From contig DASRBN010000031.1 in NCBI GenBank assembly GCA_035653615.1, positions 186,001 to 250,000 on the forward strand: a DNA stretch of 64,000 bases. Reading direction: 5' to 3'. The stretch is from Ktedonobacteraceae bacterium (GTDB taxonomy: Bacteria > Chloroflexota > Ktedonobacteria > Ktedonobacterales > Ktedonobacteraceae). The translations under genes were made by a program, and so were the position numbers. Below the pieces are notes generated by a model. It saw nothing but the letters and a program-made list of their open reading frames with translations, was not told the origin of the DNA and did not search any database. Shown piece after piece: positions 1 through 64,000 of the stretch; positions within the stretch are counted from its first letter, which is position 1, and every line of letters starts with the position of its first letter.

Positions 1-315
1 AAATGTACCGAGTGGCGCGCTATCATTTCCTGCGAATTTAATGTCATTCGCAACCGGAGCGCCCGGTTCTACCTTTTTGACTGCGTTGCTGTTACTGACC
101 CAGCTGCCATTGTAAATTTCGTGTGGGACAGGCGCATCATCAATCAGAGTGAGCGTATCCCCTTTCTTGATAGTGATCGAGGGGACGAGGAAATTGGACC
201 CGCCCATATGAACCACCGGGCCGCTAGAGCTCGTTTCTTCCCTGATCGAACATGCGGCCAATAGCGCGGTCAGCAGACCGAATAGAATGACGCCTACGAG
301 AACCTTTTTATACAT
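1..315 (-). CDS. Cupredoxin-like lipoprotein, 3' end beyond window
   Basis: The gene is partial: 105 codons read on the minus strand from ATG at 315 and remain open to base 1. Residues 1-22 form a signal peptide with a hydrophobic stretch (GVILFGLLTALLAAC) ending in a lipobox, so Cys22 should carry the lipid anchor and the protein should sit outside the membrane. The following segment (FLVPSITIKKGDTLTLIDDAPVPHEI) matches the start of plastocyanin/cupredoxin folds, including the early His that usually ligates copper; the later Cys/His/Met ligands would lie outside the window. I infer a small copper protein or a copper-less relative. The start has a GAAAGGAAA-like ribosome site just upstream. 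Confidence 0.7.
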   Translation of the reverse strand, partial: MYKKVLVGVILFGLLTALLAACSIREETSSSGPVVHMGGSNFLVPSITIKKGDTLTLIDDAPVPHEIYNGSWVSNSNAVKKVEPGAPVANDIKFAGNDSAPLGTF

Positions 316-442
316 CGGGGTTTCCTTTCAAGTTTATTTTCCGCACATAGACTCTCTGCACCGGATTCTTTAGAAGATAATTTCGTGGTGCTTCTAGTAA
401 TTACTATAGCAGAATCATTGCGAGCGTGCCAGAGTATTTGTT

Positions 443-594
443 CTGGTGATTACCTATAAGTGGGCCAGAGATGCTTCGTTGCACTCAGCATGACATGCCC
501 CACGCTGTCATGCTGAGTGCAACGAAGCATCTCTGGCGCCTTCCATGTAACTGAGCCACCTCATCTGAGTCGCCCGACTTCTGGGTAATTACCA
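443..594. mobile_element. MITE-like hairpin element, copy 1 (short form)
   Basis: This 152-bp element has imperfect terminal inverted repeats (CTGGTGATTACC at 443-454 against GGTAATTACCA at 584-594). Inside is a perfect 32-bp inverted repeat (464-495 and 506-537) around a 10-base loop. It is flanked by a perfect 9-bp direct repeat, GTATTTGTT, at 434-442 and 595-603, which reads as a target-site duplication. It carries no reading frame of its own. Related copies lie at 3434, 11203, 28049, 38543 and 54251. Confidence 0.85.
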
Positions 595-603
595 GTATTT
601 GTT

Positions 604-992
604 GCTGTTCAGGCACGGTGCTTTTCAAGTAAAAGAGACAAGGAACGATGATGCCCTTGCCTCGCTACATCTAGCAGCAAGCATATTTTACCACAACGTT
701 GCAAGGTGCCAGAGTGAGGGCTCAACCTGAGCACTTCACTGGTGGTCGCTGAAGTTTTCTATCTTTTGAAGCCATTCCTCATGACGAGGTTCGTGACGCT
801 TTCATGATACCTTCTCTTTATACTGCAAGGGTAGAAGGGGTACTATGTTTTGCTCACCTGTGAAGGATGCAAGCCATGCAGCAGCAAGTGATACAAGAGG
901 TGAGGCTGCTGACTAACCAACCTGGAAGTAGCTTTGCCGGTTGAAGTCTCTGCCGAAAGATGAAAGATAGAGGGTGAGGAGAAAACCGTACG
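604..992. other. Intergenic, no gene seen
   Basis: About 390 bp between the hairpin element and the histidine kinase. I see no convincing coding frame, no strong promoter pair and no repeat. The kinase ribosome site (GAGGGTGAGGAG) is at 970-981. Regulation of the kinase gene is therefore not readable from this stretch. Confidence 0.5.
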
Positions 993-3239
993 ATGATAGG
1001 CACGCAAACTCGTCAAAAGTTATCGACCACTGAGAAGATCGCCGCCTTGAGTAAGGTAGGGGTTAGACTGCTGACCGCACTGGATGAAATTCACCTCATG
1101 CATTTCATTGCCAAAACGGCTCGTGACGTAACCGGTGCCACTTTTGCGGCATTGAGCCTACGGCCGGTGCATGAAGAAGGTCAGGTAAGGATGTCTTCGG
1201 AGAGAGATCTCTTTCACATGGTGGCCGTAGTGGGGATCAGCCCTGAGCAAGAAGTGTTCTTGCGCCACATGTTGTTGGCACGAGAAGGATTACTGGCTTC
1301 TCTCTTTCGCCAGGGTGTCCCGGTCCTGATGGATAATGTACCCACCCTTGTCCCCTCTGAAGTATCCTCGTCATCCGATCCTGGCGATGCTATCAGACTG
1401 CCGGCCCAGACCGCTGCCATCCCAGATATAGCTGTGGAAGATAGGCGTTCAGCGGGTATTCCGCCAGAGCATCCCCTGCTACGGAGTTTTCTCGAAGTGC
1501 CCTTGCTGACGAGCCAGGGAGAAGTACGTGGTGGACTGCTATTGGGACACAGCGAGCCTGGACACTTTACCGTTGAGGATAAAGACCTGCTCGTGAGCCT
1601 GGCTACCCAGGCAGCTATGGCGCTGGAACATGCCCGGCTCTCTCAGGTTGCGCGCAGACAGGCCGTTATGGTAGAACGGATCTTTGCCGGTCTAAGCGAT
1701 GGGGTCATACTCGTTGACCGGCGGCGCAATATTTTGTATGAAAATGCCGCGTCGCGCCTGGTGCGCGAGCAATTCGCAAGTATGCCTGGAGGGAAGCAGG
1801 CCATCGAAGCCCTCCTCTACACCCCGGCACAACGCGCTTTGCGGCAAGAAGTGGTGAAGGATATCCTGGTACACCTGGAGGATGAGCATGGCGACGTGAG
1901 AGAATATACTGTGTCTGCCTCGCTTCTCCCTCTTTCACTGGGATCCATGGGATCACTATCCTCTGCTCCAGGAGCAAGGCGAGCGCAGGGTGGCGAACCG
2001 GGCGTTGTAGTACTCTGGCATGATGTGACAGAGCGACGTATTCGCGAGGCCGAGCGCCAGGCGCGTGCTGAGATGGAAGACCGCCTCGCCACCCTCCAAT
2101 TGATCCTGGACGAGCTTCCCAGCGGCGTCTTCCTGGTCTACGGACATAACGCCCGGCTGCTGTTAGCCAATCGTGCTATGACCACCATCTGGGAAGCTAC
2201 CTGGCCGCAGGGACAACCGATGGACGAGTTTCTGGCGCAGAATGGCGTTGGCCTGCTCGACATGCATGAACAGCCTCTAATTTTTGAGCAACTCGCGACC
2301 TTGAGAGCGGTACGCCATGGCGAGACGGTACGACAGGTGCAGTCTATTATCCGCCAACCCAATGGAACGACTCTTTCGGTACTGGTCAATGCGATTCCGC
2401 TTGACGCGCATCGTCTCAAGCTTACATTCTTCCAACCAGGAGGATTTTCGATGGAAGAACCGCCATATGTAGCGCTTGTTAACTACCAGGATGTCACCAT
2501 CTTGAGAGAGGCCGATCAGTTGAAAGATAAGTTCATCGGGACGGCAGCGCACGAACTGCGCCACCCGGTGGCCGTTCTGAGAGGATATGTGCAGATGTTG
2601 CTCCGGCAAAACAAACGTGGCAAATGGCCTAAACTCCTCGACAGACAGGAGGAAGCGCTTCAAAGCATTGATCAATCTACGGCGCAGCTGGTAGAGCTGT
2701 CTGAAGATTTGCTCGATGTGACACGCCTGCAAGGTGGAGGGGTACAGTTGCACTGCGAACCGGTAGACCTGGTAGTGCTGGTACAGCGAATGGTGCAGCA
2801 GGTGCAGGTGACGACCGACCGTCATATGCTTACTCTGGTGACCACAGTGCCGTCACTGGTGGTGAATGCCGACCCGGTGCGCATCGAGCAGGTGCTCTCC
2901 AATCTGCTCAGCAATGCCATCAGATATAGTCCAGAAGGTGGTATGGTAGAGATTACAATCTCTGAGGTAGTTGACACACATGGGGCTTGCGTGAGCATCC
3001 GTGACAGTGGGATAGGCATTCCTGAAAAGGACCAGGCTCGCATCTTTGGTCAATTCGCGCGTGCCAGCAACGCCGAAAGCTACGGGATCGGGGGGACGGG
3101 ATTGGGGCTTTATCTCTGCCGGGAAGTCATCGAGCGGCACCATGGGCGTATCTGGTTCGAGTCCAAAGAAGGGCAGGGCACAGCTTTCTCCGTGGCATTA
3201 CCAGGCGTCTACGCAGCCCCTGATCCCGCAAGTGCTTAA
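993..3239 (+). CDS. Soluble sensor histidine kinase (GAF-PAS-PAS-HisKA-HATPase)
   Basis: A 748-residue two-component kinase with no membrane segment, so it should sense a cytoplasmic signal. In order: a GAF domain (about 15-215), a PAS-like domain (about 225-350), a second PAS-like domain (about 360-510), the dimerisation/phosphoacceptor domain with the H box AAHELRHPV (His520 is the predicted phosphorylated residue), and the ATPase domain with N box SNLLSNAIRYSP, G1 DSGIGIP and G2 GTGLGLYL. The ATG follows a GAGGGTGAGGAG ribosome site. No response regulator is adjacent; the nearest ones are at 11.5 and 53.5 kb, so the partner is unknown. The C-terminal Ala/Pro tail is not part of the fold. 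Confidence 0.93.
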   Translation: MIGTQTRQKLSTTEKIAALSKVGVRLLTALDEIHLMHFIAKTARDVTGATFAALSLRPVHEEGQVRMSSERDLFHMVAVVGISPEQEVFLRHMLLAREGLLASLFRQGVPVLMDNVPTLVPSEVSSSSDPGDAIRLPAQTAAIPDIAVEDRRSAGIPPEHPLLRSFLEVPLLTSQGEVRGGLLLGHSEPGHFTVEDKDLLVSLATQAAMALEHARLSQVARRQAVMVERIFAGLSDGVILVDRRRNILYENAASRLVREQFASMPGGKQAIEALLYTPAQRALRQEVVKDILVHLEDEHGDVREYTVSASLLPLSLGSMGSLSSAPGARRAQGGEPGVVVLWHDVTERRIREAERQARAEMEDRLATLQLILDELPSGVFLVYGHNARLLLANRAMTTIWEATWPQGQPMDEFLAQNGVGLLDMHEQPLIFEQLATLRAVRHGETVRQVQSIIRQPNGTTLSVLVNAIPLDAHRLKLTFFQPGGFSMEEPPYVALVNYQDVTILREADQLKDKFIGTAAHELRHPVAVLRGYVQMLLRQNKRGKWPKLLDRQEEALQSIDQSTAQLVELSEDLLDVTRLQGGGVQLHCEPVDLVVLVQRMVQQVQVTTDRHMLTLVTTVPSLVVNADPVRIEQVLSNLLSNAIRYSPEGGMVEITISEVVDTHGACVSIRDSGIGIPEKDQARIFGQFARASNAESYGIGGTGLGLYLCREVIERHHGRIWFESKEGQGTAFSVALPGVYAAPDPASA

Positions 3240-3250
3240 AAATGAGATAT

Positions 3251-3276
3251 CCCAGGCAACTGTATAGTGGCCTGGG
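3251..3276. terminator. Hairpin between kinase and tRNA-Glu
   Basis: A perfect 7-bp stem (CCCAGGC / GCCTGGG) with a 12-base loop lies 12 bp after the kinase stop and beyond the 3' end of the minus-strand tRNA. On the minus strand it is followed within about 10 bases by a run of five T, so it could end the tRNA transcript; it may also serve the kinase gene. Confidence 0.5.
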
Positions 3277-3294
3277 ACCGTCCTATTTCACGAT

Positions 3295-3371
3295 TGGTAG
3301 CGCATACGGGAGTCGAACCCGTGATCTCCGCCTTGAGAGGGCGGCGTCCTGGACCACTAGACGAATGCGCC
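3295..3371 (-). tRNA. tRNA-Glu (anticodon CTC)
   Basis: The minus strand folds as a complete cloverleaf: acceptor GGCGCAT paired with ATGCGCT, D stem GTCT/GGAC, anticodon stem CCGCC/GGCGG with loop CTCTCAA giving anticodon CTC, five-base variable loop, and T arm ACGGG-TTCGACT-CCCGT. The CCA end is encoded. Anticodon CTC reads GAG codons, so this is tRNA-Glu. A strong promoter lies just upstream (3395-3423). Confidence 0.95.
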
Positions 3372-3394
3372 ATATCCTTTTTGCTTGTGACCCT

Positions 3395-3423
3395 ATAATA
3401 ACCCTAACAACGCTACTTGTCAA
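3395..3423 (-). promoter_or_regulatory. Promoter of tRNA-Glu
   Basis: On the minus strand a perfect -35 box TTGACA (3418-3423) is followed after 17 bp by TATTAT (3395-3400), placing the start about 16 bases before the tRNA. Hairpin element copy 2 begins only 11 bp upstream of the -35 box. Confidence 0.85.
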
Positions 3424-3433
3424 TAGAAAATGG

Positions 3434-3651
3434 CTGGTGATTATCTATAAGTTGCGAGGGATTCTTCGCTGCGCTCAGAATGACACACTCGCCGGCGAGT
3501 GTGTCATTCTGAGCGCAGCGAAGAATCCCTGGTGTGAAGCCGTGCAACTGCCTCGACTTCCGCCACCCAGCCTACTTATGGGTAAACATCATGCGCCTGC
3601 GGCGCACTCCCACCGATGCAAATCGCGTGGCGGATTTTCGGAAGAATCATC
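3434..3651. mobile_element. MITE-like hairpin element, copy 2 (long form)
   Basis: About 218 bp. The core is a perfect 74-nt palindrome with no loop (3457-3493 and 3494-3530) built from the GATTCTTCG/CAGAATGAC type of arm. The right part carries an extra tail of about 65 bp (from about 3589) shared with copy 3 and ending GAATCATC, which mirrors the left-end GGTGATTA. Flanks AGAAAATGG (3425-3433) and GTAAAATGT (3652-3660) share 6 of 9 positions, possibly a worn target duplication. Confidence 0.75.
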
Positions 3652-3680
3652 GTAAAATGTGGTTGAACGTGTTGAACATC

Positions 3681-3716
3681 CCTGGCGCCGACAAGGTACT
3701 CCTTGCCAGCGCCAGG
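3681..3716 (-). terminator. Hairpin after the GH65 gene
   Basis: Arms CCTGGCGC and GCGCCAGG enclose a second stem (CAAGG/CCTTG) around a TACT loop, about 16 paired positions with two mismatches, starting 6 bp past the GH65 stop on the minus strand. There is no T run, so termination strength is uncertain. Confidence 0.5.
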
Positions 3717-3721
3717 TGTAT

Positions 3722-5962
3722 CTACCTGTGCAGGTCGACGAAATGTTCTTCGCCGTGGCGTAGGAATTTAAACGCCAGGCGTGTCCAGTGTTCGGGCAGG
3801 CATGGATTGGTCGTGTAGCCTTCGTCTGTCACGGTGAGACCGGCAAAGCCGAAAACGGTGGCCTGCCAGACCGCGCCACAGCATGCCAGGTGAATGCCCT
3901 CGGCGCTATTGCCACGGGGATTCTCCAGATCGACCAGCGCTCCTTTCATGAAGAGATTGTAGGCAGTGTCGACATAGCCTAGCTCGCAGGCCAGGATGAC
4001 ATGCAGGGCCGGCGTAAGCGAGGAACCATAGTCGTGATCGGTGATGGGATAATAGTATTCCCAGTTGGCCCGCTTGGTCTCCAGGTCGAAATGGTCTCGC
4101 AAGAGCGTTAGCAACATCAACACATCGGCCTGCTTGATGATCTGGTATTGCTGCACCGGCTTCATGCCCAGAATCGCCTGGTAGGAGGCGGTGCGACCCT
4201 TGTAATCCTGCTGGTCGAGATGCTCCAGGTCGAAGAAGCCATCGAATTGCTCGAAAACGTGCGTTTGCTCGTTTTGCGGGATGCGCATCTTTTCAGCAAC
4301 CTCGCGCCAATGGTTCAGGCGCTCATCGGTTAAATCGAGCTTGCGCTCCATTTCCCGCTCTTTGCCGGGGCTGGTTTTGCGCAGCCAGTGCAGAACATCC
4401 ATGGCTGTCTGGATGTTCCACTTTGCCATGTAGTTGGTGTAGACATTGTTGTTGACGTGCTCATGCCATTCGTCGGGGCCAATCACGTCATTGATTTCGT
4501 AATCGTCGCGCTCGGCATTATAGCTTGCCCGGCTGCCCCAAAATTTTGCTGTGTTGAGCAGTATTTCGGCGCCATAATCTCGCATGAACTCATCATCGCC
4601 TGAAACATACCAGTAGTGCCAGGTAGCAAAGGCGATGCTGGCGGTGATATGTATTTCTATGTGACCGTTCAAAACCGGGATAAGTTCGCCGCTTTCTGGA
4701 TGCACAATCGATATAGGGGTAGCCTCCTGTCCATCGAGCGTGCTTTCCCAGGGATATTGAGCGCCCTGGTAGCCGTTATGCTCGGCCTTGGCACGGGCAG
4801 CAGGTAGCAGGCGATAGCGGTAAAGCAGCAGGTAGCGCGCGATATCTGGATGTTCGTAGATGTAGTAAGGCAGCATGAAGATTTCGGTATCGTGGAAGAC
4901 GTGGCCACGATAGCCAAAACCGGTCAGGCCTTTCGCCGCAATGCTGTAACGGCTATCATCTGGCGCCACGCTGATGCGCAGCTGGTAAATATTGTAACGG
5001 ATGGCCTGCTGTGCCTTATCGTCTCCCTCAATGATAATGTCCGACTGCTGCCAGTATTTTTGCCAGGCCTCGTCGTTTTTTGCGCGCAGGGACAGGTAGG
5101 GATCAATTCTTTTATCCTGCGCTGCCGCATGGTCTTGAGCGTCCGCTTCAGTGGTCTCCGTGGCATCGCCCATCTTGAGAATCTGGTGTATATGCTTCAT
5201 TGTTACCGGGAGCAGGTCGGACACATCGCGAGAAGTATACATCACCACAATCTTTTCCGCTGTGATCGTCTCACCTGTTGAGAGGCAGCCCCCAAGATGG
5301 ATGGCCGGGGCGATGTCGGATTCGATGAGGTTTTTGTGAAAACCGGGCGTTGCGGTATCGAAGCTCATAGCCTGGACAAGCCGTACATGGGAATGGCGCG
5401 TCTGGCTGTACAGCCAGATCAAATTGCCATCGTGACCCTGATCGATGGTTTCCCAGTGCAGTATGTCGTGGTTGCCGACGGCGGTATTGAGGGACGCGCG
5501 TACAGTGATGTTAGCTTCTACCATGCCCTCCGGTAGTTGCTCAACAGTGGCGCTGTAGCGAATTGCTCCCACGTGTTCGTCGGCCAGGCTTGCGAAGCGC
5601 TCTATATCAAATTTGATGCGAATCCCCGAAGGACTCTCCCAGCGTACATGGCGGGTAAGAACTCCGTTCCGCAAATCGAGCGTGCGTGAAAATTCGAGAA
5701 TCTTTCCTCTATCCAGCCGAAAACGCTCGTCGTTGACGAAAAGCACAATACGCAGCCAATCGGGAACATTCGCCAGTTCCTCTTTTCCGATAGGAATATT
5801 GTCAAACACCCCATAGAGCAGTGTGGCAGGGGTGGCTCCAAGGTGTCCCTCTTCGAGGGAGCCACGCGTGGCGAAATAACCATTGCCTATCGTATAAACG
5901 GTTTCGTCAACGTTGAGCTTTTTAGGGTCAAATCTATCTTGTTGTATTTGCCAGACGTTCAC
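3722..5962 (-). CDS. Glycoside hydrolase family 65 disaccharide phosphorylase
   Basis: A 746-residue cytoplasmic phosphorylase that should split an alpha-linked glucose disaccharide (maltose, kojibiose, trehalose or a relative) with phosphate to beta-glucose 1-phosphate and glucose. The N-terminal signature DETVYTIGNGYFATRG and the catalytic-acid region IGPDEWHEHVNNNVYTN (the Glu after PD) are both present. The length fits the family (about 750). It is 28 bp downstream of beta-phosphoglucomutase, which would turn beta-glucose 1-phosphate into glucose 6-phosphate, so the two form one operon and a complete ATP-sparing route. Which linkage is used cannot be told from these motifs. No sugar transporter lies nearby. 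Confidence 0.9.
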   Translation of the reverse strand: MNVWQIQQDRFDPKKLNVDETVYTIGNGYFATRGSLEEGHLGATPATLLYGVFDNIPIGKEELANVPDWLRIVLFVNDERFRLDRGKILEFSRTLDLRNGVLTRHVRWESPSGIRIKFDIERFASLADEHVGAIRYSATVEQLPEGMVEANITVRASLNTAVGNHDILHWETIDQGHDGNLIWLYSQTRHSHVRLVQAMSFDTATPGFHKNLIESDIAPAIHLGGCLSTGETITAEKIVVMYTSRDVSDLLPVTMKHIHQILKMGDATETTEADAQDHAAAQDKRIDPYLSLRAKNDEAWQKYWQQSDIIIEGDDKAQQAIRYNIYQLRISVAPDDSRYSIAAKGLTGFGYRGHVFHDTEIFMLPYYIYEHPDIARYLLLYRYRLLPAARAKAEHNGYQGAQYPWESTLDGQEATPISIVHPESGELIPVLNGHIEIHITASIAFATWHYWYVSGDDEFMRDYGAEILLNTAKFWGSRASYNAERDDYEINDVIGPDEWHEHVNNNVYTNYMAKWNIQTAMDVLHWLRKTSPGKEREMERKLDLTDERLNHWREVAEKMRIPQNEQTHVFEQFDGFFDLEHLDQQDYKGRTASYQAILGMKPVQQYQIIKQADVLMLLTLLRDHFDLETKRANWEYYYPITDHDYGSSLTPALHVILACELGYVDTAYNLFMKGALVDLENPRGNSAEGIHLACCGAVWQATVFGFAGLTVTDEGYTTNPCLPEHWTRLAFKFLRHGEEHFVDLHR

Positions 5963-5990
5963 AAATAGCCCCTTCCGCAGGTATATTCAA

Positions 5991-6635
5991 CTATGCCAGC
6001 ATGTCTTCTAAGCTCTTGTTGGCGAGCGTGGGAATCACCTTATCGGCCCGGTGGAAGCGGTCCTCCGGTCCGATACCGAGCGCCTGCATGCCCGCCGTCT
6101 TAATGGCTTCGATACCCGCGTCCGCGTCCTCGACGCCCAGGCAATCGACCGTAGGGATATTGACAAGGCCTGCCGCGAAAACGAAAAGATCGGGCGCGGG
6201 TTTGCTATTTACAACGCAGTAGCCATCGGAAACGCCATCGAGATACCCCATAATATCCAGGTGTTCGAGTACCGTGCGAGAGTTTTTGCTGCCTGAAGCA
6301 ATGGCAATTTTGATTCCCGCGTCCCGGATCTCTTGCAGCAACTTTCTACCTCCCGGCACCAAATCATTTGGCGTCATATCCTTGATCATATCGTTATAAT
6401 ACCTGTTTTTCCGATCCATCATCTCCTGAATCTGGTCTTCAGAGTAGGTGCGACCGCGAATGATATACATTAAGGACTCACGCCGGCTCACGCCGCGCAG
6501 GTGCTCATCGTTTTCCTCGCGCGTGAAAGGAATCCCCTCTTCATCTGCCAGCCGCTTCCATGCTCGATAGTGATATTCCGAAGTATCGGTCAGGACTCCA
6601 TCCAGGTCAAAGAGAATGGCCTTTGGTTTTTTCAT
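5991..6635 (-). CDS. pgmB: Beta-phosphoglucomutase (HAD family)
   Basis: A 214-residue HAD-superfamily mutase that interconverts beta-glucose 1-phosphate and glucose 6-phosphate. Motif I is FDLDGVLTD, with the nucleophile Asp and, two residues on, the acid/base Asp typical of mutases; the cap region carries HLRGVSRRESL, characteristic of beta-phosphoglucomutase; motif II is IASGSKNS, and the acidic metal-binding motif is VEDADAGIEAIKTAGM. The ATG has an AGGAG site 9-10 bases upstream. It is the first gene of the operon with the GH65 phosphorylase. The intergenic space upstream contains no obvious sugar-regulator dyad. Confidence 0.93.
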   Translation of the reverse strand: MKKPKAILFDLDGVLTDTSEYHYRAWKRLADEEGIPFTREENDEHLRGVSRRESLMYIIRGRTYSEDQIQEMMDRKNRYYNDMIKDMTPNDLVPGGRKLLQEIRDAGIKIAIASGSKNSRTVLEHLDIMGYLDGVSDGYCVVNSKPAPDLFVFAAGLVNIPTVDCLGVEDADAGIEAIKTAGMQALGIGPEDRFHRADKVIPTLANKSLEDMLA

Positions 6636-6836
6636 GGTAAGAATGCTCCTATGTTAATTTGACTGGCGCGTGATAGCAGGTGTTAAGTGATATCAATTTT
6701 ACCGTTACTTCAATCACGTGCCATCTTGAGAGAAGGTAGCATGCAAAAGTAGTATGCAGGCGCGCCTCATATAATTATATAATGCTACAAAACCACCGGG
6801 TCGATTCATTAGATATTGTAGTACCGGAGGACAGCT

Positions 6837-7070
6837 TTGAGCCAGGACAACGAGAACTGGAATATTCCATCGCAACCATGCCCCGTATGCGGCGCGAGTG
6901 CGGAATCGCGTATATGGTCCAGATTTGCCAATAATGCCTATACGCACATTATTTCCAAGAAACATCAGATCATGGGTACTATAACGATTCCGCTCGTCTG
7001 TACACAATGTGGCTTCGTCCAATTGTTCGTCGATCCGACGGATTTTCGCGACGACCAGGTTCCTGGATGA
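6837..7070 (+). CDS. Small zinc-ribbon protein
   Basis: A 77-residue protein with two paired-cysteine knuckles, CPVCG (about residues 15-19) and CTQCG (about 54-58), spaced as in a zinc ribbon. The start is TTG at 6837, supported by a strong GGAGG at 6826-6830 with six bases of spacing; no ATG gives a better start. The rest (YTHIISKKHQIMG, FVQLFVDPTDF) resembles short bacterial zinc-ribbon proteins of unknown role. Single gene, convergent with the VOC enzyme. I cannot assign a function beyond likely zinc binding. Confidence 0.75.
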   Translation: MSQDNENWNIPSQPCPVCGASAESRIWSRFANNAYTHIISKKHQIMGTITIPLVCTQCGFVQLFVDPTDFRDDQVPG

Positions 7071-7097
7071 TGGAATGGATCGAGAGCTTTTCCTTGC

Positions 7098-7559
7098 TTA
7101 TTTCTCCAGCGCTGCCAGTATCGTTTCATCTGGCAAGGGCGTGTTCTCTCCGCGCCATAGTGGATGCCCGCCTGGTTCGTTGCGCGTGTCCCAATAGATT
7201 TCCAGGCCGTTGCCGTCGGGATCATCAAAATACATCGCCCAGCTAATGTAATGATCGACAGGAGCTACCGGAATGCCGGCATCTTTGAGGGTGCGGTATG
7301 CTGCCGCGAACGAGCGTTTATCCGGTACTTCGAAGGCGACGTGATATAATCCTGTTCCGTGAGCGGGAGGCTGTGGCGCGTTGGGTCCAACATTTTGTAA
7401 GGCAATCTCGTGATGGAACGTGCCACCGGTCAGGAATACATAGGCATTGTCCACCTGTTCCGTTACATGTAATCCCAGAAATCGCGTATAGAAATCGATG
7501 GAACGCTGTAAGTCGCGCACTTTCAGGTGCGCATGGCCGATTTTTGTGGAATAGTGCAT
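7098..7559 (-). CDS. VOC-family (glyoxalase/extradiol dioxygenase-like) protein
   Basis: A 153-residue single-module vicinal-oxygen-chelate protein. Metal ligands expected for the fold are visible: His in KIGHAHLKV near the start, His in GLYHVAFEVPD, and Glu in GNGLEIYWD. The run WAMYFDDPDGNGLEIYWD is close to catechol-2,3-dioxygenase-type proteins, but those have two modules, so dioxygenase, glyoxalase or thiol transferase activity all remain open. I chose ATG 7559 because AGGAGA precedes it and homology begins there; an upstream extension of 16 residues has no such support. It acts alone in its transcript. Confidence 0.85.
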   Translation of the reverse strand: MHYSTKIGHAHLKVRDLQRSIDFYTRFLGLHVTEQVDNAYVFLTGGTFHHEIALQNVGPNAPQPPAHGTGLYHVAFEVPDKRSFAAAYRTLKDAGIPVAPVDHYISWAMYFDDPDGNGLEIYWDTRNEPGGHPLWRGENTPLPDETILAALEK

Positions 7560-7682
7560 GCACTGTCTCCTATCTGTATAAGCTGGCCAGGAATAAGCAC
7601 CGTACAAGGACTGGTATACCAGCCAGCAATCGGTGTGTCAACGGCCAAAAAGAGTCGTTATCTCTTCCAACGTAGGGAAGTA

Positions 7683-7691
7683 TGTTATAAT
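7683..7691 (+). promoter_or_regulatory. Extended -10 promoter of the HD hydrolase gene
   Basis: TGT followed by a perfect TATAAT (7686-7691) about 40 bp before the start codon at 7730; no good -35 box is seen, as is usual for extended -10 promoters. Confidence 0.5.
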
Positions 7692-7729
7692 TCCGCCATA
7701 GCAGAGCACAATAGATTGAGGTTGGCCGC

Positions 7730-8326
7730 ATGAAACTTTCAACACGTTTTGAGGAAGCGCTGGTCTTTGCGACACGGCTGCATGCTGAACAGACGCGCAA
7801 GGGTACAGCTGTTCCATATATCGCGCATTTGCTGGCGGTTACCGCGCTTGTCTTTGAACATGGCGGCGGTGAGGACGAAGCGATTGCCGCGCTGCTACAT
7901 GACTCGATTGAAGATCAGGGCGGGGCATCCACTCGTGAGGCGATTCGCCGGCGATTCGGCGAGAATGTCGTCCAGATCGTCGATGGCTGCACGGATACCG
8001 ATGTGTTTCCGAAACCCCCCTGGCGGCAGCGCAAGGAGGCTTATCTGGCCCATATCAGCAAGGCTCCGGCCTCTGTACGCCTGGTTTCCGCCGCCGATAA
8101 ATTGCATAACGCCCGCGCCATCCTGGAGGATTATCGTATCGTGGGAGAAGCCCTCTGGAAGCGCTTCAATGGTGGGAAAGAGGGAACGCTCTGGTACTAT
8201 CGCGCGGTGGTTGACGCATTGCGCGAGGCTGGCGCGACGCCCTTAGTTGATGAATTAGATCGCGTAGTAGCGGAAATTGAACATCTTGCCGGAGGGCATG
8301 GCATTGAAGATCATCCACAGCCGTAA
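7730..8326 (+). CDS. HD-domain phosphohydrolase, (p)ppGpp-hydrolase-like
   Basis: A 198-residue protein whose first 150 residues match the SpoT/MESH1 type of HD domain: His in YIAHLLAV, the central pair in LLHDSIEDQGG, and Asp in SAADKLHNAR. In that family these bind a metal and remove pyrophosphate from (p)ppGpp or split related nucleotides. There is no synthetase, TGS or ACT domain, so it would be a small stand-alone hydrolase. Its 3' end overlaps the next gene by 23 bp, so translation of the two is probably coupled and their roles may be linked. Substrate is not proven by sequence. Confidence 0.85.
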   Translation: MKLSTRFEEALVFATRLHAEQTRKGTAVPYIAHLLAVTALVFEHGGGEDEAIAALLHDSIEDQGGASTREAIRRRFGENVVQIVDGCTDTDVFPKPPWRQRKEAYLAHISKAPASVRLVSAADKLHNARAILEDYRIVGEALWKRFNGGKEGTLWYYRAVVDALREAGATPLVDELDRVVAEIEHLAGGHGIEDHPQP

Positions 8327-9191
8327 AGGTTTTGATTCGAGCATTGGAAAAGTACCCAGCCCCATTCTTCCTTCTGGAGAACTCTGCTCATTGCCGATAC
8401 CTGAAAGCGTTCCTGGTTATCTCTCAAGGTGTTATGAAGATATCAAGTTTGGTGACCTGAAGCTGGGCGTAATTGTTCGTGATCTCACAAAAGGCCGTAT
8501 CAGTCCGGGTGAGAGTGCGCACCTCGATCCTGATCTATATGCCGGCAGCATTCCCCGGCGACCCGGTTGGAAGCCCATTTTTGGGCAGGCGAATGCGGCG
8601 GAAAGTCACTTGCAAAATCATCACGTAAAAGCCGGGGATATCTTTCTTTTCTATGGCTGGTTCAAACGAGTCGAGCTACATCATGGCGCCTTTCGCTACG
8701 TGAAAAGTGCTCCTGATCAGCACGTCATATTCGGCTGGCTGCAAATCGAACGGCGCATCCCTGTACAGAACCGGTCGGAGATTCCTGTATGGGCTTTAGA
8801 TCACGCGCATTGTATACGCAAGCAACGGTCTAACATCGATTCGATCTATATTGCGGCTGATCGCCTGCGACTGCCGGGGATAAGCGTTGATCTGCCAGGA
8901 GCAGGAATTTTTCCAGGATTTCATCCTCTGCTGTGCCTGACTGCCGGGGGCATGTCCAGAAGTATATGGCGGCTGCCATCATGGTTTTATCCTGAAGGAA
9001 AAGAATCTTGCCTTACTTATCACGCGAAGCCGAACCAATGGAAACTTGAACAGGATTATGCCTTGTTAAAGACCGTCGCGCAGGGGCAGGAATTTATCCT
9101 CGATTGCCAGCATTATCCAGAGGCGCTAGAGTGGCTGTCTGGCATCTTCTCTGCCTGTTTTTCTCCTGCGCAAAACTTACTTGCTGAGTAA
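8304..9191 (+). CDS. Nmad3-like protein (nucleotide-modification-associated domain)
   Basis: A 295-residue protein. The opening KIIHSRKGFDSSIGKVPSPI and LCSLPIPES match, from memory, the start of the Nmad3 family, proteins first noted beside modified-base systems of phages and bacteria. Features include HLDPDL near residue 75, a FGQANAAESHL stretch and an FYGWF segment. TTG 8304 is the best start: GGAGGG at 8291-8296 is seven bases upstream and it gives the family's usual first residues; an in-frame ATG at 8298 is too close to that site. It overlaps the HD gene. Biochemical role is unknown; a nucleotide-related one is inferred from family and neighbour. Confidence 0.7.
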   Translation: MKIIHSRKGFDSSIGKVPSPILPSGELCSLPIPESVPGYLSRCYEDIKFGDLKLGVIVRDLTKGRISPGESAHLDPDLYAGSIPRRPGWKPIFGQANAAESHLQNHHVKAGDIFLFYGWFKRVELHHGAFRYVKSAPDQHVIFGWLQIERRIPVQNRSEIPVWALDHAHCIRKQRSNIDSIYIAADRLRLPGISVDLPGAGIFPGFHPLLCLTAGGMSRSIWRLPSWFYPEGKESCLTYHAKPNQWKLEQDYALLKTVAQGQEFILDCQHYPEALEWLSGIFSACFSPAQNLLAE

Positions 9192-9262
9192 TACGTGTTA
9201 CTAAAAAAGGCTGGTAGATAGACATCTTCTTTGGAATGCATGGCGAAAGGCAGGAGATTACT

Positions 9263-10078
9263 ATGACTTTTCCCATCAACGTAGGATTGCCGCAGGTTAT
9301 TGAATTAATAGTAGCTCTCATAGGTCTTGTGTTGCTCATCTCCGCCATCAGAAGCCTGCTTCCACATAGGTCATACCCGAGCGAAGATGAGAAGGAAGAG
9401 TACAGGCGTACCGGAAGGTGGCCGCGCCGTCGCTGGTACCGACGTCGTTTTCGTTGGGAACATGGTATCGGTGGGATTATCTTACTGGTAGTTGCGGTTT
9501 CGCTGTTGTGGTTGACGTTCCTGGTGCAGAGTTACCTGGGCTATACTTCGGATATTAAGGTAGCAGAGGTAAAGGCCCATATGTTTTCAAATGCGCCACA
9601 CCAGATGAACGTTGAACTGATTCTTTACAATCAGGATGGTCATGTGACATCCGACCAATACTATTCTGTGCTGGGCGACGAGTGGATGTTGCAGGCTGAT
9701 TTCATCAAATTTCCTACCTGGATGAACATTTTAGGATTTCACGCGGGCTATAAGCTCACACGGCTGGAAGGAAGCTATCAGGATCCAAATCTCGAGCGCA
9801 ACTCCAAACATACAGTCGTGGAACTAAACGGCGGCGAAGATAATTTCTTCAAGACCATGCAAAGCGATCGCCAGTGGTTCTCACCTTTTGTCGACGCCTA
9901 TTACGGGAATGCCGTCTTTGAACCGGGCAATGGCACCTTTGACGTTTATGCCTCACAGACGGGCTTGTATGCTAAACAGATCAGTAATATACCGGCAGGC
10001 TTTCCCATACTGGCAACTTTCTATCCGTTTGTGCCATTGGTCGATCTACCGTCGCAGTATATTACAAAGATTGAATGA
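9263..10078 (+). CDS. Membrane protein of unknown function
   Basis: A 271-residue protein I do not recognise. Residues about 10-32 form a first membrane segment (VIELIVALIGLVLLISAI), then a strongly basic loop rich in Arg and Trp (RRTGRWPRRRWYRRRFRW), a second segment (GIGGIILLVVAVSLLWLTFLVQSYLG) and a soluble domain of about 180 residues, probably extracellular by the positive-inside rule. That domain has many aromatic residues (DQYYSVLGDEWMLQADFIKFPTWM) but no catalytic signature that I can see. The ATG at 9263 is preceded by AGGAGATTACT. It stands alone between the Nmad3-like gene and a convergent hydrolase. Confidence 0.8.
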   Translation: MTFPINVGLPQVIELIVALIGLVLLISAIRSLLPHRSYPSEDEKEEYRRTGRWPRRRWYRRRFRWEHGIGGIILLVVAVSLLWLTFLVQSYLGYTSDIKVAEVKAHMFSNAPHQMNVELILYNQDGHVTSDQYYSVLGDEWMLQADFIKFPTWMNILGFHAGYKLTRLEGSYQDPNLERNSKHTVVELNGGEDNFFKTMQSDRQWFSPFVDAYYGNAVFEPGNGTFDVYASQTGLYAKQISNIPAGFPILATFYPFVPLVDLPSQYITKIE

Positions 10079-10232
10079 TGCTGCTGGCAACTCAGGTCAT
10101 CGCTTGCGGTTAAACTGCGTGTTCAATACGATCACAACGACCAGAAGCCCCACCGCCAGGTAGCCAGAAGAAAAGTTCTTACCTCATAGACTACACAAAA
10201 GGTTCGTTATAATGCCTGGTCAACGCGTTGAT

Positions 10233-11066
10233 TCATCCGTAGCCAGCAAGTGACTTCTCCAGCTGTTCAACGGTAATGGCCCACGCGCCGGATTCTGGAT
10301 CGATCAACGCGAAGTGATCGACGCCCTCAAGTTCAATAAACGTAATCGGATCGTTGACTGCTCTGGCCTTTGCCACGTAATCCAGGCTCATTTGCAAGGG
10401 AACGCTATCATCAGCCGTCCCGTGAATGACCACCTGCGAAATGCCCAGCGGCAGAAGGGCTGCGGGTGAGGCATCCCTGTAGCGCTCTAGCAGATCATCG
10501 AAGTCGCCCCCAAGTAGTTCGATAACGGCCCCGTTGCTGAGGCGCAACTTCCATGCCAACTCCAGGTCAACAACGCCGGCGAGACTGATGGTTCCTATCA
10601 GAGGGAGCGGCCTGGTTGTGGTCGCCAGAGGGCTATCTGGTGCCAGGCGCGGTCGCGCCGCCAGCCAGAATGCCAGGTGCCCCCCGGCGGAATGGCCAAC
10701 AGGAATCACGCGCTGCAAGTCCAGGTTATACGCGGGCGCGATTTCCTGAAGATAATCGGCGGCAAGAGCCACATCAACAAAGGTTCCTGGCCATCCGCCT
10801 CCCTCGTTACCCACACGCCGGTACTCGATATTCCATGCCGCGATTGCTCGTTGTGCGAGGTCCTCTGCAAGACTCGTCATGAGATCAAGCCCATAACGCG
10901 CGCGCCAGTATCCACCATGGATAAGTATGACTACCGGATGCGGCCCTGCGCTTTCTGGAAGATACAACTCGCCGAAATTGAGTGGCTCAGGCCCATAAGC
11001 CAGCCGTATTGTCCTGGCGTTAGAGGCAGCCCGTATGTTCTGTTCATCAGGTTCTGCCGGATGCAT
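10233..11066 (-). CDS. Alpha/beta hydrolase (esterase/formamidase-like)
   Basis: A 277-residue serine hydrolase. It shows the HGGYWRARYG oxyanion segment of the carboxylesterase/kynurenine-formamidase group, the nucleophile elbow GHSAGGHLAFW, an acid in HGTADDSVPL and the catalytic His in LEGVDHFALIDP. There is no signal peptide, so it is cytoplasmic. ATG 11066 has GGAGG seven bases upstream; a start 18 bases earlier is possible but unsupported. Substrate is unknown; ester or N-formyl amide hydrolysis are both typical of relatives. Confidence 0.88.
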   Translation of the reverse strand: MHPAEPDEQNIRAASNARTIRLAYGPEPLNFGELYLPESAGPHPVVILIHGGYWRARYGLDLMTSLAEDLAQRAIAAWNIEYRRVGNEGGGWPGTFVDVALAADYLQEIAPAYNLDLQRVIPVGHSAGGHLAFWLAARPRLAPDSPLATTTRPLPLIGTISLAGVVDLELAWKLRLSNGAVIELLGGDFDDLLERYRDASPAALLPLGISQVVIHGTADDSVPLQMSLDYVAKARAVNDPITFIELEGVDHFALIDPESGAWAITVEQLEKSLAGYG

Positions 11067-11202
11067 AGGTGTTCCTCCACTCACTCAAAAATAATCTGAT
11101 CCAGCTATCCAGGATTGTTCTGTTGGGAAGAGAATGTTGAGTGCGGGCGTGAATTCTGATTTATTGTAACACAGAAAACCGCCTGGAATCCAGTTTGAAA
11201 AA

Positions 11203-11399
11203 CTGATGATTCGCTATAAGCGGGCGAGAGATGCTTCGTGGCACTCAGCATGACATGCCCCACGCTGTCATGCTGAGTGCCACGAAGCATCTCTCGCCCC
11301 TTTCATGCAGCTGAGCCGCCCGACCGCTGGGGAAACGTCATGCGCCTGCGTCGCACTCCTACTGATGAAAATCGCCTGGGGATTTTCGGAAGAATCATC
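11203..11399. mobile_element. MITE-like hairpin element, copy 3 (long form)
   Basis: About 197 bp. A perfect 34-bp inverted repeat (11222-11255 and 11266-11299) surrounds the same ten-base loop as copy 1, followed by the same tail of about 65 bp as copy 2. The ends are CTGATGATTC and GAATCATC. Flanks TTTGAAAAA (11194-11202) and GATGAAAAA (11400-11408) match at 7 of 9 positions, a probable target duplication with two changes. Confidence 0.8.
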
Positions 11400-11536
11400 G
11401 ATGAAAAAGCCTATCATGTGGTGAACCCTGAAGAAATTGGTACCGGAAGTCTTTTATTCTCAGCACAAGTATGTTAGAATTTGTTTGGGGAAATTCTATG
11501 GAAAGTGGAATGTTCGTTTACCTGAAGGAGAGAGCC

Positions 11537-11971
11537 ATGAATCATCCAGCGCACCTCTCTTTACATGGTGGTCAACGAGCAAGAAAGATCATCCTCATTG
11601 TCGAAGATGACGAAAGCATTGGCGAACTTCTTGCCCTGGCTATTACACAAGAGAGCGAGTATCAACCTGTAGTGGCCCGTTCCAGTAGACAAGCTCTTGG
11701 AATCATCTCGCAAGTCAAACCAGACTTGCTGCTCATCGATTGTCATTTACAACGAGGGAATGGTCTTGACCTCTACGACCAGATCCTTGCAATACATGGA
11801 TTTGAAGACATACCTGCCATATTTTTAACCATGGACGACGAACCGCTCCGGCCTATTTTCGCGCAACGTCACCTTGCATCCCTTGAGAAGCCGTTCGACC
11901 TGGATAATCTATTTCAGGCCATTGAAGATCATATCCACCTGTTGAACCCGGCCAGTTGTGCTATATCGTAA
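11537..11971 (+). CDS. Single-domain response regulator
   Basis: A 144-residue receiver domain with no output domain. The acidic pocket is IVEDDES (about 21-27), the phosphoacceptor is Asp68 in LLLIDCHL, the conserved Thr is T98 in IFLTMDD, and the switch Lys is K118 in LEKPFD. Such stand-alone receivers act by protein contact or in phosphorelays. ATG 11537 follows GGAGAGAG; an earlier ATG at 11471 lies in what looks like untranslated leader. No kinase is adjacent; the GAF/PAS kinase at 1-3 kb is the closest candidate but a link is only a guess. Confidence 0.9.
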   Translation: MNHPAHLSLHGGQRARKIILIVEDDESIGELLALAITQESEYQPVVARSSRQALGIISQVKPDLLLIDCHLQRGNGLDLYDQILAIHGFEDIPAIFLTMDDEPLRPIFAQRHLASLEKPFDLDNLFQAIEDHIHLLNPASCAIS

Positions 11972-12088
11972 AATACAGATGAGAGCATGAGTTCTCTAGC
12001 TGTCTGCGTCTCCCTGTAGAGAAAAGTCAGGGAGCAACTCGTGCTGCATTTGGTAAGTAACAACTAGAGGAGGGCGATAGGTAACGGT

Positions 12089-12298
12089 TTGAAAAAGAAG
12101 ACGAAGTATAAATCACCACCTCCACGCCAGCAAAATCAACTGTTGAATATTTCAGCGCTTGCGCTAATAGCAGCGGCGCTGGCGATTGGCGACTGGCTCA
12201 CAACTGCCCGGCAATCTCCCTGGTTTTTTATTGCTGCTGTAGTGGTGGGCGTTGTTATCTTTGTTGTTGTGCGCAGGTATAATTCGAGACCAATGTAG
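12089..12298 (+). CDS. Small two-helix membrane protein
   Basis: A 69-residue protein with a basic, Pro/Gln-rich start (MKKKTKYKSPPPRQQNQ) and two predicted membrane helices (ISALALIAAALAIGDWL and WFFIAAVVVGVVIFVVV) ending in a basic tail. Start is TTG; an AGGAGGG site lies upstream but at 15 bases, longer than ideal, which lowers confidence in the exact start. I do not recognise a family. It sits between the response regulator and the structured leader of the OsmC gene. Confidence 0.6.
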   Translation: MKKKTKYKSPPPRQQNQLLNISALALIAAALAIGDWLTTARQSPWFFIAAVVVGVVIFVVVRRYNSRPM

Positions 12299-12363
12299 GA
12301 GCAGCATCACACGTAATGGTTCCGTTTGCCCATCGACAGGCGTGAGTGATACACTCCTTTTGG

Positions 12364-12447
12364 TGCCGGTTAGCGTCCTTGTAAGCGCTTTACCGGCATA
12401 TTGAGATGTCCATCTCAGCTATTTGGCGTATTCCTTTTGGGAATAGC
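12364..12447 (+). promoter_or_regulatory. Structured leader before the OsmC gene
   Basis: Three stems lie in a row: TGCCGGT/ACCGGCA (12364-12370, 12392-12398, with inner AGCG/CGCT), TGAGATG/CATCTCA (12402-12408, 12411-12417), and CTCAGCTATT/AATAGCTTGAG (12414-12423, 12442-12452, one bulge). The last two share the bases CTCA, so they exclude each other. This resembles an attenuator or other folding switch but matches no riboswitch I know. Confidence 0.45.
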
Positions 12448-12485
12448 TTGAGTTAGTAAGAGTGTGAAGTGAAAGGAGTGAATCT

Positions 12486-12932
12486 ATGGTAAAGGCAGAG
12501 CGACATGCGCAAGTTGAATGGCAAGGTAGCCTTGTGAAAGGTAATGGGAAGATTGTCGAGGTCGGCAGTGGAGCGATAGGGCAACTACCGATTACCTGGG
12601 CTTCGCGTACCGAGCGTTCTGATGGGAGAACGAGTCCTGAAGAGTTGATCGCGGCAGCGCACGCGGCCTGTTATGCGATGGCATTTTCACATGCTCTGGC
12701 ACAGGCCGGAACACCGGCTGAGAGTCTGAATGTGAACGCAACCTGCACGTTCGAGCAGGTCGAGGGCGGATTCAAGATCACGACTATGAACCTGGATGTG
12801 AAGGGTAAGGTTCCAGGCATGGACGAGGCGAGTTTTGAAAAGGCCGCTCAGCAGGCTGAACAAGGTTGCCCCGTATCGAATGCGTTACGCAATAATGTAC
12901 AGATTCGGCTCAATGCTCACCTCGAAAGCTAA
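12486..12932 (+). CDS. OsmC-family peroxiredoxin
   Basis: A 148-residue protein of the OsmC/Ohr fold that reduces organic hydroperoxides in the cytoplasm using two cysteines. Cys62 in AAHAACYAMAFS and Cys128 in QGCPVSNAL are the expected reactive and resolving residues, and TSPEELIAAAHAACY is the family signature. The length and spacing fit OsmC rather than Ohr. ATG 12486 is preceded by AAAGGAGTG. A leader with possible alternative stems lies upstream, so control by RNA structure is possible; no OhrR/MarR regulator gene is adjacent. Confidence 0.92.
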   Translation: MVKAERHAQVEWQGSLVKGNGKIVEVGSGAIGQLPITWASRTERSDGRTSPEELIAAAHAACYAMAFSHALAQAGTPAESLNVNATCTFEQVEGGFKITTMNLDVKGKVPGMDEASFEKAAQQAEQGCPVSNALRNNVQIRLNAHLES

Positions 12933-12992
12933 AACGGTCTTCGAGCAAGCAATGTTGTAGAGGGGGCATGCATTGCGCCAGGAGGGGAAAAG

Positions 12993-13634
12993 ATGTCAGA
13001 CTACCTGTACCTTTATGATTATCGCACGCGTGTTGCCGCGATGTACCGGGCAAGGGCGCAGGCGCTGCTGGCCGGTGAGGATGCTGCCGGTGTCTGGAAA
13101 CGTTTTCATGAGGCCAAAGATGATCTCTTCGCGCATCATCCACAATCGGCATTAAGCGAGGAGCAGCGCCGCAATTTCCAGGGTCTGCGCTATTTCCCCT
13201 ACAATCCGGCGCTATGTGTAATTGCCGGGGTCGATACTAACGTAGAACCGGTGCAATTAACTGTGCCCATGGATGCCGAGGAGTCGATGACGATGACAAG
13301 GGTAGGCCGCCTCCATTTCACAGTAGAGAATCAGGATGTTGTCCTGGCTTTCTACTGGCTGAACATCTATGGTGGTGGCCTATTCCTGCCTTTTCGTGAT
13401 GCTAGCTGTCCTGCTGAAAGCTATGGTGGTGGCCGTTATCTCTTTGACACCATTAAGGGCAGCGATTTTTTGCCCGCGCCAGGCAGCACCGGATTAGAAC
13501 GTATCGTGCTTGACTTTAACTACGCCTACAATCCCTCGTGCGCCTATAACGATAGATGGGTCTGTCCATTAGCTCCCCTGGAAAACCGGCTCAACATCCC
13601 AATTCGCGCGGGCGAGATGAATTTCAAACACTGA
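12993..13634 (+). CDS. DUF1684 family protein
   Basis: A 213-residue member of the DUF1684 family, recognised by the C-terminal run YGGGRYLFDTIKG, LDFNYAYNPSCAYNDRWVCPLAP and ENRLNIPIRAGE. These conserved Gly/Tyr/Cys/Trp residues define the family; no activity is established for it that I know of. The start ATG has an AGGAGGGG site. It follows the OsmC gene by 60 bp and may share its transcript. Its stop overlaps by 11 bp the stop region of the convergent sirtuin gene. Confidence 0.88.
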   Translation: MSDYLYLYDYRTRVAAMYRARAQALLAGEDAAGVWKRFHEAKDDLFAHHPQSALSEEQRRNFQGLRYFPYNPALCVIAGVDTNVEPVQLTVPMDAEESMTMTRVGRLHFTVENQDVVLAFYWLNIYGGGLFLPFRDASCPAESYGGGRYLFDTIKGSDFLPAPGSTGLERIVLDFNYAYNPSCAYNDRWVCPLAPLENRLNIPIRAGEMNFKH

Positions 13635-14388
13635 GGCCGGCCACGATTTGTGGAAGAACCAGCCCTGCTTGTTCGTGAATAACTACGTCCGCGTAATCAT
13701 CCAGCGGTGTCGGCTGCAAATTAATGATGATGAAAGGCACATCGCGGCTCAGTGCCAGCCTTGGTAGTGCCGCGGCGGGTGTGACTTTGAGCGACGAACC
13801 GACGACCAGAAAAAGATCGCAGGATGTTGCCATCTCCTTCGCGCGAGTCAATGCTTGCTCTGGAACCTTCTGCCCAAATAAGATCGTCGCCGCCTTGAGG
13901 AATCCTCCGCATTCGGAGCAGCGCGGATCGATCTCGCCCGCGTCGACTCGTTGCTGCAGCTCTTTGATGGAGGAGCGACGACCGCACAGGGTACATGCGG
14001 CCTCTCGTGATGTCCCATGCAATTCAACGATGCGCTCAGGCTGGTTGCCTGCATCGAAGTGCAGCCCGTCGAAATTCTGAGTGATGATGCCAAGCAAGAT
14101 ACCGCGGCGTTCGAGTTCGGCCAGCGCTTTGTGGGCTGCATTTGGCTGTGCTGCTGCGACCTGTCCCGAGAGACTGCGGCGCGTTTGCCAGTATTTTTGC
14201 CGTGCCTCCGGCTTATGCAAAAAGTCAAAATAGCTGACGGGCGACTCTTGCTGCCAGATGGAGCCAGGGCTGCGAAAATCAGGGATGCCTGACTCGGTGC
14301 TGATGCCCGCGCCTGTCAGCGCAACGATGCGCCTTGCCGCCTGCATCAGTTCGATTGCATCCTGAAGCTGTTCCTGAAGACTTAGCAT
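13624..14388 (-). CDS. Sir2-family NAD-dependent protein deacylase
   Basis: A 254-residue sirtuin that removes acyl groups from lysines using NAD. Visible: the NAD-binding GAGISTESGIPDFRS, the catalytic TQNFDGLH with its His, a zinc site CTLCG...RCSECGG, and VVGSSLKVTPAAALP. The ATG at 14388 gives the usual short N-terminus; a TTG at 14415 would add nine residues and neither has a good ribosome site. Its 3' end overlaps the 3' end of the DUF1684 gene by 11 bp in convergent orientation. Confidence 0.9.
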   Translation of the reverse strand: MLSLQEQLQDAIELMQAARRIVALTGAGISTESGIPDFRSPGSIWQQESPVSYFDFLHKPEARQKYWQTRRSLSGQVAAAQPNAAHKALAELERRGILLGIITQNFDGLHFDAGNQPERIVELHGTSREAACTLCGRRSSIKELQQRVDAGEIDPRCSECGGFLKAATILFGQKVPEQALTRAKEMATSCDLFLVVGSSLKVTPAAALPRLALSRDVPFIIINLQPTPLDDYADVVIHEQAGLVLPQIVAGLSV

Positions 14389-14517
14389 GATGATGAATGA
14401 TGACCTGTGTTTCAAACAAATAGGAATAACAATATATGCCGATAGTATACTGTGATGCTGGAAAATTGCGCAAGGTTCAAAATATCATCCTTTTCAACCG
14501 GTTGCTCGATAATGATT

Positions 14518-14564
14518 GTTTCCCCTAAAGGAGAAGTTTTTCAAGAACTGCCTTTAGGGGAAAC
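14518..14564 (-). terminator. Hairpin between cyclase and sirtuin genes
   Basis: A perfect 14-bp stem (GTTTCCCCTAAAGG at 14518-14531, CCTTTAGGGGAAAC at 14551-14564) with a 19-base loop, 85 bp past the minus-strand stop of squalene-hopene cyclase. There is no T run, so it may stabilise the 3' end or end transcription weakly. Confidence 0.5.
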
Positions 14565-14648
14565 GACTATACTGAGGTGCAAACTTCATCTTTCTGATGT
14601 ATCGAACTGGTATCTCAGTCAAAGAAGAACGGATATTCTGAGCCTTTC

Positions 14649-16559
14649 CTATAAAGGACGATGATTCCTCTCATCCGTATTGCACGCTCCCGCCAGCGCC
14701 ATCGTCGGGAACACGTGCCTGTAGAGGTGGTAATTGATGTAGAAATCGCGCGGGAAACCGGTACCAGTGAACTCGCGTTCTTCCCATGTGCCGTCTGCCT
14801 GCTGTGTAGCGCGCAGATAGTCCAGTCCGCGCTGGCAGGCTGTATGCCGGCCCAATCCGGCCAGTTGTAGAGAGATGATGGCCCAGGCCGTTTGCGATGC
14901 TGTGCTTTTCCCAATACCCGCGAATGAGCTGTCTACATACGAGTAGCAGGATTCGCCCCAGCCGCCATCATCGTTCTGGTGTTTCAGCAGCCAGGCACAG
15001 CCCCTATCGATCATGTCCTGCACGCTATATCCAGTATCGCGCAATGCGGCGAGCGCCGAGATGACGCACCATGTTCCATAAATGTAATTAACGCCCCAGC
15101 GTCCAAACCAGGAGCCATCCGGGCGCTGCGTGCGGCGCAAGTATTTGAGGGCTTTTCGTATGATAAGCTCCTTGTCCTGGGCATCTACGTGCGCCAGCAT
15201 TTCCAGTACGTGAGCCGTAACATCTTCAGTGGGCGGGTCCAGCAGTGCTCCAAAGTCGGCGAATGGCAACTTGTAGACAATCGCTCGCGTATTGTCCTTG
15301 TCGAATGCTCCCCACGCTCCATTGCTCGACCGCGTAACCAGCACCCACTGAACCGCGCGCTCCACCGGATTCCGCACGATTGCCTCTTCACCTGCTTCGA
15401 GCAGTGCCAGCACGACAACCGCCGTGTCGTCGATATCGGGATAAATATCATTATCAAATTCAAATGCCCAGCCACCACATGGCAACTTGCCGCAACGCAC
15501 CTGCCAATCACCACCCGTGAAAATCTGCTCCTGCAGGAGCCACTGGACCGCGCGCCTCATAGCAGGATGATCGCGCTGGATACCGGCGTGGCGTAGAGCC
15601 AGCATTGCCCAGGCAGTATCCCAGACCGGAGACATACAGGCTTGAAAACGCCACCCCGTCTCGTCTTCCAGTGAGAAAACCTCGTGTCCCTCGATTCCTT
15701 TGCGCATGACCGGGGAATCGACATCCATGCCCTCCAGGTACAGGGCAATCAGCGAATAGACCCAGGGCGGTTGGATACCACCCCAGCTTCCATCCGCCTC
15801 CTGGCGTTCTACGATCCAATCGACCACCATGCGCCTGGCGCGTTTCCGACCAGGCTTCCATGGCGATGTCTCGTAAAGTTTAAGGAGCTTATCGGCCCAC
15901 CAGAAGATTCCTGACCCCGGGACGCGTGTCAGCATGCCCTCAGTTCCCGGAACGACCAGTTCGGGCACACTGCAGCCCAACGGTTTTACCGGGCGACGAG
16001 AGATCACGATCAGCAGCGGAGCAATAGTCCCGCGCGCCCAGCAAGCGAAGTCGTAGAGGTTGAACGGCACATTTGGCGGTAGGTAGATCAACTCCGGCGG
16101 CATCGTCGGGATTCCGGACCAGGGATACTCGCCGAATAGCGCCAGCCAGATTTTGGTGAAGACTCTGGCCTTCGCTACACCCCCCAGTTGATGTATGATT
16201 GCCAGCGCCCGCCGCATCGCTTCATTAGCGGGATCGACTCCCAGGACTTTGAGCGCGACATAGGCTTCGATTGTCGTGCTCAGGTCCGCGGGTCCATCGA
16301 AATAAAGCGCCCACGAGCCATCAGCACGTTGATTGTGCAAAATATGCCGGATGGCTCCCTCTCTGATCCGATCCAGGTTGGTTTCTAATTCCAGAAAGCG
16401 CAGCAGCAGGACGTGTTCTGCCGTCATCGTCACGTTTGTCTCCAGTTCGCCGCACCACCAGCCCTCGGCATCCTGGTGGTCTAAAAGCCACTGTACGGCG
16501 CGATCAAGTGCTTGCTGCAACTGAGATTCGTTTTCCTTGCTCAGCACATGCTTTTCCAT
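14649..16559 (-). CDS. shc: Squalene-hopene cyclase
   Basis: A 636-residue membrane-associated class II triterpene cyclase that folds squalene to hopene and hopanol. The catalytic DxDD acid motif is DIDDTAVV at about residues 375-378. Several QW repeats of the two alpha-barrel domains are present (QDAEGWWCGE, QRADGSWALYF, QEADGSWGG, QRPDGSWFGRWG, QNDDGGWGES, QQADGTWEE). Length matches known bacterial enzymes (about 630). The gene is transcribed away from hpnH across a 316-bp shared control region, and the neighbours supply squalene and process the hopene product. Confidence 0.96.
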   Translation of the reverse strand: MEKHVLSKENESQLQQALDRAVQWLLDHQDAEGWWCGELETNVTMTAEHVLLLRFLELETNLDRIREGAIRHILHNQRADGSWALYFDGPADLSTTIEAYVALKVLGVDPANEAMRRALAIIHQLGGVAKARVFTKIWLALFGEYPWSGIPTMPPELIYLPPNVPFNLYDFACWARGTIAPLLIVISRRPVKPLGCSVPELVVPGTEGMLTRVPGSGIFWWADKLLKLYETSPWKPGRKRARRMVVDWIVERQEADGSWGGIQPPWVYSLIALYLEGMDVDSPVMRKGIEGHEVFSLEDETGWRFQACMSPVWDTAWAMLALRHAGIQRDHPAMRRAVQWLLQEQIFTGGDWQVRCGKLPCGGWAFEFDNDIYPDIDDTAVVVLALLEAGEEAIVRNPVERAVQWVLVTRSSNGAWGAFDKDNTRAIVYKLPFADFGALLDPPTEDVTAHVLEMLAHVDAQDKELIIRKALKYLRRTQRPDGSWFGRWGVNYIYGTWCVISALAALRDTGYSVQDMIDRGCAWLLKHQNDDGGWGESCYSYVDSSFAGIGKSTASQTAWAIISLQLAGLGRHTACQRGLDYLRATQQADGTWEEREFTGTGFPRDFYINYHLYRHVFPTMALAGACNTDERNHRPL

Positions 16560-16603
16560 CTATCAGGTCCTTCGTGCTTTTACCATCCATTAACATTGTT
16601 CAT

Positions 16604-16682
16604 CTATCATACGTATATAGAAGGCAATCATCTCTACCGCTTATGTGCTGATCAGGTTGCATACCCTGATTGCGTATGATAG
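16604..16682. promoter_or_regulatory. Nested dyad in the divergent hopanoid control region
   Basis: A perfect 10-bp inverted repeat, CTATCATACG (16604-16613) and CGTATGATAG (16673-16682), encloses a smaller one, ATCAGG (16651-16656) and CCTGAT (16665-16670). The right arm ends four bases before the -35 box of the hpnH promoter. It could be paired operator half-sites for a dimeric regulator or an RNA hairpin in the cyclase leader. Confidence 0.45.
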
Positions 16683-16686
16683 GTTA

Positions 16687-16715
16687 TTTACAAGTCTTGC
16701 TTCATTTTTTATTAT
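16687..16715 (+). promoter_or_regulatory. Promoter of the hpnH operon
   Basis: TTTACA (16687-16692), 17 bp, TATTAT (16710-16715): five of six matches in each box. It points toward hpnH, leaving a leader of roughly 150 bases. Confidence 0.65.
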
Positions 16716-16875
16716 AGCAGGAAAGAGAATATATTTTCTCTTCCCATGGGGTCAGTGGAAAAGCCAGAAAGCGTGAGATGTGGTAACTTTATGCCATTTT
16801 GAGCAATACGTGGAATGGCAAGTTGTCGTCTCAGGCAGCGTTATTGTTTATTCACAAAGGAGATAGGAGCGAGCT

Positions 16876-17916
16876 ATGGCGGTCACGTTACGACAAAATC
16901 TACGAATTGGGGCGTATATTATCAAGCAGCGTTTGAAGGGTCGCGAGAAGTTTCCGCTGGTGTTACAGCTTGAACCGCTCTACCAGTGCAACCTGGCCTG
17001 CGCGGGCTGCGGTAAGATACAGCACCCACAGGACATCCTGGCGCGGCGGCTGTCGGTGCAGCAGTGTATCGACGCGGTTGAGGAGTGCGGCGCGCCAATC
17101 GTTTCTATCGCCGGGGGAGAGCCGCTGATCCATCGCGAGATCGATCAAATCGCGGCGGCGTTGATAGAGCGCAAGCGCTTTGTCTACCTGTGTACCAACG
17201 CCATCCTCATGGGCAAGAAGCTCGATCTGTTTAAACCTTCGCCGTATTTTTCCTGGTCGGTTCACATCGATGGCTTGAGGGAGCGCCATGACGAATCGGT
17301 TGCCAGGCAAGGCGTATTCGATAAGGCGATTGCGGCAATCAAGGAAGCCAAGCGCCGGGGATTTCGCGTGACCACCAACACCACATTTTTTACCCAGGAC
17401 GATGCGCGCAGCATCCGTGACGTACTTGATTTCCTGAACGACGACTTGCAGGTAGATGCGATGCAAATTTCGCCCGGCTATGCCTACGAGAAAGCTCCCG
17501 ATCAGGAACATTTTCTCGGTGTTGCGCGGACGCGTGAGATCTTTCGCCAGGCCTTCGCGGATGGCAGGCGCAAGAAGTGGCGTCTAAACCACTCCCCGCT
17601 CTTCCTGGACTTTCTGGAGGGCAAAGTTGATTTTGCCTGCACCGCCTGGGGTATTCCCAGCTACTCGGTACTGGGCTGGCAGCGACCCTGTTATCTGATG
17701 GCGGATGGATATGTTAGCTCTTACCAGGAACTGATCGAGACCACGCCGTGGGAAAATTATGGACGCGGCAGGGACCCCCGGTGCGCCAATTGCATGGCGC
17801 ACTGCGGCTATGAGCCAACCGCGGTGATAGCTACCACGAATTCGCCCCGCGAGACGATACGCGCTACAGTTGATGTGCTACGTGATGGCCTGCAAACGAG
17901 CTTTCACAAAAAGTAG
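16876..17916 (+). CDS. hpnH: Adenosyl-hopene transferase HpnH (radical SAM)
   Basis: A 346-residue radical SAM enzyme that joins a 5'-deoxyadenosyl group to hopene, the first step toward bacteriohopanepolyols. The cluster-binding cysteines are C38, C42 and C45 in QCNLACAGC, and VSIAGGEPLIH is the SAM-binding GGE motif; the family-typical C-terminal NCMAHCGYEPTAV is present. Length matches HpnH. The start has AAAGGAG upstream. It leads an operon-like run hpnH-hpnA-hpnG-squalene/phytoene synthase whose gaps are 33, -11 and 23 bp. Confidence 0.95.
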   Translation: MAVTLRQNLRIGAYIIKQRLKGREKFPLVLQLEPLYQCNLACAGCGKIQHPQDILARRLSVQQCIDAVEECGAPIVSIAGGEPLIHREIDQIAAALIERKRFVYLCTNAILMGKKLDLFKPSPYFSWSVHIDGLRERHDESVARQGVFDKAIAAIKEAKRRGFRVTTNTTFFTQDDARSIRDVLDFLNDDLQVDAMQISPGYAYEKAPDQEHFLGVARTREIFRQAFADGRRKKWRLNHSPLFLDFLEGKVDFACTAWGIPSYSVLGWQRPCYLMADGYVSSYQELIETTPWENYGRGRDPRCANCMAHCGYEPTAVIATTNSPRETIRATVDVLRDGLQTSFHKK

Positions 17917-17949
17917 TCACGTGGATTGCGTAAGTTTGCAAGAATTTAG

Positions 17950-18996
17950 ATGAATGGCAATACAAAACTGATGGCTGAGCAGTTACAGGAAGTGAGCGGC
18001 GCGGGAGAAGAGGTCTTCTTGACGGGAGCCAGTGGCTTTGTAGGCAGTCATGTCCTTCGCGCGTTACTGGTGGCTCAATATCGCGTGCGCGCGCTGGTAC
18101 GTCCGGGTTCCAGGCCGCTGCCCCCGCTAGAGGGCTGTACGGCTATCGTGGGTGATATCGAACGCCCTGGTGAGCTTATCCAGCATATGAACGGCTGCCG
18201 CTATCTCGTACACGTCGCTGCCCTTTACTCCTTCCTGCCGGGCATGCACCGCAAGATGTTTGAAACAAATGTGGTTGGCTGTGCCGGGCTGCTTGAAGCT
18301 GCCCACCTGGCAGGGGTGGAACGTGCGGTTGTCACTTCAAGTTCGTCCACCGTTGGGCCGAGTCATAATGGGCGTCCCGCGACCGAGGATGATTGGGATG
18401 TTGAAACGGATGCCTCAGCGTACCATCGTTCTAAGCTGGAGCAGGCGCGAGTAGCGCTAGCTGCCCAGGTGCCGGTCGTACTTGTCTTGCCGACGGCGCC
18501 TGTTGGTCCGGGAGATTGGAAGCCTACACCGACGGGCAAGATGATCGTGGACTTTATGCGCGGGCGCATTTTTGCCACATTGGGTGGTGGAATGAATGTG
18601 GTGGCGGTGGAAGATGTGGCGAGGGCACATGTGCTGGCGTTGCAGCGGGGTCGTCCACGGGAACGCTATCTGGTAGGCGGTGAGAATCTCACTTTATCGC
18701 AACTGTGGGAACGCCTGGCTAAGATTTGCGGTCGCCCTGCTCCAACGGCTCGCATTCCCTATCACCTGGCACTTTCACTGGGCTGGGCGGACGAATTCCG
18801 TTGCAAACTTTTACGTGGCGGAAAAGGTGGCATGGCCGCGCCGCTCATTCCTCTAGAAGGTGTGCGCATGGCTCGTCATCATATGTACGTCAGTTGCGTC
18901 AAGGCTCAATCTGAGCTTGGTTATGAGGCGACATCCGTGACCGCGGCCCTGGAACGGGCCGTGCGATGGTATAGCGATAACGGATATGCCACGTAA
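17950..18996 (+). CDS. hpnA: Hopanoid-associated NAD-dependent epimerase HpnA
   Basis: A 348-residue extended short-chain dehydrogenase with the dinucleotide-binding GASGFVGSHV (about 26-35), and the YHRSK catalytic Tyr/Lys pair (near 158-162) with SSSSTVG upstream. The similarity to HpnA sugar epimerases, and its place between hpnH and hpnG, support a role in hopanoid side-chain or linked-sugar processing, though no exact reaction is settled for HpnA. The N-terminus (MNGNTKLMAEQLQEVSGAGEE) is longer than the fold needs, and an internal ATG eight codons in is a possible alternative start. Confidence 0.87.
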   Translation: MNGNTKLMAEQLQEVSGAGEEVFLTGASGFVGSHVLRALLVAQYRVRALVRPGSRPLPPLEGCTAIVGDIERPGELIQHMNGCRYLVHVAALYSFLPGMHRKMFETNVVGCAGLLEAAHLAGVERAVVTSSSSTVGPSHNGRPATEDDWDVETDASAYHRSKLEQARVALAAQVPVVLVLPTAPVGPGDWKPTPTGKMIVDFMRGRIFATLGGGMNVVAVEDVARAHVLALQRGRPRERYLVGGENLTLSQLWERLAKICGRPAPTARIPYHLALSLGWADEFRCKLLRGGKGGMAAPLIPLEGVRMARHHMYVSCVKAQSELGYEATSVTAALERAVRWYSDNGYAT

Positions 18997-19687
18997 CAAG
19001 AATAGGGGTATTTGCTTGGAGCATCGTTCCGCAGCACATAGCGAGCCTGTCTCATCGTCATCTGCCAGGTATCGTGCCGAAATTCTTGCCCCCACATTTC
19101 TTGAGTATTGGGCAGTACGTAGCGTACTTCCACCTGCTCGAGCTAGCTGGTCGGGTGTGCGCTTGATGCGATGGAAAGGTGCGCTCGAGGGTTCCATCGT
19201 GGTTGTGTCTGGACTGGCAGGAGCGCTTGCGCCTGGCATCCCTCCTGGGACTGTTCTGATACCAGACTGGATCGGGCTTGCCGATGGGAGTAGTATGCGC
19301 TGCGATCCCGCTCTTGTAAAGGCACTGCTGAAAGCCGCACGCACGTTGCACTTTCAACCTGATAGTGGGCCGCTGCTAACCGCCCCGTCCATGATTCTTG
19401 GCAGCGACCGTAACACATGGTCTCAGAAGGGCTTCGTGGCTGCCGATATGGAGACGGGCCTGCTCGCGGGAAGGAACCTGCGAGTGGCAACAATCCGTGT
19501 TGTACTGGATGCACCGGAGCGTGGCATTTCCTCGGACTGGCTGCGGCCAACAAAGGCAATGCTGCAGCCGAAGCTCTGGAAAGAGTTGTTCTGGCTCAGC
19601 TGGGCGGCTCCCAGGTATGCGCTGAGAGCAGCGCGTGTGCTGAAAGTTGCGCTTTGCGATGAGCCGGGCAATACGTTTGCTGAATAA
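18986..19687 (+). CDS. hpnG: Adenosylhopane nucleosidase/phosphorylase HpnG
   Basis: A 233-residue member of the nucleoside phosphorylase fold. It has the VVSGLAGALAPGIPPGTVLIPD strand-loop and the FVAADMETG signature whose Met-Glu binds ribose. In hopanoid producers HpnG releases adenine from adenosylhopane to give ribosylhopane. The start ATG lies inside hpnA (11-bp overlap), so translation is probably coupled. The first 25 residues look weakly conserved, so a later start is possible. Confidence 0.85.
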   Translation: MPRNKNRGICLEHRSAAHSEPVSSSSARYRAEILAPTFLEYWAVRSVLPPARASWSGVRLMRWKGALEGSIVVVSGLAGALAPGIPPGTVLIPDWIGLADGSSMRCDPALVKALLKAARTLHFQPDSGPLLTAPSMILGSDRNTWSQKGFVAADMETGLLAGRNLRVATIRVVLDAPERGISSDWLRPTKAMLQPKLWKELFWLSWAAPRYALRAARVLKVALCDEPGNTFAE

Positions 19688-19710
19688 AGTTTAGTAAAGG
19701 AGCTAGTACA

Positions 19711-20532
19711 GTGAGTAGTGGTGAAAATGCACTGGATATGTTGAGAGAAACCAGCAGGACATTCTTTATCCCTATAAGTCACTTACCCGCCGGGTTGCAG
19801 GATGCGGTCATGTCGGGCTATTTATGCCTTCGCGCTATCGATGAAGTAGAAGACCATCCTGACCTGGATAATCAGGCGAAGGCAACGGTATTGCACTCCA
19901 TCAGCCGGATATTGCAAACAACCTTTACTGCTGGCGATTTTGAAATAGCATTTGGCCACTACCAACGGGAGCTTCCAGAGGTAACGCTTCGCATCGCTGA
20001 ATGGGCAATGCTCGCACCCCTGACCATTGCCCCGCGCATATGGGAGGCTACGGCAACCATGGCGGACCGCATGGCGCACTGGGCGGAAAGTGGTTGGACG
20101 ATTCAAACGGAGGCAGACCTGGACCGTTACACGTTTGGGGTCGCCGGCTCGGTGGGCCTGTTACTATCGGATCTGTGGGGCTGGTACAACGGGACGCAGA
20201 CAAATCGTATGCATGCCGTTGGATTCGGGCGTGGCTTGCAGGCCGTCAATATCCTGCGCAACCACGAAGAAGACATGAAGCGTGGTGTAGACTTTTTCCC
20301 CGCCGGTTGGCGTACCGGGGACATGGATGCTTACGCGCGGCGCAATCTGGCTCTGGCCGATACTTATACTGATGCGCTTCCTGCCGGACCCGTGTTAGAA
20401 TTTTGCAGGCTTCCGCTTGCCCTGGCCTATGCGACCCTGGATTCTATGGCTAGAGGTGATGGCAAGCTTAGCCGCAAAGCCGTACTTGAGATCGTGGCTC
20501 AATGCTACGAGGGGAGGCCGGTAGTTCAATAA
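19711..20532 (+). CDS. Squalene/phytoene synthase family protein
   Basis: A 273-residue trans-isoprenyl coupling enzyme. The first acid-rich region is LRAIDEVEDHPDLDNQAK and the second is GLQAVNILRNHEEDMKRGVDFFP; the YTFGVAGSVGLLLSDLWG segment is also typical. In this setting it should help make squalene for the cyclase. Only one such gene is present, not the paired HpnC/HpnD plus HpnE set, so it is either a one-step squalene synthase-like enzyme or its partners lie elsewhere. Start is GTG with AAAGGAG upstream. Confidence 0.88.
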   Translation: MSSGENALDMLRETSRTFFIPISHLPAGLQDAVMSGYLCLRAIDEVEDHPDLDNQAKATVLHSISRILQTTFTAGDFEIAFGHYQRELPEVTLRIAEWAMLAPLTIAPRIWEATATMADRMAHWAESGWTIQTEADLDRYTFGVAGSVGLLLSDLWGWYNGTQTNRMHAVGFGRGLQAVNILRNHEEDMKRGVDFFPAGWRTGDMDAYARRNLALADTYTDALPAGPVLEFCRLPLALAYATLDSMARGDGKLSRKAVLEIVAQCYEGRPVVQ

Positions 20533-20545
20533 GCATGGGAACCAT

Positions 20546-21667
20546 TCAGTTCTCCTGAATAAAATCGATGATTGCTTCGAGGTCAGAGCGGGCACGATTG
20601 GCAAGCTCGTTGTCAGCGGCCACCAGAGCAAGTGCCTTTCGTGCCTCCTGACAATGTTGCGCAAGAAATTGCTTGCAATACTCGCGGGTCTGTGTTCGTT
20701 CAAAAATGGCTAGAATCTCTTGTGCCTGTTCCTGTGTGATCGGTTCATCCTGGTCATATATCTTTGTGATTGCCTGCTGATCGTCGGGCTGCGCGTGGTG
20801 GAAAGCATGCAGGATGGGCAGGCTTTTCTTGCGCCGGTAGATATCGCCGAGTGGCAGTTTGCCAGATTCTTCCTCGGTAGCCCAGACTCCGAGCATATCA
20901 TCTCGCACCTGAAATGCAAACCCCAATGCCTGGCCAAAGCGAGCCAGGCACTCGATGACCTCCTGGTTGCGGGTTCCGAGTATAGCCCCCATCTCCGTCG
21001 CACAGCGCATCAATAAGGCTGTTTTGCGGCAGATCATCTCCTCATAGCTTGTGAGAGAAACCTGCAACTGCCGTTCAAAGGACATATCAAGATATTGACC
21101 TTCTGTCAGCTTGAGTAAAGTTGTATCAAATAGTTTCGCCAGATTTAGGGCTGTTGCAGGCTCTACTCCCTCATCCAATACCTTCCAGATATGGAGGCGA
21201 GACAGCGCGAACATAGCATCTCCAGCAAGGATTGCCTGGGGTATTCCCCATATGGCCCAGACTGTGGGGCGGTGGCGACGCTCGACATCTCCATCTTCAA
21301 TATCATCATGCAGCAGCGTAAAATTATGCGCCAGTTCTATTACCGCGGCGGCGGGAAGCGCCGGTCGCAGAGACAATGCAGGGAGATTGGTCGAAGAATG
21401 CTGTTCCTGCGCCCAGGCCAGTTCGTAACTGAGTAGCAGAAGATTAGGGCGTATCAATTTGCCCGCGTGGTCATCTAAATGATGAAACCGCTGATCGACC
21501 CAACCAAGATGATATTGCATTTGTCCGTAGACATTTGCAAGGATATCGTGATTGATTGTTTCTGGATGAGTTGTGTCTGGGCTGAGAAGTGCCCGGCGAA
21601 GCTCCTGAAGGATCTCCTGCTGGTAACGCTGAAAGACTCTGTTTATGCTACTATAAGATACATTCAT
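20546..21667 (-). CDS. Polyprenyl diphosphate synthase
   Basis: A 373-residue trans-prenyltransferase that extends allylic diphosphates with isopentenyl diphosphate. The first Asp-rich motif is LLHDDIEDGD (DDxxD) and the second is QVRDDMLGVW (DDxxG variant); KLIRPNLLLLSYEL is the conserved region I. It converges on the squalene synthase gene with 13 bp between stops. It likely supplies farnesyl diphosphate for squalene, but product length cannot be read with certainty from the bulky residues before the first motif (NFTLLHDD). Confidence 0.9.
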   Translation of the reverse strand: MNVSYSSINRVFQRYQQEILQELRRALLSPDTTHPETINHDILANVYGQMQYHLGWVDQRFHHLDDHAGKLIRPNLLLLSYELAWAQEQHSSTNLPALSLRPALPAAAVIELAHNFTLLHDDIEDGDVERRHRPTVWAIWGIPQAILAGDAMFALSRLHIWKVLDEGVEPATALNLAKLFDTTLLKLTEGQYLDMSFERQLQVSLTSYEEMICRKTALLMRCATEMGAILGTRNQEVIECLARFGQALGFAFQVRDDMLGVWATEEESGKLPLGDIYRRKKSLPILHAFHHAQPDDQQAITKIYDQDEPITQEQAQEILAIFERTQTREYCKQFLAQHCQEARKALALVAADNELANRARSDLEAIIDFIQEN

Positions 21668-22041
21668 AGGCTAAGAGAGACGGTCGGCCCTTGCATCTAT
21701 GTCCCTCACTCCTTTTTCTTCCCTCGTAATAAAGTGATCCTATCTTGAAAGGACAATATAGTAGGGGCTATACTATGGCTTCCATGAAAAAATATTGGCT
21801 GCCGGTCCTTGTTTGAGCATCTACCACCCCATGCTCCAGATAGACGCTCTGCTTGCGTTCGACGTTGAAGGCAACCCTGGTGCCAGGCCTTCTATAAGTT
21901 ACTATACCAAGAAATAAGGGGAAATGACAAGAGGTGCCCAGTCTCTTTATTTTCTGCTTTTTGCTATTGCTTCCATCCTTAGTGTATCCTTATAGACGGA
22001 ATTATCAACGCACTTACTTGCACAGCTTGAGAGGGGTTGCT
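21668..22041. other. Intergenic region before the amidase gene
   Basis: No gene is supported. An open frame does run from GTG 21934 into the amidase and would add a hydrophobic N-terminus, but it lacks a ribosome site. A small hairpin ATAGTA/TACTAT lies near 21760-21775. A weak minus-strand promoter-like pair (TTGTCC, 17 bp, TTTATT) around 21730-21760 could serve the polyprenyl synthase. Confidence 0.4.
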
Positions 22042-23349
22042 ATGTTGATTGCTCCTGCGCCACTGGCTGAAATCGCTGCTGCGCTGCGCACCGATCGGGT
22101 GAGTTTGCAAGCCTATATCGATGAAATTTGCGATCGCATTGATGCCGTTGAACCGCGTATTCACGCGCTATTGCCTGAACCAGAACGTCGCTCGCGATTG
22201 CTGGCCGATGCCCGGGCATTGCAGGCGCGCTTTCCAGATCCTACCAACCGTCCTCCTCTTTACGGCATTCCGGTGGGCATCAAGGATATGTTTCGTGTTG
22301 ATGGCTTCCTAACCCGCGCCGGGTCAAAACTTCCTCCAGAATTATTTGCCGGTCCCGAGGCCGAGTGTGTTCAGACACTACGCCATGCTGGGGCCTTGAT
22401 TTTGGGCAAGACAGTCTCTACAGAGTTTGCGTATTTTGAACCTGGACCGACGCGCAATCCGTATAACTTAGAGTACAGCCCTGGTGGATCGAGCAGTGGT
22501 TCCGCTGCTGCTGTCGCGGCGGGCTTCTGTCCGCTGGCTCTTGGCACTCAGACGATTGGTTCGACTATTCGCCCGGCGGCGTTTTGTGGGGTTATCGGCT
22601 TTAAACCCAGTTTTGGCCGTATTTCTACACTCGGCCTGATTAAGTGCGCGGAATCGGTAGATACGGTGGGATTTTTTACGCAGGATGTCGCAGGCGCAAT
22701 GCTGGTTGCCTCATTGCTTTGCAAGGATTGGCAAGCGGTAAGCGTTCCTGAATCCGCCACATTACCGGTCCTTGGCGTGCCTGATGGTCCTTATCTTGCC
22801 CAGGCGTCGCCCGAGGGATTAGCGGCTTTCGAGAAGCAGCTATCTCTTCTCACATCCACGGGCTACCTTGTACGGCGAGTCACTGTCATGCAAGATATCG
22901 AGGCCATTAATGCCCGGCACATGCGCATGGTTGCAGCCGAGATGTCTCAGGTACATGCGGACTGGTTCGCGAGATATGCGCCCCTTTATGGTCGGCGAAC
23001 AGCGGAGGCTATTCGTGAGGGACAGGGAGTGAGCGCTGAGGAGCTGGCGGAATGCAGGGCCGGTCGCCTGTTGTTGCGGCAAGAATTGGAGCGAGTGATG
23101 CAGCAAAATGAGATTGATCTATGGGTATGCCCCTCCGCTCCCGGGCCGGCGCCGGAGGGAATTACCACAACAGGTAGCTCTATCATGAACTTGCCCTGGA
23201 CACATGCTGGATTGCCTGCCATCTCGTTGCCGGCAGGACGGGCGGAGAACGGCCTGCCCCTGGGTTTCCAATGCGTAGGAGCTTACATGAACGATGAACG
23301 TGTGCTGACCTGGGCGGGAAAGCTGGGTGAAATACTGAAGGACGCTTAA
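22042..23349 (+). CDS. Amidase signature family protein
   Basis: A 435-residue Ser-Ser-Lys hydrolase. The catalytic Lys is in GIPVGIKDMF, the glycine/serine-rich signature is SPGGSSSGSAAAVAAG, and the cis-Ser/nucleophile region is LGTQTIGSTIRPAAFCG, where the usual GTDTGGS is replaced by GTQTIGS. The family hydrolyses small amides; it is not next to gatB/gatC, so a tRNA amidotransferase role is unlikely. Start ATG 22042 follows GAGAGGGG. It is followed after 2 bp by a methyltransferase gene, so the two are co-transcribed. Confidence 0.88.
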   Translation: MLIAPAPLAEIAAALRTDRVSLQAYIDEICDRIDAVEPRIHALLPEPERRSRLLADARALQARFPDPTNRPPLYGIPVGIKDMFRVDGFLTRAGSKLPPELFAGPEAECVQTLRHAGALILGKTVSTEFAYFEPGPTRNPYNLEYSPGGSSSGSAAAVAAGFCPLALGTQTIGSTIRPAAFCGVIGFKPSFGRISTLGLIKCAESVDTVGFFTQDVAGAMLVASLLCKDWQAVSVPESATLPVLGVPDGPYLAQASPEGLAAFEKQLSLLTSTGYLVRRVTVMQDIEAINARHMRMVAAEMSQVHADWFARYAPLYGRRTAEAIREGQGVSAEELAECRAGRLLLRQELERVMQQNEIDLWVCPSAPGPAPEGITTTGSSIMNLPWTHAGLPAISLPAGRAENGLPLGFQCVGAYMNDERVLTWAGKLGEILKDA

Positions 23350-23351
23350 TT

Positions 23352-24293
23352 ATGACGAGCAATGTTCTGTTTGCAAATCCTTTTTCCATGGAAGACTTGC
23401 TGGTCTTTGATGACGAAACAATGCGGGGCATACTTGGCTGCAATGGCTTCGGTCTCTCAATCGAAACGCTGGCAATCGCCCTTCAAGGTGCGCCGGATAA
23501 GCTGGTAGAGCGCATCAAGCATATAATGCTATCAGCGCGGCGATCAGATTTTCTACAAGCGCTGCGCCGACCGTATTCACAACATCAGGTAGAGGCGGCT
23601 CGTCACGATGTACTGGACAAACTCTTTTGGGAACTGACTTACTGGAAGACGCCTGAGTTATATAATGAACTTACGGAGGGTGAGCACCTGCACCCGGGCA
23701 TCTTTAAACAATTAGAGCCTGATATTCGTGATAAGATTGTGTTGGATGCAGGAGCAGGCAGTGGAAGAGCCTCGTTCGAGTGCGTTCGTTATGGCGCCAG
23801 CAAGGTTTATGCCGTGGAGCCTTCACCTGGCCTGTTACGAATTTTGCAAAAGAAGCTGGCGAAAGGTGCGGAGGCCGGGCGCATCATTCCTTTGCATGGG
23901 AGCTTCGAGGAACTTCCTCTGGAAAATGAAAGCGTCGATACGGCACTCTCCTGTTCGGCATTTACTGCCGATCCGGCAGAAGGGGGTGAGGCAGGACTGG
24001 CCGAGATGCGGCGAGTGACGAAGTGCGGGGGCAAAATTGTGATTATCTGGCCGCGTGTCGAGGATTATGAGTGGTTGGCACGGCACGGGTTTGAGCATAT
24101 CACATTGCCGGTACAGGGGGAAATGTACGTGCAGTTCCGCTCATTAGAGAGCGCGTTGCGCTGTGCCAGGCGCTTCTATGCTGGTAATGAGCAGGTCGCT
24201 AATTATATACTGGAACGACGGCAGCCAGGGGTTCCATTTTCTGTATTGGGCCTGAATCCGCCGTGTGATTATTGTTGGCTTACTGTCGAGTAA
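23352..24293 (+). CDS. Class I SAM-dependent methyltransferase
   Basis: A 313-residue protein. About 110 N-terminal residues of unknown fold precede a Rossmann methyltransferase: motif I VLDAGAGSGRASFE, the acidic loop VYAVEPSPG, motif III-like GSFEELPLENESVDTALS and EMRRVTKCGGKIVIIWP. The C-terminal region (PCDYCW) has two Cys. The acceptor is unknown; small-molecule methylation is more likely than DNA because no NPPY-type motif is present. It starts 2 bp after the amidase stop. Confidence 0.85.
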   Translation: MTSNVLFANPFSMEDLLVFDDETMRGILGCNGFGLSIETLAIALQGAPDKLVERIKHIMLSARRSDFLQALRRPYSQHQVEAARHDVLDKLFWELTYWKTPELYNELTEGEHLHPGIFKQLEPDIRDKIVLDAGAGSGRASFECVRYGASKVYAVEPSPGLLRILQKKLAKGAEAGRIIPLHGSFEELPLENESVDTALSCSAFTADPAEGGEAGLAEMRRVTKCGGKIVIIWPRVEDYEWLARHGFEHITLPVQGEMYVQFRSLESALRCARRFYAGNEQVANYILERRQPGVPFSVLGLNPPCDYCWLTVE

Positions 24294-24319
24294 CGGGCAA
24301 GACGACCCGCCTTGCCCGT
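24293..24319 (+). promoter_or_regulatory. Intercistronic hairpin
   Basis: A 9-bp perfect stem (ACGGGCAAG 24293-24301, CTTGCCCGT 24311-24319) begins at the last base of the methyltransferase stop and ends a few bases before the ribosome site of the next gene. No T run follows, so it may set mRNA stability or initiation rather than end transcription. Confidence 0.45.
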
Positions 24320-24342
24320 TCGTTGAGAAAGGAATGGGATCG

Positions 24343-25287
24343 ATGTCTTCAGAAGTCGTCTCAGGTGAAACAAAAAGTTGGGCCGATACACCGCCCGCTA
24401 ATCCACCGCTTCGACATGCCGTCAGCGAGTTTGTTGAGAATCAAAGCTGGCTCGACAAGGTAGCTGACCCTCTCCAGAACTGGCTATTGCAACTCTTTGG
24501 GCAACCGGGCGAACCCAATCGCAAGATCAAAGATATACTGAATGGAACATGGTTGGGGCACGCGTTACATCCTGTTTTCACCGATGTGCCCATTGGTTCC
24601 TGGTCAGCTACAATGCTGCTTGATCTTCTCTGGTTATTTGATGAGGATGAAGGGATTGCGCGCGGGGCGGATGCAACGCTGGTGTTGGGTCTGTTGGGGG
24701 CAGTGGGTTCGGCGGTAACAGGTGCTGCTGATTGGAGCGACCAGATTGGTGCCGACCGCCGTGTAGGTATGATGCATGGGTTGCTCAATCTTGGCATTAC
24801 TGCGTTGAATGTTGGCTCCTGGGTTTCGCGACTGACCGGCAGTCGCCGTACTGGAATAGCTCTTTCGACGACAGCCTATTTGACCTCGCTGTTCTCGGCC
24901 TATTTAGGCGGCGAACTCAGCTTTGCCAAGGCCGTGGGAGTAAATCATGTTGCTTTTGAAGGCGGCTCCGATGATTACGTCGCCGTTATGGACGAGAAAG
25001 ACCTGGTCGAAGGCAAACTGACGCGTGTCGATGTCGCCGGTATTCCTGCCGTTCTCTTGAAGCAGGGCAGTACGATCTATGCCATCGGTGCCACCTGCAC
25101 GCACATGGGCGGTCCACTCGACGAGGGCACGGTTAAAGATGGCGTCGTGCAATGTCCCTGGCATGGTTCGTGTTTCAGAATGAGCGATGGGGCCGTAGTT
25201 ACTGGCCCAGCCGTGTATGCTGAGGCAAACTTCGCCTTGCGCGTCCGCAATGGCAAAATTGAGTTGAGGCGGCTGGATCACGCTTAA
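24343..25287 (+). CDS. DUF2231 membrane domain fused to Rieske [2Fe-2S] domain
   Basis: A 314-residue fusion. Residues about 60-200 form a DUF2231 membrane domain (HPVFTDVPIGSWSATMLLDLLWLF, ATLVLGLLGAVGSAVTGAADWSD, and further helices). Residues about 210-305 form a Rieske ferredoxin with both cluster ligand boxes, CTHMGG and CPWHGS. It probably passes electrons at the membrane, partner unknown. ATG 24343 is preceded by AAAGGA. It follows the amidase and methyltransferase genes in the same direction. Confidence 0.88.
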   Translation: MSSEVVSGETKSWADTPPANPPLRHAVSEFVENQSWLDKVADPLQNWLLQLFGQPGEPNRKIKDILNGTWLGHALHPVFTDVPIGSWSATMLLDLLWLFDEDEGIARGADATLVLGLLGAVGSAVTGAADWSDQIGADRRVGMMHGLLNLGITALNVGSWVSRLTGSRRTGIALSTTAYLTSLFSAYLGGELSFAKAVGVNHVAFEGGSDDYVAVMDEKDLVEGKLTRVDVAGIPAVLLKQGSTIYAIGATCTHMGGPLDEGTVKDGVVQCPWHGSCFRMSDGAVVTGPAVYAEANFALRVRNGKIELRRLDHA

Positions 25288-25295
25288 AAAATTGA

Positions 25296-25346
25296 TGAGG
25301 CATGAGGGGCACAATGCAAGAAACAGCTTGCGCTTCTCATGCCTCA
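25296..25346 (-). terminator. Intrinsic terminator of the DNA methyltransferase gene
   Basis: An 11-bp stem TGAGGCATGAG/CTCATGCCTCA (25296-25306, 25336-25346) with an inner stem GCAAG/CTTGC. Read on the minus strand it is followed within a few bases by six T, the usual form of a factor-independent terminator; it may also stop plus-strand transcripts. Confidence 0.8.
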
Positions 25347-25393
25347 CCGGCTAGCCAGTCTTTTCTGAGCCTGTGCGAAATAGCGCTACAAGC

Positions 25394-27943
25394 TTAGTTC
25401 CGGTACTTCCCATCGTAATTGATAATGAAATTCAACTCCTCATCCGTAAATTCATAATGTCGTGCCAGCACACGATCAACCTCATCAATGATAGGCTTAG
25501 ACTTGCCCGGAAAGATGCATTGGATAGTGAGCCTCCCCACATCCTTAAAATTCATCTTCCGGTACTCCGAATGAGCTTGCAAATCCTGGGCGAGATCAAT
25601 CGCTAGCTTAGATAAATCGCTCCGGATAGTATGCTCCATCCTTTCGATGTCAAGCGGTAATCCCAGCACCTCGCGCATGTTCAGATTGCGGCAATCACTC
25701 CCGGTTGTGACGAACCAGTAGAACAGATTCGAGTTGAGGGAGACGAAGGCAATATTGGCGTGTTCAGATGATGCGAAGACGAGCGTCTTCAGTTCCGAGG
25801 GATGGCGGACATGGCCGTGTTCATCGAGGATTTGAGGGATAAAAGGGGTTACCTGGACATACCAGCTCATTTTGCGCGTGTAATAAACTATGTTGCTGCC
25901 TGCTTTCACGACATAATCGCCCAACCGGCGTGCCTGGCTATGTATCTTCATATGCAGAGTGCGTTCAATAGAGGAGCCATAACGCGGAATAATACCCGGC
26001 CTCACCAGGTCGGTGACTTCGATGTAGGCCAGCCGTTGAAAGAGCGATTCGCGCAGTTCGCGTCCCAATTTTATGTAGGGCGTGGAGTAGACGCGTTTCG
26101 GATGGGCAGATTTCGTGTAGAGAATGATGCAGAGCCGTGGATGAGGAATATCGAAGAGCTTGCCGCGCTGGTCGCTGAATGAGGAGATATGCAGCGATGC
26201 TTGCTCCAGCAGGATTTTCTGCAATGGCAAATAGCCGCTGGTGCAGGTTGCTGAGGATGGAACGATCATGCCAAAGCGGCCATCTCGCGCCAGTAGCGCG
26301 GAGCATCTTTCGATGGTGAGCGCGTAAAGGTTGCCGGTCGATACGGTTCGATAGTCGTTCACTTTATATGAGGCGCTGACAGTCTCATACTCCACGTAAG
26401 GTGGGTTGCCGATAATTACATCGAATCCGCCGTTTTGCATGATGCTGTAGAATTCGGTGAACCATGATAATCGCTCTGGATCTCGCTCGTACCCGACAAG
26501 TATGCCTGTTTCATTGCTATGATCGGCCAGAATATTGCCGGTATGGATATTGAAATCGATAGCCGTAAGTGACTCCACAGCTTCATCCCGCTCAATTTGA
26601 GATAGGAGTTTGAGCAGCAGGCGCAGTTTACAGAGCTCAACCGCCTCCTGCATGATATCTACTCCATACAGGTTGTTGGTGATGATGGATTTGAGGATGA
26701 AGTAGCGCCGGTTGGGATAGAACCGCATCTGCTTGAGTATGACGCGGAAGACGGAGCGTTGAGGTTCGTTCACTGTTGGATGAGCGGATTTCCCTGGCCC
26801 AGTTTGCGGGTCGCAAGCACTCAGCATAGCCTCCATCCGGGAGAGGCAGGCATCATAGAGCGGCTCAAGGACAGAAAGTGCCGCCAGCAGGAAAGCTCCA
26901 GAACCGCAGGTCGGATCAAGCACGGTGAGCTGGGCCAGGTTTTCGTAAAAAGCTAACAATAACGCCGGTTGCTCGCAATGTTCAATGATATCCTGCGCAA
27001 ATTGGGCAATATTGAGATTATTTGTCACCAACTCGTCTATAGAGCGCACCTGGCCGGACTCCAGCATACAATGAAGTTGCTCGTAATGCTTGCGGCGGGC
27101 GATGACTTCATGCCAGGTCTCACCGGGCAGCGCAAATGGCTCGCTTGCCGGTGTGTTCCACCCGGTCTGCCCAGAGGCACTCTCCGGTAAAGGAAATTCG
27201 TGTCCTTTTTTGAGCGCGGGATAGATGTAACGGTCTGGATCATTGCCAAGCAATTGCCAGATACATCCACCAGCATGAGAAGCATCGGGGAACTTTTTTT
27301 CTGCGGCATGCAAGAGGAAAGGAAGAATAGTATTCCTGGCGATATATTCAGATATATCCGTTTGCGTATAATAAGCGCCCAGTTCTTTCTGGCTGATGAG
27401 CTTTTCAAAGATATAGCTGAGCATACCTGGGGTGATCGCATTGCCGGAGCAGGTAGGAGATTCCTCGATCTGCCACTCAAACGTATCGAGGAAAGCAAAG
27501 AGCCTGGCGAAAGCCGCGTTGGGTATATCGATATTGGCGTTGCGGCGCTCTAATTCGGGTACATCGAACAGATTACTATTGAGCGCTGGGATGCTGGCAG
27601 GAAGTGTATCTCTTGATCCTGGACGCTCATTGCCGGTCAATTCATGATGGAAAAAACGTAGAAGAAAATGGCGATAGAAAGAGGCATTTTCCTGACTATT
27701 CTCGTGCATCGAAAGCAATTGATTGCGCAGATAGTTAGTATCGCGATCCAGCAAGCTTTTCTTTTGTAAGAAGTAGACGAACATGAGCCGGATCAGCATC
27801 AGGGACGCATACTGTGCTCGGTCGCTCTCAGAAGCAAAGCCCTGAATGGATTGGTGAAAAGCGCTATACTCGCTTTTGAAAAGTTTTGAGAAACGCCTGG
27901 GAAGGCGGACTACGCCAGGAGGAAAATATACTGATCCGCTCAT
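25394..27943 (-). CDS. Eco57I-like adenine DNA methyltransferase / putative type IIG protein
   Basis: An 849-residue protein. A 200-residue helical N-terminal part (LMFVYFLQKKSLLDRD, ELGAYYTQTDISEYIARNTI) precedes an N6-adenine methyltransferase core with motif I VLDPTCGSGAFLLAAL and motif IV FDVIIGNPPYVEYET; a C-terminal region of about 250 residues resembles TaqI-type target recognition (HARRLGDYV, MSWYVQVTPFIPQI, NSNLFYWFVTTGSDCRNLNMREV). I see no PD-(D/E)xK nuclease motif and no adjacent restriction, BREX or DISARM genes. It therefore looks like an orphan methyltransferase or a nuclease-less relative of type IIG enzymes. Hairpin element copy 4 sits about 105 bp before its start codon. Confidence 0.85.
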   Translation of the reverse strand: MSGSVYFPPGVVRLPRRFSKLFKSEYSAFHQSIQGFASESDRAQYASLMLIRLMFVYFLQKKSLLDRDTNYLRNQLLSMHENSQENASFYRHFLLRFFHHELTGNERPGSRDTLPASIPALNSNLFDVPELERRNANIDIPNAAFARLFAFLDTFEWQIEESPTCSGNAITPGMLSYIFEKLISQKELGAYYTQTDISEYIARNTILPFLLHAAEKKFPDASHAGGCIWQLLGNDPDRYIYPALKKGHEFPLPESASGQTGWNTPASEPFALPGETWHEVIARRKHYEQLHCMLESGQVRSIDELVTNNLNIAQFAQDIIEHCEQPALLLAFYENLAQLTVLDPTCGSGAFLLAALSVLEPLYDACLSRMEAMLSACDPQTGPGKSAHPTVNEPQRSVFRVILKQMRFYPNRRYFILKSIITNNLYGVDIMQEAVELCKLRLLLKLLSQIERDEAVESLTAIDFNIHTGNILADHSNETGILVGYERDPERLSWFTEFYSIMQNGGFDVIIGNPPYVEYETVSASYKVNDYRTVSTGNLYALTIERCSALLARDGRFGMIVPSSATCTSGYLPLQKILLEQASLHISSFSDQRGKLFDIPHPRLCIILYTKSAHPKRVYSTPYIKLGRELRESLFQRLAYIEVTDLVRPGIIPRYGSSIERTLHMKIHSQARRLGDYVVKAGSNIVYYTRKMSWYVQVTPFIPQILDEHGHVRHPSELKTLVFASSEHANIAFVSLNSNLFYWFVTTGSDCRNLNMREVLGLPLDIERMEHTIRSDLSKLAIDLAQDLQAHSEYRKMNFKDVGRLTIQCIFPGKSKPIIDEVDRVLARHYEFTDEELNFIINYDGKYRN

Positions 27944-28048
27944 ATCAACCGCATTCGGTCCAAAAATTTCCTATAGCCATCAAAAATAGAGAGATATTTG
28001 TGCTAAGATGCCGAGCTAATTGTAACAAGGGCGTCAAGGCGGGGAAAA

Positions 28049-28186
28049 CTGGTGTTTCCCTATAAGTGGGCGAGAGATGCTTCGCTGCACTCAGCATGAC
28101 AGGGCGGGGCATGTCATGCTGAGTGCAGCGAAGCATCTCTCGCCCCTTTCATGCAGCTGAGCCGACGGACTGCTGGGGAATCACCA
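28049..28186. mobile_element. MITE-like hairpin element, copy 4 (short form)
   Basis: A 138-bp element with ends CTGGTGTTTCCC and GGGGAATCACCA, a perfect 34-bp inverted repeat (28068-28101, 28112-28145) and a ten-base loop. It is flanked by a perfect 9-bp direct repeat CGGGGAAAA at 28040-28048 and 28187-28195. It separates the divergent methyltransferase and hen1 genes. Confidence 0.87.
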
Positions 28187-28216
28187 CGGGGAAAAGTAGG
28201 AGGCAGAGGCGATGTA

Positions 28217-28245
28217 TTGTAAATAGAACCCAGCAATGTTACAAT
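28217..28245 (+). promoter_or_regulatory. Promoter of hen1-pnkp
   Basis: TTGTAA (28217-28222), 17 bp, TACAAT (28240-28245), just downstream of hairpin element copy 4 and about 31 bp before the hen1 start codon. Confidence 0.65.
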
Positions 28246-28276
28246 GCCTCCACGACAAAGCCTCCTGGGGAGATAT

Positions 28277-29284
28277 ATGTTACTGACGATCACCACAACT
28301 TATCAACCGGCTACTGATCTGGGTTACTTGCTGCATAAAAATCCGGCTAGAGTGCAATCATTCGCGCTTTCGTTCGGCAAGGCTCATGTATTCTATCCAG
28401 AGGTCAGTGACGAATGCTGTACTGCGGCATTGCTGCTGGATGTCGATCCGGTGCAGTTAGTATGCGGTTCGCATGGCGCGGCTTCGCTGGAGCAGTATGT
28501 CAATGACCGCCCTTATGTGGCTTCCTCGTTTCTCAGTGTCGCCATTGCGCAGGTCTATGGAACGGCTCTGAATGGGCATAGTGCAGCTCGCCAGGGACTG
28601 GCCGAAATGGACATTCCTTTGCGGGCGAAGATTGCCGTCTTGCCATGTCGTGGTGGAGAAGGCCTCCTCAAGCGTCTCTTTGAACCATTGGGTTATACGG
28701 TAACCGCCATGCCTCATATGCTGGATGAAATCTATCCTGAATGGGGCATGAGCATTTATTACACGGTCACCCTGGAAGCCAGTTGTCGTTTGCGTGATCT
28801 TTTGACGCATCTCTATGTGCTTGTTCCGGTGCTGGATGATGACAAGCACTATTGGATAGGGGATGATGAGGTCGAAAAATTGTTGCGCCGGGGCAAGGGA
28901 TGGCTAGAAACTCACCCGGAACGCGAACAGATCGCCTATCGCTATCTGAAGCACAAGCGCAGTTTGGCGCGCGATGCCATCGCACGCTTAACGGCTGAGG
29001 ATGCTCCTGATGAGGATACGGCGGAAAAATTTGCCCGACCCGCAACGGTGATAATAACGACGCCCAACTCGGAATATAATGTCAAGTTTGAGACATTGCC
29101 CACCGGCCAGTTTCGCCACAAGGATCATCGTTTCGAATGGACGCGCCAGGAATTTCAGGCATGGGCGAATACAGTTGCAGAACGGTTCAATTATTCTGTG
29201 CGTTTCCTTCCTGTAGGGTCAGAGGATTCGCTGGTTGGTGCGCCTTCGCAGATGGCGATTTTCTCGCGTGAGATAGTCAATTGA
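28277..29284 (+). CDS. hen1: Hen1 RNA 3'-terminal ribose methyltransferase, internally deleted
   Basis: A 335-residue protein where bacterial Hen1 normally has about 460-470. Residues 1-248 match the bacterial Hen1 N-terminal domain (MLLTITTTYQPATDLGYLLHKNP start), which in characterised systems binds Pnkp and activates its ligase. At residues 249-250 (base about 29021) the sequence jumps straight from the linker ARLTAEDAPDED to the last part of the methyltransferase, EKFARPATVIITTPNSEYN and RHKDHRFEWTRQEF. The SAM-binding motif I and the metal-binding ExxEH segment expected between them, roughly 120-130 residues, are absent, in frame. Methylation should be lost while Pnkp activation could remain. 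Start ATG 28277 has GGGGAG upstream. Pnkp follows after 78 bp. Confidence 0.88.
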   Translation: MLLTITTTYQPATDLGYLLHKNPARVQSFALSFGKAHVFYPEVSDECCTAALLLDVDPVQLVCGSHGAASLEQYVNDRPYVASSFLSVAIAQVYGTALNGHSAARQGLAEMDIPLRAKIAVLPCRGGEGLLKRLFEPLGYTVTAMPHMLDEIYPEWGMSIYYTVTLEASCRLRDLLTHLYVLVPVLDDDKHYWIGDDEVEKLLRRGKGWLETHPEREQIAYRYLKHKRSLARDAIARLTAEDAPDEDTAEKFARPATVIITTPNSEYNVKFETLPTGQFRHKDHRFEWTRQEFQAWANTVAERFNYSVRFLPVGSEDSLVGAPSQMAIFSREIVN

Positions 29285-29362
29285 TACATGCTAAAAGATA
29301 AGCTGGTTGGACAAAGAAATCTTAAATGATCTGCTATTGTGGTTAAGGATGCGTTACCTGTC

Positions 29363-31921
29363 ATGAACATTACGATTCCTGAGCTTTCACTGATGATCCT
29401 CATCGGGCCTTCAGGTTCCGGCAAGTCAACTTTTGCCCATAAACACTTTAAAAGCACCGAGATCCTCTCATCGGATTTTTGTAGAGGCCTGGTCTCGGAT
29501 GACGAAAATGACCAGAGTGCCACAAAGGATGCCTTTGAGGTGCTGCACTTCGTTGCCGCTAAGCGATTGGGTGCCGGAAAATTGACAGTGATTGATGCGA
29601 CGAACGTTCAGCAGGAGGCCCGTAAACCTTTGCTTGCGCTGGCTCGCGAGTATCATTGTTTGCCTGTAGCAATCGTGTTTAACCTGCCTGAGAAACTGTG
29701 CCAGGAGCGTAACCGGTATCGCTCTGACCGCGATTTTGGGCCGCATGTTGTGCGCCAGCAGACGATGCAGTTGCGGCGTTCTCTGCATGGCCTGGAACGT
29801 GAGGGTTTCAGCAATGTCTTTGTCCTTTCCTCACCGGAGCAGATTGATAGCGTCAAGATTGTGCGACAACCATTATGGAGCAATTTGAAGCATGAACATG
29901 GTCCTTTCGATATTATCGGTGATGTCCATGGGTGCTTCGATGAACTACAGACGCTATTGAAGCAACTTGGTTATGAGATGCGGGAAGACGAGCAAAAATT
30001 CTATGTGCATCATCCTGCGAACCGGAAAGCTCTATTCCTGGGCGACCTGGTTGATCGCGGGCCAGATATCCCTGGAGTACTGCGCCTGGTCATGGACATG
30101 GTAGAGGCTGGCGATGCGCTTTGTATACCGGGCAATCACGACGTGAAATTGTTACGCAAGCTCAAGGGCAGAGATGTAAAACTCACACATGGCCTTGCCG
30201 CCTCTATCGAACAGTTGGAGAAGGAGCCGGCGGAGTTTCGCGAGAGGGTTGCGCGGTTTATCGATGGCCTGGTCAGCCATTACGTGCTTGATAATGGGAA
30301 GCTGGTTGTCGCTCACGCCGGTTTGAAGGAATCGATGCAGGGACGCGCTTCCCGCGCAGTACGCGAATTTGCTCTTTATGGTGAAACGACAGGCGAAACC
30401 GACGAATTTGGCATGCCCATTCGCTACAATTGGGCGGCTGAATATCGTGGCAAAGCAATGGTTGTCTATGGTCATACACCGGTACCGGAGGCCGAGTGGC
30501 TGAATAACACTATCAATATTGACACCGGCTGTGTCTTCGGCGGCAAACTGACGGCGCTGCGCTATCCTGAAAGAGAATTGGTGTCTGTTCCTGCTGCCCG
30601 TGTCTATTGGGAGTCGGCAAAACCGTTTCTCTCCGTTGTAGATCAAGCACCTATTCTTACGGCGCAACAACAGAACGATGATGTGCTGGATATGGAGGAT
30701 GTATCCGGCAAACGCATCATTTCGACGCGCTTGCAGCAGCATATCACCATTCAGGAGGAGAATGCTATTGCTGCCCTGGAGGTCATGAGCCGGTTCGCGG
30801 CAAATCCCAGGTGGCTCATCTATCTTCCTCCAACGATGTCTCCTTCCGAGACGAGCAGTGAGCCTGGATTGCTCGAACATCCGGCGGAGGCGTTTGCCTA
30901 TTATCGTCATGAAGGGGTGCCGAAAGTTGTTTGCGAAGAGAAGCATATGGGTTCGCGCGCGGTGGTGATCGTCTGCCGAGATGAGGAGGCCGCGCGCAAG
31001 CATTTCGGTGTAACGGGTGAAGGCATCGGAATTTGCTATACCCGTACCGGTAGGCGTTTCTTCGACGATGCGACACTCGAAGTGGAGATGCTTGCACGAG
31101 TTCGTTCTGCTCTGGATGCCGTTGATTTCTGGAAGCGGTTTTCAACCGGATGGGTGTGCATGGACTGCGAACTGATGCCCTGGTCGGTTAAGGCCCAGGC
31201 GCTGCTGCTCCAGCAGTATGCCTCCGTCGGCGCTGCCGCTCGTGCCGCGATCGCTGGTGCGGTGGCGAGCCTCGAACTGGCGGCAGAACAGGGCCGCGAT
31301 GTTGAGGAATTGCTGGCGACCTATCGCAACAAGCAAAAGCTCGTCACACAGTATGTTCATGCCTATCGACAGTATTGCTGGCCCGTACATGCTGTGACCG
31401 ACCTCAAACTTGCCCCGTTTCACCTGCTGGCGACTCAGGGCAAAGTTTATACGAACAAGGATCACGCCTGGCATATGGAGACGCTTGCCGAGATCTGCCG
31501 TGCTGATGAAGCGCTGCTGCTCGCTACGCCATTCAAAATTGTGGATGTCACCGATGCGGCAAGCATTGAAGAGGGCATTGCCTGGTGGCGGGAGCTGACC
31601 GGGCGCGGCGGCGAAGGAATGGTGGTCAAGCCGCTGGATTTCATCATAAGAGGAAAACGAGGAATCGTACAGCCCACCCTCAAATGCCGCGGGCCGGAAT
31701 ACCTCCGCATCATCTATGGGCCTGAGTACAGCATTCCCCAGAATCTGGAACAACTGCGCAAACGCGGATTAGGCGCGAAACGTTCGCTAGCCTTGCGCGA
31801 GTTTTCCCTTGGCGTTGAGGCCCTGGAGCGTTTTGTGCGCGGAGAACCCCTGCGCCGAGTGCATGAGTGCGTTTTTGGCGTGCTGGCGCTTGAAAGTGAG
31901 CCTGTTGACCCACGGCTGTAA
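29363..31921 (+). CDS. pnkp: Polynucleotide kinase-phosphatase-ligase Pnkp
   Basis: An 852-residue RNA end-healing and sealing enzyme with all three modules. Kinase: P-loop GPSGSGKST (about 15-23) and the DATNVQQEARKPL region. Phosphatase (about 175-430): metallophosphoesterase motifs DIIGDVHGCFDEL, LGDLVDRGPD, GNHDVK and VYGHTP. Ligase/adenylyltransferase (about 470-850): nucleotide-binding Lys in EEKHMGSRAV, with GEGMVVKPLD and a C-terminal QPTLKCRGPEYLRIIYG. In known systems it repairs tRNAs cut by ribotoxins and needs Hen1 for ligation. ATG 29363 gives the expected N-terminus; GTG 29339 is an alternative with AAGGA only in that leader. Confidence 0.95.
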   Translation: MNITIPELSLMILIGPSGSGKSTFAHKHFKSTEILSSDFCRGLVSDDENDQSATKDAFEVLHFVAAKRLGAGKLTVIDATNVQQEARKPLLALAREYHCLPVAIVFNLPEKLCQERNRYRSDRDFGPHVVRQQTMQLRRSLHGLEREGFSNVFVLSSPEQIDSVKIVRQPLWSNLKHEHGPFDIIGDVHGCFDELQTLLKQLGYEMREDEQKFYVHHPANRKALFLGDLVDRGPDIPGVLRLVMDMVEAGDALCIPGNHDVKLLRKLKGRDVKLTHGLAASIEQLEKEPAEFRERVARFIDGLVSHYVLDNGKLVVAHAGLKESMQGRASRAVREFALYGETTGETDEFGMPIRYNWAAEYRGKAMVVYGHTPVPEAEWLNNTINIDTGCVFGGKLTALRYPERELVSVPAARVYWESAKPFLSVVDQAPILTAQQQNDDVLDMEDVSGKRIISTRLQQHITIQEENAIAALEVMSRFAANPRWLIYLPPTMSPSETSSEPGLLEHPAEAFAYYRHEGVPKVVCEEKHMGSRAVVIVCRDEEAARKHFGVTGEGIGICYTRTGRRFFDDATLEVEMLARVRSALDAVDFWKRFSTGWVCMDCELMPWSVKAQALLLQQYASVGAAARAAIAGAVASLELAAEQGRDVEELLATYRNKQKLVTQYVHAYRQYCWPVHAVTDLKLAPFHLLATQGKVYTNKDHAWHMETLAEICRADEALLLATPFKIVDVTDAASIEEGIAWWRELTGRGGEGMVVKPLDFIIRGKRGIVQPTLKCRGPEYLRIIYGPEYSIPQNLEQLRKRGLGAKRSLALREFSLGVEALERFVRGEPLRRVHECVFGVLALESEPVDPRL

Positions 31922-31977
31922 TGGATAAGTTAATGAGCGATACATAGGTAGAAATAGGGGTGGCAAAACAAAACCTC

Positions 31978-32341
31978 TCAGCCCACCCTTTTGAGTCCAC
32001 TCTGATCAATAAGATAGACTGTGTTTGAGAGGTCTTGATCTCGAAGTATAGTGATGGCTACCATGAGAGGATCGACGACAGCGCGTCCCGGTACTCCCGG
32101 TAGGGAAAGGAGAATGAGACCCGGATGAGGAGGCCGGTACTGGGAAGTAAGAAAATCAGCATCTCGTGTGATGATGATAAGACCATGGCGGCAAGCGTAG
32201 GCAAAAATAGCTGGATCCTTCTTTGCCCGTAATCCTACCTCATATAACACGGACGGCAGTATAACCTGCGATTCGCAGTGCGTTTGCCGCACGTTTAGGC
32301 ATATTCTCATCAAGGAGAAATGCCCTGGGAGGAGGTACCAT
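31978..32341 (-). pseudogene. DUF5615 PIN-like toxin, frameshifted
   Basis: From ATG 32341 the minus strand reads PRAFLLDENMPKRAANALRIAG, the usual LLDEN start of DUF5615 proteins, but hits TGA at 32240-32242. The rest of the domain (YEVGLRAKKDPAIFAYACRHG then LIIITRDADFL, ending 31978) continues in the +1 frame, so one base was gained or two lost around 32243-32255. An uninterrupted frame from 32313 has a nonsense N-terminus. DUF5615 proteins are PIN-like nuclease toxins paired with DUF433 antitoxins; the DUF433 gene lies 15 bp upstream. The first catalytic Asp is split from the rest, so the toxin is probably inactive unless the shift is a sequencing error. Confidence 0.78.
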
Positions 32342-32356
32342 ACCTTTCTTTTCTCC

Positions 32357-32581
32357 CTATGGAACTAAAGCTGCTGCATAGTTTAGCGCATTCTTGATCT
32401 GCTCTTCTGTCAGATCATATTCCTCACAAATTTCCTGTACTGACATTCCCTGAGAGAGATCAACAAGAATGATTTTCACAGGAACACGTGTCCCTTCCAC
32501 GATTGCCTTCCCCCCATTGATTTGAGTGTCAGAAACGATACCGGGAGATAGGACTCTTCTATCCGGCTGCTGTTGTAACAT
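32357..32581 (-). CDS. DUF433 antitoxin
   Basis: A 74-residue protein with the DUF433 core INGGKAIVEGTRVPVKIILVDLSQGMSVQEICEEYDLTEEQIKNALNYAA, here cited in parts: GKAIVEGTRVPV, a helix-turn-helix-like middle, and LTEEQIKNALNYAA. Such proteins are the antitoxin and autorepressor of DUF433/DUF5615 pairs. It is the first gene of the pair, directly before the frameshifted toxin. A plausible promoter (CTGGCA, 17 bp, TATAAT) lies about 95 bp upstream on the same strand, and AAAGGAG precedes the ATG. Confidence 0.85.
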   Translation of the reverse strand: MLQQQPDRRVLSPGIVSDTQINGGKAIVEGTRVPVKIILVDLSQGMSVQEICEEYDLTEEQIKNALNYAAALVP

Positions 32582-32674
32582 AGGTATTACTCCTTTCGCC
32601 AGGCGGTACTTCTAGAAGAATATAGAGCCTAGTCAACTTCCGTATCCGGGCCTCGTGTCGAACCAGACGATTCT

Positions 32675-32703
32675 ATTATATCCTACGGGACCTCCATTGC
32701 CAG
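32675..32703 (-). promoter_or_regulatory. Putative promoter of the DUF433/DUF5615 pair
   Basis: On the minus strand CTGGCA (32698-32703) is followed after 17 bp by a perfect TATAAT (32675-32680). The -35 box matches four of six consensus bases. Confidence 0.5.
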
Positions 32704-32753
32704 GGAGGTTCTTGTCTGTGCTTCCTTTCTAACTCTAACGGATGTGTCTATCG

Positions 32754-33653
32754 CTAATAACATAGTTCCCCGGCCTCCTCCCGCATCACCTCTACAAAGT
32801 CGGCCAGCACTGCGTTGAGAGGTCCTCGATGTGCCAGGTAGACCAGGGCGCTTTCCCTGTAAGCTGGGGGCAGATCGGCCACTTCAACCTCGACCAGCCG
32901 TCCTGACTTCAAATCCTCCGCCACCAATGCGCGGGTGAGGAATGCCGCTCCGATTCCATCGAGCAATAGATGACGTACAGTTTCAAAAGGCAGCTCCACC
33001 ATTGGACTCATCTGCTCGGTAATGCGCAACAATGTTATATTCACAGGTGGCCCCCATTGCCATTGCACTTTCAGCAGGTGGCCTTTTGCTCGTTGTGCCT
33101 CCGTTAGCGTTACCGTTCCGCGCCCTATCAGAGAACTGCCTGCCGGCGCGACCAGTATAAGCGGCTCACGGAAGTGCAGGAGTGGTATCAAATCGGGATT
33201 GAAAAGAGGCCAGCTGATCAAACCGAGCTTCACTACGCCATCGTAGAGCATTTCCACTACCTGGTCGCTATGGCCTGTTCGCACAAAGAAATCCACTTTA
33301 GGATGAGTATCGTGGAAGCTCGCGATGGAGGACGCCAGGAAACCTCCTGCCAGCGATTCGATAGTCCCGACCGTCACACGGCCTCGTTTGCCCTCCTGAG
33401 TCAATTGCGCTGCCTCGACTCCTTCTGCTAGCACTTCCAGGGCGCGGCGAGCATATGGCAAGAAGCTCTCGCCCCTTTCAGTGAGCGCTACCTTCCGTCC
33501 TGCGCGGGTGAAAAGTTTGCCTCCTACCTCTTGCTCCAACGCTTGAATACGTGCGCTGATTGTGGGCTGCGTGATATTCAATGCACGCGCTGCCCGGCTG
33601 AAGCTGCCGTCGCGCACAATACGTTCGTAGGCTTGTAGCTGATCTATATCCAT
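32754..33653 (-). CDS. LysR-family transcriptional regulator
   Basis: A 299-residue regulator: winged helix-turn-helix at residues 1-60 (YERIVRDGSFSRAARALNITQPTISARIQALEQEVG, given in the classic LysR spacing) and a two-lobed effector-binding domain from about 88. The ATG has GAAAGGAG upstream. It is divergent from an MFS transporter gene across 128 bp; this arrangement usually means that it controls that gene and itself. Effector unknown. Confidence 0.93.
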   Translation of the reverse strand: MDIDQLQAYERIVRDGSFSRAARALNITQPTISARIQALEQEVGGKLFTRAGRKVALTERGESFLPYARRALEVLAEGVEAAQLTQEGKRGRVTVGTIESLAGGFLASSIASFHDTHPKVDFFVRTGHSDQVVEMLYDGVVKLGLISWPLFNPDLIPLLHFREPLILVAPAGSSLIGRGTVTLTEAQRAKGHLLKVQWQWGPPVNITLLRITEQMSPMVELPFETVRHLLLDGIGAAFLTRALVAEDLKSGRLVEVEVADLPPAYRESALVYLAHRGPLNAVLADFVEVMREEAGELCY

Positions 33654-33684
33654 TGTTCGCTCCTTTCATCCATAGAAAAATTCA

Positions 33685-33704
33685 ATAGCAATTATAGCAG
33701 CTAT
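33685..33704. promoter_or_regulatory. Candidate LysR operator
   Basis: The dyad ATAG-N12-CTAT spans the LysR gene's own extended -10 (TGC TATAAT, minus strand, 33691-33696) and ends five bases before the -35 box of the divergent MFS promoter, exactly where LysR proteins bind to repress themselves and activate the neighbour. Confidence 0.5.
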
Positions 33705-33708
33705 CAGC

Positions 33709-33737
33709 TTGAACTATGTCCGTTCCTCCTTTACACT
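33709..33737 (+). promoter_or_regulatory. Promoter of the MFS transporter gene
   Basis: TTGAAC (33709-33714), 17 bp, TACACT (33732-33737), with the candidate LysR site directly upstream. Confidence 0.6.
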
Positions 33738-33781
33738 TTAGATAAGGCTCTATGCCAGGACAAAAGGAGCAGGGAGAGATC

Positions 33782-35074
33782 ATGAGTTTTCTAAAAGTGC
33801 TGCGCTTACGTCACCTCGCCATTCTCTGGTCGAGCCAGGTACTCTCAGCGATGGGTGATTTTTTCTATTTGATTGCGGTGATGTGGATCGCGGTCAAGGT
33901 AGCGGGGAGTGCGGCAGGGATTGTCGCGGCGGCGGAAACAGGTTCGATGCTACTCTTTGGCCTGTTTGGAGGTGTCTATGCGGATCGCTGGAATCGCCGC
34001 ACAACGATGATGACGGTGGATATGCTGCGTGCCCTGGCTGTTGGAATATTGCCTATCCTGGCATTGACCGGAGCTTTGCAGCTATGGCACCTGGTTGTGG
34101 TGGCAGTCATTGTGGGCGGACTGGGAGCCTTATTCGATCCAGCACTTCAGGCCAGTCTTCCCGCGCTGGCCGGAGACCCGCAGATATTGCAGGCTACCAA
34201 CGGGCTGATGGATATAACGCGGCGGCTGGCTCGCGCCCTCGGCCCCAGCCTTGCCGGCGTATTGATCATTTTCTTGCCCCTCGCCCATTTCTTTACGCTG
34301 GACGCGATCAGTTTTGTCATCTCCGCGCTGGCAGTATTTTCGTTGGGGCGGCACTTTGCCTGGAAGCCTGAGCGGAATCGGGAGATAGGAAATGGTATCA
34401 GGGGCGTATTACAGGAGATTGGGGGAGCGATGCGCCTGGTACGCGTTCATCGTTCCCTGCCATGGATATTCGTAAGTCTTGCCATTATCAGCGTTGCCTG
34501 GAGTACCGGCTTTACCGTCGGCGTCCCATTATTAGCTGCGCGCGTGCTGGGCGGCAATGTTGGTGCCTATGGTCTGATTGTCGGCGCTTATGGAGTAGGC
34601 AATGTTCTAAGCAATCTTGTCATTGGTAGTTTGACCATCCATCGCCGGGTTATGACGATTTTCATAGGGAAGCTGGTTCTGGGCATCGGATTTTTCTTGC
34701 TGGCTTTCGCGCCTTCTCTGCCGGTAGCATTGTTGGGTTCGGCGCTGGCAGCAATTGGTGGCCCCATGGGCGATATTATGTTGTTAACGATGATACAGAC
34801 TGATCTGCCATCCAATCAGATAGGAAAGGTCTATAGCTTGCTGATGATGCTTGAAAGTGCGGGTGTTTCGCTAGGTTTGTTATTAGCCGTTCCGCTCTTT
34901 ACTATTGTAGAGGTTCCTATAGGAATTGCTCTTTGCGCGTCTATCATGGCGGCAGTTGGTATAGCAGGGCTGGCAAGATTTGGATTCGCTGAGACATCTG
35001 TCAAGTTAACGCACAAAGAGCAAGAAGAAATATCTTTCACTGGGGTTAGGATAACAGACGATGTTACCACTTGA
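33782..35074 (+). CDS. MFS transporter (EntS/MFS_3-like efflux)
   Basis: A 430-residue integral membrane protein with about 12 predicted helices. The loop after helix 2 carries GVYADRWNRRTTMM, the A-like motif of major facilitator proteins, and DPALQASLPALAGDPQILQATNGLMDITRRLAR is typical of the MFS_3 group that exports siderophores and drugs. Start ATG 33782 has GGGAGAG close by; ATG 33752 is an alternative. It is divergent from a LysR regulator, which probably controls it. Substrate is unknown. Confidence 0.9.
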   Translation: MSFLKVLRLRHLAILWSSQVLSAMGDFFYLIAVMWIAVKVAGSAAGIVAAAETGSMLLFGLFGGVYADRWNRRTTMMTVDMLRALAVGILPILALTGALQLWHLVVVAVIVGGLGALFDPALQASLPALAGDPQILQATNGLMDITRRLARALGPSLAGVLIIFLPLAHFFTLDAISFVISALAVFSLGRHFAWKPERNREIGNGIRGVLQEIGGAMRLVRVHRSLPWIFVSLAIISVAWSTGFTVGVPLLAARVLGGNVGAYGLIVGAYGVGNVLSNLVIGSLTIHRRVMTIFIGKLVLGIGFFLLAFAPSLPVALLGSALAAIGGPMGDIMLLTMIQTDLPSNQIGKVYSLLMMLESAGVSLGLLLAVPLFTIVEVPIGIALCASIMAAVGIAGLARFGFAETSVKLTHKEQEEISFTGVRITDDVTT

Positions 35075-35092
35075 GAAGCTTCTCATGGCCTC

Positions 35093-35548
35093 TTAACCGT
35101 TTATTCTCGCTTCAAGCTGGTCAAATGCTATATCCCACGCGCGCACGAAGTAGTTCCTGGCTTTTTCCCATTCGGGCGAGTTGCCCCAGCCGGAGTGAAC
35201 AAGGTAGACATCGGTGCAGGCTGTTAAGACCTCGTCGCAAGGAATGAAGAAAACTGTTACATGGGTGAGAGGGTCGGCGTTATTCATGAAACCATCGAAC
35301 TCCGAGGGGCCTTTCCATTCAAAGCAGAGATATTTATCCGGCTCGATGGCTGTGATCTTGCAGCCGCGGGTATTGTTACGCGTTTTGTTGGCTGTATCCC
35401 AGTAGAGTTCATATTTGCCTCCCGCGACAGGTTCGACCTCAGCGTAATTTGTCAGCCACGATTCAAGATTCTGGTTCAAGGTAAACATTTCGAAGGCGTG
35501 ATGAGTGTTGCAGTGCAGCCGGGCGGAATGGGTAATGATAGTGTTCAT
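35093..35548 (-). CDS. SRPBCC-domain protein (AHSA1/polyketide cyclase-like)
   Basis: A 151-residue helix-grip protein. The start THSARLHCNTHHAFEMFTLNQNLESWLTNYAEVEPVAGGKYELYWD follows the AHSA1 pattern, cited in parts: AFEMFT, WLTNYAEV, GGKYELYW, and the end GNSPEWEKARNYFVRAWDIAFDQL. Proteins of this type bind hydrophobic ligands or stress partners; the exact role is unknown. It has its own promoter upstream (35640-35668). Convergent with the MFS gene, 18 bp apart. Confidence 0.85.
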   Translation of the reverse strand: MNTIITHSARLHCNTHHAFEMFTLNQNLESWLTNYAEVEPVAGGKYELYWDTANKTRNNTRGCKITAIEPDKYLCFEWKGPSEFDGFMNNADPLTHVTVFFIPCDEVLTACTDVYLVHSGWGNSPEWEKARNYFVRAWDIAFDQLEARING

Positions 35549-35639
35549 AGAGGCTTCTCCTCGAGCGATAAAATGGTAGTGTTTCCGACATGTGATGAAT
35601 ATATTGGATTAATGCCGATGGCCGTGTTTTGTTAAACTG

Positions 35640-35668
35640 ACTATACTGGAATTTGTGTTCTATGTCAA
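35640..35668 (-). promoter_or_regulatory. Promoter of the SRPBCC gene
   Basis: On the minus strand a perfect TTGACA (35663-35668), 17 bp and TATAGT (35640-35645). The left end of the insertion sequence is only 16 bp beyond the -35 box, so the insertion left this promoter intact. Confidence 0.75.
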
Positions 35669-35684
35669 GTGAATGTTGCCAGGA

Positions 35685-37256
35685 GGGTGTAGGAAATAGT
35701 TGTAGGCAAACGAGCGAAAAAGGGGTATCCTCTACAAAAATCAACAAGCCGAGAGGAGACCCCTGGAATGGAAACGAATGAGGCGTTACAAATGACACTG
35801 ATGCAGCAAGCGGAAGCGGAGGTAAGACACTTACTGGCGGGAGTAGAGCACCTGGAGGTGGGAGACCTCAAAGGAGTGGAACAGCAGGTACTCAGCAGCA
35901 TGTTTGCCCTGGGACGCAAAGTGTTGGAGCAGATCATGCAGGCCCAAATCGCGCACGTGCCGAGTCAGGCCCGTCGAGAAGGAGCATGTGGGCATCAGCA
36001 GCGGTTGGTGAGCCGTCGGCCTAAGCAGGTGCTGACGCTGCTTGGGCCAATCACTATCCAGCGAGGCTATTACCAGTGTCTGCACGTGGCAAGGGAGTCC
36101 GTGGACGATGGGGAGGCAGGCTGTAGTCACGGGGAGGCTCCTGCCGATGCAGTGTGGGGCATCCAAGAGCGGCGCACCAGTGCCGGGGTGCAGGAGGCGG
36201 TGAGCTACCTGTGTGCCTCGCTCACCTTGCAGGAAGCGGCAACGACGTTCAGTCGACTGTTCCCCTGGCAGATGTCGGCACGAGAAGCCCTCGCGCTGAT
36301 GCAGCCAGTGGGGGAGGCGCTCGCCATGCTGGAGCAGGAACAGGTCGAAGCCTTGTGGAAAGAGGCTGCTGAGAAGCCCAGCGCGCTGCGAGGAGGCGAG
36401 GAGCCAGCCAGCGGAAGCATCAAGCGGCTCTACATCGAACTGGATGGAGTGATGGCCCGCCTGCGGCGGGGCAGTGTGCCGCTGGAGCCGCAGGAGCAGC
36501 AGCGAGGCGGGGATGTCTACCGCGAGATCAAAGTGGGGGCCGTCTTTGTCGGCCAACGCGGACGTGAGCAATCGGAGTTGGTTCCTGGGGTCTACGTGGA
36601 CGAGCCGCAAGCAGGCAGCTTGCACTATGTGGCCCAGCGCACGGCCCTCGGCGACTTTGGTCGCCACCTCTACGCCGTAGCCGTGCAAGGGGGCTTGCTG
36701 CATGCCAGCCAGGTCGTCGTGCTGGGGGACGGAGCGCGCTGGCTCTGGCGGCTGGTGGAAGAGCATTTTCCCGGTGCGGTGCAGATTGTGGATCTCTGGC
36801 ACGCCCAGCAGCACGTCTGGGAGGTGGCCCATGCCGTCTTTGGTCGCGGCACCTCTCAGGGCGCCGCCTGGGCCAAGCAAGGCTGCCACTGGCTCGTGCA
36901 TGGGCAGATCGAGGTCCTCGTCAAAGCTATCACGGCCTTCCCGCCGATTGCTCCGCCCGCCGGACAGTCCAAGAGTGTTCCCGAACAGGCCATCGGCTAC
37001 TTTAGCAGCACTGCCGAGCGCATGCGCTATCCAGCCTTCCGAGCCCAGGGGATGCAGATCGGCAGTGGCATTGCTGAGGCGGCGTGCAAGAGCGTCGTGA
37101 GCACCCGCACGAAGCGTTCGGGCATGCGCTGGACCCCACAGGGTCTCGATGCCCTCTTACCCTTGCGCACCGCCGTCCTCAATGGCTCTTTTGATGCTTT
37201 CTGGCAACGACGCTCTCATGCACTTGCCTGATTGCCTACAACTAATTCCTACACCC
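35685..37256 (+). mobile_element. ISKra4-type insertion sequence
   Basis: A 1572-bp element bounded by 25-bp terminal inverted repeats with one mismatch: the left end (35685-35709) begins GGGTGTAGGA and the right end (37232-37256) finishes TCCTACACCC. It holds one intact transposase gene, so it may still be active. No target duplication is evident (flanks TTGCCAGGA and GCGCTACGC). GC content is visibly higher than in the flanks. Confidence 0.88.
35768..37231 (+). CDS. ISKra4-family transposase
   Basis: A 487-residue transposase, complete and within the family's size range. Recognisable stretches are GPITIQRGYYQC, the acidic strand RLYIELDGVMA (candidate first catalytic Asp), VVVLGDGARWLWRL, VQIVDLWHAQQHVWEVA (candidate second Asp) and the end IGSGIAEAACKSVVSTRTKRSGMRW with the late Glu. 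These fit a DDE-type catalytic core. Ribosome site GAGGAG precedes the ATG. The gene fills the element, ending one base before the right inverted repeat. Confidence 0.9.
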   Translation: METNEALQMTLMQQAEAEVRHLLAGVEHLEVGDLKGVEQQVLSSMFALGRKVLEQIMQAQIAHVPSQARREGACGHQQRLVSRRPKQVLTLLGPITIQRGYYQCLHVARESVDDGEAGCSHGEAPADAVWGIQERRTSAGVQEAVSYLCASLTLQEAATTFSRLFPWQMSAREALALMQPVGEALAMLEQEQVEALWKEAAEKPSALRGGEEPASGSIKRLYIELDGVMARLRRGSVPLEPQEQQRGGDVYREIKVGAVFVGQRGREQSELVPGVYVDEPQAGSLHYVAQRTALGDFGRHLYAVAVQGGLLHASQVVVLGDGARWLWRLVEEHFPGAVQIVDLWHAQQHVWEVAHAVFGRGTSQGAAWAKQGCHWLVHGQIEVLVKAITAFPPIAPPAGQSKSVPEQAIGYFSSTAERMRYPAFRAQGMQIGSGIAEAACKSVVSTRTKRSGMRWTPQGLDALLPLRTAVLNGSFDAFWQRRSHALA

Positions 37257-37483
37257 GCGCTACGCAGGCAGCGCTATCTTCAATATGTGTGTCACAAAGA
37301 AAGCAATCTTCTTCCCGCGTACTCATATGCCTAAAAAAGAACAAAACGTCAGTGAGGCGTTTTTACGATGGTAAACAAGAAGGGAACATAGTACACTAGG
37401 GGATGAGAACAAAGAGACTTCTCAGGAGCGACGAAACCAGTCAGCCTCTTTTATTTGCTCCGAAGTCGAGGAAGGATAGACCG

Positions 37484-38458
37484 ATGAATAGGAGTTCCAT
37501 CTTCAAGTTATTGGGTGCTATAGGTCTCGGTGTGCCTCTCGTTGGTCTGCTGTATCAGCAAGTAGCGCAGGTCCTTGATCGCCGCCGCTTTGTTCCGCCT
37601 GGCCAACTTATCGACGTGGGAGGGTACCGCCTGCACCTTTACTGCATGGGCGAAGCTACTGGGAGGCCATCGGTAGTGCTGGAAGGTGGCCTACCCTCGA
37701 CATATCTCGACTGGTCAAAGGTCCAGTCCGAAATAGCTCAATTCACGCAGGTCTGTTCGTATGACCGGGCTGGCTTTGGCTATAGCGATACGGGGCCTCA
37801 CGGGTACACAGCTCAAGACCTGGTTGAGCAACTGCATACCTTGCTGGTCAAATCGGATACTCCTGCTCCTTATGTCCTGGTTGGGCATTCCTTTGGCGGA
37901 CTACTGGTTCGTCTCTATGCCACCTGTTATCCTCAGGAGGTCGTTGGTCTCGTTCTGTTAGATAGCACCCATGAGGACTTATACCGCGTTCAGCCGGACC
38001 TTGCGCGGCTTGCGGAAAAAGAGCGGCGGCAGATGGAGCTTTTCAGTTGGCTTACCCCTTTCGGCATGATGCGACTGTTGCTCTCCGCCGGACTCACTCC
38101 CGTGGGACAACTTGCCTACCCACCGGAGGTGCTACCTCGCCTCAAAAGCTTTTTCTCGCAAACACGTTTTTTGCACATTACTGCTCGCGCTTATGCCTCT
38201 ATGGAGGAAAGCATGGCTCAAGTACGAGCAAGTAGAGATGGCTTCTCCTTTCCCGTTACCATTCTCTCTCAACGTGCCGAGACCGATTTTGGAGATCAAG
38301 AGGCGGCAGACAACTGGCACGAACTGCAACGCGATTTATGTACCCTTTCTCCGCAAAGTCAGCAGATCATTGCTGAGAAGAGCGGCCATTACATTCAGCT
38401 CGACCAGCCAGAATTAGTGATTAATGCCATCAAATCACTGGTGTTTGCGGAAAGATGA
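37484..38458 (+). CDS. Membrane-anchored alpha/beta hydrolase
   Basis: A 324-residue serine hydrolase. An N-terminal hydrophobic segment (IFKLLGAIGLGVPLVGLLYQQV) suggests a membrane anchor. Then GGYRLHLYCMGE, oxyanion region VLEGGLPSTYLDW, YDRAGFGYSD, the nucleophile elbow GHSFGGLLVR, acid candidate LDSTHED or a later Asp, and catalytic His in SGHYIQLDQPE. Related proteins include proline iminopeptidase- and esterase-like enzymes; substrate unknown. Start ATG 37484 has GAGGAAGGA upstream. The IS right end lies 227 bp before it. Confidence 0.86.
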   Translation: MNRSSIFKLLGAIGLGVPLVGLLYQQVAQVLDRRRFVPPGQLIDVGGYRLHLYCMGEATGRPSVVLEGGLPSTYLDWSKVQSEIAQFTQVCSYDRAGFGYSDTGPHGYTAQDLVEQLHTLLVKSDTPAPYVLVGHSFGGLLVRLYATCYPQEVVGLVLLDSTHEDLYRVQPDLARLAEKERRQMELFSWLTPFGMMRLLLSAGLTPVGQLAYPPEVLPRLKSFFSQTRFLHITARAYASMEESMAQVRASRDGFSFPVTILSQRAETDFGDQEAADNWHELQRDLCTLSPQSQQIIAEKSGHYIQLDQPELVINAIKSLVFAER

Positions 38459-38542
38459 GATAGCGGAATAGTTTGCCAACATATAAAAAACACCAGCGAG
38501 CAATATTGATTTATGTTTGACCTGCAAAATCGGCCATGTCCC

Positions 38543-38632
38543 CCTGTCATGCTGAGCGCAGCGAAGCATCTCTGGTGCCGAGTGATTCGTGTGTCGCGAC
38601 CAGAGATGCTTCGCTGCGCTCAGCATGACAGG
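38543..38632. mobile_element. Inside-out relative of the hairpin element, copy 5
   Basis: A perfect 34-bp inverted repeat (38543-38576, 38599-38632) with a 22-base centre. The arm sequence is that of the other copies but its polarity is reversed: TGTCATGC is outermost and GATGCTTCG faces the centre. The element ends of the other copies are missing. It lies between the alpha/beta hydrolase and the stop of the chimeric MFS gene. Confidence 0.7.
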
Positions 38633-38642
38633 CAAGACATTA

Positions 38643-39944
38643 TTACGCGGGTTCGGCGCTCGATTCCAGGCTGAGACCTTCCGCGCGCAGTTTTGCTTCG
38701 TTGGTGGAGCGGGCGCGGACAGGATTCCAGTAGCCGGAGGCCAGGAAAATGGTTGGGATGAAGGCCAGCATGCTGCCGACGCAGGCCCACCACCAGATTG
38801 CCCATTGCCCGCCATCCAGGATGTTGACAACGACCATACCAAAGGCGATGGTGTACACCACCACAAACAGGCGAATCAGCGAACCCCAGACCGCGATACC
38901 TGTCGCCACCAGCGCCGGGTTCACATCTTCAACCGTCTCCGTATAACCTGCCATCCAACCGACGTAGGCAACTGGACCGAACAGGCCTGAGAGGCCAAGC
39001 AGGATACCCATAAAGACCGGACTGGTCGGCTGACCAACGCGGCTGATGAAGATCAACGTGGCGATCAAGTTGCCGAGCGTGCCGATCAACATAAAGGGCT
39101 TGCGTACCTCGAATTTGTCGGAGAGTATGCCGCCGACAATAGAGGAAAGGATATCGACCGCCCAATAGATGCCGAGCAGACCGTTTGCCAGTGGCAGCGA
39201 ATAGTGGAAGATGGCATTAAAGTATGTTGGGAAATAGCTGACCGTCGCGTAGTAGAGCATCAGGAAGAAGCTGACGCCGAGCGCACTCAGGATGATGCGA
39301 GGCCGCAGCATCTGCCTCCAGGGGTGTTTCAGCGCGTTATCGACGTCGATACCCTGCGCCCGTGCTTCCAGTAACGCTTTCTCCTGTAAGGAAATCATAA
39401 TCTGGGCGCGCAGGGCAGGCGAGAGGTCACGCATATTGAAAAAGCAAACGATTGCCACTATCAATCCCACGATGCCCGCGATGATGTATTGAGATTGCCA
39501 GTTTCCAAACATGCCGATAGTGGTACTCGCTACTGTTGTTGCCAGCAGGCTGCCACCAACCGGGCCGATGGTCCAGAAAGCCATCGCGGTAGCCCGTCCC
39601 AGGCGCGGCGAAAAATCGCGCACCATCGCGGGCGTTGCCACCAGGATGATGCCTTCGACGAAGCCCAGTACCCAGAGCATGGCGATTTCTTCAGCAACAC
39701 GCAGCGGGTCATCGTGCAAAGGCAGCGCATTGCCCACAATGCCGATTTTCGCTCGTTTGACGCGCTGTGTCAAAACGGCGGCCATGATATTGGGCGAGGG
39801 CATGGTGCCGTAAGCGTTCTGGTGATGCTCGTTAACGATCACGCTGTCCCAGCCCAGCTTGTCGGCGCGTTCGATCTCGTCAAAATAGCGGTTGTAGAGT
39901 TCATGTCCCTTTTCCGGGTCGTAGATGGAGTTGGGGAGCGTCAC
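38643..39944 (-). pseudogene. Luciferase-like monooxygenase front fused to MFS transporter rear
   Basis: One open frame of 433 residues from GTG 39944. Residues 1-89 (TLPNSIYDPEKGHELYNRY, VNEHHQNAYGTMPSPNIMAA, DDPLRVAEEIAML) are the early part of a luciferase-like flavin monooxygenase (LLM class). From about residue 90 (base about 39675) the frame continues as the rear of an MFS transporter (EGIILVATPAMVRDFSP, GRATAMAFWTIGPVGGS, several helices to WWWACVGSMLAFIPTIFL). The monooxygenase lacks most of its barrel and the transporter lacks its first helices, so a deletion has joined two genes; neither activity is expected. The true start of the front part is upstream in another frame (40030). Confidence 0.82.
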
Positions 39945-40030
39945 CCATCCGAGTCGTATTTCTCGTCAAAATCCGGCGGCAGATACGGCCAGGGCATCAA
40001 GTGAAAGTAGTGAAAGGTCAGCTTATTCAT
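39941..40030 (-). pseudogene. 5' end of the luciferase-like monooxygenase gene, frameshifted
   Basis: ATG 40030, with AGGAG seven bases upstream, begins KLTFHYFHLMPWPYLPPDF then DEKYDS, the usual start of these monooxygenases, and stops at TGA 39941. The continuation VTLPNSIYDP is in the next frame; one missing base in the SerValTrpVal region explains the break. This is the native start of the gene whose body is fused to the MFS segment. Confidence 0.78.
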
Positions 40031-40064
40031 GCAATTGCTCCTGATTTCGCTTGTCGACTGGCGT

Positions 40065-40697
40065 TTATTGCCGTAAGAAATCGCTAATGACGTTGCTCCA
40101 TTCATCCGGCTGCTCAAACATGGGCATATGACCTGTGCCGAAGAGTTTGACCAGTTGTGATCCTGCAATCCGTTCGTGAAAGACATCGCCATAAATCGGG
40201 GGTATCAGGCGGTCGTTTTCGCCCCACAGGACGAGTGTGGGACAGGTGATGCGCTCCAGACGGCGTTCCAGCTTCGGGTCATAACTCGGATTCCAGGCCA
40301 GTGAAGCCAGCGTGGTCATTTGCCGGAACTGTTCAACCATGTAGTCAGGCGTGATTTCTGGAGGAATGAGTGGAGTGGCTGCCGCGAAATCGTCGAAGCA
40401 AGCCATCAGCAATTCCTGCGCGTTCATAGCGAAGAGGTCAGCAATGGGATAGCCTTTGACGCGAATACCTGCCGCGTTAGCAAGCACCAGCTTTGCAACT
40501 CGTTCAGGATACCAGACCGCTACTTCGGCAGTCATCCACCCGCCCAGTGAGTGACCAACCAGGTAGACCTGCGAAAGTTCGAGCGTGTCAAGCAGATCGC
40601 GGAAATAGAGGACGTAGTCGCTCATGTCGCGCATCCAATCGGGACGGGGAGTCAGACCAAAACCAGGAGTAATCCCAAATTTCTTTTCTTCCGTAAG
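40065..40697 (-). pseudogene. Alpha/beta hydrolase lacking its N-terminus
   Basis: An open frame from ATG 40634 codes 189 residues with the elbow GHSLGGWMTAEVA, the acid loop WGENDRLIPP and the catalytic His in GTGHMPMFEQP. In-frame homologous residues (ITPGFGLTPRPDW) extend upstream to about 40660 and a TAG closes the frame at 40698. The first 70-80 residues of the fold, including the HG oxyanion loop, are missing. It lies 35 bp before the monooxygenase remnant in the same direction; such hydrolase/monooxygenase pairs occur together, so both seem to be relics of one operon. Confidence 0.72.
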
Positions 40698-40754
40698 CTA
40701 TGTATATCTCGACCATAGAAGATGAATTGGTTTAATGAGAAGGAGGAGCTTACA

Positions 40755-41369
40755 ATGGCCAGCAACAATTATCACTTTATTACAAAATGGCGCGTGCGGA
40801 GTACGATAAAGGAAGTCTCGGAGATTTTAGCTGATGCTGCCGACCTCGTGCGGTGGTGGCCGTCAGTTTACCTGGATGTGAAGGTATTCGAACCAGGTGA
40901 TGAGCGTGGATTGGGTAAAGTAGTCAGCCTTTACACGAAGGGCTGGTTACCCTATACGCTGAGCTGGGACTTTCGTGTCACAGAGGTACGTGAGGATGGC
41001 TTTACCTTAGTTGCATGGGGTGATTTTGATGGGCGCGGTATCTGGACATTTGAACAAGATGGCCCCTGGGTGAATGTTGTGTATGACTGGAAGATTAAAG
41101 CTGAGAAGCCACTTTTACGTTACTTCTCTTTCCTGATCAAACCGATTTTTTCCGCTAATCACCGCTGGGCAATGGCAAAAGGAGAGGAGAGTCTGAAGCT
41201 TGAAATTGCGCGCCGTCACGCGTCCAGCCCTCAAGAAAAGGCCCTTATTCCAGCTCCGCCACAGCCAACGACTACGATGGGATCGCCACTTCTTATTGGC
41301 GCAGCCGTACTCGCTGCCACTGTTGGAGGGTTAGGGTACCTTGTCGTGAGGGCGCGCTCCAAAGAATAA
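40755..41369 (+). CDS. SRPBCC-domain protein with C-terminal membrane anchor
   Basis: A 204-residue protein. Residues 1-150 form a helix-grip ligand-binding domain (HFITKWRVRSTIKEVSEILADAADLVRWWPSVY in parts: RVRSTIKEV, VRWWPSVYLDV, TLSWDFRVTEV, IWTFEQDGPWVNVVYDWK). After a Pro-rich linker a single helix (LLIGAAVLAATVGGLGYLVV) with a basic tail anchors it. ATG 40755 follows AAGGAGGAG; an earlier ATG at 40722 is unlikely. It is convergent and nearly abutting with another SRPBCC gene. Function unknown. Confidence 0.83.
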   Translation: MASNNYHFITKWRVRSTIKEVSEILADAADLVRWWPSVYLDVKVFEPGDERGLGKVVSLYTKGWLPYTLSWDFRVTEVREDGFTLVAWGDFDGRGIWTFEQDGPWVNVVYDWKIKAEKPLLRYFSFLIKPIFSANHRWAMAKGEESLKLEIARRHASSPQEKALIPAPPQPTTTMGSPLLIGAAVLAATVGGLGYLVVRARSKE

Positions 41370-41370
41370 T

Positions 41371-41814
41371 CTATTGCAGTAGAACCTGTTTGAGCTGGCG
41401 CACCGCCAGCTTCGATTCGGCCAGGACGCGGCGGCGGATGATGAGAAGATTGAGCAGAGCACTCAGTGGACTACTCATCGAGTAAAAGAACTCTCGTTCG
41501 AAGAAGGTGCCGCCGTCCTGCGGGCGAAGGCTGTATTTCACAGTGCCCCCACTATCGCTGCCTGAGATAATTCCTTCGATACGCCAGAGCCGGGGGAAGA
41601 CGCGCTCGCGTACCGTCCAGGTGGCTTTCCCGTGCCTGCCTGCCACAAGAAATTCTTCTGTGACCTGCTCGCCTATTTCCAGGGAGTGACCTGTCGCGCC
41701 GCTTACGCCGAGTGATGAGGGGTGCCATTGGGGCCAGTTGCCCGGGTCTGTTACGTAGTTAAAAACTGTTTCCACAGGCAAGGGTATGAAGATAGGAGTG
41801 TAAATGCGTGTCAT
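41371..41814 (-). CDS. SRPBCC-family protein
   Basis: A 147-residue helix-grip protein of the polyketide cyclase/START-like group: IFIPLPVETVFNYVTDPGNWPQWHP at the start, WTVRERVFPRLWRIEG, and a C-terminal helix ending QLKQVLLQ. It likely binds a lipid or other hydrophobic molecule; relation to the convergent SRPBCC gene one base away suggests, but does not prove, a common theme. ATG 41814 has AAAGGAG upstream. Confidence 0.83.
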   Translation of the reverse strand: MTRIYTPIFIPLPVETVFNYVTDPGNWPQWHPSSLGVSGATGHSLEIGEQVTEEFLVAGRHGKATWTVRERVFPRLWRIEGIISGSDSGGTVKYSLRPQDGGTFFEREFFYSMSSPLSALLNLLIIRRRVLAESKLAVRQLKQVLLQ

Positions 41815-41973
41815 CGTGATAAGCTCCTTTCCGCCTTAGCTCGCTGTTTTATCATCATATAAGCTGTACGGAAAGCAGATTGGTTGTGGATTACATCCTC
41901 TTTGTATCCTGCTAAGCTAATCCGCACGTGTATTTACATAAAGCAAGCAGAACATACGATTGGAGGAGAAATC

Positions 41974-42801
41974 ATGTCGAGCACGACTAATCCCAGGGGA
42001 TTGCAATCCAATGCCCCGGCTACCATCCCTCGTAGCAGAGCATACCGGGATCAGCATAACTGGCGCGTGTTCCAGTACGCGCTCTGGGGCATTGCTGTTG
42101 TGGTTTTTGTTATTGCCTGCGTCATCGTCCATTTTCATCCCGCGCCGTGGCCCTTTGACCTGCAAACTACTATCACCGTCCAGCATCTCCATTTGTGGGC
42201 GGGCTTTATGGCTGTGCTTACCTTTGCGAGCCTGATGAATGATCCACTTGTCTCCCTTATTGAGTACATATCATGGTTTGTGATCCTGATGCTGATTGGC
42301 ATTATTGCCTGGCGTCTGGGCAAAGCAGCGGTGCGCTGGTTTATGGCCGGCATCTTTGTCTCTGTAGGGACCGGTGTCATGGATGGTCTCAACGGCCTGG
42401 CCAGTCTGCTTGTAGGACGACCCCGTCCCAGCTCGCCGCTCATTCATGTCTATATGCCGGAACCGTATCATAGCTTTCCATCCGGTCACGCTGAGAATGA
42501 TCTGGTCTTCTATGGCATGCTATTGTACCTCAGCTTCACACCCCCGGTTCGTCACTGGCGCTATCGCTGGATACTGATTCCGTTCCAACTTGTAGCATTC
42601 GTTATCATCGCTGTCATAGGTTATTCGCGCATTCTAGAGGGTTCTCACTGGTTAACCGATGTACTGGGTGGCTATCTCTCTGGGGCCATTTTCCTCTCAT
42701 TGCTGATCTTTTTGTATAATCACACTTTCGATTGGATACAATATCGCCTTAGAAGGAAGGAAGCGGAGAAGCATCAGCAGGCTTATCAGGCCACGAAATA
42801 A
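41974..42801 (+). CDS. PAP2-family membrane phosphatase
   Basis: A 275-residue protein with about five or six membrane helices. The three catalytic segments of lipid phosphatases are present: LLVGRPRPSSP (Arg-Pro motif), YHSFPSGHAEND (PSGH) and GYSRILEGSHWLTDVLGGYLSG (SRx5H-type with His and Asp). It should dephosphorylate a lipid diphosphate or phosphatidate at the outer membrane face, for instance undecaprenyl diphosphate. ATG 41974 follows GGAGGAG; earlier codons lack support. Confidence 0.9.
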   Translation: MSSTTNPRGLQSNAPATIPRSRAYRDQHNWRVFQYALWGIAVVVFVIACVIVHFHPAPWPFDLQTTITVQHLHLWAGFMAVLTFASLMNDPLVSLIEYISWFVILMLIGIIAWRLGKAAVRWFMAGIFVSVGTGVMDGLNGLASLLVGRPRPSSPLIHVYMPEPYHSFPSGHAENDLVFYGMLLYLSFTPPVRHWRYRWILIPFQLVAFVIIAVIGYSRILEGSHWLTDVLGGYLSGAIFLSLLIFLYNHTFDWIQYRLRRKEAEKHQQAYQATK

Positions 42802-42897
42802 AGACGTGTTTTGTATATGAAAATGCTTGTGTTACGTGTAGGTAGTGTGTAGTAAAACTCATGAGGGTTTTAGCTATTGAGAGGAGGAGCAATTTCT

Positions 42898-43236
42898 ATG
42901 GTGATCACAATTGGAGATCTGATTATCTGGCTTATTATTGCTGCAATTGTTGGTTTTGTTGGCGAATTGATCGCCCGGCGGCGCACGCCATTTGGTCTGG
43001 TGGGAGCGATCGTGCTGGGCTTTATTGCCATTTTCCTGGTGGTGGGAGTCTTTCATGTCCATATCGTCGGGGAGCCAACCCTGAACGGCGTTCCCTTGAT
43101 CACATCCATTATTGCCGCCGCAATTCTGGTCTTCATCTGGAGCGCTTTTGCCTATCACCACGCCCACCGCTACTATTCTCGCTATTACTATAGGCGCGGT
43201 GGCTATGTGCGCCGTCCGCGCAGGCGCTGGCTTTAG
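42898..43236 (+). CDS. GlsB/YeaQ/YmgE-like membrane protein
   Basis: A 112-residue protein. Three hydrophobic stretches (DLIIWLIIAAIVGFVGELI, FGLVGAIVLGFIAIFLVVGVF, LITSIIAAAILVFIWSAF) with GELIARRR between the first two follow the transglycosylase-associated (GlsB) pattern of small stress-linked membrane proteins. The tail is unusual: His/Tyr/Arg-rich (YHHAHRYYSRYYYRRGGYVRR in parts). ATG 42898 has GAGGAGG upstream. Molecular function of the family is unsettled. Confidence 0.82.
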   Translation: MVITIGDLIIWLIIAAIVGFVGELIARRRTPFGLVGAIVLGFIAIFLVVGVFHVHIVGEPTLNGVPLITSIIAAAILVFIWSAFAYHHAHRYYSRYYYRRGGYVRRPRRRWL

Positions 43237-43270
43237 TTTCCGGCGTCCTGAGGACGATAACGGCCGCGGG

Positions 43271-43293
43271 CAGGGACAAGCAGCTGTTCCTAC
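43271..43293. repeat. REP-like 23-nt palindrome, copy A
   Basis: CAGGGACAAG then CAGCTGTTCCTAC, an imperfect palindrome (AGGGACA/TGTTCCT) 34 bp after the GlsB-like gene. The same 23-nt pattern recurs at 46436-46458 and 54518-54540. Confidence 0.7.
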
Positions 43294-43323
43294 GGGATAC
43301 AATCCCTTTTGCTTTCGTCCTGG

Positions 43324-43369
43324 TGGCGATAACGTTGATGCTGAGAATTAGCTGCCAACGTTATCGCCA
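43324..43369. terminator. Bidirectional hairpin between convergent genes
   Basis: A perfect 14-bp stem, TGGCGATAACGTTG (43324-43337) and CAACGTTATCGCCA (43356-43369), with an 18-base loop, between the GlsB-like gene and the permease, five bases past the permease stop. No clear T run on either side. Confidence 0.7.
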
Positions 43370-43374
43370 TCACA

Positions 43375-46300
43375 TTAATCCTCACTCACTCGTAATAGAC
43401 GGCCAGGCGCCGGTCGTAAGCTCACCCGGATCATCGCTGATAGGACAACGATGACAATGACAAGCAAGGCAATGAGAATAACGCTCAATGACGAGGGAAT
43501 GATAATGTGTGGAGGTAAAACCTGCTGTAGTATGTAAAACTGGGCGCTGCTCACATTGCCGGACGAGGCGCCGGCAGGAATGTTGACTACAATCAGGGCA
43601 GGGATGGCTATAATGGCAAAGATTGCGCCAAAAATCCCCCCAAGTAGTATTGCCGCTGTATGCACGATGCCTTGTTCCCATGTTAGCATGCCGATGACCT
43701 GCCTGGGGTCTGCTCCTAGCGAGCGGAACACGACAAACTGGTGCAGGCGGGTGCGCACGCTAAGCCACGATGCAAGAAAGTCTCCCAGCAAGGCCAGCAG
43801 CAGCGTGGTAATTGTGCCGAGGATGAAGAAGGCGGTCAGATTGCGAGACAATGGGTCATTGTTCAATGCGTCGATGATGGCGTGCCTGTCAAGCAGATTA
43901 TTGAGGTAGAGGTACTTTGTCTGCAATGCTGCTCGAACCGGCGCGATTGCCGCCGGGCTATCTGAAACGCGCAGCCAGATGTGATTAAATGGTGTTGGAG
44001 GCGCGGGAGGAACCGGCGGCGCGTATGAGCCTAACTGCTTGCTACTCTTCCCATACGTCGTGAAGTATGTCTGGTAATCCATCAACACGCCGATCGGCGA
44101 TGTATCGTTGCTGGTACCGGCGCTATTATTGATGGACGGAATATGCTGTACCAGTGCCACGACCTGGCAATACATAGGATTGAATGTCTGATTATTGATG
44201 ACCACGTTTAGCAGAGATCCGAGATTCAGGTGCAGCCTGCTGGCCGCAGCTGCATCGACAATGACAGGAATGATATTGCTATGGGCGCTCTGACTACGTA
44301 ACGTGAGTAGTTGTTTCATGAGCGCAGTAAGTGGTTGCGAAGAGTTTTGTGGATTCCAGATGGCCGTGCGTGCATAGGTAGCGGCATCTACCGCCATAAC
44401 CTGTACGGGTATGGATGGATATGATCCGGCGACAAAACCCTGCGTCGTATACCCGAGGGTTACCGAGGTAACACCTGGAATAGCATGGTAGACGGCCATT
44501 TCATCTTGCAGGGTCAAATTATTGGCGTCGGGAGGAATATCGCCGCTAAAATCGGCTCCTACTTCGTAGCTGGCGATATCGATGACGCGTTGTGCCTGCG
44601 ATGCGTTGAATATCAGGGTGAAAATAACGAAGGCAATAGCGAATGCGGGTAACAAGATTGTGCGCAGGGTGTAGCGTGGGGAACGGGCCATTTGTGTAAG
44701 CGCTAAAACGGAGACAGCTCCCCGGCCACGTATGACGATCGATGTTCCCAATCTCAAGAGCAAGGGAAAGAAGCGTAAGAACAGGACCATGATCGCGAAG
44801 ACGAAAAAGATTGAGGCTACGATGGTCAGAGGGGTCTGCACCAGCGTTTTTGTGCCCAGGTCAAGCTGATTCCCAAGCCGGGTCAGGTAGAGCGAAAGCC
44901 CAAATGCGGTGAGGGCAATAATTGCGGCTCCGCCATCGAGTCTGAGATGTTGCCATACCGTCGTGCGGCTCGAACGCGCTGTTGCCTGGCGCAGTGAGAG
45001 GATATTCATGCTTGCTGCTCTTCGGAAAAGCAAGGCCAGTGCAAGTGTAACGACCAGCGCGGTTCCCACCGCGTACCAGCTTACGCTCAGTATCACCTGC
45101 ATAGGGTCACTCATGATCAGGGAAATAATTCCTTGTGCCTGAGATCCCAGCAGGCGTAGAGCAATTGCAGAGGCTATAACAAGAGCAAGCGGCGGCCCAA
45201 TGACAAGGGCAACAATACCTATACCAATTCCCTGGGTGATCAGCGTCCCTGCTATCTGACCACCACTCGCGCCCCGGCTGCGGAGCATAGCAATAGCCTG
45301 AGCCTGCCGTTCAACCAGAATATCGGCGGTCAGGCTGATGAATACCAGGATCATACCGATCATTTGCAGAGCGAGGATAGCCGCGGGAACGCGAAAAACA
45401 TCGACCCGATTGAGGTAGCTTTCCAACACATCAAGCATGGTAAATGAGCCGGGGACAGGATCATAGATGCTTGCCTGGGCCAGGTATGGAGAACTGGTGG
45501 CTGCGATTGCTCCATATTTATTCTGGACATCTTCCTGCAAGGTAGTGAGCCGGTCGGCAAGGTCTGTATACTGGTTGTAGGCGATGTGGGAAATATCCAG
45601 GTGGTAATCCCAGAGCAATTCGAACGCATTTGCTGTGAAGACCGCGTTCGTGTGCAGGGACGCGGCGAGATGATCGAATCTCGCCAGGAAAGCCCCGATG
45701 GGCGCGATTACACTGGCGGCGCTGTACTCATTCCCCGGAATCGCCTGCAATGTGTTCCCATGCCAGATATAATCATTGACAGCGTTGACTTTGAACAGCC
45801 CTACGACGCGCACTTTCAATATCCCAGGCGCGAAGTTGTTCATTGCCACATCCTTGAAATGCGCGGCTCGCTCGAATTGAAGTTGTAATATGGAACCCAC
45901 CTTGACATGCAGGCTCTGAGCAGTGGGAGCGGTGAGAAGAACTTCAAGCACATCGCCTGTCTCGCGTGGAAGCCGGCCTTGCAAGAGGGTAAGATGAGAA
46001 GAGGCCTGTTCTATGGATGTAGCAAAGATATTTAATGGGTTGTAGCTATTGGGAGTATTGGGTGCTGCGTAGATAAACCCGGTTTCCTTGATGGAGAAGA
46101 GGACAGGCTCGTGTGTATAGCTACCAATGCGCGCCTGGAGGTAGGGATCAAGTTGCTGCTGGATATTCTGGACAACGGAGGTTGAAAGCCCCGGAGCGAG
46201 CGCGTCGAGTGTAAATTCGGAACCCCCAGGAGTGCTGTTTAGTGTTGTTTGCAGCCCTGCCGTCGTCATGACCTCTGAGAAAAGCGGTATCGCACAAACC

Positions 46301-49300
46301 ATTACGATGGCAGCAATGATTCCTATGCCTGTAGTAACCAACAATAGCCATGTCCGCCGCGCCTGGCCGGATGCAAGTACTATAAAAGACAGTCCTGCTG
46401 GACGTGATACCTTTCGTGCTGGCCTTGCAAGTCCTGTAGGGACAGTAGCTTGTCCCTGTCCTGCTGCTGGGACTCGTCGCTGTCCAACTGCCCCCACCTC
46501 TCTCAGCACGGCAAGGGGTGGTTGATCTTCATCGAGCCGGAGCGTTGAACTCATGGAGGGTCGTAACGCAACCCGGGCCATGATCATCACAGCGGCAGCA
46601 CAGAGCATGACCAGCAGGGCGAAGGCAATCCCCAAAGTCCAGGGGAACACGATCTGAGCAGGGATCAGTTGCTGAATGAACATCGTGGTCATACTATTGG
46701 CGTCACCGGGTATGGCGGAAGGCGTTGAGAGCAGCAGGGTTGGTACAACCGTAAGCGCGAGCAGTATGCCAGAGGCAGTACCAAGGCATAGAGCAGTCAA
46801 ATAGACAAGAGTTTGCTCGAAAGCCATTACGCCGGTTACCTGGCGAGGGGTAGCCCCGAGAGCGCGTAGGGCGACGAATTGATTGAGGCGGCTGCGCACG
46901 CTCAACCACGATGCCAGCAGATCGCCAATGAGAGCCAGCAGCAGTGCCGCAATTACTCCCAATGATAGGACGATGATGAGATTGAGGTAGAATGGCTCGT
47001 TCTGCAAGTTGCTCATGATCACTCGCCGGTCTTGCAGGTAATTCAGGTAAAGATTTGATGACTGGAGCACACTACGTACATGTGCGATGGCAGTCGGGTC
47101 ATCAGATGTATGCAGCCAGACATGATTGGCGGGCGGCTCAAACCCGTAGAGGCGTTTCTCAATGGTCGAAAAGGTCTGGTAATCGACAATCATCTTACCG
47201 AATTGCTGGCCATTTACGATTTCGAGGTCGGTAAGTGTTGGGATAGCCTGAACTTCAGCGATAGCGATGTAGCGTATGTTGTCGGTGAGCGTCCCATTCT
47301 GATGAACAAAGAACGATTCTCCTACGTGTAAGCCGAGCCTGTTCCATGTCTGGGCATCAACGATAGCCGGAATAACATGTTGGTGGATTGCTACATTTCT
47401 CCGGCCTGCCAGCTGCGCGAGAAGGGAACTCAATGGCTGGGATGAGTTCTGTGCATTCCAGGTGGTGGCCTGGGCAAATGTGCCTGGATCGATAGCTTGC
47501 ACATCCAGCAGGTAGAGATTGTTGAGATCTCCCACGGATTCTTCCGCTACTTCCCCTACCGACGCGGCGAGAACGCCGCGAATGTTACGATAGCGCTCCG
47601 TTTCAACGTTTACCGGATACGTAGGGGCTGTGCTGGGAATGCTGCCACTGAAATCTGCCCCTGCTGCATAGTTCGCCAGGTTCGTCGCTCGCTGCGTTTG
47701 TGATGCTGAAAAACTCAGGGTAAATATGGCGAAGGCGGTCGCTAATGCAAGCAGCAGAATCATGCGTAGCGATTGACGAGGGGAGCGAGAAAGCTGGGTT
47801 ATCGCCAACATGGGGACAGCTCCCCGGCCACGAGCCAGCAAGCGCGATGCCAGTTGCAATAGTGCTGGCGTAATGCGCAGGAAGAGCAGGACGGCCGCCA
47901 GCAGTAAGAAGACAGGCGCAATTAATCCGATTGGAGCAGAAACGAGCGCCTGAGCTTGAGCGTCAAGTAATCCCCCGATATCGGCCAGGTACACCGCGAT
48001 CCCATAGCCGGTCAGTGCGATGATTGCAGCAACGAGGTCAAGATTGAGGCGTTGCGATAGTGGACGCGCAGCAGCGCGTCCACTTTCACGTCGCAGGGCC
48101 GGAGCGTAAATACGCGAAGCCCGGTACAGTGCAGCTATCGATACGATACTGATACTACCTGCTATTGCCAGGGCGTACCACCTGGCATTCCATAATGCAG
48201 TGAGAGGATCGTTGGTAAGTACCTTGATTGCGTCCTGGTTGGTTGCTGATAGTGCGTGTTGGGCAATAGAAACTGCCGCTACATAGGCCAGCAGAGGGCT
48301 GGCAATGAGCGCAAAGATGCACAGGACAAGACTCTGCGTGATATGCGATGCAAAGATCTGCCTGGTACTCGCGCCCCGGCTGCGTAAAAGGGTAATGGCA
48401 TGAGACTGCCGCTCAATCAGCAGTTCTGTCATGATGGCGGTGAAAAATAGCAGCAGGCAAATGATCTGCAGGGTTACAATAAAGATGGGAATCCTGGCAA
48501 TAGCTAAGCTGCTGTGAAAGCTCTCTAATGAACCCGGAGCGGCGTAAGTACTCAAGACAGAGCCGGTTACATCAAAACCTTGTACGAGGGGGAGCTGGTA
48601 AAGCAAAGCGAGGCTACTTGCCTGATTGACGGCTTCCTGTGTAGCTGCGAGCTGCGCGATGAGGTCATCGAGGTTATCGAGCGAGACGCGCGATGGGTCC
48701 AGGTAGTAATACCAGCTCAGGCTGCCGAAGTATCCCTGGAGAAAGTAAACCGTGTCCGCGCTATGAGTTGCCGCGGCAGAATCCAACGCCGCGAGTAGAG
48801 ACTCATTGGAGGTGAGCGCCGCATAATGGATGCGGGTTTCGTGCGATTGGGGTTGGAAATCTTCTCCATGCCAGAAGGAATCGTTCGGCTTCACTTCAAA
48901 TATGCCGACAACGTGCAGTTTGAACCGCTGGCAGTAGTTGCCGAAAGAAGTGACGGGAGTAGTGTCCTTACCACCAGGGTCGATAGAGCAGAACGATTGC
49001 TGGAGAACGGTGGTCGGAGTACCTCTTACCGGGATGGTGGAGAGATTTGATACTACTGTAATGATGCTGCCAATCTTGACGTGTAAGGCAGCAGCTGTAT
49101 CAGGCGTTAGAGCAATTTCGATATCCTGGCTTGAGGAATTTGGCAATCGTCCTTGTTTCAGTATCACATGGGATGTGGTTTCATTTATTGGGTTACCGTA
49201 GAGACGCAATGGTGTGCGGAGTTGAGCTTCCTGGGGCGCGATGATACTGAACTCAGGGGTCTGAATTTCAAGCCGTGGTTGTCCTTGCAGGTAGGGAGCG

Positions 49301-49620
49301 AGATTATCTTCAAAAGGGGAACCACCAGATCGGTAAATCGAAGAGAGGGTGCGTGAGGATAATCCTGTTATCTGGGTATGCAGCGTCAATTCTGCCGCCA
49401 GGGGTGAGGTCGTCAGGGTATCATGCAATGCGGCAGTTTGGAAAACCAGCGTAAGCAGAGGGAGAATACATACCAACGTGATGGCTGCCAACATGCCCAG
49501 GAATGTGAGCAGAAGCAAAAACCAGTGCTGGCGCCAGCGCCAGAATGCCAGCGCCACTACCGAATTTAGCCGGTTGAGTATAGTGCTGGCCTGCGCGAAT
49601 TGCCTGGAAGGCCTGTTCAT
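43375..49620 (-). CDS. Doubled FtsX/MacB-type ABC permease, 2081 residues
   Basis: The protein is two similar halves, about 1-1045 and 1090-2081. Each begins with a basic segment and helix (WRWRQHWFLLLLTFLGMLAAITLVCILP; RRTWLLLVTTGIGIIAAIVMVCAIP), a first large outside domain with matching phrases (LTPDTAAALHVKIGSI; LTAPTAQSLHVKVGSI), an FtsX block with ERQSHAITLLRSRGAS or ERQAQAIAMLRSRGAS, middle helices, a second outside domain, and a final FtsX block with LASWLSVRSRLNQFVALRALGATPRQV or its twin. That gives about 20 helices, as if a dimer of permeases were made in one chain. No ABC ATPase is adjacent. A linker of about 45 residues (near 1046-1090) contains a REP-like DNA repeat. A promoter lies upstream. 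Confidence 0.9.
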   Translation of the reverse strand: MNRPSRQFAQASTILNRLNSVVALAFWRWRQHWFLLLLTFLGMLAAITLVCILPLLTLVFQTAALHDTLTTSPLAAELTLHTQITGLSSRTLSSIYRSGGSPFEDNLAPYLQGQPRLEIQTPEFSIIAPQEAQLRTPLRLYGNPINETTSHVILKQGRLPNSSSQDIEIALTPDTAAALHVKIGSIITVVSNLSTIPVRGTPTTVLQQSFCSIDPGGKDTTPVTSFGNYCQRFKLHVVGIFEVKPNDSFWHGEDFQPQSHETRIHYAALTSNESLLAALDSAAATHSADTVYFLQGYFGSLSWYYYLDPSRVSLDNLDDLIAQLAATQEAVNQASSLALLYQLPLVQGFDVTGSVLSTYAAPGSLESFHSSLAIARIPIFIVTLQIICLLLFFTAIMTELLIERQSHAITLLRSRGASTRQIFASHITQSLVLCIFALIASPLLAYVAAVSIAQHALSATNQDAIKVLTNDPLTALWNARWYALAIAGSISIVSIAALYRASRIYAPALRRESGRAAARPLSQRLNLDLVAAIIALTGYGIAVYLADIGGLLDAQAQALVSAPIGLIAPVFLLLAAVLLFLRITPALLQLASRLLARGRGAVPMLAITQLSRSPRQSLRMILLLALATAFAIFTLSFSASQTQRATNLANYAAGADFSGSIPSTAPTYPVNVETERYRNIRGVLAASVGEVAEESVGDLNNLYLLDVQAIDPGTFAQATTWNAQNSSQPLSSLLAQLAGRRNVAIHQHVIPAIVDAQTWNRLGLHVGESFFVHQNGTLTDNIRYIAIAEVQAIPTLTDLEIVNGQQFGKMIVDYQTFSTIEKRLYGFEPPANHVWLHTSDDPTAIAHVRSVLQSSNLYLNYLQDRRVIMSNLQNEPFYLNLIIVLSLGVIAALLLALIGDLLASWLSVRSRLNQFVALRALGATPRQVTGVMAFEQTLVYLTALCLGTASGILLALTVVPTLLLSTPSAIPGDANSMTTMFIQQLIPAQIVFPWTLGIAFALLVMLCAAAVMIMARVALRPSMSSTLRLDEDQPPLAVLREVGAVGQRRVPAAGQGQATVPTGLARPARKVSRPAGLSFIVLASGQARRTWLLLVTTGIGIIAAIVMVCAIPLFSEVMTTAGLQTTLNSTPGGSEFTLDALAPGLSTSVVQNIQQQLDPYLQARIGSYTHEPVLFSIKETGFIYAAPNTPNSYNPLNIFATSIEQASSHLTLLQGRLPRETGDVLEVLLTAPTAQSLHVKVGSILQLQFERAAHFKDVAMNNFAPGILKVRVVGLFKVNAVNDYIWHGNTLQAIPGNEYSAASVIAPIGAFLARFDHLAASLHTNAVFTANAFELLWDYHLDISHIAYNQYTDLADRLTTLQEDVQNKYGAIAATSSPYLAQASIYDPVPGSFTMLDVLESYLNRVDVFRVPAAILALQMIGMILVFISLTADILVERQAQAIAMLRSRGASGGQIAGTLITQGIGIGIVALVIGPPLALVIASAIALRLLGSQAQGIISLIMSDPMQVILSVSWYAVGTALVVTLALALLFRRAASMNILSLRQATARSSRTTVWQHLRLDGGAAIIALTAFGLSLYLTRLGNQLDLGTKTLVQTPLTIVASIFFVFAIMVLFLRFFPLLLRLGTSIVIRGRGAVSVLALTQMARSPRYTLRTILLPAFAIAFVIFTLIFNASQAQRVIDIASYEVGADFSGDIPPDANNLTLQDEMAVYHAIPGVTSVTLGYTTQGFVAGSYPSIPVQVMAVDAATYARTAIWNPQNSSQPLTALMKQLLTLRSQSAHSNIIPVIVDAAAASRLHLNLGSLLNVVINNQTFNPMYCQVVALVQHIPSINNSAGTSNDTSPIGVLMDYQTYFTTYGKSSKQLGSYAPPVPPAPPTPFNHIWLRVSDSPAAIAPVRAALQTKYLYLNNLLDRHAIIDALNNDPLSRNLTAFFILGTITTLLLALLGDFLASWLSVRTRLHQFVVFRSLGADPRQVIGMLTWEQGIVHTAAILLGGIFGAIFAIIAIPALIVVNIPAGASSGNVSSAQFYILQQVLPPHIIIPSSLSVILIALLVIVIVVLSAMIRVSLRPAPGRLLRVSED
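46436..46458 (-). repeat. REP-like 23-nt palindrome, copy B, inside a gene
   Basis: Read on the minus strand: CAGGGACAAG then CTACTGTCCCTAC. It matches copy A at all but four positions and is translated in frame as part of GQGQATVPT (about residues 1055-1063) in the linker between the two permease halves. Confidence 0.7.
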
Positions 49621-49676
49621 CTGATTTCAATCCCAGCCGGGAAAAGGCCCAGCTCCTGCCACTTCTCCGTAAGGAG

Positions 49677-49705
49677 AGTATAGTGGCCAAACCCGAAAAG
49701 GTCAA
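49677..49705 (-). promoter_or_regulatory. Promoter of the doubled permease
   Basis: Minus strand TTGACC (49700-49705), 17 bp, TATACT (49677-49682), leaving a leader of about 50 bases. Confidence 0.7.
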
Positions 49706-49834
49706 GTGCAAATGCATTAAGCGCGCAATGGACAGGATAATATTCTCTGGCATTATAACATGTGTTAGATTAACCCGTCTATTGCTACAGTAGGGGCAAG
49801 CCCTCACTCCTACCGGTCATTTGTCCTACGATCA

Positions 49835-49863
49835 TTGACAACGCCCTTGCTTGATAGTATTGT
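49835..49863 (+). promoter_or_regulatory. Promoter of the sialidase-like gene
   Basis: Perfect TTGACA (49835-49840), 17 bp, TATTGT (49858-49863), about 78 bp before the start codon. Confidence 0.7.
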
Positions 49864-49941
49864 TGATACAGTGATTACCACAGCCCCCTGGTTCCTGTAT
49901 CCTTGCAGTAAGGCGCACTATTTTCTCAAGGAGGCTCTTCT

Positions 49942-51330
49942 ATGTCCATCCAAAATTTGTGGCCCCGCACCCGGAAGATGAAAACCTTTTTGTATTTCCC
50001 ATGGCGTTTATTTTTTATTGCTGGCGCGATGCTGATAGTATGCATCTCCGGCGGTGCTGCTGCTCTGGCCCATCCTGTGACCTTTACTCCGAGCAATGGG
50101 CTGCAATTTACGACTCAGATGCGGATTGGCTTCCACTCGGGCGATGATTGGGAGCCATCGATAGCTGCTGATCGCTATGGGCATGTGTACGCGCTTTATA
50201 AGCATTACGACGTTCAGGGGGGTGGAACCTGCCCGGGCTGTGACCTGCACCTGCTCGTCCAACGGTCCGACGACGAGGGAAAAACTTGGAGCGCGCCGCG
50301 TCCTATAGCACCCGGCCCGGTCAAGGGCGGACAGTATGATCCCCAGATTATGGTCGATCCTGCCGATGGACGTACCGTCTGGGCCTCGTTCCTTGAGAAC
50401 TCCAAATCAAGAATTGCGGTTGTGAAATCGACCGATTTTGGTCAGACCTGGAGTAAACTGGAAATTGTGTCTGATAATCCGCCCGGCCTGGATAAAGACG
50501 AACTGGCGGTGCGCGGCAACACGATTGTCGTAGCCTATGACGACAACTACAATACGTGGGCCGCGGTTTCTGTCGATGACGGCGCGCACTGGTCGACGCG
50601 CGAAGTGTTTCCCACCAGTCGCAGGTTCAGCATCTCGCTTTCAGCAGGAGCTGCCATCGACTCTTTGGGTAATATTTTTGTCAGCTGGGATAGCTTCGAT
50701 GCCGCTCATCGCCAGCACGGCAATGGGCCTGCTACACTATGGGTATCGAAGTCGAATGATAACGGGGAACACTGGACAAGAACCGTCATCGATGTAAGTG
50801 CCGAAGCCCCGCTTTGCCATCCTTGCGGGTATGCCTACCTCAGTTCGCAAATGGCCTTGCGCATCGGTAGTGATGATACCATTTACCTGCTCTGGAATGG
50901 TAGCATTGATCAAAAAAGCCTTGAGCCGCAGCGTATCTTCTTCTCGCGCTCTACCGACCACGGTAAGACCTATTCCCCGCGCGTCGATATCTCGGATGCG
51001 CCGCAGGGTGTGGAGAATTGTTTCCCCGCTATCGCGGTTGGTCAGGCTCCCGGCGATGTTCGTTTTGCCTGGATGGATACGCGAACCGGAAAATGGAACG
51101 TCTTCTTCCGCGAAAGCACCGACGGTGGACTACATCTCAGTTCAAGCGTGCGCATTTCCAGCTACGTTCCCGGCTATCCCTACCTGACTAAAGCCGGATT
51201 TGATCTGCCATACGGTGATTACCAGTCAATGGCTGTGGACTCGGATAATAATACGCAGATGGCCTTCGGTGAGGGACCCAGCTATCAGGGTCCTGGGAAT
51301 CAGTGGGTTTCACATAATGTGGACAGGTAA
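49942..51330 (+). CDS. Secreted sialidase-like BNR-repeat protein
   Basis: A 462-residue exported protein. The N-terminus has a basic start and hydrophobic core (LFFIAGAMLIVCISGGAAALA) with likely cleavage near AHP. At least five Asp-box/BNR motifs follow (SDDEGKTWS, STDFGQTWS, VDDGAHWS, SNDNGEHWT, STDHGKTYS, STDGGLHLS), the hallmark of six-bladed sialidase-type propellers. Catalytic Arg triad residues of true sialidases cannot be assigned, so it may only share the fold. A Cys pair (CPGC) near 88-91 and CHPC near 290 may form disulfides. Own promoter upstream; AAGGAGG before the ATG. Confidence 0.87.
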   Translation: MSIQNLWPRTRKMKTFLYFPWRLFFIAGAMLIVCISGGAAALAHPVTFTPSNGLQFTTQMRIGFHSGDDWEPSIAADRYGHVYALYKHYDVQGGGTCPGCDLHLLVQRSDDEGKTWSAPRPIAPGPVKGGQYDPQIMVDPADGRTVWASFLENSKSRIAVVKSTDFGQTWSKLEIVSDNPPGLDKDELAVRGNTIVVAYDDNYNTWAAVSVDDGAHWSTREVFPTSRRFSISLSAGAAIDSLGNIFVSWDSFDAAHRQHGNGPATLWVSKSNDNGEHWTRTVIDVSAEAPLCHPCGYAYLSSQMALRIGSDDTIYLLWNGSIDQKSLEPQRIFFSRSTDHGKTYSPRVDISDAPQGVENCFPAIAVGQAPGDVRFAWMDTRTGKWNVFFRESTDGGLHLSSSVRISSYVPGYPYLTKAGFDLPYGDYQSMAVDSDNNTQMAFGEGPSYQGPGNQWVSHNVDR

Positions 51331-51414
51331 ATGAAACCATCAAGCGAGGCGTGGAGTCATTATCAATATGATGAAGATTGTAGCGCTTTCTGTACTATTT
51401 GAGGAGCAATCACG

Positions 51415-52626
51415 ATGACAGACGGAACTCCAAAAACTGTGCTTTGCCTTTGCAGTTATGAGAAGGGGCAGGAGTTTATTCGCGAGTGTAAGCGGCAGGG
51501 CGCAAAGGTGTTTCTATTGACCGTGTCCGACCTGGAACACGCGGACTGGCCGTTTGATAGCATAGATGAGTTCTTTCATATGCCGGACCTTTCCAAAGTG
51601 GACGATGTGATTCGCGGGGTCAGCTACCTGGCGCGCTCGCATGTCATCGACCTCATCGTGGCCCTCGATGATTACGATGTATGGACCGCCGCGGCGTTGC
51701 GCGAACACATGCGCCTGCCCGGCATGGGGGATAGTACCGTCCGCTACTTCCGTGATAAACTGGCGATGCGTGTCGGAGCCCGTGAGAACAATATTCCCGT
51801 ACCCGATTTTGTACCTATCTTTAACTACGATAGAATACGCGAATTTATGGAGCGCGTTCCACCTCCCTGGCTGCTGAAGCCGCGCTCCGAAGCCTCGACC
51901 ATTGGCATAACAAGGATCGATTCAGCGGAAGAACTGTGGTCGCGCCTGAATGCCCTGGGCGACCTGCAATCCTTTCAACTGCTGGAGCGTTATCTTCCGG
52001 GCGATGTCTATCATGTTGATTCGCTTGTCTTCAACCGTGAGGTTATCTTTTCTGAAGCCCATCGCTATGGCCGACCGCCGTTGAATGTCTATCATGAAGG
52101 CGGCGTTTCCAGCACACGTACTGTTCTGCGGGGTTCCGAGGATGAACAGATATTGAAGGATTTGAGCCGGAGGGTTATGCGAGATTTTGGTATGGTGAGC
52201 GGCGTGACACACATGGAGTTCATCAAGGGACGCGATGATGGGCAATTTTATTTCCTCGAAACGGCTGCTCGCGTTGGTGGTGCCAATATCGTGGAGTTGA
52301 TCGAGGCTGCCACGGGCATCAATCTCTGGCGCGAGTGGGCAAAAATCGAGCTTGCCTCCGGTGAGGAACTCTATCGCTTGCCCGACTACCGGCAGCACTA
52401 TGCAGGCGTCATCGTCACGCTTGCCCGCCAGGAGTATCCTGATACCTCGGCCTACCAGGACCCCGAAATTACCTGGCGCCTGAACAAACGACATCATGTA
52501 GGATTCGTCGTCACGTCCCAGGAGTATGAGCGAGTGCAGTTCTTGCTCGATGATTACATGCAGCGCTTCGTCGTTGATTTCTCCGCCACCTTGCCCCCGT
52601 TGGAGAATCGGCCTCCAAGCCGCTAA
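51415..52626 (+). CDS. ATP-grasp ligase of unknown substrate
   Basis: A 403-residue ATP-grasp protein. N-terminal part: TVLCLCSYEKGQEFIRECKRQGA, a Rossmann-like preATP-grasp domain (in parts: VLCLCSYEKG, VALDDYDVWTAAALREH). ATP-grasp core: PPWLLKPRSEASTIGITRI (Lys in LKPR), LERYLPGDVYHVDSLVF, VTHMEFIKG and FLETAARVGGANIVELIEAATGINLW with metal-binding Glu. Family members join a carboxylate to an amine or thiol. No peptide or amino acid synthesis genes are beside it, so the product is unknown. Start is ATG 51415 after GAGGAG. Confidence 0.88.
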   Translation: MTDGTPKTVLCLCSYEKGQEFIRECKRQGAKVFLLTVSDLEHADWPFDSIDEFFHMPDLSKVDDVIRGVSYLARSHVIDLIVALDDYDVWTAAALREHMRLPGMGDSTVRYFRDKLAMRVGARENNIPVPDFVPIFNYDRIREFMERVPPPWLLKPRSEASTIGITRIDSAEELWSRLNALGDLQSFQLLERYLPGDVYHVDSLVFNREVIFSEAHRYGRPPLNVYHEGGVSSTRTVLRGSEDEQILKDLSRRVMRDFGMVSGVTHMEFIKGRDDGQFYFLETAARVGGANIVELIEAATGINLWREWAKIELASGEELYRLPDYRQHYAGVIVTLARQEYPDTSAYQDPEITWRLNKRHHVGFVVTSQEYERVQFLLDDYMQRFVVDFSATLPPLENRPPSR

Positions 52627-52830
52627 CCGTAACCCTGGAAAACTGCTGAGCGCCTGTCTTGAGCACGAAGTTTTCTTGAATAGGTGGGAAGGAATATGCT
52701 GTGAAGTAGTGACCCTGGTCGTTCTTTTCGTATGCCTCTGCCGGAGTCAGGAGACTATCTGTACGTCATATTCGTATATTTAGTGCCTGTACATTTCTTG
52801 TTTTCAGTGTACGGTATAAGGAGGTACGAT

Positions 52831-53385
52831 TTGATCAACTCTGTCACCCAAAATATAAGGTACAACTGGTGGTTAATGCTCCTACGAGGAGTCTTCGCCA
52901 TCATTTTCGGACTAATAGTCCTGGTATTTCCTGGCATTGCTCTGCTCGCGCTCATTTTTGTTTTCGGAGCATATGCCCTCATTGATGGTATTCTCGCTGT
53001 GATTGTGGCCATTAGCGAGCGCCGGAACTTACCGCGTTGGGGCTGGCAGGTGGTAGAAGGAGTGGCAGGGATTATACTTGGCATCATAGCGTTCACCTGG
53101 CCACGCGAGACTGCTTTGGTTCTGCTTTACATTGTCGCTATCTGGGCAGTAATAACTGGAGTTATGGAACTGGCTGCCGCATTCACTGTAGGGAACTGGC
53201 TGCTTGGACTTGCAGGGGTCCTCTCAATTGTGTTCGGCATCATCCTGTTCGTCCACCCTGGCGCCGGATTGTTATCTCTCCTGTGGCTGCTCGGCATTTA
53301 TGCCATCATATTTGGCGTAGTGCTGATCGTACACGCATTTCAGCTACGTTCACGCCCTTCATCCCCGCTTAGCCCAACCGTATAG
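52831..53385 (+). CDS. HdeD-family (DUF308) membrane protein
   Basis: A 184-residue protein with six predicted helices in three pairs, the HdeD/DUF308 layout: WWLMLLRGVFAIIFGLIVLVFPG, LALIFVFGAYALIDGILAVIVAI, then a repeat of the pattern (GWQVVEGVAGIILGIIAFTWP). Relatives are linked to acid or envelope stress. The start is TTG 52831, fixed by a strong AAGGAGG at 52819-52825 with five to six bases spacing; longer upstream frames have no ribosome site. Confidence 0.87.
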   Translation: MINSVTQNIRYNWWLMLLRGVFAIIFGLIVLVFPGIALLALIFVFGAYALIDGILAVIVAISERRNLPRWGWQVVEGVAGIILGIIAFTWPRETALVLLYIVAIWAVITGVMELAAAFTVGNWLLGLAGVLSIVFGIILFVHPGAGLLSLLWLLGIYAIIFGVVLIVHAFQLRSRPSSPLSPTV

Positions 53386-53499
53386 GCGGGGTGGGTGGCT
53401 AATAGATTCCATGAAAGTTTAAGGCAGTATGCTTCCTCAACTGTTGGAGAGGCTCTCAATAAGCAATACGTAGCGTATATGGCACTGTAGAGTAAAAGT

Positions 53500-54159
53500 T
53501 TATGGATCACGTCGCCCAACCAATCCCTGTTGCCAGGCATAAACAGCTGCCTGGGTACGATCCATCATGTGTAATTTGCCCAGGATGTTGCTAACATGGC
53601 CCTTGACCGTCTTTTCGCTGATGACCAGCTTCTCGGCAATCTCGGCGTTGGAGAGGCCGTCCGCGATCAAGCGCAATACCTCTAATTCGCGGTCGCTCAG
53701 GTCTGTAAAAAGGTTCGGCGTATCGCGCCGTGTGCCGCGAAGTTCCTCGACTACGCGAGAGGCGACGCGTGGATGCAGCACGGATTCGCCGCGTGCCGCC
53801 TTGCGCACGATATCGGCAAGCTCATCGGGTCCAACATCTTTCAGGACATATGAAAGCGCTCCGGCCCGCAGTGCAGGAAAAATATATTCGTCTTCGTGGT
53901 AAGAGGTAAGCACAATGATTTGTGAGTGTGGACTCGCTTGCTTAACCTGTCGTGTTGCTTCGACCCCTCCTATACCCGGCATAACGAGGTCCATAAGTAC
54001 CACGTCCGGCGCAAGTTCTGCCACCATGCGGACCGCTTCCTCACCAGAGCCTGCCTCACCAACCACATTAAGGTCAGGCTGCAACTCCAAAAAAGCGCGT
54101 ATCCCCTGTCTCACAAGAGCATGGTCGTCGGTAATGAGTAGCGAAATTTTGTCTATCAT
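53500..54159 (-). CDS. NarL/LuxR-family response regulator
   Basis: A 219-residue regulator. Receiver domain: acidic pair in LLITDDH, phosphoacceptor Asp57 in VLMDLVMPG, Thr in IVLTSYHED, Lys107 in SYVLKDVG. Output: LuxR-type helix-turn-helix from about 150 (LSDRELEVLRLIADGLSNAEIAEKLVISEKTVKGHV, in the usual spacing). The sequence resembles the LiaR/DegU type. No histidine kinase is adjacent, so the cognate sensor is elsewhere. Likely a transcription activator responding to envelope or other stress. Confidence 0.93.
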   Translation of the reverse strand: MIDKISLLITDDHALVRQGIRAFLELQPDLNVVGEAGSGEEAVRMVAELAPDVVLMDLVMPGIGGVEATRQVKQASPHSQIIVLTSYHEDEYIFPALRAGALSYVLKDVGPDELADIVRKAARGESVLHPRVASRVVEELRGTRRDTPNLFTDLSDRELEVLRLIADGLSNAEIAEKLVISEKTVKGHVSNILGKLHMMDRTQAAVYAWQQGLVGRRDP

Positions 54160-54250
54160 AGACGCTCCCCTTTTTTATGTGTTCAGGTGAGTCTGCCGGA
54201 ATCAGGAAATAGTATAGCAGAAATGTGGTTGCCTCACCAGGATCAGGACG

Positions 54251-54420
54251 CTGATGATTATCCATAATGTGACGAGGGATTCTTCGCTTTACTCAGAATG
54301 ACAGGCCCAGGGGCCACAATGGCCCCTGGGCCTGTCATTCTGAGTAAAGCGAAGAATCCCTCGCGTGTCCGTCTAGCCGCCCCGCCTTGCATTACCTGGC
54401 CCATGTATGAGGAATTACCA
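54251..54420. mobile_element. MITE-like hairpin element, copy 6
   Basis: About 170 bp with ends CTGATGATTATCC and GGAATTACCA. The core is an uninterrupted 44-bp inverted repeat (54273-54316, 54320-54363) with only a three-base loop, the longest stem in the window. The arm is the GATTCTTCG/CAGAATGAC type with an AGGCCCAGGGGCCA-like extension. No matching 9-bp flanks are seen (ATCAGGACG, GTCGGATAG). Confidence 0.78.
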
Positions 54421-54517
54421 GTCGGATAGATGAATTGATGAAAGTATTTTGATGAGGCAAATATAATATAGGCAAATGTACCCGCTGTTGATCCGATTCA
54501 TAGCCAGGGTACGAGGA

Positions 54518-54540
54518 CAGGGACCGGCCGCTGTTCCTAC
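54518..54540. repeat. REP-like 23-nt palindrome, copy C
   Basis: CAGGGACCGG then CCGCTGTTCCTAC, same length and same fixed positions as copies A and B; the flank GGACAG/GAGGACAG upstream is also shared with copy B. Confidence 0.7.
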
Positions 54541-54638
54541 AGTAATGCAAATAATCAGGTGAAGAGCAAGCGAGGTAGCAATTATGCTTAGTCGTTTCCT
54601 GTTTTTTACTACAAAATGTGATGGTACATTCTGAACTA

Positions 54639-54667
54639 TTGACAGACCAATTCGTAGAGTTTACACT
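54639..54667 (+). promoter_or_regulatory. Promoter of the TPR gene
   Basis: Perfect TTGACA (54639-54644), 17 bp, TACACT (54662-54667), about 53 bp before the ATG at 54720. Confidence 0.65.
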
Positions 54668-54719
54668 TCTCCATAACGAAGTATTGCTCACGATGATTGA
54701 GTAGAAATAACCTAACTGC

Positions 54720-55478
54720 ATGTCGATACCTCCCAATGCCCTTGGAACCTCCTCAAAATCACTTGTTGAATGGATGAACGAGGGGATTACTTATTACAAA
54801 GCAAAGTGTTATGAGAAGGCGTTGTTCGCCTATGAACGCGCCATTGAGATAAACCCTTTCTATGGTTTTGCCTACAGTAACAAGGCCGGTGTACTCAATG
54901 CGCTTGGTCGCTATGAGCAAGCTCTAGCTGCCTACGAGCAGGCCATTGAGCTTCGTGCCAACTCCGCTTACGATTATATCGGCAAGGGAGATGTCCTTTG
55001 CAACCTTCACCGTTACGAGGAGGCGTTGATTGCCTATCAACGCGCATTGCGACTCAGCTCCGATAATATCTATGCTCATAAGGGGATAGGAGATGCGCTC
55101 TATGGCCTCCGGCGCTACGAGGAAGCGCTTCATGCCTTTCAGATAGTCATTCAACTTGATCCTTATGCTGCTGATACCTACTGTAGCATGGGCGATATCT
55201 TGACGGAGATGCAGAGCTATGAACAGGCTTTGCGTGCCTATTCAATGGCCATCCGGCTCGATCCCCGCTCCGCGACTACCTACAATAATCTGGGCAACTT
55301 GCTGCTATTGATGAAGAATCCAGAGGGTGCTGTGCGGAGTTATACTGAAGCCATCCGGCTCAATCCCAACGAGGCCGCTCTTTACTACAATTTGAGCCTT
55401 GTGCTTGCCGAGTTAGGTCGGGACGAAGAGGCCAGACAAGCAATGGAACGAGCCAGAGAACTGGGATATGGAATATAA
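54720..55478 (+). CDS. Tetratricopeptide-repeat protein
   Basis: A 252-residue protein made almost wholly of about seven 34-residue TPR units from residue 19 (for example ALFAYERAIEINPFYGFAY, ALAAYEQAIELRANSAYDY, AVRSYTEAIRLNPNEAALY). Such superhelices hold other proteins. There is no signal peptide or membrane segment, so it is cytoplasmic. Its partner cannot be told. The ATG lacks a strong ribosome site, which may mean low expression or a leaderless-like start. Confidence 0.88.
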   Translation: MSIPPNALGTSSKSLVEWMNEGITYYKAKCYEKALFAYERAIEINPFYGFAYSNKAGVLNALGRYEQALAAYEQAIELRANSAYDYIGKGDVLCNLHRYEEALIAYQRALRLSSDNIYAHKGIGDALYGLRRYEEALHAFQIVIQLDPYAADTYCSMGDILTEMQSYEQALRAYSMAIRLDPRSATTYNNLGNLLLLMKNPEGAVRSYTEAIRLNPNEAALYYNLSLVLAELGRDEEARQAMERARELGYGI

Positions 55479-55739
55479 AACTTCTCCCAGTATTGTTTTC
55501 TCAACCCTGCGAAAATTCGTCACCGGATCAACGATTCTGGCCACTTTCGGCGGTTGCCTTTTCTAATATCGAGCATATCCGGTTCGCAAACCTCAACCAG
55601 ATCTTAACCTGATTGCACCCCTATTGTTCTGTGCATGCCCCCGGTCTAGTTTTACAATAGATGTTGGTCGATACCTCTATCCCGGTCCTTCTTATGTGTA
55701 CAACAATCGTTATTCCAGAAAGGAAATTTGGAGAGACAA

Positions 55740-56726
55740 ATGCGATTCGTTAAAATGGGCGTAGCCCTCATGTTGCTCGCTGTTCTGCTCAGCCTTACCA
55801 CGGCTAATGAGTGGACTACTGTTTCAGCACAGCAGGTAAGCCGGCCCTTGCCACGCTACAACCATGTTCTTGTAATTATGGAAGAGAACCATGGCTACGA
55901 GCAGATCATTGGCAACCCTGCTGCCCCGATCATCAATCACCTCGCACAGGCTTACGGCCTGGCTACCAACTACACTGGAGTTGGAGACCCTAGCGCCCCT
56001 AACTATGTAGGTATCCTTGGGGGTAGCACCTTCGGCATTGCCGATGACAATCCTTATTATCTCCACACTATTAACAAGCCCAGTCTTGCTGATCAACTTG
56101 AGAATGCAGGACTTACCTGGAAAGGATACTTCGGTGGGTTAGCCTATCCCGGATACAAGGGTATTTGCTTCCCGGTCAAATGTGATGGAGCTCCTGACAT
56201 TAGCCCGCTCTATGCCGCGAAGCATAATGGTTTCCCCTACTTCGCTCACATCCAGAACAATCCCCAGGAATTGCAGAAAATGGTTCCCATTACCCAGCTT
56301 GATATAGATTTGAAGGCCGACCACCTACCAAACTTCAGCTTCATCGTACCCGACCAGTGCCATGATATGCATGGCGCACCACCCTATTGTGTGGATGATG
56401 GGAAGCCAGGCTCGGTCACCGATAACTTCCTTGTCAGTCAAGGCGATGCCTACATTGGGACGCTTGTGAAAAAAGTCATGGATTCATCGATATGGTCCAA
56501 TGGCAATAATGCTATTGTCATTACATTTGATGAAGGGAACAACGCACAAAGCCGCATCGTTACCATTGTGATCGCGAATCACGGCTCGCGCGGCTTGCGA
56601 GATAGCACGCCCTACAACCACTACTCCCTCCTTCTGACTATCGAAAAAGTGTTTGGTCTTGGATGCCTGCAGAATGCATGTGATAGTGACACTATCAGGC
56701 CCATGGTTCTGCTGTTTGCAAGTTAA
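55740..56726 (+). CDS. Secreted phosphoesterase (AcpA/phospholipase C-like)
   Basis: A 328-residue exported enzyme of the alkaline-phosphatase fold. After a signal peptide (MGVALMLLAVLLSLTTANEW region) comes NHVLVIMEENHGYEQIIGNP, with the metal-binding Glu-Asn of the phosphoesterase family, then NFSFIVPDQCHDMHG (Asp and His ligands), VITFDEGNN and IVIANHGSRG. These give a two-metal site for phosphomonoester or phosphodiester cleavage outside the cell. ATG 55740 has GGAGAG five bases upstream. The secreted repeat protein follows 51 bp later and may share the transcript. Confidence 0.88.
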   Translation: MRFVKMGVALMLLAVLLSLTTANEWTTVSAQQVSRPLPRYNHVLVIMEENHGYEQIIGNPAAPIINHLAQAYGLATNYTGVGDPSAPNYVGILGGSTFGIADDNPYYLHTINKPSLADQLENAGLTWKGYFGGLAYPGYKGICFPVKCDGAPDISPLYAAKHNGFPYFAHIQNNPQELQKMVPITQLDIDLKADHLPNFSFIVPDQCHDMHGAPPYCVDDGKPGSVTDNFLVSQGDAYIGTLVKKVMDSSIWSNGNNAIVITFDEGNNAQSRIVTIVIANHGSRGLRDSTPYNHYSLLLTIEKVFGLGCLQNACDSDTIRPMVLLFAS

Positions 56727-56777
56727 TCCATGCTTTGACCAGTAAGTTTTTTGTATAGATTGTGAGGAGTAAATACT

Positions 56778-57974
56778 ATGAACCGATTGAAGCTAACCAT
56801 CCTTTCGTGCGTGCTACTGGCAGTAACGATAATCGCGGCCGTACTTTTGAGAACCGGTCAAATCAAAGCGGTGGGAGCAATCGCTTCCCCTCAAGGGAAA
56901 TGCGGTGGTTGGAGTCTCGTCCCTAGTCCGAATGCGACCACAGGAGATAACGCGCTGGGAGCTGTGGCCGCAATCTCTGCAAGTGATATCTGGGCCGTCG
57001 GAAACGCAGTCATTAACCCGGATTTGATCTCACAAACGCTGACCGAACATTGGAATGGCACGAGCTGGAGTGTTGTCAGCAGCCCCAATGTCGGATCTTC
57101 AGATAATTTTCTACTAAGCGTAGCCGCCGTTTCAACAAGTGATGTCTGGGCCGTTGGGAACTATCTTAATAGCAGCGGCATCCCGCAAACACTGATCGAG
57201 CATTGGAATGGTACAGACTGGAGTATTGTCAGCAGTCCCAATGTTGGCACATCAGATAATTTACTCTTTGGAGTAACTGCTATTGCCTCGAATGATGTCT
57301 GGGCCGTTGGTTACTATCAGGATGAGGCGGCTTCCTTTCATACTCTGATTGAACACTGGGATGGCACGAGTTGGAAGGTAGTGAGCAGTCCGAATATTGG
57401 TTCTTCGAATAATCTTCTTTATGCCATAACCGCGCTTTCCGCCAGCAATGTTGTGGCCGTAGGACAATATCTCAACACCAGTGGTCCGGGTGAGGCGCTG
57501 ATCGAACAGTGGAATGGTACGCGCTGGAGCGTTGTCAGTAGCCCAAAGACGGGATCAGCCAGCAACGTCCTTTTTGGGATCACAGCCACTTCCACCGGCA
57601 ATCTATGGGCTGCGGGAGAGATTGAAAGCGATAGCAAGCCACTCCAAACCCTTACTGAGCAGCAAAACGGCACGCGTTGGAGCATTGTCTCCAGCCCCAA
57701 TGCAGGTTCAGCAGACAATAAGTTGTTTGGAATATCGGCCATTTCCAACAGCAGCATCTGGGCGGCTGGCAATTACCTGGATAAGGCCGGAAATGCTCAG
57801 ACGCTGATCGAATACTGGAATGGCGCTCGCTGGCTCATTATGCATAGCCCAAGTCCGGGATCAGGTGATAACATCCTGGGAGCGGTGGTAGCCCTCTCTC
57901 CCAATGATGTCTGGGCTGTTGGAGGCTACGATAATGGTGGTTCTACCCGCACGCTAATCGAACATTATTGCTGA
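56778..57974 (+). CDS. Secreted seven-repeat beta-propeller protein
   Basis: A 398-residue exported protein. A signal sequence (about 1-33) is followed by seven tandem repeats of about 50 residues with the pattern W-S-x-V-S-S-P-N, G-S-x-D-N, A-x-S-x-x-D-V-W-A-V-G and Q-T-L-I-E-H-W-N-G-T, starting near residues 45, 98, 149, 201, 252, 303 and 354. Seven such units suit a seven-bladed propeller. The mature chain has only two cysteines, Cys42 just before repeat 1 and Cys398, the last residue, which could lock the ring by a disulfide. It follows the phosphoesterase gene; binding target unknown. Confidence 0.85.
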   Translation: MNRLKLTILSCVLLAVTIIAAVLLRTGQIKAVGAIASPQGKCGGWSLVPSPNATTGDNALGAVAAISASDIWAVGNAVINPDLISQTLTEHWNGTSWSVVSSPNVGSSDNFLLSVAAVSTSDVWAVGNYLNSSGIPQTLIEHWNGTDWSIVSSPNVGTSDNLLFGVTAIASNDVWAVGYYQDEAASFHTLIEHWDGTSWKVVSSPNIGSSNNLLYAITALSASNVVAVGQYLNTSGPGEALIEQWNGTRWSVVSSPKTGSASNVLFGITATSTGNLWAAGEIESDSKPLQTLTEQQNGTRWSIVSSPNAGSADNKLFGISAISNSSIWAAGNYLDKAGNAQTLIEYWNGARWLIMHSPSPGSGDNILGAVVALSPNDVWAVGGYDNGGSTRTLIEHYC

Positions 57975-58175
57975 TTGGCAAACGGTACCACTTCAAGTAC
58001 ATAGGGATAAGGCTCAGGCACCACCGAGCTTGCAAGCGCGCCCAGGATGCATATATACGGGAGAAACGACTGTTGCTTGCTGCTCGTCGGGTGCCCAGAG
58101 CCGCCCCTTTTTCGCGAGGACGAATACGCTCCTTGATCTTTTGGACAGGGCCTTGATTTGTGATATGATCATGGC

Positions 58176-58571
58176 ATGAGTACATATAAGACCGATCCGC
58201 GCATCGACGACTACATTCAGACGCTCCCTGCCTGGCAACAGGAGATTTGCCACCAGGTGCGAGATCTGGTACATGCTGCCGACCCGGAGGTGTTGGAGAC
58301 GATCAAACGCACCAGGCAGCCCTATTTTACGCTCAGCGGCAACATCTGCGCGCTATTGGGAGCGAAGGATCATCTCAACATCTTCATCTACGACCCTATT
58401 GTTCCCGATCCGGAGGGCATTATCAATCAAGGGCAGGGAAACCTGACAGCGCGGGCGATTCAAGTCCATCAGGGTGAAACCATCAACCGGCGCGCCCTTT
58501 TGAACCTCTTTCAAGCCATTATCGCCAATAACCGTGCGGGCGGCTGGCGCAAGCTCAAAAGGAATCAGTAG
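58176..58571 (+). CDS. DUF1801 (YdhG-like) protein
   Basis: A 131-residue protein with the DUF1801 pattern: IDDYIQTLPAWQQEICHQVRDLVHAADPEV, cited in parts (TLPAWQQEICHQVRDLV), ETIKRTRQPYFTLSG, and LNIFIYDP, plus the C-terminal helices. Typical members use the region LPxWRQE...IRxLIxxxAPxAxExIKW. Function of the family is unknown. The ATG lies in AT-rich sequence (TGATATGATCATGGCATG) without a strong ribosome site. Confidence 0.83.
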   Translation: MSTYKTDPRIDDYIQTLPAWQQEICHQVRDLVHAADPEVLETIKRTRQPYFTLSGNICALLGAKDHLNIFIYDPIVPDPEGIINQGQGNLTARAIQVHQGETINRRALLNLFQAIIANNRAGGWRKLKRNQ

Positions 58572-58603
58572 GACCTTGCGTAAAGAGTCAGGCAGTGAGC
58601 CCT

Positions 58604-59584
58604 TTATGGTTTCTTAAGCCATTGAGCCACATCCGGTGCGAAGTAGCTGATAATCATATCCGCGCCGGCGCGTCGTATTCCCGTTAAAACTTCCATCACG
58701 ATGCGCTTTTCATCGATCCAACCCTGCTTAGCCGCGGCCTTGATCATGGAGAACTCGCCGCTGACATTGTAAGCGGCGATGGGCAAGTCGCAGTGGTCTC
58801 TTACCTGGCGAATCACATCCAGGTAGGCCAGCGCGGGTTTGACCATGACGATATCCGCTCCTTCGGCGATGTCTAAGTCTATCTCACGTAATGCCTCGCG
58901 CACGTTGGCCGGGTCCATCTGGTATGAACGACGGTCACCGAATTGCGGCGCGGAACCGGCGGCCTCACGGAATGGACCGTAGAAGCCGGAAGCGTATTTG
59001 GCGGAATAGGCCATAATGGGAGTCGCGGAAAAACCATGCTCGTCCAGCGTGCGGCGAATGGCTCCAACGCGTCCATCCATCATATCCGAGGGCGCTACCA
59101 GGTCTGCTCCTGCCTCGACATGTGAAAGCGCCATGCGCGCCAGCAGTTCCAATGATTCGTCGTTTTGCACGCTGCCATTATGGATTACGCCGCAGTGTCC
59201 ATGACTGGTGTATTCGCACAAGCAGACATCGGTCATCACAAGCAGATCAGGGGCCTCTGCTTTGAGACGACGTATGGCCTGTTGAATAATCCCCTCGGAA
59301 GCGTAGGCTTGCGATCCTGATTCGTCCTTTTCCGAGGGGATGCCAAACAGCAGCACCGCAGGAATACCGAGATTGACGATGCGCTCCGCTTCGCGCCCAA
59401 GGTATTCTAAGGGCCACTGCATGATGCCCGGCATGGCGGAGATCTCACGTGGCTCGGTGAGGTCTTCGGCTATGAAAAGTGGGTAGATGAATTGCTCGAT
59501 GCTCAAATGAGTTTCGCGTACAAGCCCACGCAATTTTTCGTTTTGCCGTGTCCGGTGCATGCGTACCGTAGGAAATGTACTCAT
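58604..59584 (-). CDS. hemB: Porphobilinogen synthase
   Basis: A 326-residue enzyme that condenses two 5-aminolevulinates to porphobilinogen. Both active-site lysines are visible, in MAYSAKYASGFYGPFREA and in VMVKPALAYLDVIR (the Schiff-base Lys). The metal-binding region reads DVCLCEYTSHGHCG, with the Cys triad of zinc-dependent enzymes. Last gene of the heme operon, 12 bp after hemL. Confidence 0.96.
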   Translation of the reverse strand: MSTFPTVRMHRTRQNEKLRGLVRETHLSIEQFIYPLFIAEDLTEPREISAMPGIMQWPLEYLGREAERIVNLGIPAVLLFGIPSEKDESGSQAYASEGIIQQAIRRLKAEAPDLLVMTDVCLCEYTSHGHCGVIHNGSVQNDESLELLARMALSHVEAGADLVAPSDMMDGRVGAIRRTLDEHGFSATPIMAYSAKYASGFYGPFREAAGSAPQFGDRRSYQMDPANVREALREIDLDIAEGADIVMVKPALAYLDVIRQVRDHCDLPIAAYNVSGEFSMIKAAAKQGWIDEKRIVMEVLTGIRRAGADMIISYFAPDVAQWLKKP

Positions 59585-59596
59585 AATTCTTTGCTC

Positions 59597-60907
59597 CTAC
59601 TCTGTTTCTCGTAATGCCAGTTTCACGCTTTTCACTGTGTGCTCGATCATTTCGTCTGTTAAGGCCAGCGAGATGAAACAGCCTTCGAATTGAGATGGGG
59701 GCAGGTACACGCCTTGCTCCAGCATGTGCCAGAAAAAGCGGGCAAAGCGGGCCGTATCGGACATTTTGGCGCTGGCGTAATCAATTACCTTTTTGGCCGT
59801 AAAGAACAGGCAGAAGATGGCGCCTATACGAACTATCTGCGCGGGTCCGCCGGTCTGATGCAGTACTTGCTCGACGCCGTTGCAGAGCAGTTGTCCTTTG
59901 TGTTCGAGCGTTTCGTAGATGCCGGGCTTGCGCAATTCTTTGAGGGTCGCGATACCGGCGGCCATCGCCAGGGGATTGCCTGAAAGCGTGCCGGCCTGGT
60001 ACATTGGCCCTAAAGGAGCAACCAGTTGCATGATATCGCGCCGCCCGCCATAGGCACCTACCGGCAATCCCCCACCGATGATTTTGCCCAGGCAGGTCAG
60101 ATCGGGTACGATGCCGGTGCGCTCCTGCATGCCGCCTAATGCCACGCGAAAGCCGGTCATGACTTCGTCGAAGATCAGCAAGGCTCCATATTGTTGGGTC
60201 AGGTTCCTGAGCTTTTCCAGGAAACCGGGCAATGGCAGAACGAGTCCCATGTTGGCGGCGGCGGGTTCGACGATGATGGCCGCGATATCGTTTGGATGAG
60301 CGCGAAAGAGCGATTCGACGGTTTCAGCATCGTTGTAGGGAGCAATCAGGGTGTTGCTTGTAGCCTCTGCCGGAACGCCTGGGCTATCGGGCAGGCCCAT
60401 AGTCGCGACGCCCGAACCGGCCTGCACCAGCAGCATATCGGCGTGACCATGATAGCAACCGCTGAACTTGATGATTTTGTTGCGACCGGTAAAGGCTCGT
60501 GCCAGGCGCAACGCACTCATGGTCGCCTCGGTGCCTGAGTTGACGAAGCGTATCATCTGAATCGATGGCACGCATTCCATGACCAGTTGCGCGAGTTCGT
60601 TCTCGGCGGCAGTCGGTGCTCCGAAGCTGAAACCTCGCGCTGCTGCTTCGGTCACGGCTTGCAAGACCGGAGGATAAGCATGTCCCAGGATCATCGGCCC
60701 CCAGGATTGGACGTAATCAAGGTAGCGATTTCCATCTACATCATAAAGATAAGGGCCATTGGCATGGTCTATGAAGATGGGATTGCCCCCCACAGCGCGA
60801 AAGGCGCGCACGGGACTGTTGACTCCGCCCGGCATCAGTTGCTGAGCCTCGGCGAAAAGCTCACGTGAGTGAGCCAGCTCCAGCCCGGTATCGGCTTGAT
60901 TACTCAT
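59597..60907 (-). CDS. hemL: Glutamate-1-semialdehyde 2,1-aminomutase
   Basis: A 436-residue pyridoxal phosphate enzyme that makes 5-aminolevulinate from glutamate-1-semialdehyde in the C5 pathway started by hemA. Visible: [11 protein letters not shown] near the start, [39 protein letters not shown] and the cofactor Lys in [17 protein letters not shown]. It lies between hemQ and hemB, 15 and 12 bp from each. Confidence 0.96.
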
Positions 60908-60922
60908 ATGTTAACAACCTCA

Positions 60923-61666
60923 TCACGCTCCGATTGCTTCAAGTATCTCGTCCAATGGCTGGGCCACGCAGGTGAACATCGGTGTATCGCGCAGAGTGTA
61001 GCGGCTGGCCTCAGTCTCGCGCAGTTCCTGAACCAGGTCGAGGAAATCGCTGATGTTATCCGTCTCAAATGCTACCACAAATTCCTGGTCATCGAGTCCA
61101 AATGAATAAGTGGTGTTGAGGGATACCGAGGGATATTTCAGGCCCATGCGAATATGTTCGTTCATCATGCGTTTTCGCTCTTCCAGGGGCAGGGCATACC
61201 AGGGGCGTGTCTTCACGAATGGATAGACAAAGAGATATTTCTTGTCTTCGGGAGTGATGACCAGGCGCGGGTCGTGGGCGCCACGAGCGTTTTTGCCAAC
61301 GTAGACGGAGCGTTTGGTCATTGAAAGAAAAGCATGAGTCTCGCGCAGGTATGGTCCCATACTGCTGCGCCGGATTTTACTGCTGATACCCTGCAGGTCG
61401 CTGACATCATAGGTAGCCTGCCAGAGCATAAAATCGCAATCGGATCGCAATCCATAGAGGGCATAGCTGCGCATAAGGGCATGCTCTGCATGTTCTTCAA
61501 AGATTTGGAGCAGTTCTTGCTTCCCCTGCTGGCGTTTCTCAAGTGGCAATAACTGCCATTGGGGATCGAGTTTGTAAAAGGTAAAGCGCACCAGCTGGCG
61601 TGGCTGTTTCGGTTTTGCCGGCGTAACAGCCTGTTGGGGCTGCGCTATGATTGTTGAATCTGCCAT
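60923..61666 (-). CDS. hemQ: Coproheme decarboxylase (chlorite dismutase family)
   Basis: A 247-residue heme-binding protein that, in the coproporphyrin-dependent route, oxidatively removes two propionate carboxyls from coproheme to give heme b. The FVYPFVKTRPWYALPLEERKRMMNEHIRMG segment contains the family's Tyr and the likely proximal His; NTTYSFGLDDQEFVVAFE is the C-terminal signature. The Gln seen in chlorite dismutases versus HemQ cannot be judged fully, but context in a heme operon favours HemQ. About 25 N-terminal residues are low-complexity (QPQQAVTPAKPKQPRQ). Start overlaps hemD by 22 bp. Confidence 0.92.
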   Translation of the reverse strand: MADSTIIAQPQQAVTPAKPKQPRQLVRFTFYKLDPQWQLLPLEKRQQGKQELLQIFEEHAEHALMRSYALYGLRSDCDFMLWQATYDVSDLQGISSKIRRSSMGPYLRETHAFLSMTKRSVYVGKNARGAHDPRLVITPEDKKYLFVYPFVKTRPWYALPLEERKRMMNEHIRMGLKYPSVSLNTTYSFGLDDQEFVVAFETDNISDFLDLVQELRETEASRYTLRDTPMFTCVAQPLDEILEAIGA

Positions 61667-62520
61667 ATTGTTTCCTCGTCTTGAATGATTGCCTTCACAA
61701 GGCCGTTGATAGTGAACTCTTGCGCCTCGATATGTACATCCAGGTCGAATTCACGCGCGGTCTGTGAAGTGATGGGGCCGATACAAGCAATTTTGGGGCG
61801 AGCTTGCCGCACGAGATCGCTAAATTCGTTCGTGAAGCCTGGCTCGCACTGCTGAAGCCATTGCATAAAATTACGCACTGTAGAAGAACTGGTAAAGGTG
61901 ATGATATCGAGCTGCCGGTTCCGGAGTAGGCGCACGACTTCAAGCCCTCTCTCGTCACCGGCGGCTGCAGAAACGGTAAAATAGGCCGCTACTTCGTCTA
62001 CGATGGCGCCCGCCTGTTGCAGTCCGGTAACCAGCACCTTACGGGCTTCCGCGGCACGTGCCAGTAATATGCGCTGCCCTTGCAGGGATTTGCCGGTTTG
62101 ATACGCGTCGTCGATGAGAGCGGCGACGACGCTTTCGGCCACATATTCGCCAGGTACGATGCTGGCGGCGATACCGTATTGAGACAACGCCGCGGCCGTC
62201 GCGGGGCCAATGGCGGCGATATGTGTACTGCCCATATCCTGTGCTGTGTATCCCAGTTCGCGCAAGCGCTCGAAACAGATAGTGACGCCATTGGCGCTGG
62301 TCAATACAAGCCAATCATATCCATTCGCGCAAAGTCGTCTCAAAGCATGATCCAGAGGTGCCCAATCTGCCGGGGGTATGATGCGAATTGTTGGGAACTC
62401 AACAGGCAAGGCGCCCAATGAGCGTAAAAGCGCGCTGAATGTTCCCGCCTGCTCCCTTGTGCGTGTTACCAGGATGCGTTTATTGCGCAATGGTAACGCT
62501 TTCACCGCGCTTTCAGACAT
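61645..62520 (-). CDS. hemD: Uroporphyrinogen-III synthase
   Basis: A 291-residue enzyme that closes hydroxymethylbilane with D-ring inversion. Low conservation is normal, but RNKRILVTRTREQAGTFSALLRSLGA near the start, DWLVLTSANGVTICFERL, AIGPATAAALSQYG, and DIITFTSSSTVRNFMQWL with CIGPITSQTAREF near the end are the expected two-domain repeats. It overlaps hemC by 8 bp and hemQ by 22 bp, so translation should be coupled. Confidence 0.92.
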   Translation of the reverse strand: MSESAVKALPLRNKRILVTRTREQAGTFSALLRSLGALPVEFPTIRIIPPADWAPLDHALRRLCANGYDWLVLTSANGVTICFERLRELGYTAQDMGSTHIAAIGPATAAALSQYGIAASIVPGEYVAESVVAALIDDAYQTGKSLQGQRILLARAAEARKVLVTGLQQAGAIVDEVAAYFTVSAAAGDERGLEVVRLLRNRQLDIITFTSSSTVRNFMQWLQQCEPGFTNEFSDLVRQARPKIACIGPITSQTAREFDLDVHIEAQEFTINGLVKAIIQDEETIWQIQQS

Positions 62521-63496
62521 GCTGTCGCTCCTGCAGGCGCGTATCGTTCAGGGTCTCTATGATCCCGGCGGCGCCTTGTGCTAGCGCTTGCTCGGCCAAT
62601 TGGATGCCCAATTGTTCGGCGCTCTCAATGGAAGTTTCCGCTGTCCAGGGGATACTTTGTTGTACTCGTACCTGGCTCTGACCATCAAGGCTGGTAACCA
62701 ATCCCTGCAAGGTAAGTTGACCATCCACGATTTCGCCGTAGGTCGCGATGGGAAGGTAGCAACCGGCACCCAGGCGGCGCATAAACATGCGTTCGGCGGT
62801 TGTTGTGGCCCGCGTCTCCAGGTCGATTAAGGGAGCAATCAAGGCCTGCATCTCAGGTTCATCGCGTATTTCCAGCGCTAAGGCTCCCTGTCCCGGCGCG
62901 GGCATCAATGTTTCAACCGGAAGATAGGTCACGCGCTCTACCAGGCGGTCCTGGATGTGCAGGCGGTGCAGACCGGCGGCGGCCAGGACAATCGCGTCAT
63001 AATCCCCGGCATCAAGCTTGCGCAGCCGCGTATCAACGTTTCCGCGTAGTGATAAAATGTCTGCTGCTGGAAAAAGTGCGCGAATCTGGGCTGTACGACG
63101 CAGGCTGCATGTGCCGATACGCAAACGAGCCTGCGTGTGATCACCAGGGATTGTCCCTACATAAGATGGATGCCAGACGAGCACGTCGCGTACATCCTCG
63201 CGTGTACCTGCCGCGACGACACGCAATCCCTGCGGCTGGACTGTAGGCAGGTCTTTCAGGCTGTGTACTGCCAGGTCAATACGTTTCTCAGAAAGGGCAC
63301 GTTCGATTTCCATCACAAAAACGCCATCACCGCCGATCTTCGTCAGGGGCATGTGCGTGTTATTGTCGCCGGTTGTGTGAATCTGCTCGATGGTGATGTC
63401 AAGGCTCGGCCACTGCTGTTGTAGCCGGGCGACCACCCATTGTGTCTGTATCATCGCCAGTTTGCTGGCCCGCGTTCCTATGATTATCCGTTTCAT
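62513..63496 (-). CDS. hemC: Hydroxymethylbilane synthase
   Basis: A 327-residue porphobilinogen deaminase. IGTRASKLAMIQTQWV at the start, VHSLKDLPT, the LRRTAQIRALFP segment, and the cofactor cysteine in RLGAGCYLPIATYG, to which the dipyrromethane primer is bound. The start at 63496 gives the canonical N-terminus, which means its first 98 bp lie inside the end of hemA in another frame. Confidence 0.96.
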   Translation of the reverse strand: MKRIIIGTRASKLAMIQTQWVVARLQQQWPSLDITIEQIHTTGDNNTHMPLTKIGGDGVFVMEIERALSEKRIDLAVHSLKDLPTVQPQGLRVVAAGTREDVRDVLVWHPSYVGTIPGDHTQARLRIGTCSLRRTAQIRALFPAADILSLRGNVDTRLRKLDAGDYDAIVLAAAGLHRLHIQDRLVERVTYLPVETLMPAPGQGALALEIRDEPEMQALIAPLIDLETRATTTAERMFMRRLGAGCYLPIATYGEIVDGQLTLQGLVTSLDGQSQVRVQQSIPWTAETSIESAEQLGIQLAEQALAQGAAGIIETLNDTRLQERQHV

Positions 63497-64000
63497 CTAT
63501 TTTCTCTTCTAAATCAAATAAATATCGTAAAGCCTCGGCGTAGATATGCCCCTGGCCCTCGGCGGCAGCGGCTTTGAGGCGCACCATCGGCGTATGCAAT
63601 AGTTTGTTCATAAGGCGTGTGGTGAGCTCTTGCACGGTTGCCATCTCGCGTTCTGTGAGAGAAGATGACAGGTGCTGCATGGCACGTGCCAATTCCTGTT
63701 GGCGCAGGCTATCTACGTGGCGGCGCAGGTCGCTAATGGTACCGACGACGTTGAGCGAGCGCCGCCAGCGGTCAAAGGCGCTCGCCTCTTCGACGATGAT
63801 CGCCTGTACCTGTTCAACTTCCTGGAGGCGCAGGTGTATGCCCGCGTCTACACTTGCCTGGAGGTTATCCAGGTTATAGAGGTACACCCCGGGTAAGTTC
63901 GCCACCTCTGGTTCCACGTCGCGGGGCAGCGCGATATCTATCAGCAGTAATGAGCGTCCATTGCGTTGCTGTACGACCCGCTGCATCATTTCAAAGGTGA
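63399..64000 (-). CDS. hemA: Glutamyl-tRNA reductase, C-terminal part
   Basis: The gene enters the window at base 64000 (frame open through TFEMMQRVVQQRNG) and ends at 63399, giving about 200 residues. SLLLIDIALPRDVEPEVANLPGVYLYNLDNL is the conserved end of the NADPH-binding domain (in parts: LIDIALPRDV, GVYLYNLDNL), followed by the helical dimerisation domain to about EALRYLFDLEEK. The enzyme makes glutamate-1-semialdehyde, the first step of heme synthesis. An added tail of about 30 residues (HRNAGQQTGDDTDTMGGRP) is encoded in the 98-bp overlap with hemC. Confidence 0.93.
   Translation of the reverse strand, partial: TFEMMQRVVQQRNGRSLLLIDIALPRDVEPEVANLPGVYLYNLDNLQASVDAGIHLRLQEVEQVQAIIVEEASAFDRWRRSLNVVGTISDLRRHVDSLRQQELARAMQHLSSSLTEREMATVQELTTRLMNKLLHTPMVRLKAAAAEGQGHIYAEALRYLFDLEEKIDETDNHRNAGQQTGDDTDTMGGRPATTAVAEP

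Follow-up and report, generated by a model that had tools for sequence, protein, structure and literature searches.

Inverted REP-like units lie in a new MITE in a Ktedonobacteraceae genome, with hairpin arms that agree within copies and differ between them

Results and Discussion

Features of the locus

The window (the whole stretch of 64,000 nucleotides analysed) belongs to a 6.59 Mb draft genome of a Ktedonobacteraceae bacterium in 44 contigs. An Eco57I-type methylase gene (25394-27943, minus strand) lies divergent from a Hen1/Pnkp pair of RNA-repair genes (Hen1_L followed by a kinase-phosphatase-ligase; 28244-31921, plus strand) that starts beside the element at 28049-28187. Six hairpins occur in the window, each made of two inverted copies of a 26-nt unit. 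Two classes of pairs are distinguished by the orientation of the units. In class A the tag ends (TGACA) face inward and the spacer is mostly 4-34 nt long and often self-complementary; in class B the tag ends face outward and the spacer is mostly 13-18 or 30-34 nt long and never self-complementary at the 80% level. The six elements are as follows.

443-595, plus strand: class A MITE, TSD TATTTGTT (8/8); perfect arms 464-495/506-537 (32 nt, 100%)
3434-3592, plus strand: class A MITE, eroded ends (TSD 4/8); perfect arms 3457-3493/3494-3530 (37 nt, 100%)
11203-11341, plus strand: class A MITE, eroded right end, by sibling alignment; perfect arms 11222-11255/11266-11299 (34 nt, 100%)
28049-28187, plus strand: class A MITE, 139 bp, TIR box at each end, 8-bp TSD, full-length alignment with 7 siblings; holds the reported hairpin, perfect arms 28068-28101/28112-28145 (34 nt, 100%)
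38543-38632, no strand: class B pair, outward-facing units, 34-nt spacer, convergent genes either side; arms 38543-38581/38594-38632 (39 nt, 95%: 34 bp exact, two mismatches further out)
54251-54421, plus strand: class A MITE (TSD 4/8), haplotype TTCGCTTTACTC on both arms; perfect arms 54273-54316/54320-54363 (44 nt, 100%)

An earlier note on this DNA had reported that the arm centres vary between copies while the two arms of each copy are exact complements over 32 to 44 bp. The variants that it quoted are correct, and five of the six hairpins are perfect. The exception is the copy at 38543, exact for 34 bp with two mismatches beyond; its units are oriented opposite to those of the other five, and it represents another type of pair. 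The DNA fold of 28049-28187 has a computed energy of -59.9 kcal/mol, compared with -23.5 for shuffled versions (z = -12.9); the hairpin is therefore not a product of chance.

A new MITE around the class A hairpins

Class A hairpins are the interior of a newly recognised MITE with TIRs CTGGTGATTNCCYAYAAGT.../CTGGTGATT... and an 8-bp TSD. The parts of the copy that holds the reported hairpin are given below.

28041-28048, no strand: TSD, left copy GGGGAAAA, 8/8 match with 28188-28195
28049-28067, plus strand: left (short-side) TIR CTGGTGTTTCCCTATAAGT, from the box search, 1 mismatch to CTGGTGATTNCCNANAAGT
28068-28101, plus strand: hairpin arm 1, 100% complementary to 28112-28145; 26-nt REP-like unit at 28076-28101
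28102-28111, no strand: spacer gggcggggca, inverted relative to siblings (best sibling score 8 of 10 inverted, negative forward; 0/20000 shuffles)
28112-28145, minus strand: hairpin arm 2, 100% complementary to arm 1; 26-nt unit at 28112-28137 on the minus strand
28146-28168, plus strand: asymmetric long-side module CTTTCATGCAGCTGAGCCGACGG, common to siblings by alignment
28169-28187, minus strand: right TIR, 2 mismatches to the TIR consensus
28188-28195, no strand: TSD, right copy GGGGAAAA, 8/8 match with the left copy

Reading outward from a class A hairpin, the motif ACTTMTRGGGAATCACCAG is reached on one or both sides. A TIR box lies no more than 110 nt away on at least one side in 44 of the 66 class A pairs (random flanks: 1.3%), and 23 pairs have one on both sides, in outward inverted orientation. 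Direct repeats of 8 bp match at 7/8 or 8/8 in 16 of these 23 elements, compared with 1.2% in the mismatched-end control. The paired TIR boxes and the direct repeats therefore identify the hairpin as the interior of a short (117-200 bp), non-coding MITE that is present in dozens of copies. A 58-bp element at C4:199873-199930 of the genome has the same TIRs and an 8-bp TSD (ACCTTTAC), with no REP hairpin. No autonomous IS with these TIRs explains the outward TIR pairs at 0.7-3 kb among 100 of 114 places listed.

A search of 28 other genomes of the family with the TIR pattern gave, among the listed matches, convincing boxes in only two, G015 and G019. In G015, from a sister genus, the listed matches show GATCC...GGATG on both arms in four inward pairs, one of them a private variant, and TIR boxes adjoining such pairs on contigs C40 and C259. 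At C259:591-745 the boxes bracket an inward pair (units 618-643 and 655-680, GATCC...GGATG on both arms), and the same MITE, with another arm haplotype, is therefore present in the sister genus. The element resembles the ERIC and NEMIS MITEs (named in PMC3733652) in being non-coding, 100-200 bp long and intergenic, with TIRs, target duplication and strong secondary structure. It differs from them in its own TIR sequence and 8-bp TSD and in an interior made of two REP-like units with homogenised arms; its autonomous partner was not found.

The 26-nt REP-like unit

Strict copies of the unit, GATTCTTCGCTGCGCTCAGAATGACA and variants, number 248 + 251 = 499 genome-wide, and the reversed control pattern gives 0. 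Allowing up to 6 mismatches, a search of 2.81 Mb out of the 6.59 Mb finds 344 units; shuffling the consensus left no match in the first 0.86 Mb sample. Each arm unit is itself an imperfect hairpin, TGTC-ATTCTGAG-CGCAG-CGAAGAAT-C, whose first stem pairs are AT/AT and whose pairs 6-16 and 7-15 are not Watson-Crick. The third stem pair (position 3-19) covaries strongly, as T-A, C-G and G-C, with 62 paired versus 41 expected among 90 distinct cross-phylum units. The TGTC tag is present in 314 of the 344 host units and 197 of 234 in other phyla. The pattern GATNCTTCGCTNCGCTCAGNATGACA recurs verbatim on at least 119 stretches from many bacterial phyla; by our estimate, chance alone would give about 0.03 matches to its 22 fixed bases in both strands of 257 Gb. 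Its carriers, among the matches listed, include Acidobacteria, Bacteroidota, Bacillota (Lachnospiraceae), Chloroflexota, Nitrospirota, Nitrospinota, Planctomycetota, Verrucomicrobiota, Patescibacteria and others.

The REP-like unit is most similar to the CGTC-tagged REPs (Di Nocera et al. 2013, PMC3733652), which carry a CGTC, TGTC or CCTC tag, a stem of 8-9 bp, a loop of 4-5 nt and, in most families, an unpaired CCA tail. Both are short palindromic units with a TGTC/CGTC tag, AT in the first two stem pairs, a 5-nt loop, inverted dimers (homodimers and heterodimers) and no dedicated transposase nearby. Unlike those REPs, the present unit has a stem broken by two non-Watson-Crick pairs and a tail ending in CT or CC (AATCT in 169/344, AATCC in 108/344) rather than CCA; it also occurs in many phyla beyond their five and is nested in a TIR/TSD MITE. 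A literature search for the exact unit sequences found no paper. A known RNA family was dismissed after an Rfam search with no match except tRNA-Glu.

REPINs mobilised by RAYTs (PMC3116915) likewise consist of two inverted REP units that act as one high-copy element, but no RAYT gene was found in the present host genome, and the marks of mobility here are TIRs with an 8-bp TSD. That RAYT/IS200 mobilises the unit was considered and rejected: the sole Y1_Tnp of the host sits beside what reads as TnpB, with no units there, and in unit-bearing genomes 28 of 30 PF01797 matches have no unit in their flanks (up to 1.5 kb). The two others, both weak, have a unit 0.5-1.2 kb away (matches in 13 unit-bearing genomes). 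That Y1_Tnp is the IS200-type TnpA of an IS605-like element (C5:73715-77065), which has an end hairpin of its own and is unrelated to the unit.

Arm identity differs between the two classes

Mismatches within and between copies were counted in the 2.81 Mb, of which 0.4 Mb had been picked for holding certain variants or TIR boxes, not for arm agreement. Identical arms are found in 55 of 66 class A pairs, and the mean number of differences is 0.288 versus 2.396 when partners are shuffled (minimum of 5000 shuffles 1.879); the unselected 2.41 Mb shows the same contrast (0.255 versus 2.09). Class A pairs with spacers of at most 12 nt match best, 23 of 25 being identical. Class B arms are identical in 27 of 51 pairs, with 0.784 differences versus 1.490 shuffled, and same-strand tandem neighbours have 2.194 versus 3.783. 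The ratio of within to shuffled is thus 0.12 for class A, 0.53 for class B and 0.58 for tandem neighbours; given how close the last two are, class B arms are no better matched than ordinary neighbours. Deviations from the consensus are shared by both arms in 97 cases and unshared in 19 in class A, compared with 21 and 40 in class B (Fisher p ~1e-10). Taken over the 2.81 Mb, the count of arm mismatches that the earlier note had called for bears out its observation strongly for class A and not for class B. TIRs and TSDs were also sought for class B; the outward flanks have motifs in common, but no clear TIR emerged.

Pairs in other phyla differ almost as much within as when shuffled, both class A-like (5.7 versus 6.0, n=7) and class B-like (3.7 versus 4.1, n=33). 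The units of one such pair are mostly unlike, yet each often keeps its own stem (GATCC...GGATG beside GATTC...GAATG). Homogenisation as a trait of the whole repeat family is ruled out by class B and by these cross-phylum pairs.

Age, paired changes and spacer inversion

Identical arms could simply mark recent birth, each palindrome having arisen when one unit was duplicated in a single fold-back event, with no time since to diverge. Single units are indeed common (111 in the 2.81 Mb lie outside inverted pairs), 9 of 15 class A haplotypes are found outside class A pairs too, and the self-complementary spacers resemble fold-back products. However, other parts of sibling elements have diverged. 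In the 23 elements with both TIRs, the left and right TIRs differ at 30% of 19 sites, as do TIRs of different elements (the boxes were picked by similarity, which bounds this figure), whereas the arms of the same elements differ by 0.33% within and 9.5% between elements. Youth is therefore not the reason for arm identity. Siblings with the same asymmetric long-side module differ on both arms, so the changes entered existing palindromes, and recent birth is in our judgement a very improbable explanation.

Pairing between class A arms is 94-100% in the unit and drops almost to background (~20-40%) at 9 nt and more beyond its outer edge. Inward of the unit, the spacer arms of 24 elements whose spacers measure 30-34 nt pair at 79-88% at positions 9-13 from the unit, where agreement between elements is only 26-55%. 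The clearest record of change comes from an eight-member class A subfamily, namely 28049-28187 and seven siblings with the asymmetric long-side module CTTTCATGCAGCTGAGCC. In its alignment both partners have changed in 11 of 34 arm pairs, and there is no pair with a change in just one partner. Of 238 cells, 237 (99.6%) are paired; shifting one arm by 1-3 columns lowers this to ~30-44%. The paired changes include G-C to T-A, T-A to G-C and G-C to C-G, which have no route through a G-T wobble. Across class A, no fewer than 14 paired steps, 8 of which are transversions, are required to account for the 15 both-arm haplotypes. Five elements carry GATTC...GCATG on both arms, so that the stem of the unit itself is broken and arm identity is kept. 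Among the first 100 of 127 places listed in a whole-genome scan, TTCGCTTTACTCAG is confined to the arm pair at 54273-54363 and TTCGTGGCACTCAG to pairs; haplotype TTCGCTTTACTC is found, among the listed places, only on both arms of the 54251-54421 element.

Some spacers are inverted. When the element ends are used to set orientation, the 28102-28111 spacer scores 6-8 inverted and -2 to -5 forward against its six closest siblings, and none of 20000 shuffles does as well. Two of nine members of the short-spacer subfamily have an inverted spacer (28102-28111 and the copy on contig C37), and the 32-nt spacer of C31:105072 is the exact reverse complement of that of C19:239527, both oriented by their flanks.

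Gene context and selection on RNA or DNA structure

The earlier note had offered strong selection for a paired RNA as one explanation, which presumes that the hairpin is transcribed and that selection favours compensatory mutations. As RNA, so long and perfect a stem would have great stability. Convergent gene gaps hold relatively many class B pairs (10 convergent and 8 divergent versus a background of 111/264, p = 0.033, in the 2.41 Mb), and T-runs occur in roughly one in six of the class B flanks; these pairs might serve as terminators or at mRNA ends. Arm identity is highest in class A, however: the arms are identical in 13 of 14 class A copies between divergent genes versus 6 of 10 class B copies between convergent genes (genes were called by a simple script, and single orientation assignments are uncertain). 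Class A copies are spread over divergent, tandem and convergent gene gaps much like other intergenic regions. Consensus promoter matches beside them number 10 outward and 0 inward, all pointing away from the hairpin. No one-sided wobble state is seen in 238 cells with 20 double changes, and most paired steps are transversions that do not pass through G-U. Because of this gene context, the outward promoters, the missing one-sided states and the transversions, we find selection on a paired RNA quite unlikely for the class as a whole; it could apply to single copies.

Selection might act on DNA instead. If only perfect cruciforms or hairpins were bound or mobilised, only perfect copies would spread; class A is mobile, and some transposases recognise REP-type units as hairpins (PMC8266576). 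Such a filter cannot keep arms perfect after insertion, though, and the TIRs are ~30% diverged compared with 0.33% for the arms. In addition, the C4:199873-199930 element has TIRs and a TSD without any hairpin, and the genomes examined show no IS200/RAYT gene next to units. A transposition filter is thus an unlikely source of the pattern.

Template switching as the probable copying step

Arm homogenisation in class A is probably the work of template switching (quasipalindrome correction) at replication forks. Homogenisation of arms and inversion of spacers by this route are established (PMC8604942, PMC8794818), and their combination is the signature of polymerase template switching between inverted repeats (PMC8604942). 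A fork could stall at class A arms because they lie next to each other and can pair with almost no loop; one arm would fold back and serve as template for the other, in an intra- or intermolecular switch. A new mutation in one arm would either be lost or spread to its partner. Each copy would thus keep matching arms as the copies diverge from one another, and the spacer would at times be flipped by intermolecular switches. Template switching of this kind may well be operating still.

Known cases of quasipalindrome correction (PMC8604942, PMC8794818) share with the present one the inverted spacers and the transversion changes and, probably, the conversion of imperfect repeat arms to identity, including multi-base changes. 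They differ in having been inferred at single loci or RNA genes, whereas here the palindromes are mobile, multi-copy and in one genome, with the TIRs as an internal control. No copying mechanism was offered for the homodimers seen in CGTC-tagged REPs (PMC3733652). Three points stand against template switching: class B pairs (13-18 nt spacers, 26-nt arms) could fold too, yet show only neighbour-like similarity; inward pairs of the 26-nt unit in other phyla (only 7 found) are not homogenised; and transposition passes on part of the arm identity. Arm-to-arm copying could also be part of MITE movement, with the second arm of a single-stranded hairpin resynthesised on the first, so that each jump would reset the arms and might flip the spacer; we give this variant little credence.

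Arm-to-arm conversion through a cruciform or hairpin, the other explanation in the earlier note, is thus the best-supported reading for inward-facing pairs, and it extends neither to class B nor to the pairs in other phyla. Its evidence is the paired changes in one MITE subfamily without one-sided intermediates, the frequent transversions, the inversion of some spacers and TIRs that are not homogenised. The genome keeps many long perfect palindromes. SbcD was looked for genome-wide in relation to this tolerance, and the best match reached 45 bits against a family cut-off of 77.65.

Conclusions

The copying mechanism is already known; the MITE is new and is a good natural test set for it. Compensatory change in hairpins is routinely taken as proof of selection on RNA structure. 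In this genome it is class A, seemingly the class least likely to be transcribed, that has strong paired change, seen in dozens of copies with built-in controls, internal (the TIRs of the same elements) and external (class B and other phyla). This is a caution against reading covariation in REP or MITE hairpins as a sign of RNA function. The class A set could reveal the rate at which replication copies one arm onto the other, and with which spacer geometry it does so.

Follow-up and report, generated by a model that had tools for sequence, protein, structure and literature searches.

The palindromic 23-mer found in the linker of a double-length permease gene, within the window analysed here (the whole stretch of 64,000 nt), belongs to a GTAG-tagged REP/REPIN family that has spread to many copies in the host genome. 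To judge from comparison with related sequences, the permease itself is most likely a fusion of two tandem genes, and we put at roughly 55% the reading in which the REP already lay in the DNA between the two conserved cores when the genes became fused, and was translated from then on. A translated GTAG-REP at the joint of a probable fusion is an ordinary example of its kind, repeats inside genes being already known. What the analysis adds is a GTAG-REP/REPIN family, apparently without a RAYT, from a Ktedonobacterales-like genome, and whether the REP or the fusion came first bears on the question of whether mobile hairpins help to make joined proteins. The features of the permease and the REP copies of the window are collected in Table 1.

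Table 1. Permease features and REP copies in the window (coordinates are those of the window).
Feature	Position	Strand	Remarks
Permease half 1	46525..49620	-	residues 1-1032, ends LRLDED
CAA codon at the stop position of tandem relatives	46522..46524	-	
Linker	46396..46524	-	residues 1033-1075, non-coding-like codon usage in present frame
REP core in permease linker	46436..46458	+	GTAGGGACAGTAGCTTGTCCCTG; weight-matrix score 37.2 of 41.75
Likely full REP unit	46434..46461	+	conserved CT before the core, TCC after it
Permease half 2	43375..46395	-	residues 1076-2081 plus stop, ends LRVSED
REP copy between converging genes	43271..43293	-	3 mismatches to the linker copy
REP copy between diverging genes	54518..54540	-	5 mismatches to the linker copy

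The REP family and its copies

A search of the 6.59 Mb host genome with the 23-nt REP pattern, allowing up to 3 mismatches, returned 136 matches (74 forward and 62 reverse), versus none on either strand for the reversed pattern in the same genome. When no more than 2 mismatches to the consensus were allowed, 126 matches were found in the host genome and none in the 28 other genomes of the same family. A wider pattern was then applied to stretches around 100 of the 136 sites plus six more, and its yield is a sample and not a whole-genome census: 159 hits in overlapping stretches were reduced to 139 unique copies by merging duplicates, with 2 hits for the reversed control and 0, 1 and 0 for shuffled ones. 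The core consensus of these 139 copies is GTAGGGACAGCGGCTTGTCCCTG, its first four positions being G in 131, T in 131, A in 132 and G in 131, counts that are partly built in since the collecting pattern itself begins with GTAG. Flanking bases are conserved as well, with C at -2 in 117 copies, T at -1 in 95, T at +24 and C at +25 in 124 each, and C at +26 in 127. The copies fall into 104 clusters (74 singles, 25 pairs and 5 triples); 26 of the 35 neighbouring pairs stand head-to-head with GTAG outside, and 11 of these 26 share a spacing of 43 bp from start to start. Compared with shuffled sequences the hairpin of the consensus has a z-score of -2.39, and a 66-nt REP pair folds as a near-complete hairpin (z -12.25). 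Taken together, the GTAG tag, the small hairpin, the high copy number and the head-to-head pairing identify the family as GTAG-REP with REPIN-like pairs, an assignment made by features and not by sequence match to the 24 published families. Two sub-types were also seen to co-vary at core positions 13 and 19, with G/C in most copies and C/G in about 35.

Ninety-two of the 139 copies lie between called genes, 35 inside them and 12 partly inside. The first-pass annotation had called the palindrome REP-like, and both the genome-wide count and this mainly intergenic placement bear the description out; the same two results tell against a chance match. The other sceptical reading, that conservation acts on the peptide rather than on the DNA, runs counter to the several frames in which translated copies are read (QGQAAVPT, DRDKPLSLQ, VGTATRPCP). 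We found no support for either idea and regard them as very improbable.

Within the window, a weight-matrix scan detected three REP sites, scoring 37.2, 33.9 and 32.0, with the next best site at 9.0 or less. It had been proposed that one 23-mer occurs twice in intergenic DNA and once, on the other strand, in the permease linker. The sites and the opposite orientation of the linker copy stand, whereas a single identical sequence is ruled out, since 3 positions of one intergenic copy (43271-43293) and 5 of the other (54518-54540) do not match the linker copy. The first of these lies between an ORF at 42877-43236 (plus strand) and the permease stop, and the second between ORFs at 53500-54159 (minus strand) and 54720-55478 (plus strand). 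The linker REP forms an imperfect hairpin behind its GTAG tag and, folded as single-stranded DNA, does better than its shuffles (z -2.59); the two intergenic copies fold no better than theirs (z +1.25 and -0.53). The predicted translation of the palindrome agrees with that given in the first-pass annotation, its minus strand being in frame and coding within GQGQATVPT, permease residues 1054-1062. Downstream of the permease stop and beside the REP at 43271-43293 there is also a strong inverted repeat (43322-43372; arms of about 16 bases with one mismatch, judged by eye), which may serve as a terminator common to both converging genes.

The best match to a RAYT model in the host genome reached 26.6 bits where the cut-off is 80, in an assembly that is 95.24% complete and in 44 contigs, such that a RAYT gene could have been missed. 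Three of 29 family genomes pass the model, the host genome not among them. The only Y1_Tnp match in the genome is an IS200/IS605 TnpA adjoining a TnpB. This transposase, about 270 bp from a REP, was considered as a candidate RAYT and rejected, given its TnpB partner and a REP that by eye lies outside the element. The IS200/IS605 element itself (L077:526-2141) encodes TnpA and a TnpB of the RNA-guided type.

Bertels and Rainey reportedly describe a REPIN as a pair of REPs in inverted orientation, separated by a short spacer. The family of the host genome resembles this in its paired inverted REPs, of which the head-to-head pairs counted above are the instance, and differs from REPIN-RAYT systems in that no RAYT scores above the model cut-off in the host genome and the REP of the linker is unpaired. 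For GTAG REPs, Di Nocera, De Gregorio and Rocco (2013; PMC3733652) describe a 5' GTAG tag, a hairpin of 20-40 bp and a high copy number, with a mostly intergenic location, head-to-head dimers 20-100 bp apart and some copies within ORFs. The same paper (PMC3733652) states that the TAG of the tag serves flanking ORFs as a stop, reports GTAG repeats in the Chloroflexi phylum with families that are species-specific, and mentions Rickettsia palindromic elements (RPEs). Tag, hairpin, copy number, intergenic bias, dimers, TAG stops and copies within ORFs are all common to the published GTAG REPs and the present family; unlike the former, the host assembly has yielded no RAYT, and one copy sits where the two halves of a probable fusion gene meet. 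Among the matches listed by a literature search, none dealt with REPs in Ktedonobacter or with REPs located at gene fusions, a result from which we do not claim their absence from print.

REPs inside other genes

Genes were called with a home-made, codon-based program that takes the first start codon, and many of the 35 copies counted as inside genes lie at doubtful ORF ends. In 9 of the 12 partial overlaps, the called ORF next to the REP terminates at the TAG of the GTAG tag (L004:1501-1504, L126:1994-1997 and L142:1998-2001 are examples). Twelve copies are strictly interior, flanked by 60 or more codons both upstream and downstream, those of L100, L118, L126 and L141 being less sure as they carry 2 or 3 mismatches. 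Coding-like flanks were found for 8 of the 12. At least one flank scores below zero in the other 4, namely the window copy, both copies in a DnaJ-domain gene and one of two copies in a FemAB gene; in the FemAB case this applies to the upstream flank only, and the window copy alone among the 12 has both of its 60-codon flanks below zero.

The REP hosts belong to the Pfam families Pkinase, glycosyltransferase, DnaJ, S9 peptidase, MFS, BTAD with TPR, AMP-binding and FemAB; one of the nine hosts scanned gave no match at all, and WD40 matches in the DnaJ-domain host are sub-threshold. When five hosts were compared with aligned homologues, three were found to carry the REP as an insert that the homologues lack. 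In the DnaJ-domain gene, itself conserved across the family, two consecutive REPs (L106:1939-2015) occupy an in-frame insert of 27 residues absent from 5 of 7 homologues, the insert measuring 25 residues relative to the other 2. The glycosyltransferase has an 8-residue REP insert relative to 4 of 4 homologues, and the S9 peptidase a 6-residue insert, shorter than a whole REP, relative to 5 of 5. A clean insertion was considered and dropped for the FemAB host and for a methyltransferase-like host (named by eye), where the length of the REP region differs from one homologue to another, or the host copy is the shorter one. The in-frame inserts of the first three hosts suggest that the element enters coding DNA in frame, or persists there only when it is in frame.

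RPEs are palindromic repeats that have entered unrelated protein genes in frame and are translated as part of them. Judging from the predicted reading frames, the REPs of the host genome would be comparable in lying in frame in several unrelated proteins; they differ from RPEs in sequence and in organism, and most of their copies are intergenic.

Origin of the double-length permease

The permease ORF (43375-49620, minus strand) encodes 2081 residues in two homologous halves and, taken as a whole, matches the FtsX domain PF02687 in four stretches (76.9 bits versus a cut-off of 25.5). Both halves are open and coding-like, with scores of 136 and 155, and the codon that follows LRLDED at the end of the first half, CAA, is one change away from TAA. 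For comparison we opened 20 stretches (one of which is the transposase locus) and one MAG contig, in which the permeases are mostly single-length and many stand in tandem. All 11 tandem junctions that were read (10 from relatives, 1 from the host genome, several from one genus) show an upstream gene ending in LR-L/Y-N-x-D-stop and a gap of 5 to 300 nt from this stop to the script-chosen start of the next gene. The consistent stop in the tandem genes, set against the CAA after LRLDED, supports as most likely the earlier suggestion that the two halves were once separate genes. The unfused state of the window permease was seen in no close relative; a search of genome_contigs for such a relative gave one Ktedonobacterales MAG contig, at 39% identity, which is uninformative for the linker.

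Two other double-length permeases were encountered. A paralogue in the same genome (C41; L062, G000:C41:52000-59300) has 2044 residues with LRLSED followed by GGG, and another in a relative without the REP family (G006; L070) has 2036 residues with LRLGED followed by TAT, and permease fusions may have happened more than once. Ahead of the second half of C41 a Shine-Dalgarno-like stretch and a GTG were seen by eye, and this half may also start on its own. In the permease tree, half 1 of the window gene pairs with half 1 of C41 (98/94), and half 2 groups with half 2 of C41 together with a second-half fragment, C12 (100/97), which begins beside another ORF and has no readable first half there. 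From this half-for-half pairing, the pair of halves seems to be older than the duplication that separated the window gene and C41.

Given that C41 is also fused and that its halves pair with those of the window gene, one old fusion common to both, with the REP inserted later and in frame into an already coding linker, needs fewer fusions, and we treat this history as possible, if doubtful. The in-frame inserts of the DnaJ-domain gene, the glycosyltransferase and the S9 peptidase are precedents for such an insertion, and the half 2 match of the window gene begins 12 residues further from LRLxED than that of C41, or about one REP. However, the linkers of the two genes have no significant similarity (with or without the ten REP residues, 16.8% and 16.4% of 2000 shuffles reach an equal or higher score), and the REP of the window is flanked on both sides by non-coding-like codon usage, unlike the strict interior cases. 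An equal linker length of 36 residues, obtained after removing ten residues, was discarded as evidence, being an artefact of the chosen cut.

The first-pass annotation had suggested that related permease linkers be examined for the repeat or for a stop codon. A stop is present in the tandem relatives at every junction read, and no REP was encountered on reading the linkers of the C41 and G006 double-length permeases. Conservation of the linker as protein in other species, which it had named as the finding that would count against its proposal, was not seen in the comparison with the C41 linker, a resemblance that some 16% of shuffles match in score.

The linker and the arrival of the REP

The synonymous codon score of the linker is below that of 2439 of 2440 gene windows, taken from called genes scoring at least 40 with the permease left out, and nowhere else in the permease gene is the score lower; a second score puts 8 of 3231 gene windows at or below the linker. 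The low score extends over both sides of the REP and is not confined to the repeat, and the C41 linker is about neutral. Odd codon usage of this kind is expected of DNA that has only lately been translated in its present frame. The linker also scores below 98% of intergenic windows, and it is thus not simply like average spacer DNA.

In the history that we favour, in which the REP preceded the fusion, two tandem permease genes would have lost the stop between them, where CAA now stands; that the stop was lost rather than gained is what we infer. The REP would have sat in weakly constrained DNA, either in a short spacer or in the variable N-terminal tail with which the second gene began. Between the junction and transmembrane 1, two GTGs are the only in-frame codons of a start type, and since both are upstream of the REP, its place may have been the tail instead of the spacer. 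No stop occurs in five of the element's six reading frames, as read from its sequence, and it would therefore be translated once the frame was open, contributing about eight to ten residues to the linker of a fused protein that is presumably made and working.

It is unlikely, in our estimation, that there is no working fusion and that the long ORF reflects a sequence error or a decaying gene, the second permease starting alone, for example at a TTG at 46487 in the +1 frame, a version that requires a small frame change before transmembrane 1. The +1 frame was suggested by the GC content of the linker by codon position (0.86, 0.65 and 0.30), and the 34 open codons that follow the TTG in this frame score -1.5 versus -11.1 in frame 0. 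A Shine-Dalgarno-like GAGGTG precedes the TTG, which lies 34 nt after the CAA and so within the 5 to 300 nt of the tandem genes. On the other hand, 177 of 929 intergenic starts with a Shine-Dalgarno-like site are as good, a lost stop plus a frame change would be needed, and both long halves are open and coding-like. A real start at the TTG would place the REP in the second gene's tail, outside the spacer.

That the REP marks the old intergenic space, as was originally proposed, is possible on the sequence evidence. The fusion part of that proposal fared well; the marking part did not, as in-frame REPs in unrelated genes together with the REP-free linker of C41 make the repeat no sure mark of an old spacer. 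We consider it quite improbable that the fusion was driven by the REP, whose arrival in the short spacer or in the start region of the second permease gene would have disturbed separate initiation or provided an open bridge and so favoured loss of the stop; a mobile repeat would then have become a protein joint. REPs have been taken up by other genes of the host genome with no sign of fusion, which counts against the history that we favour for the linker copy.
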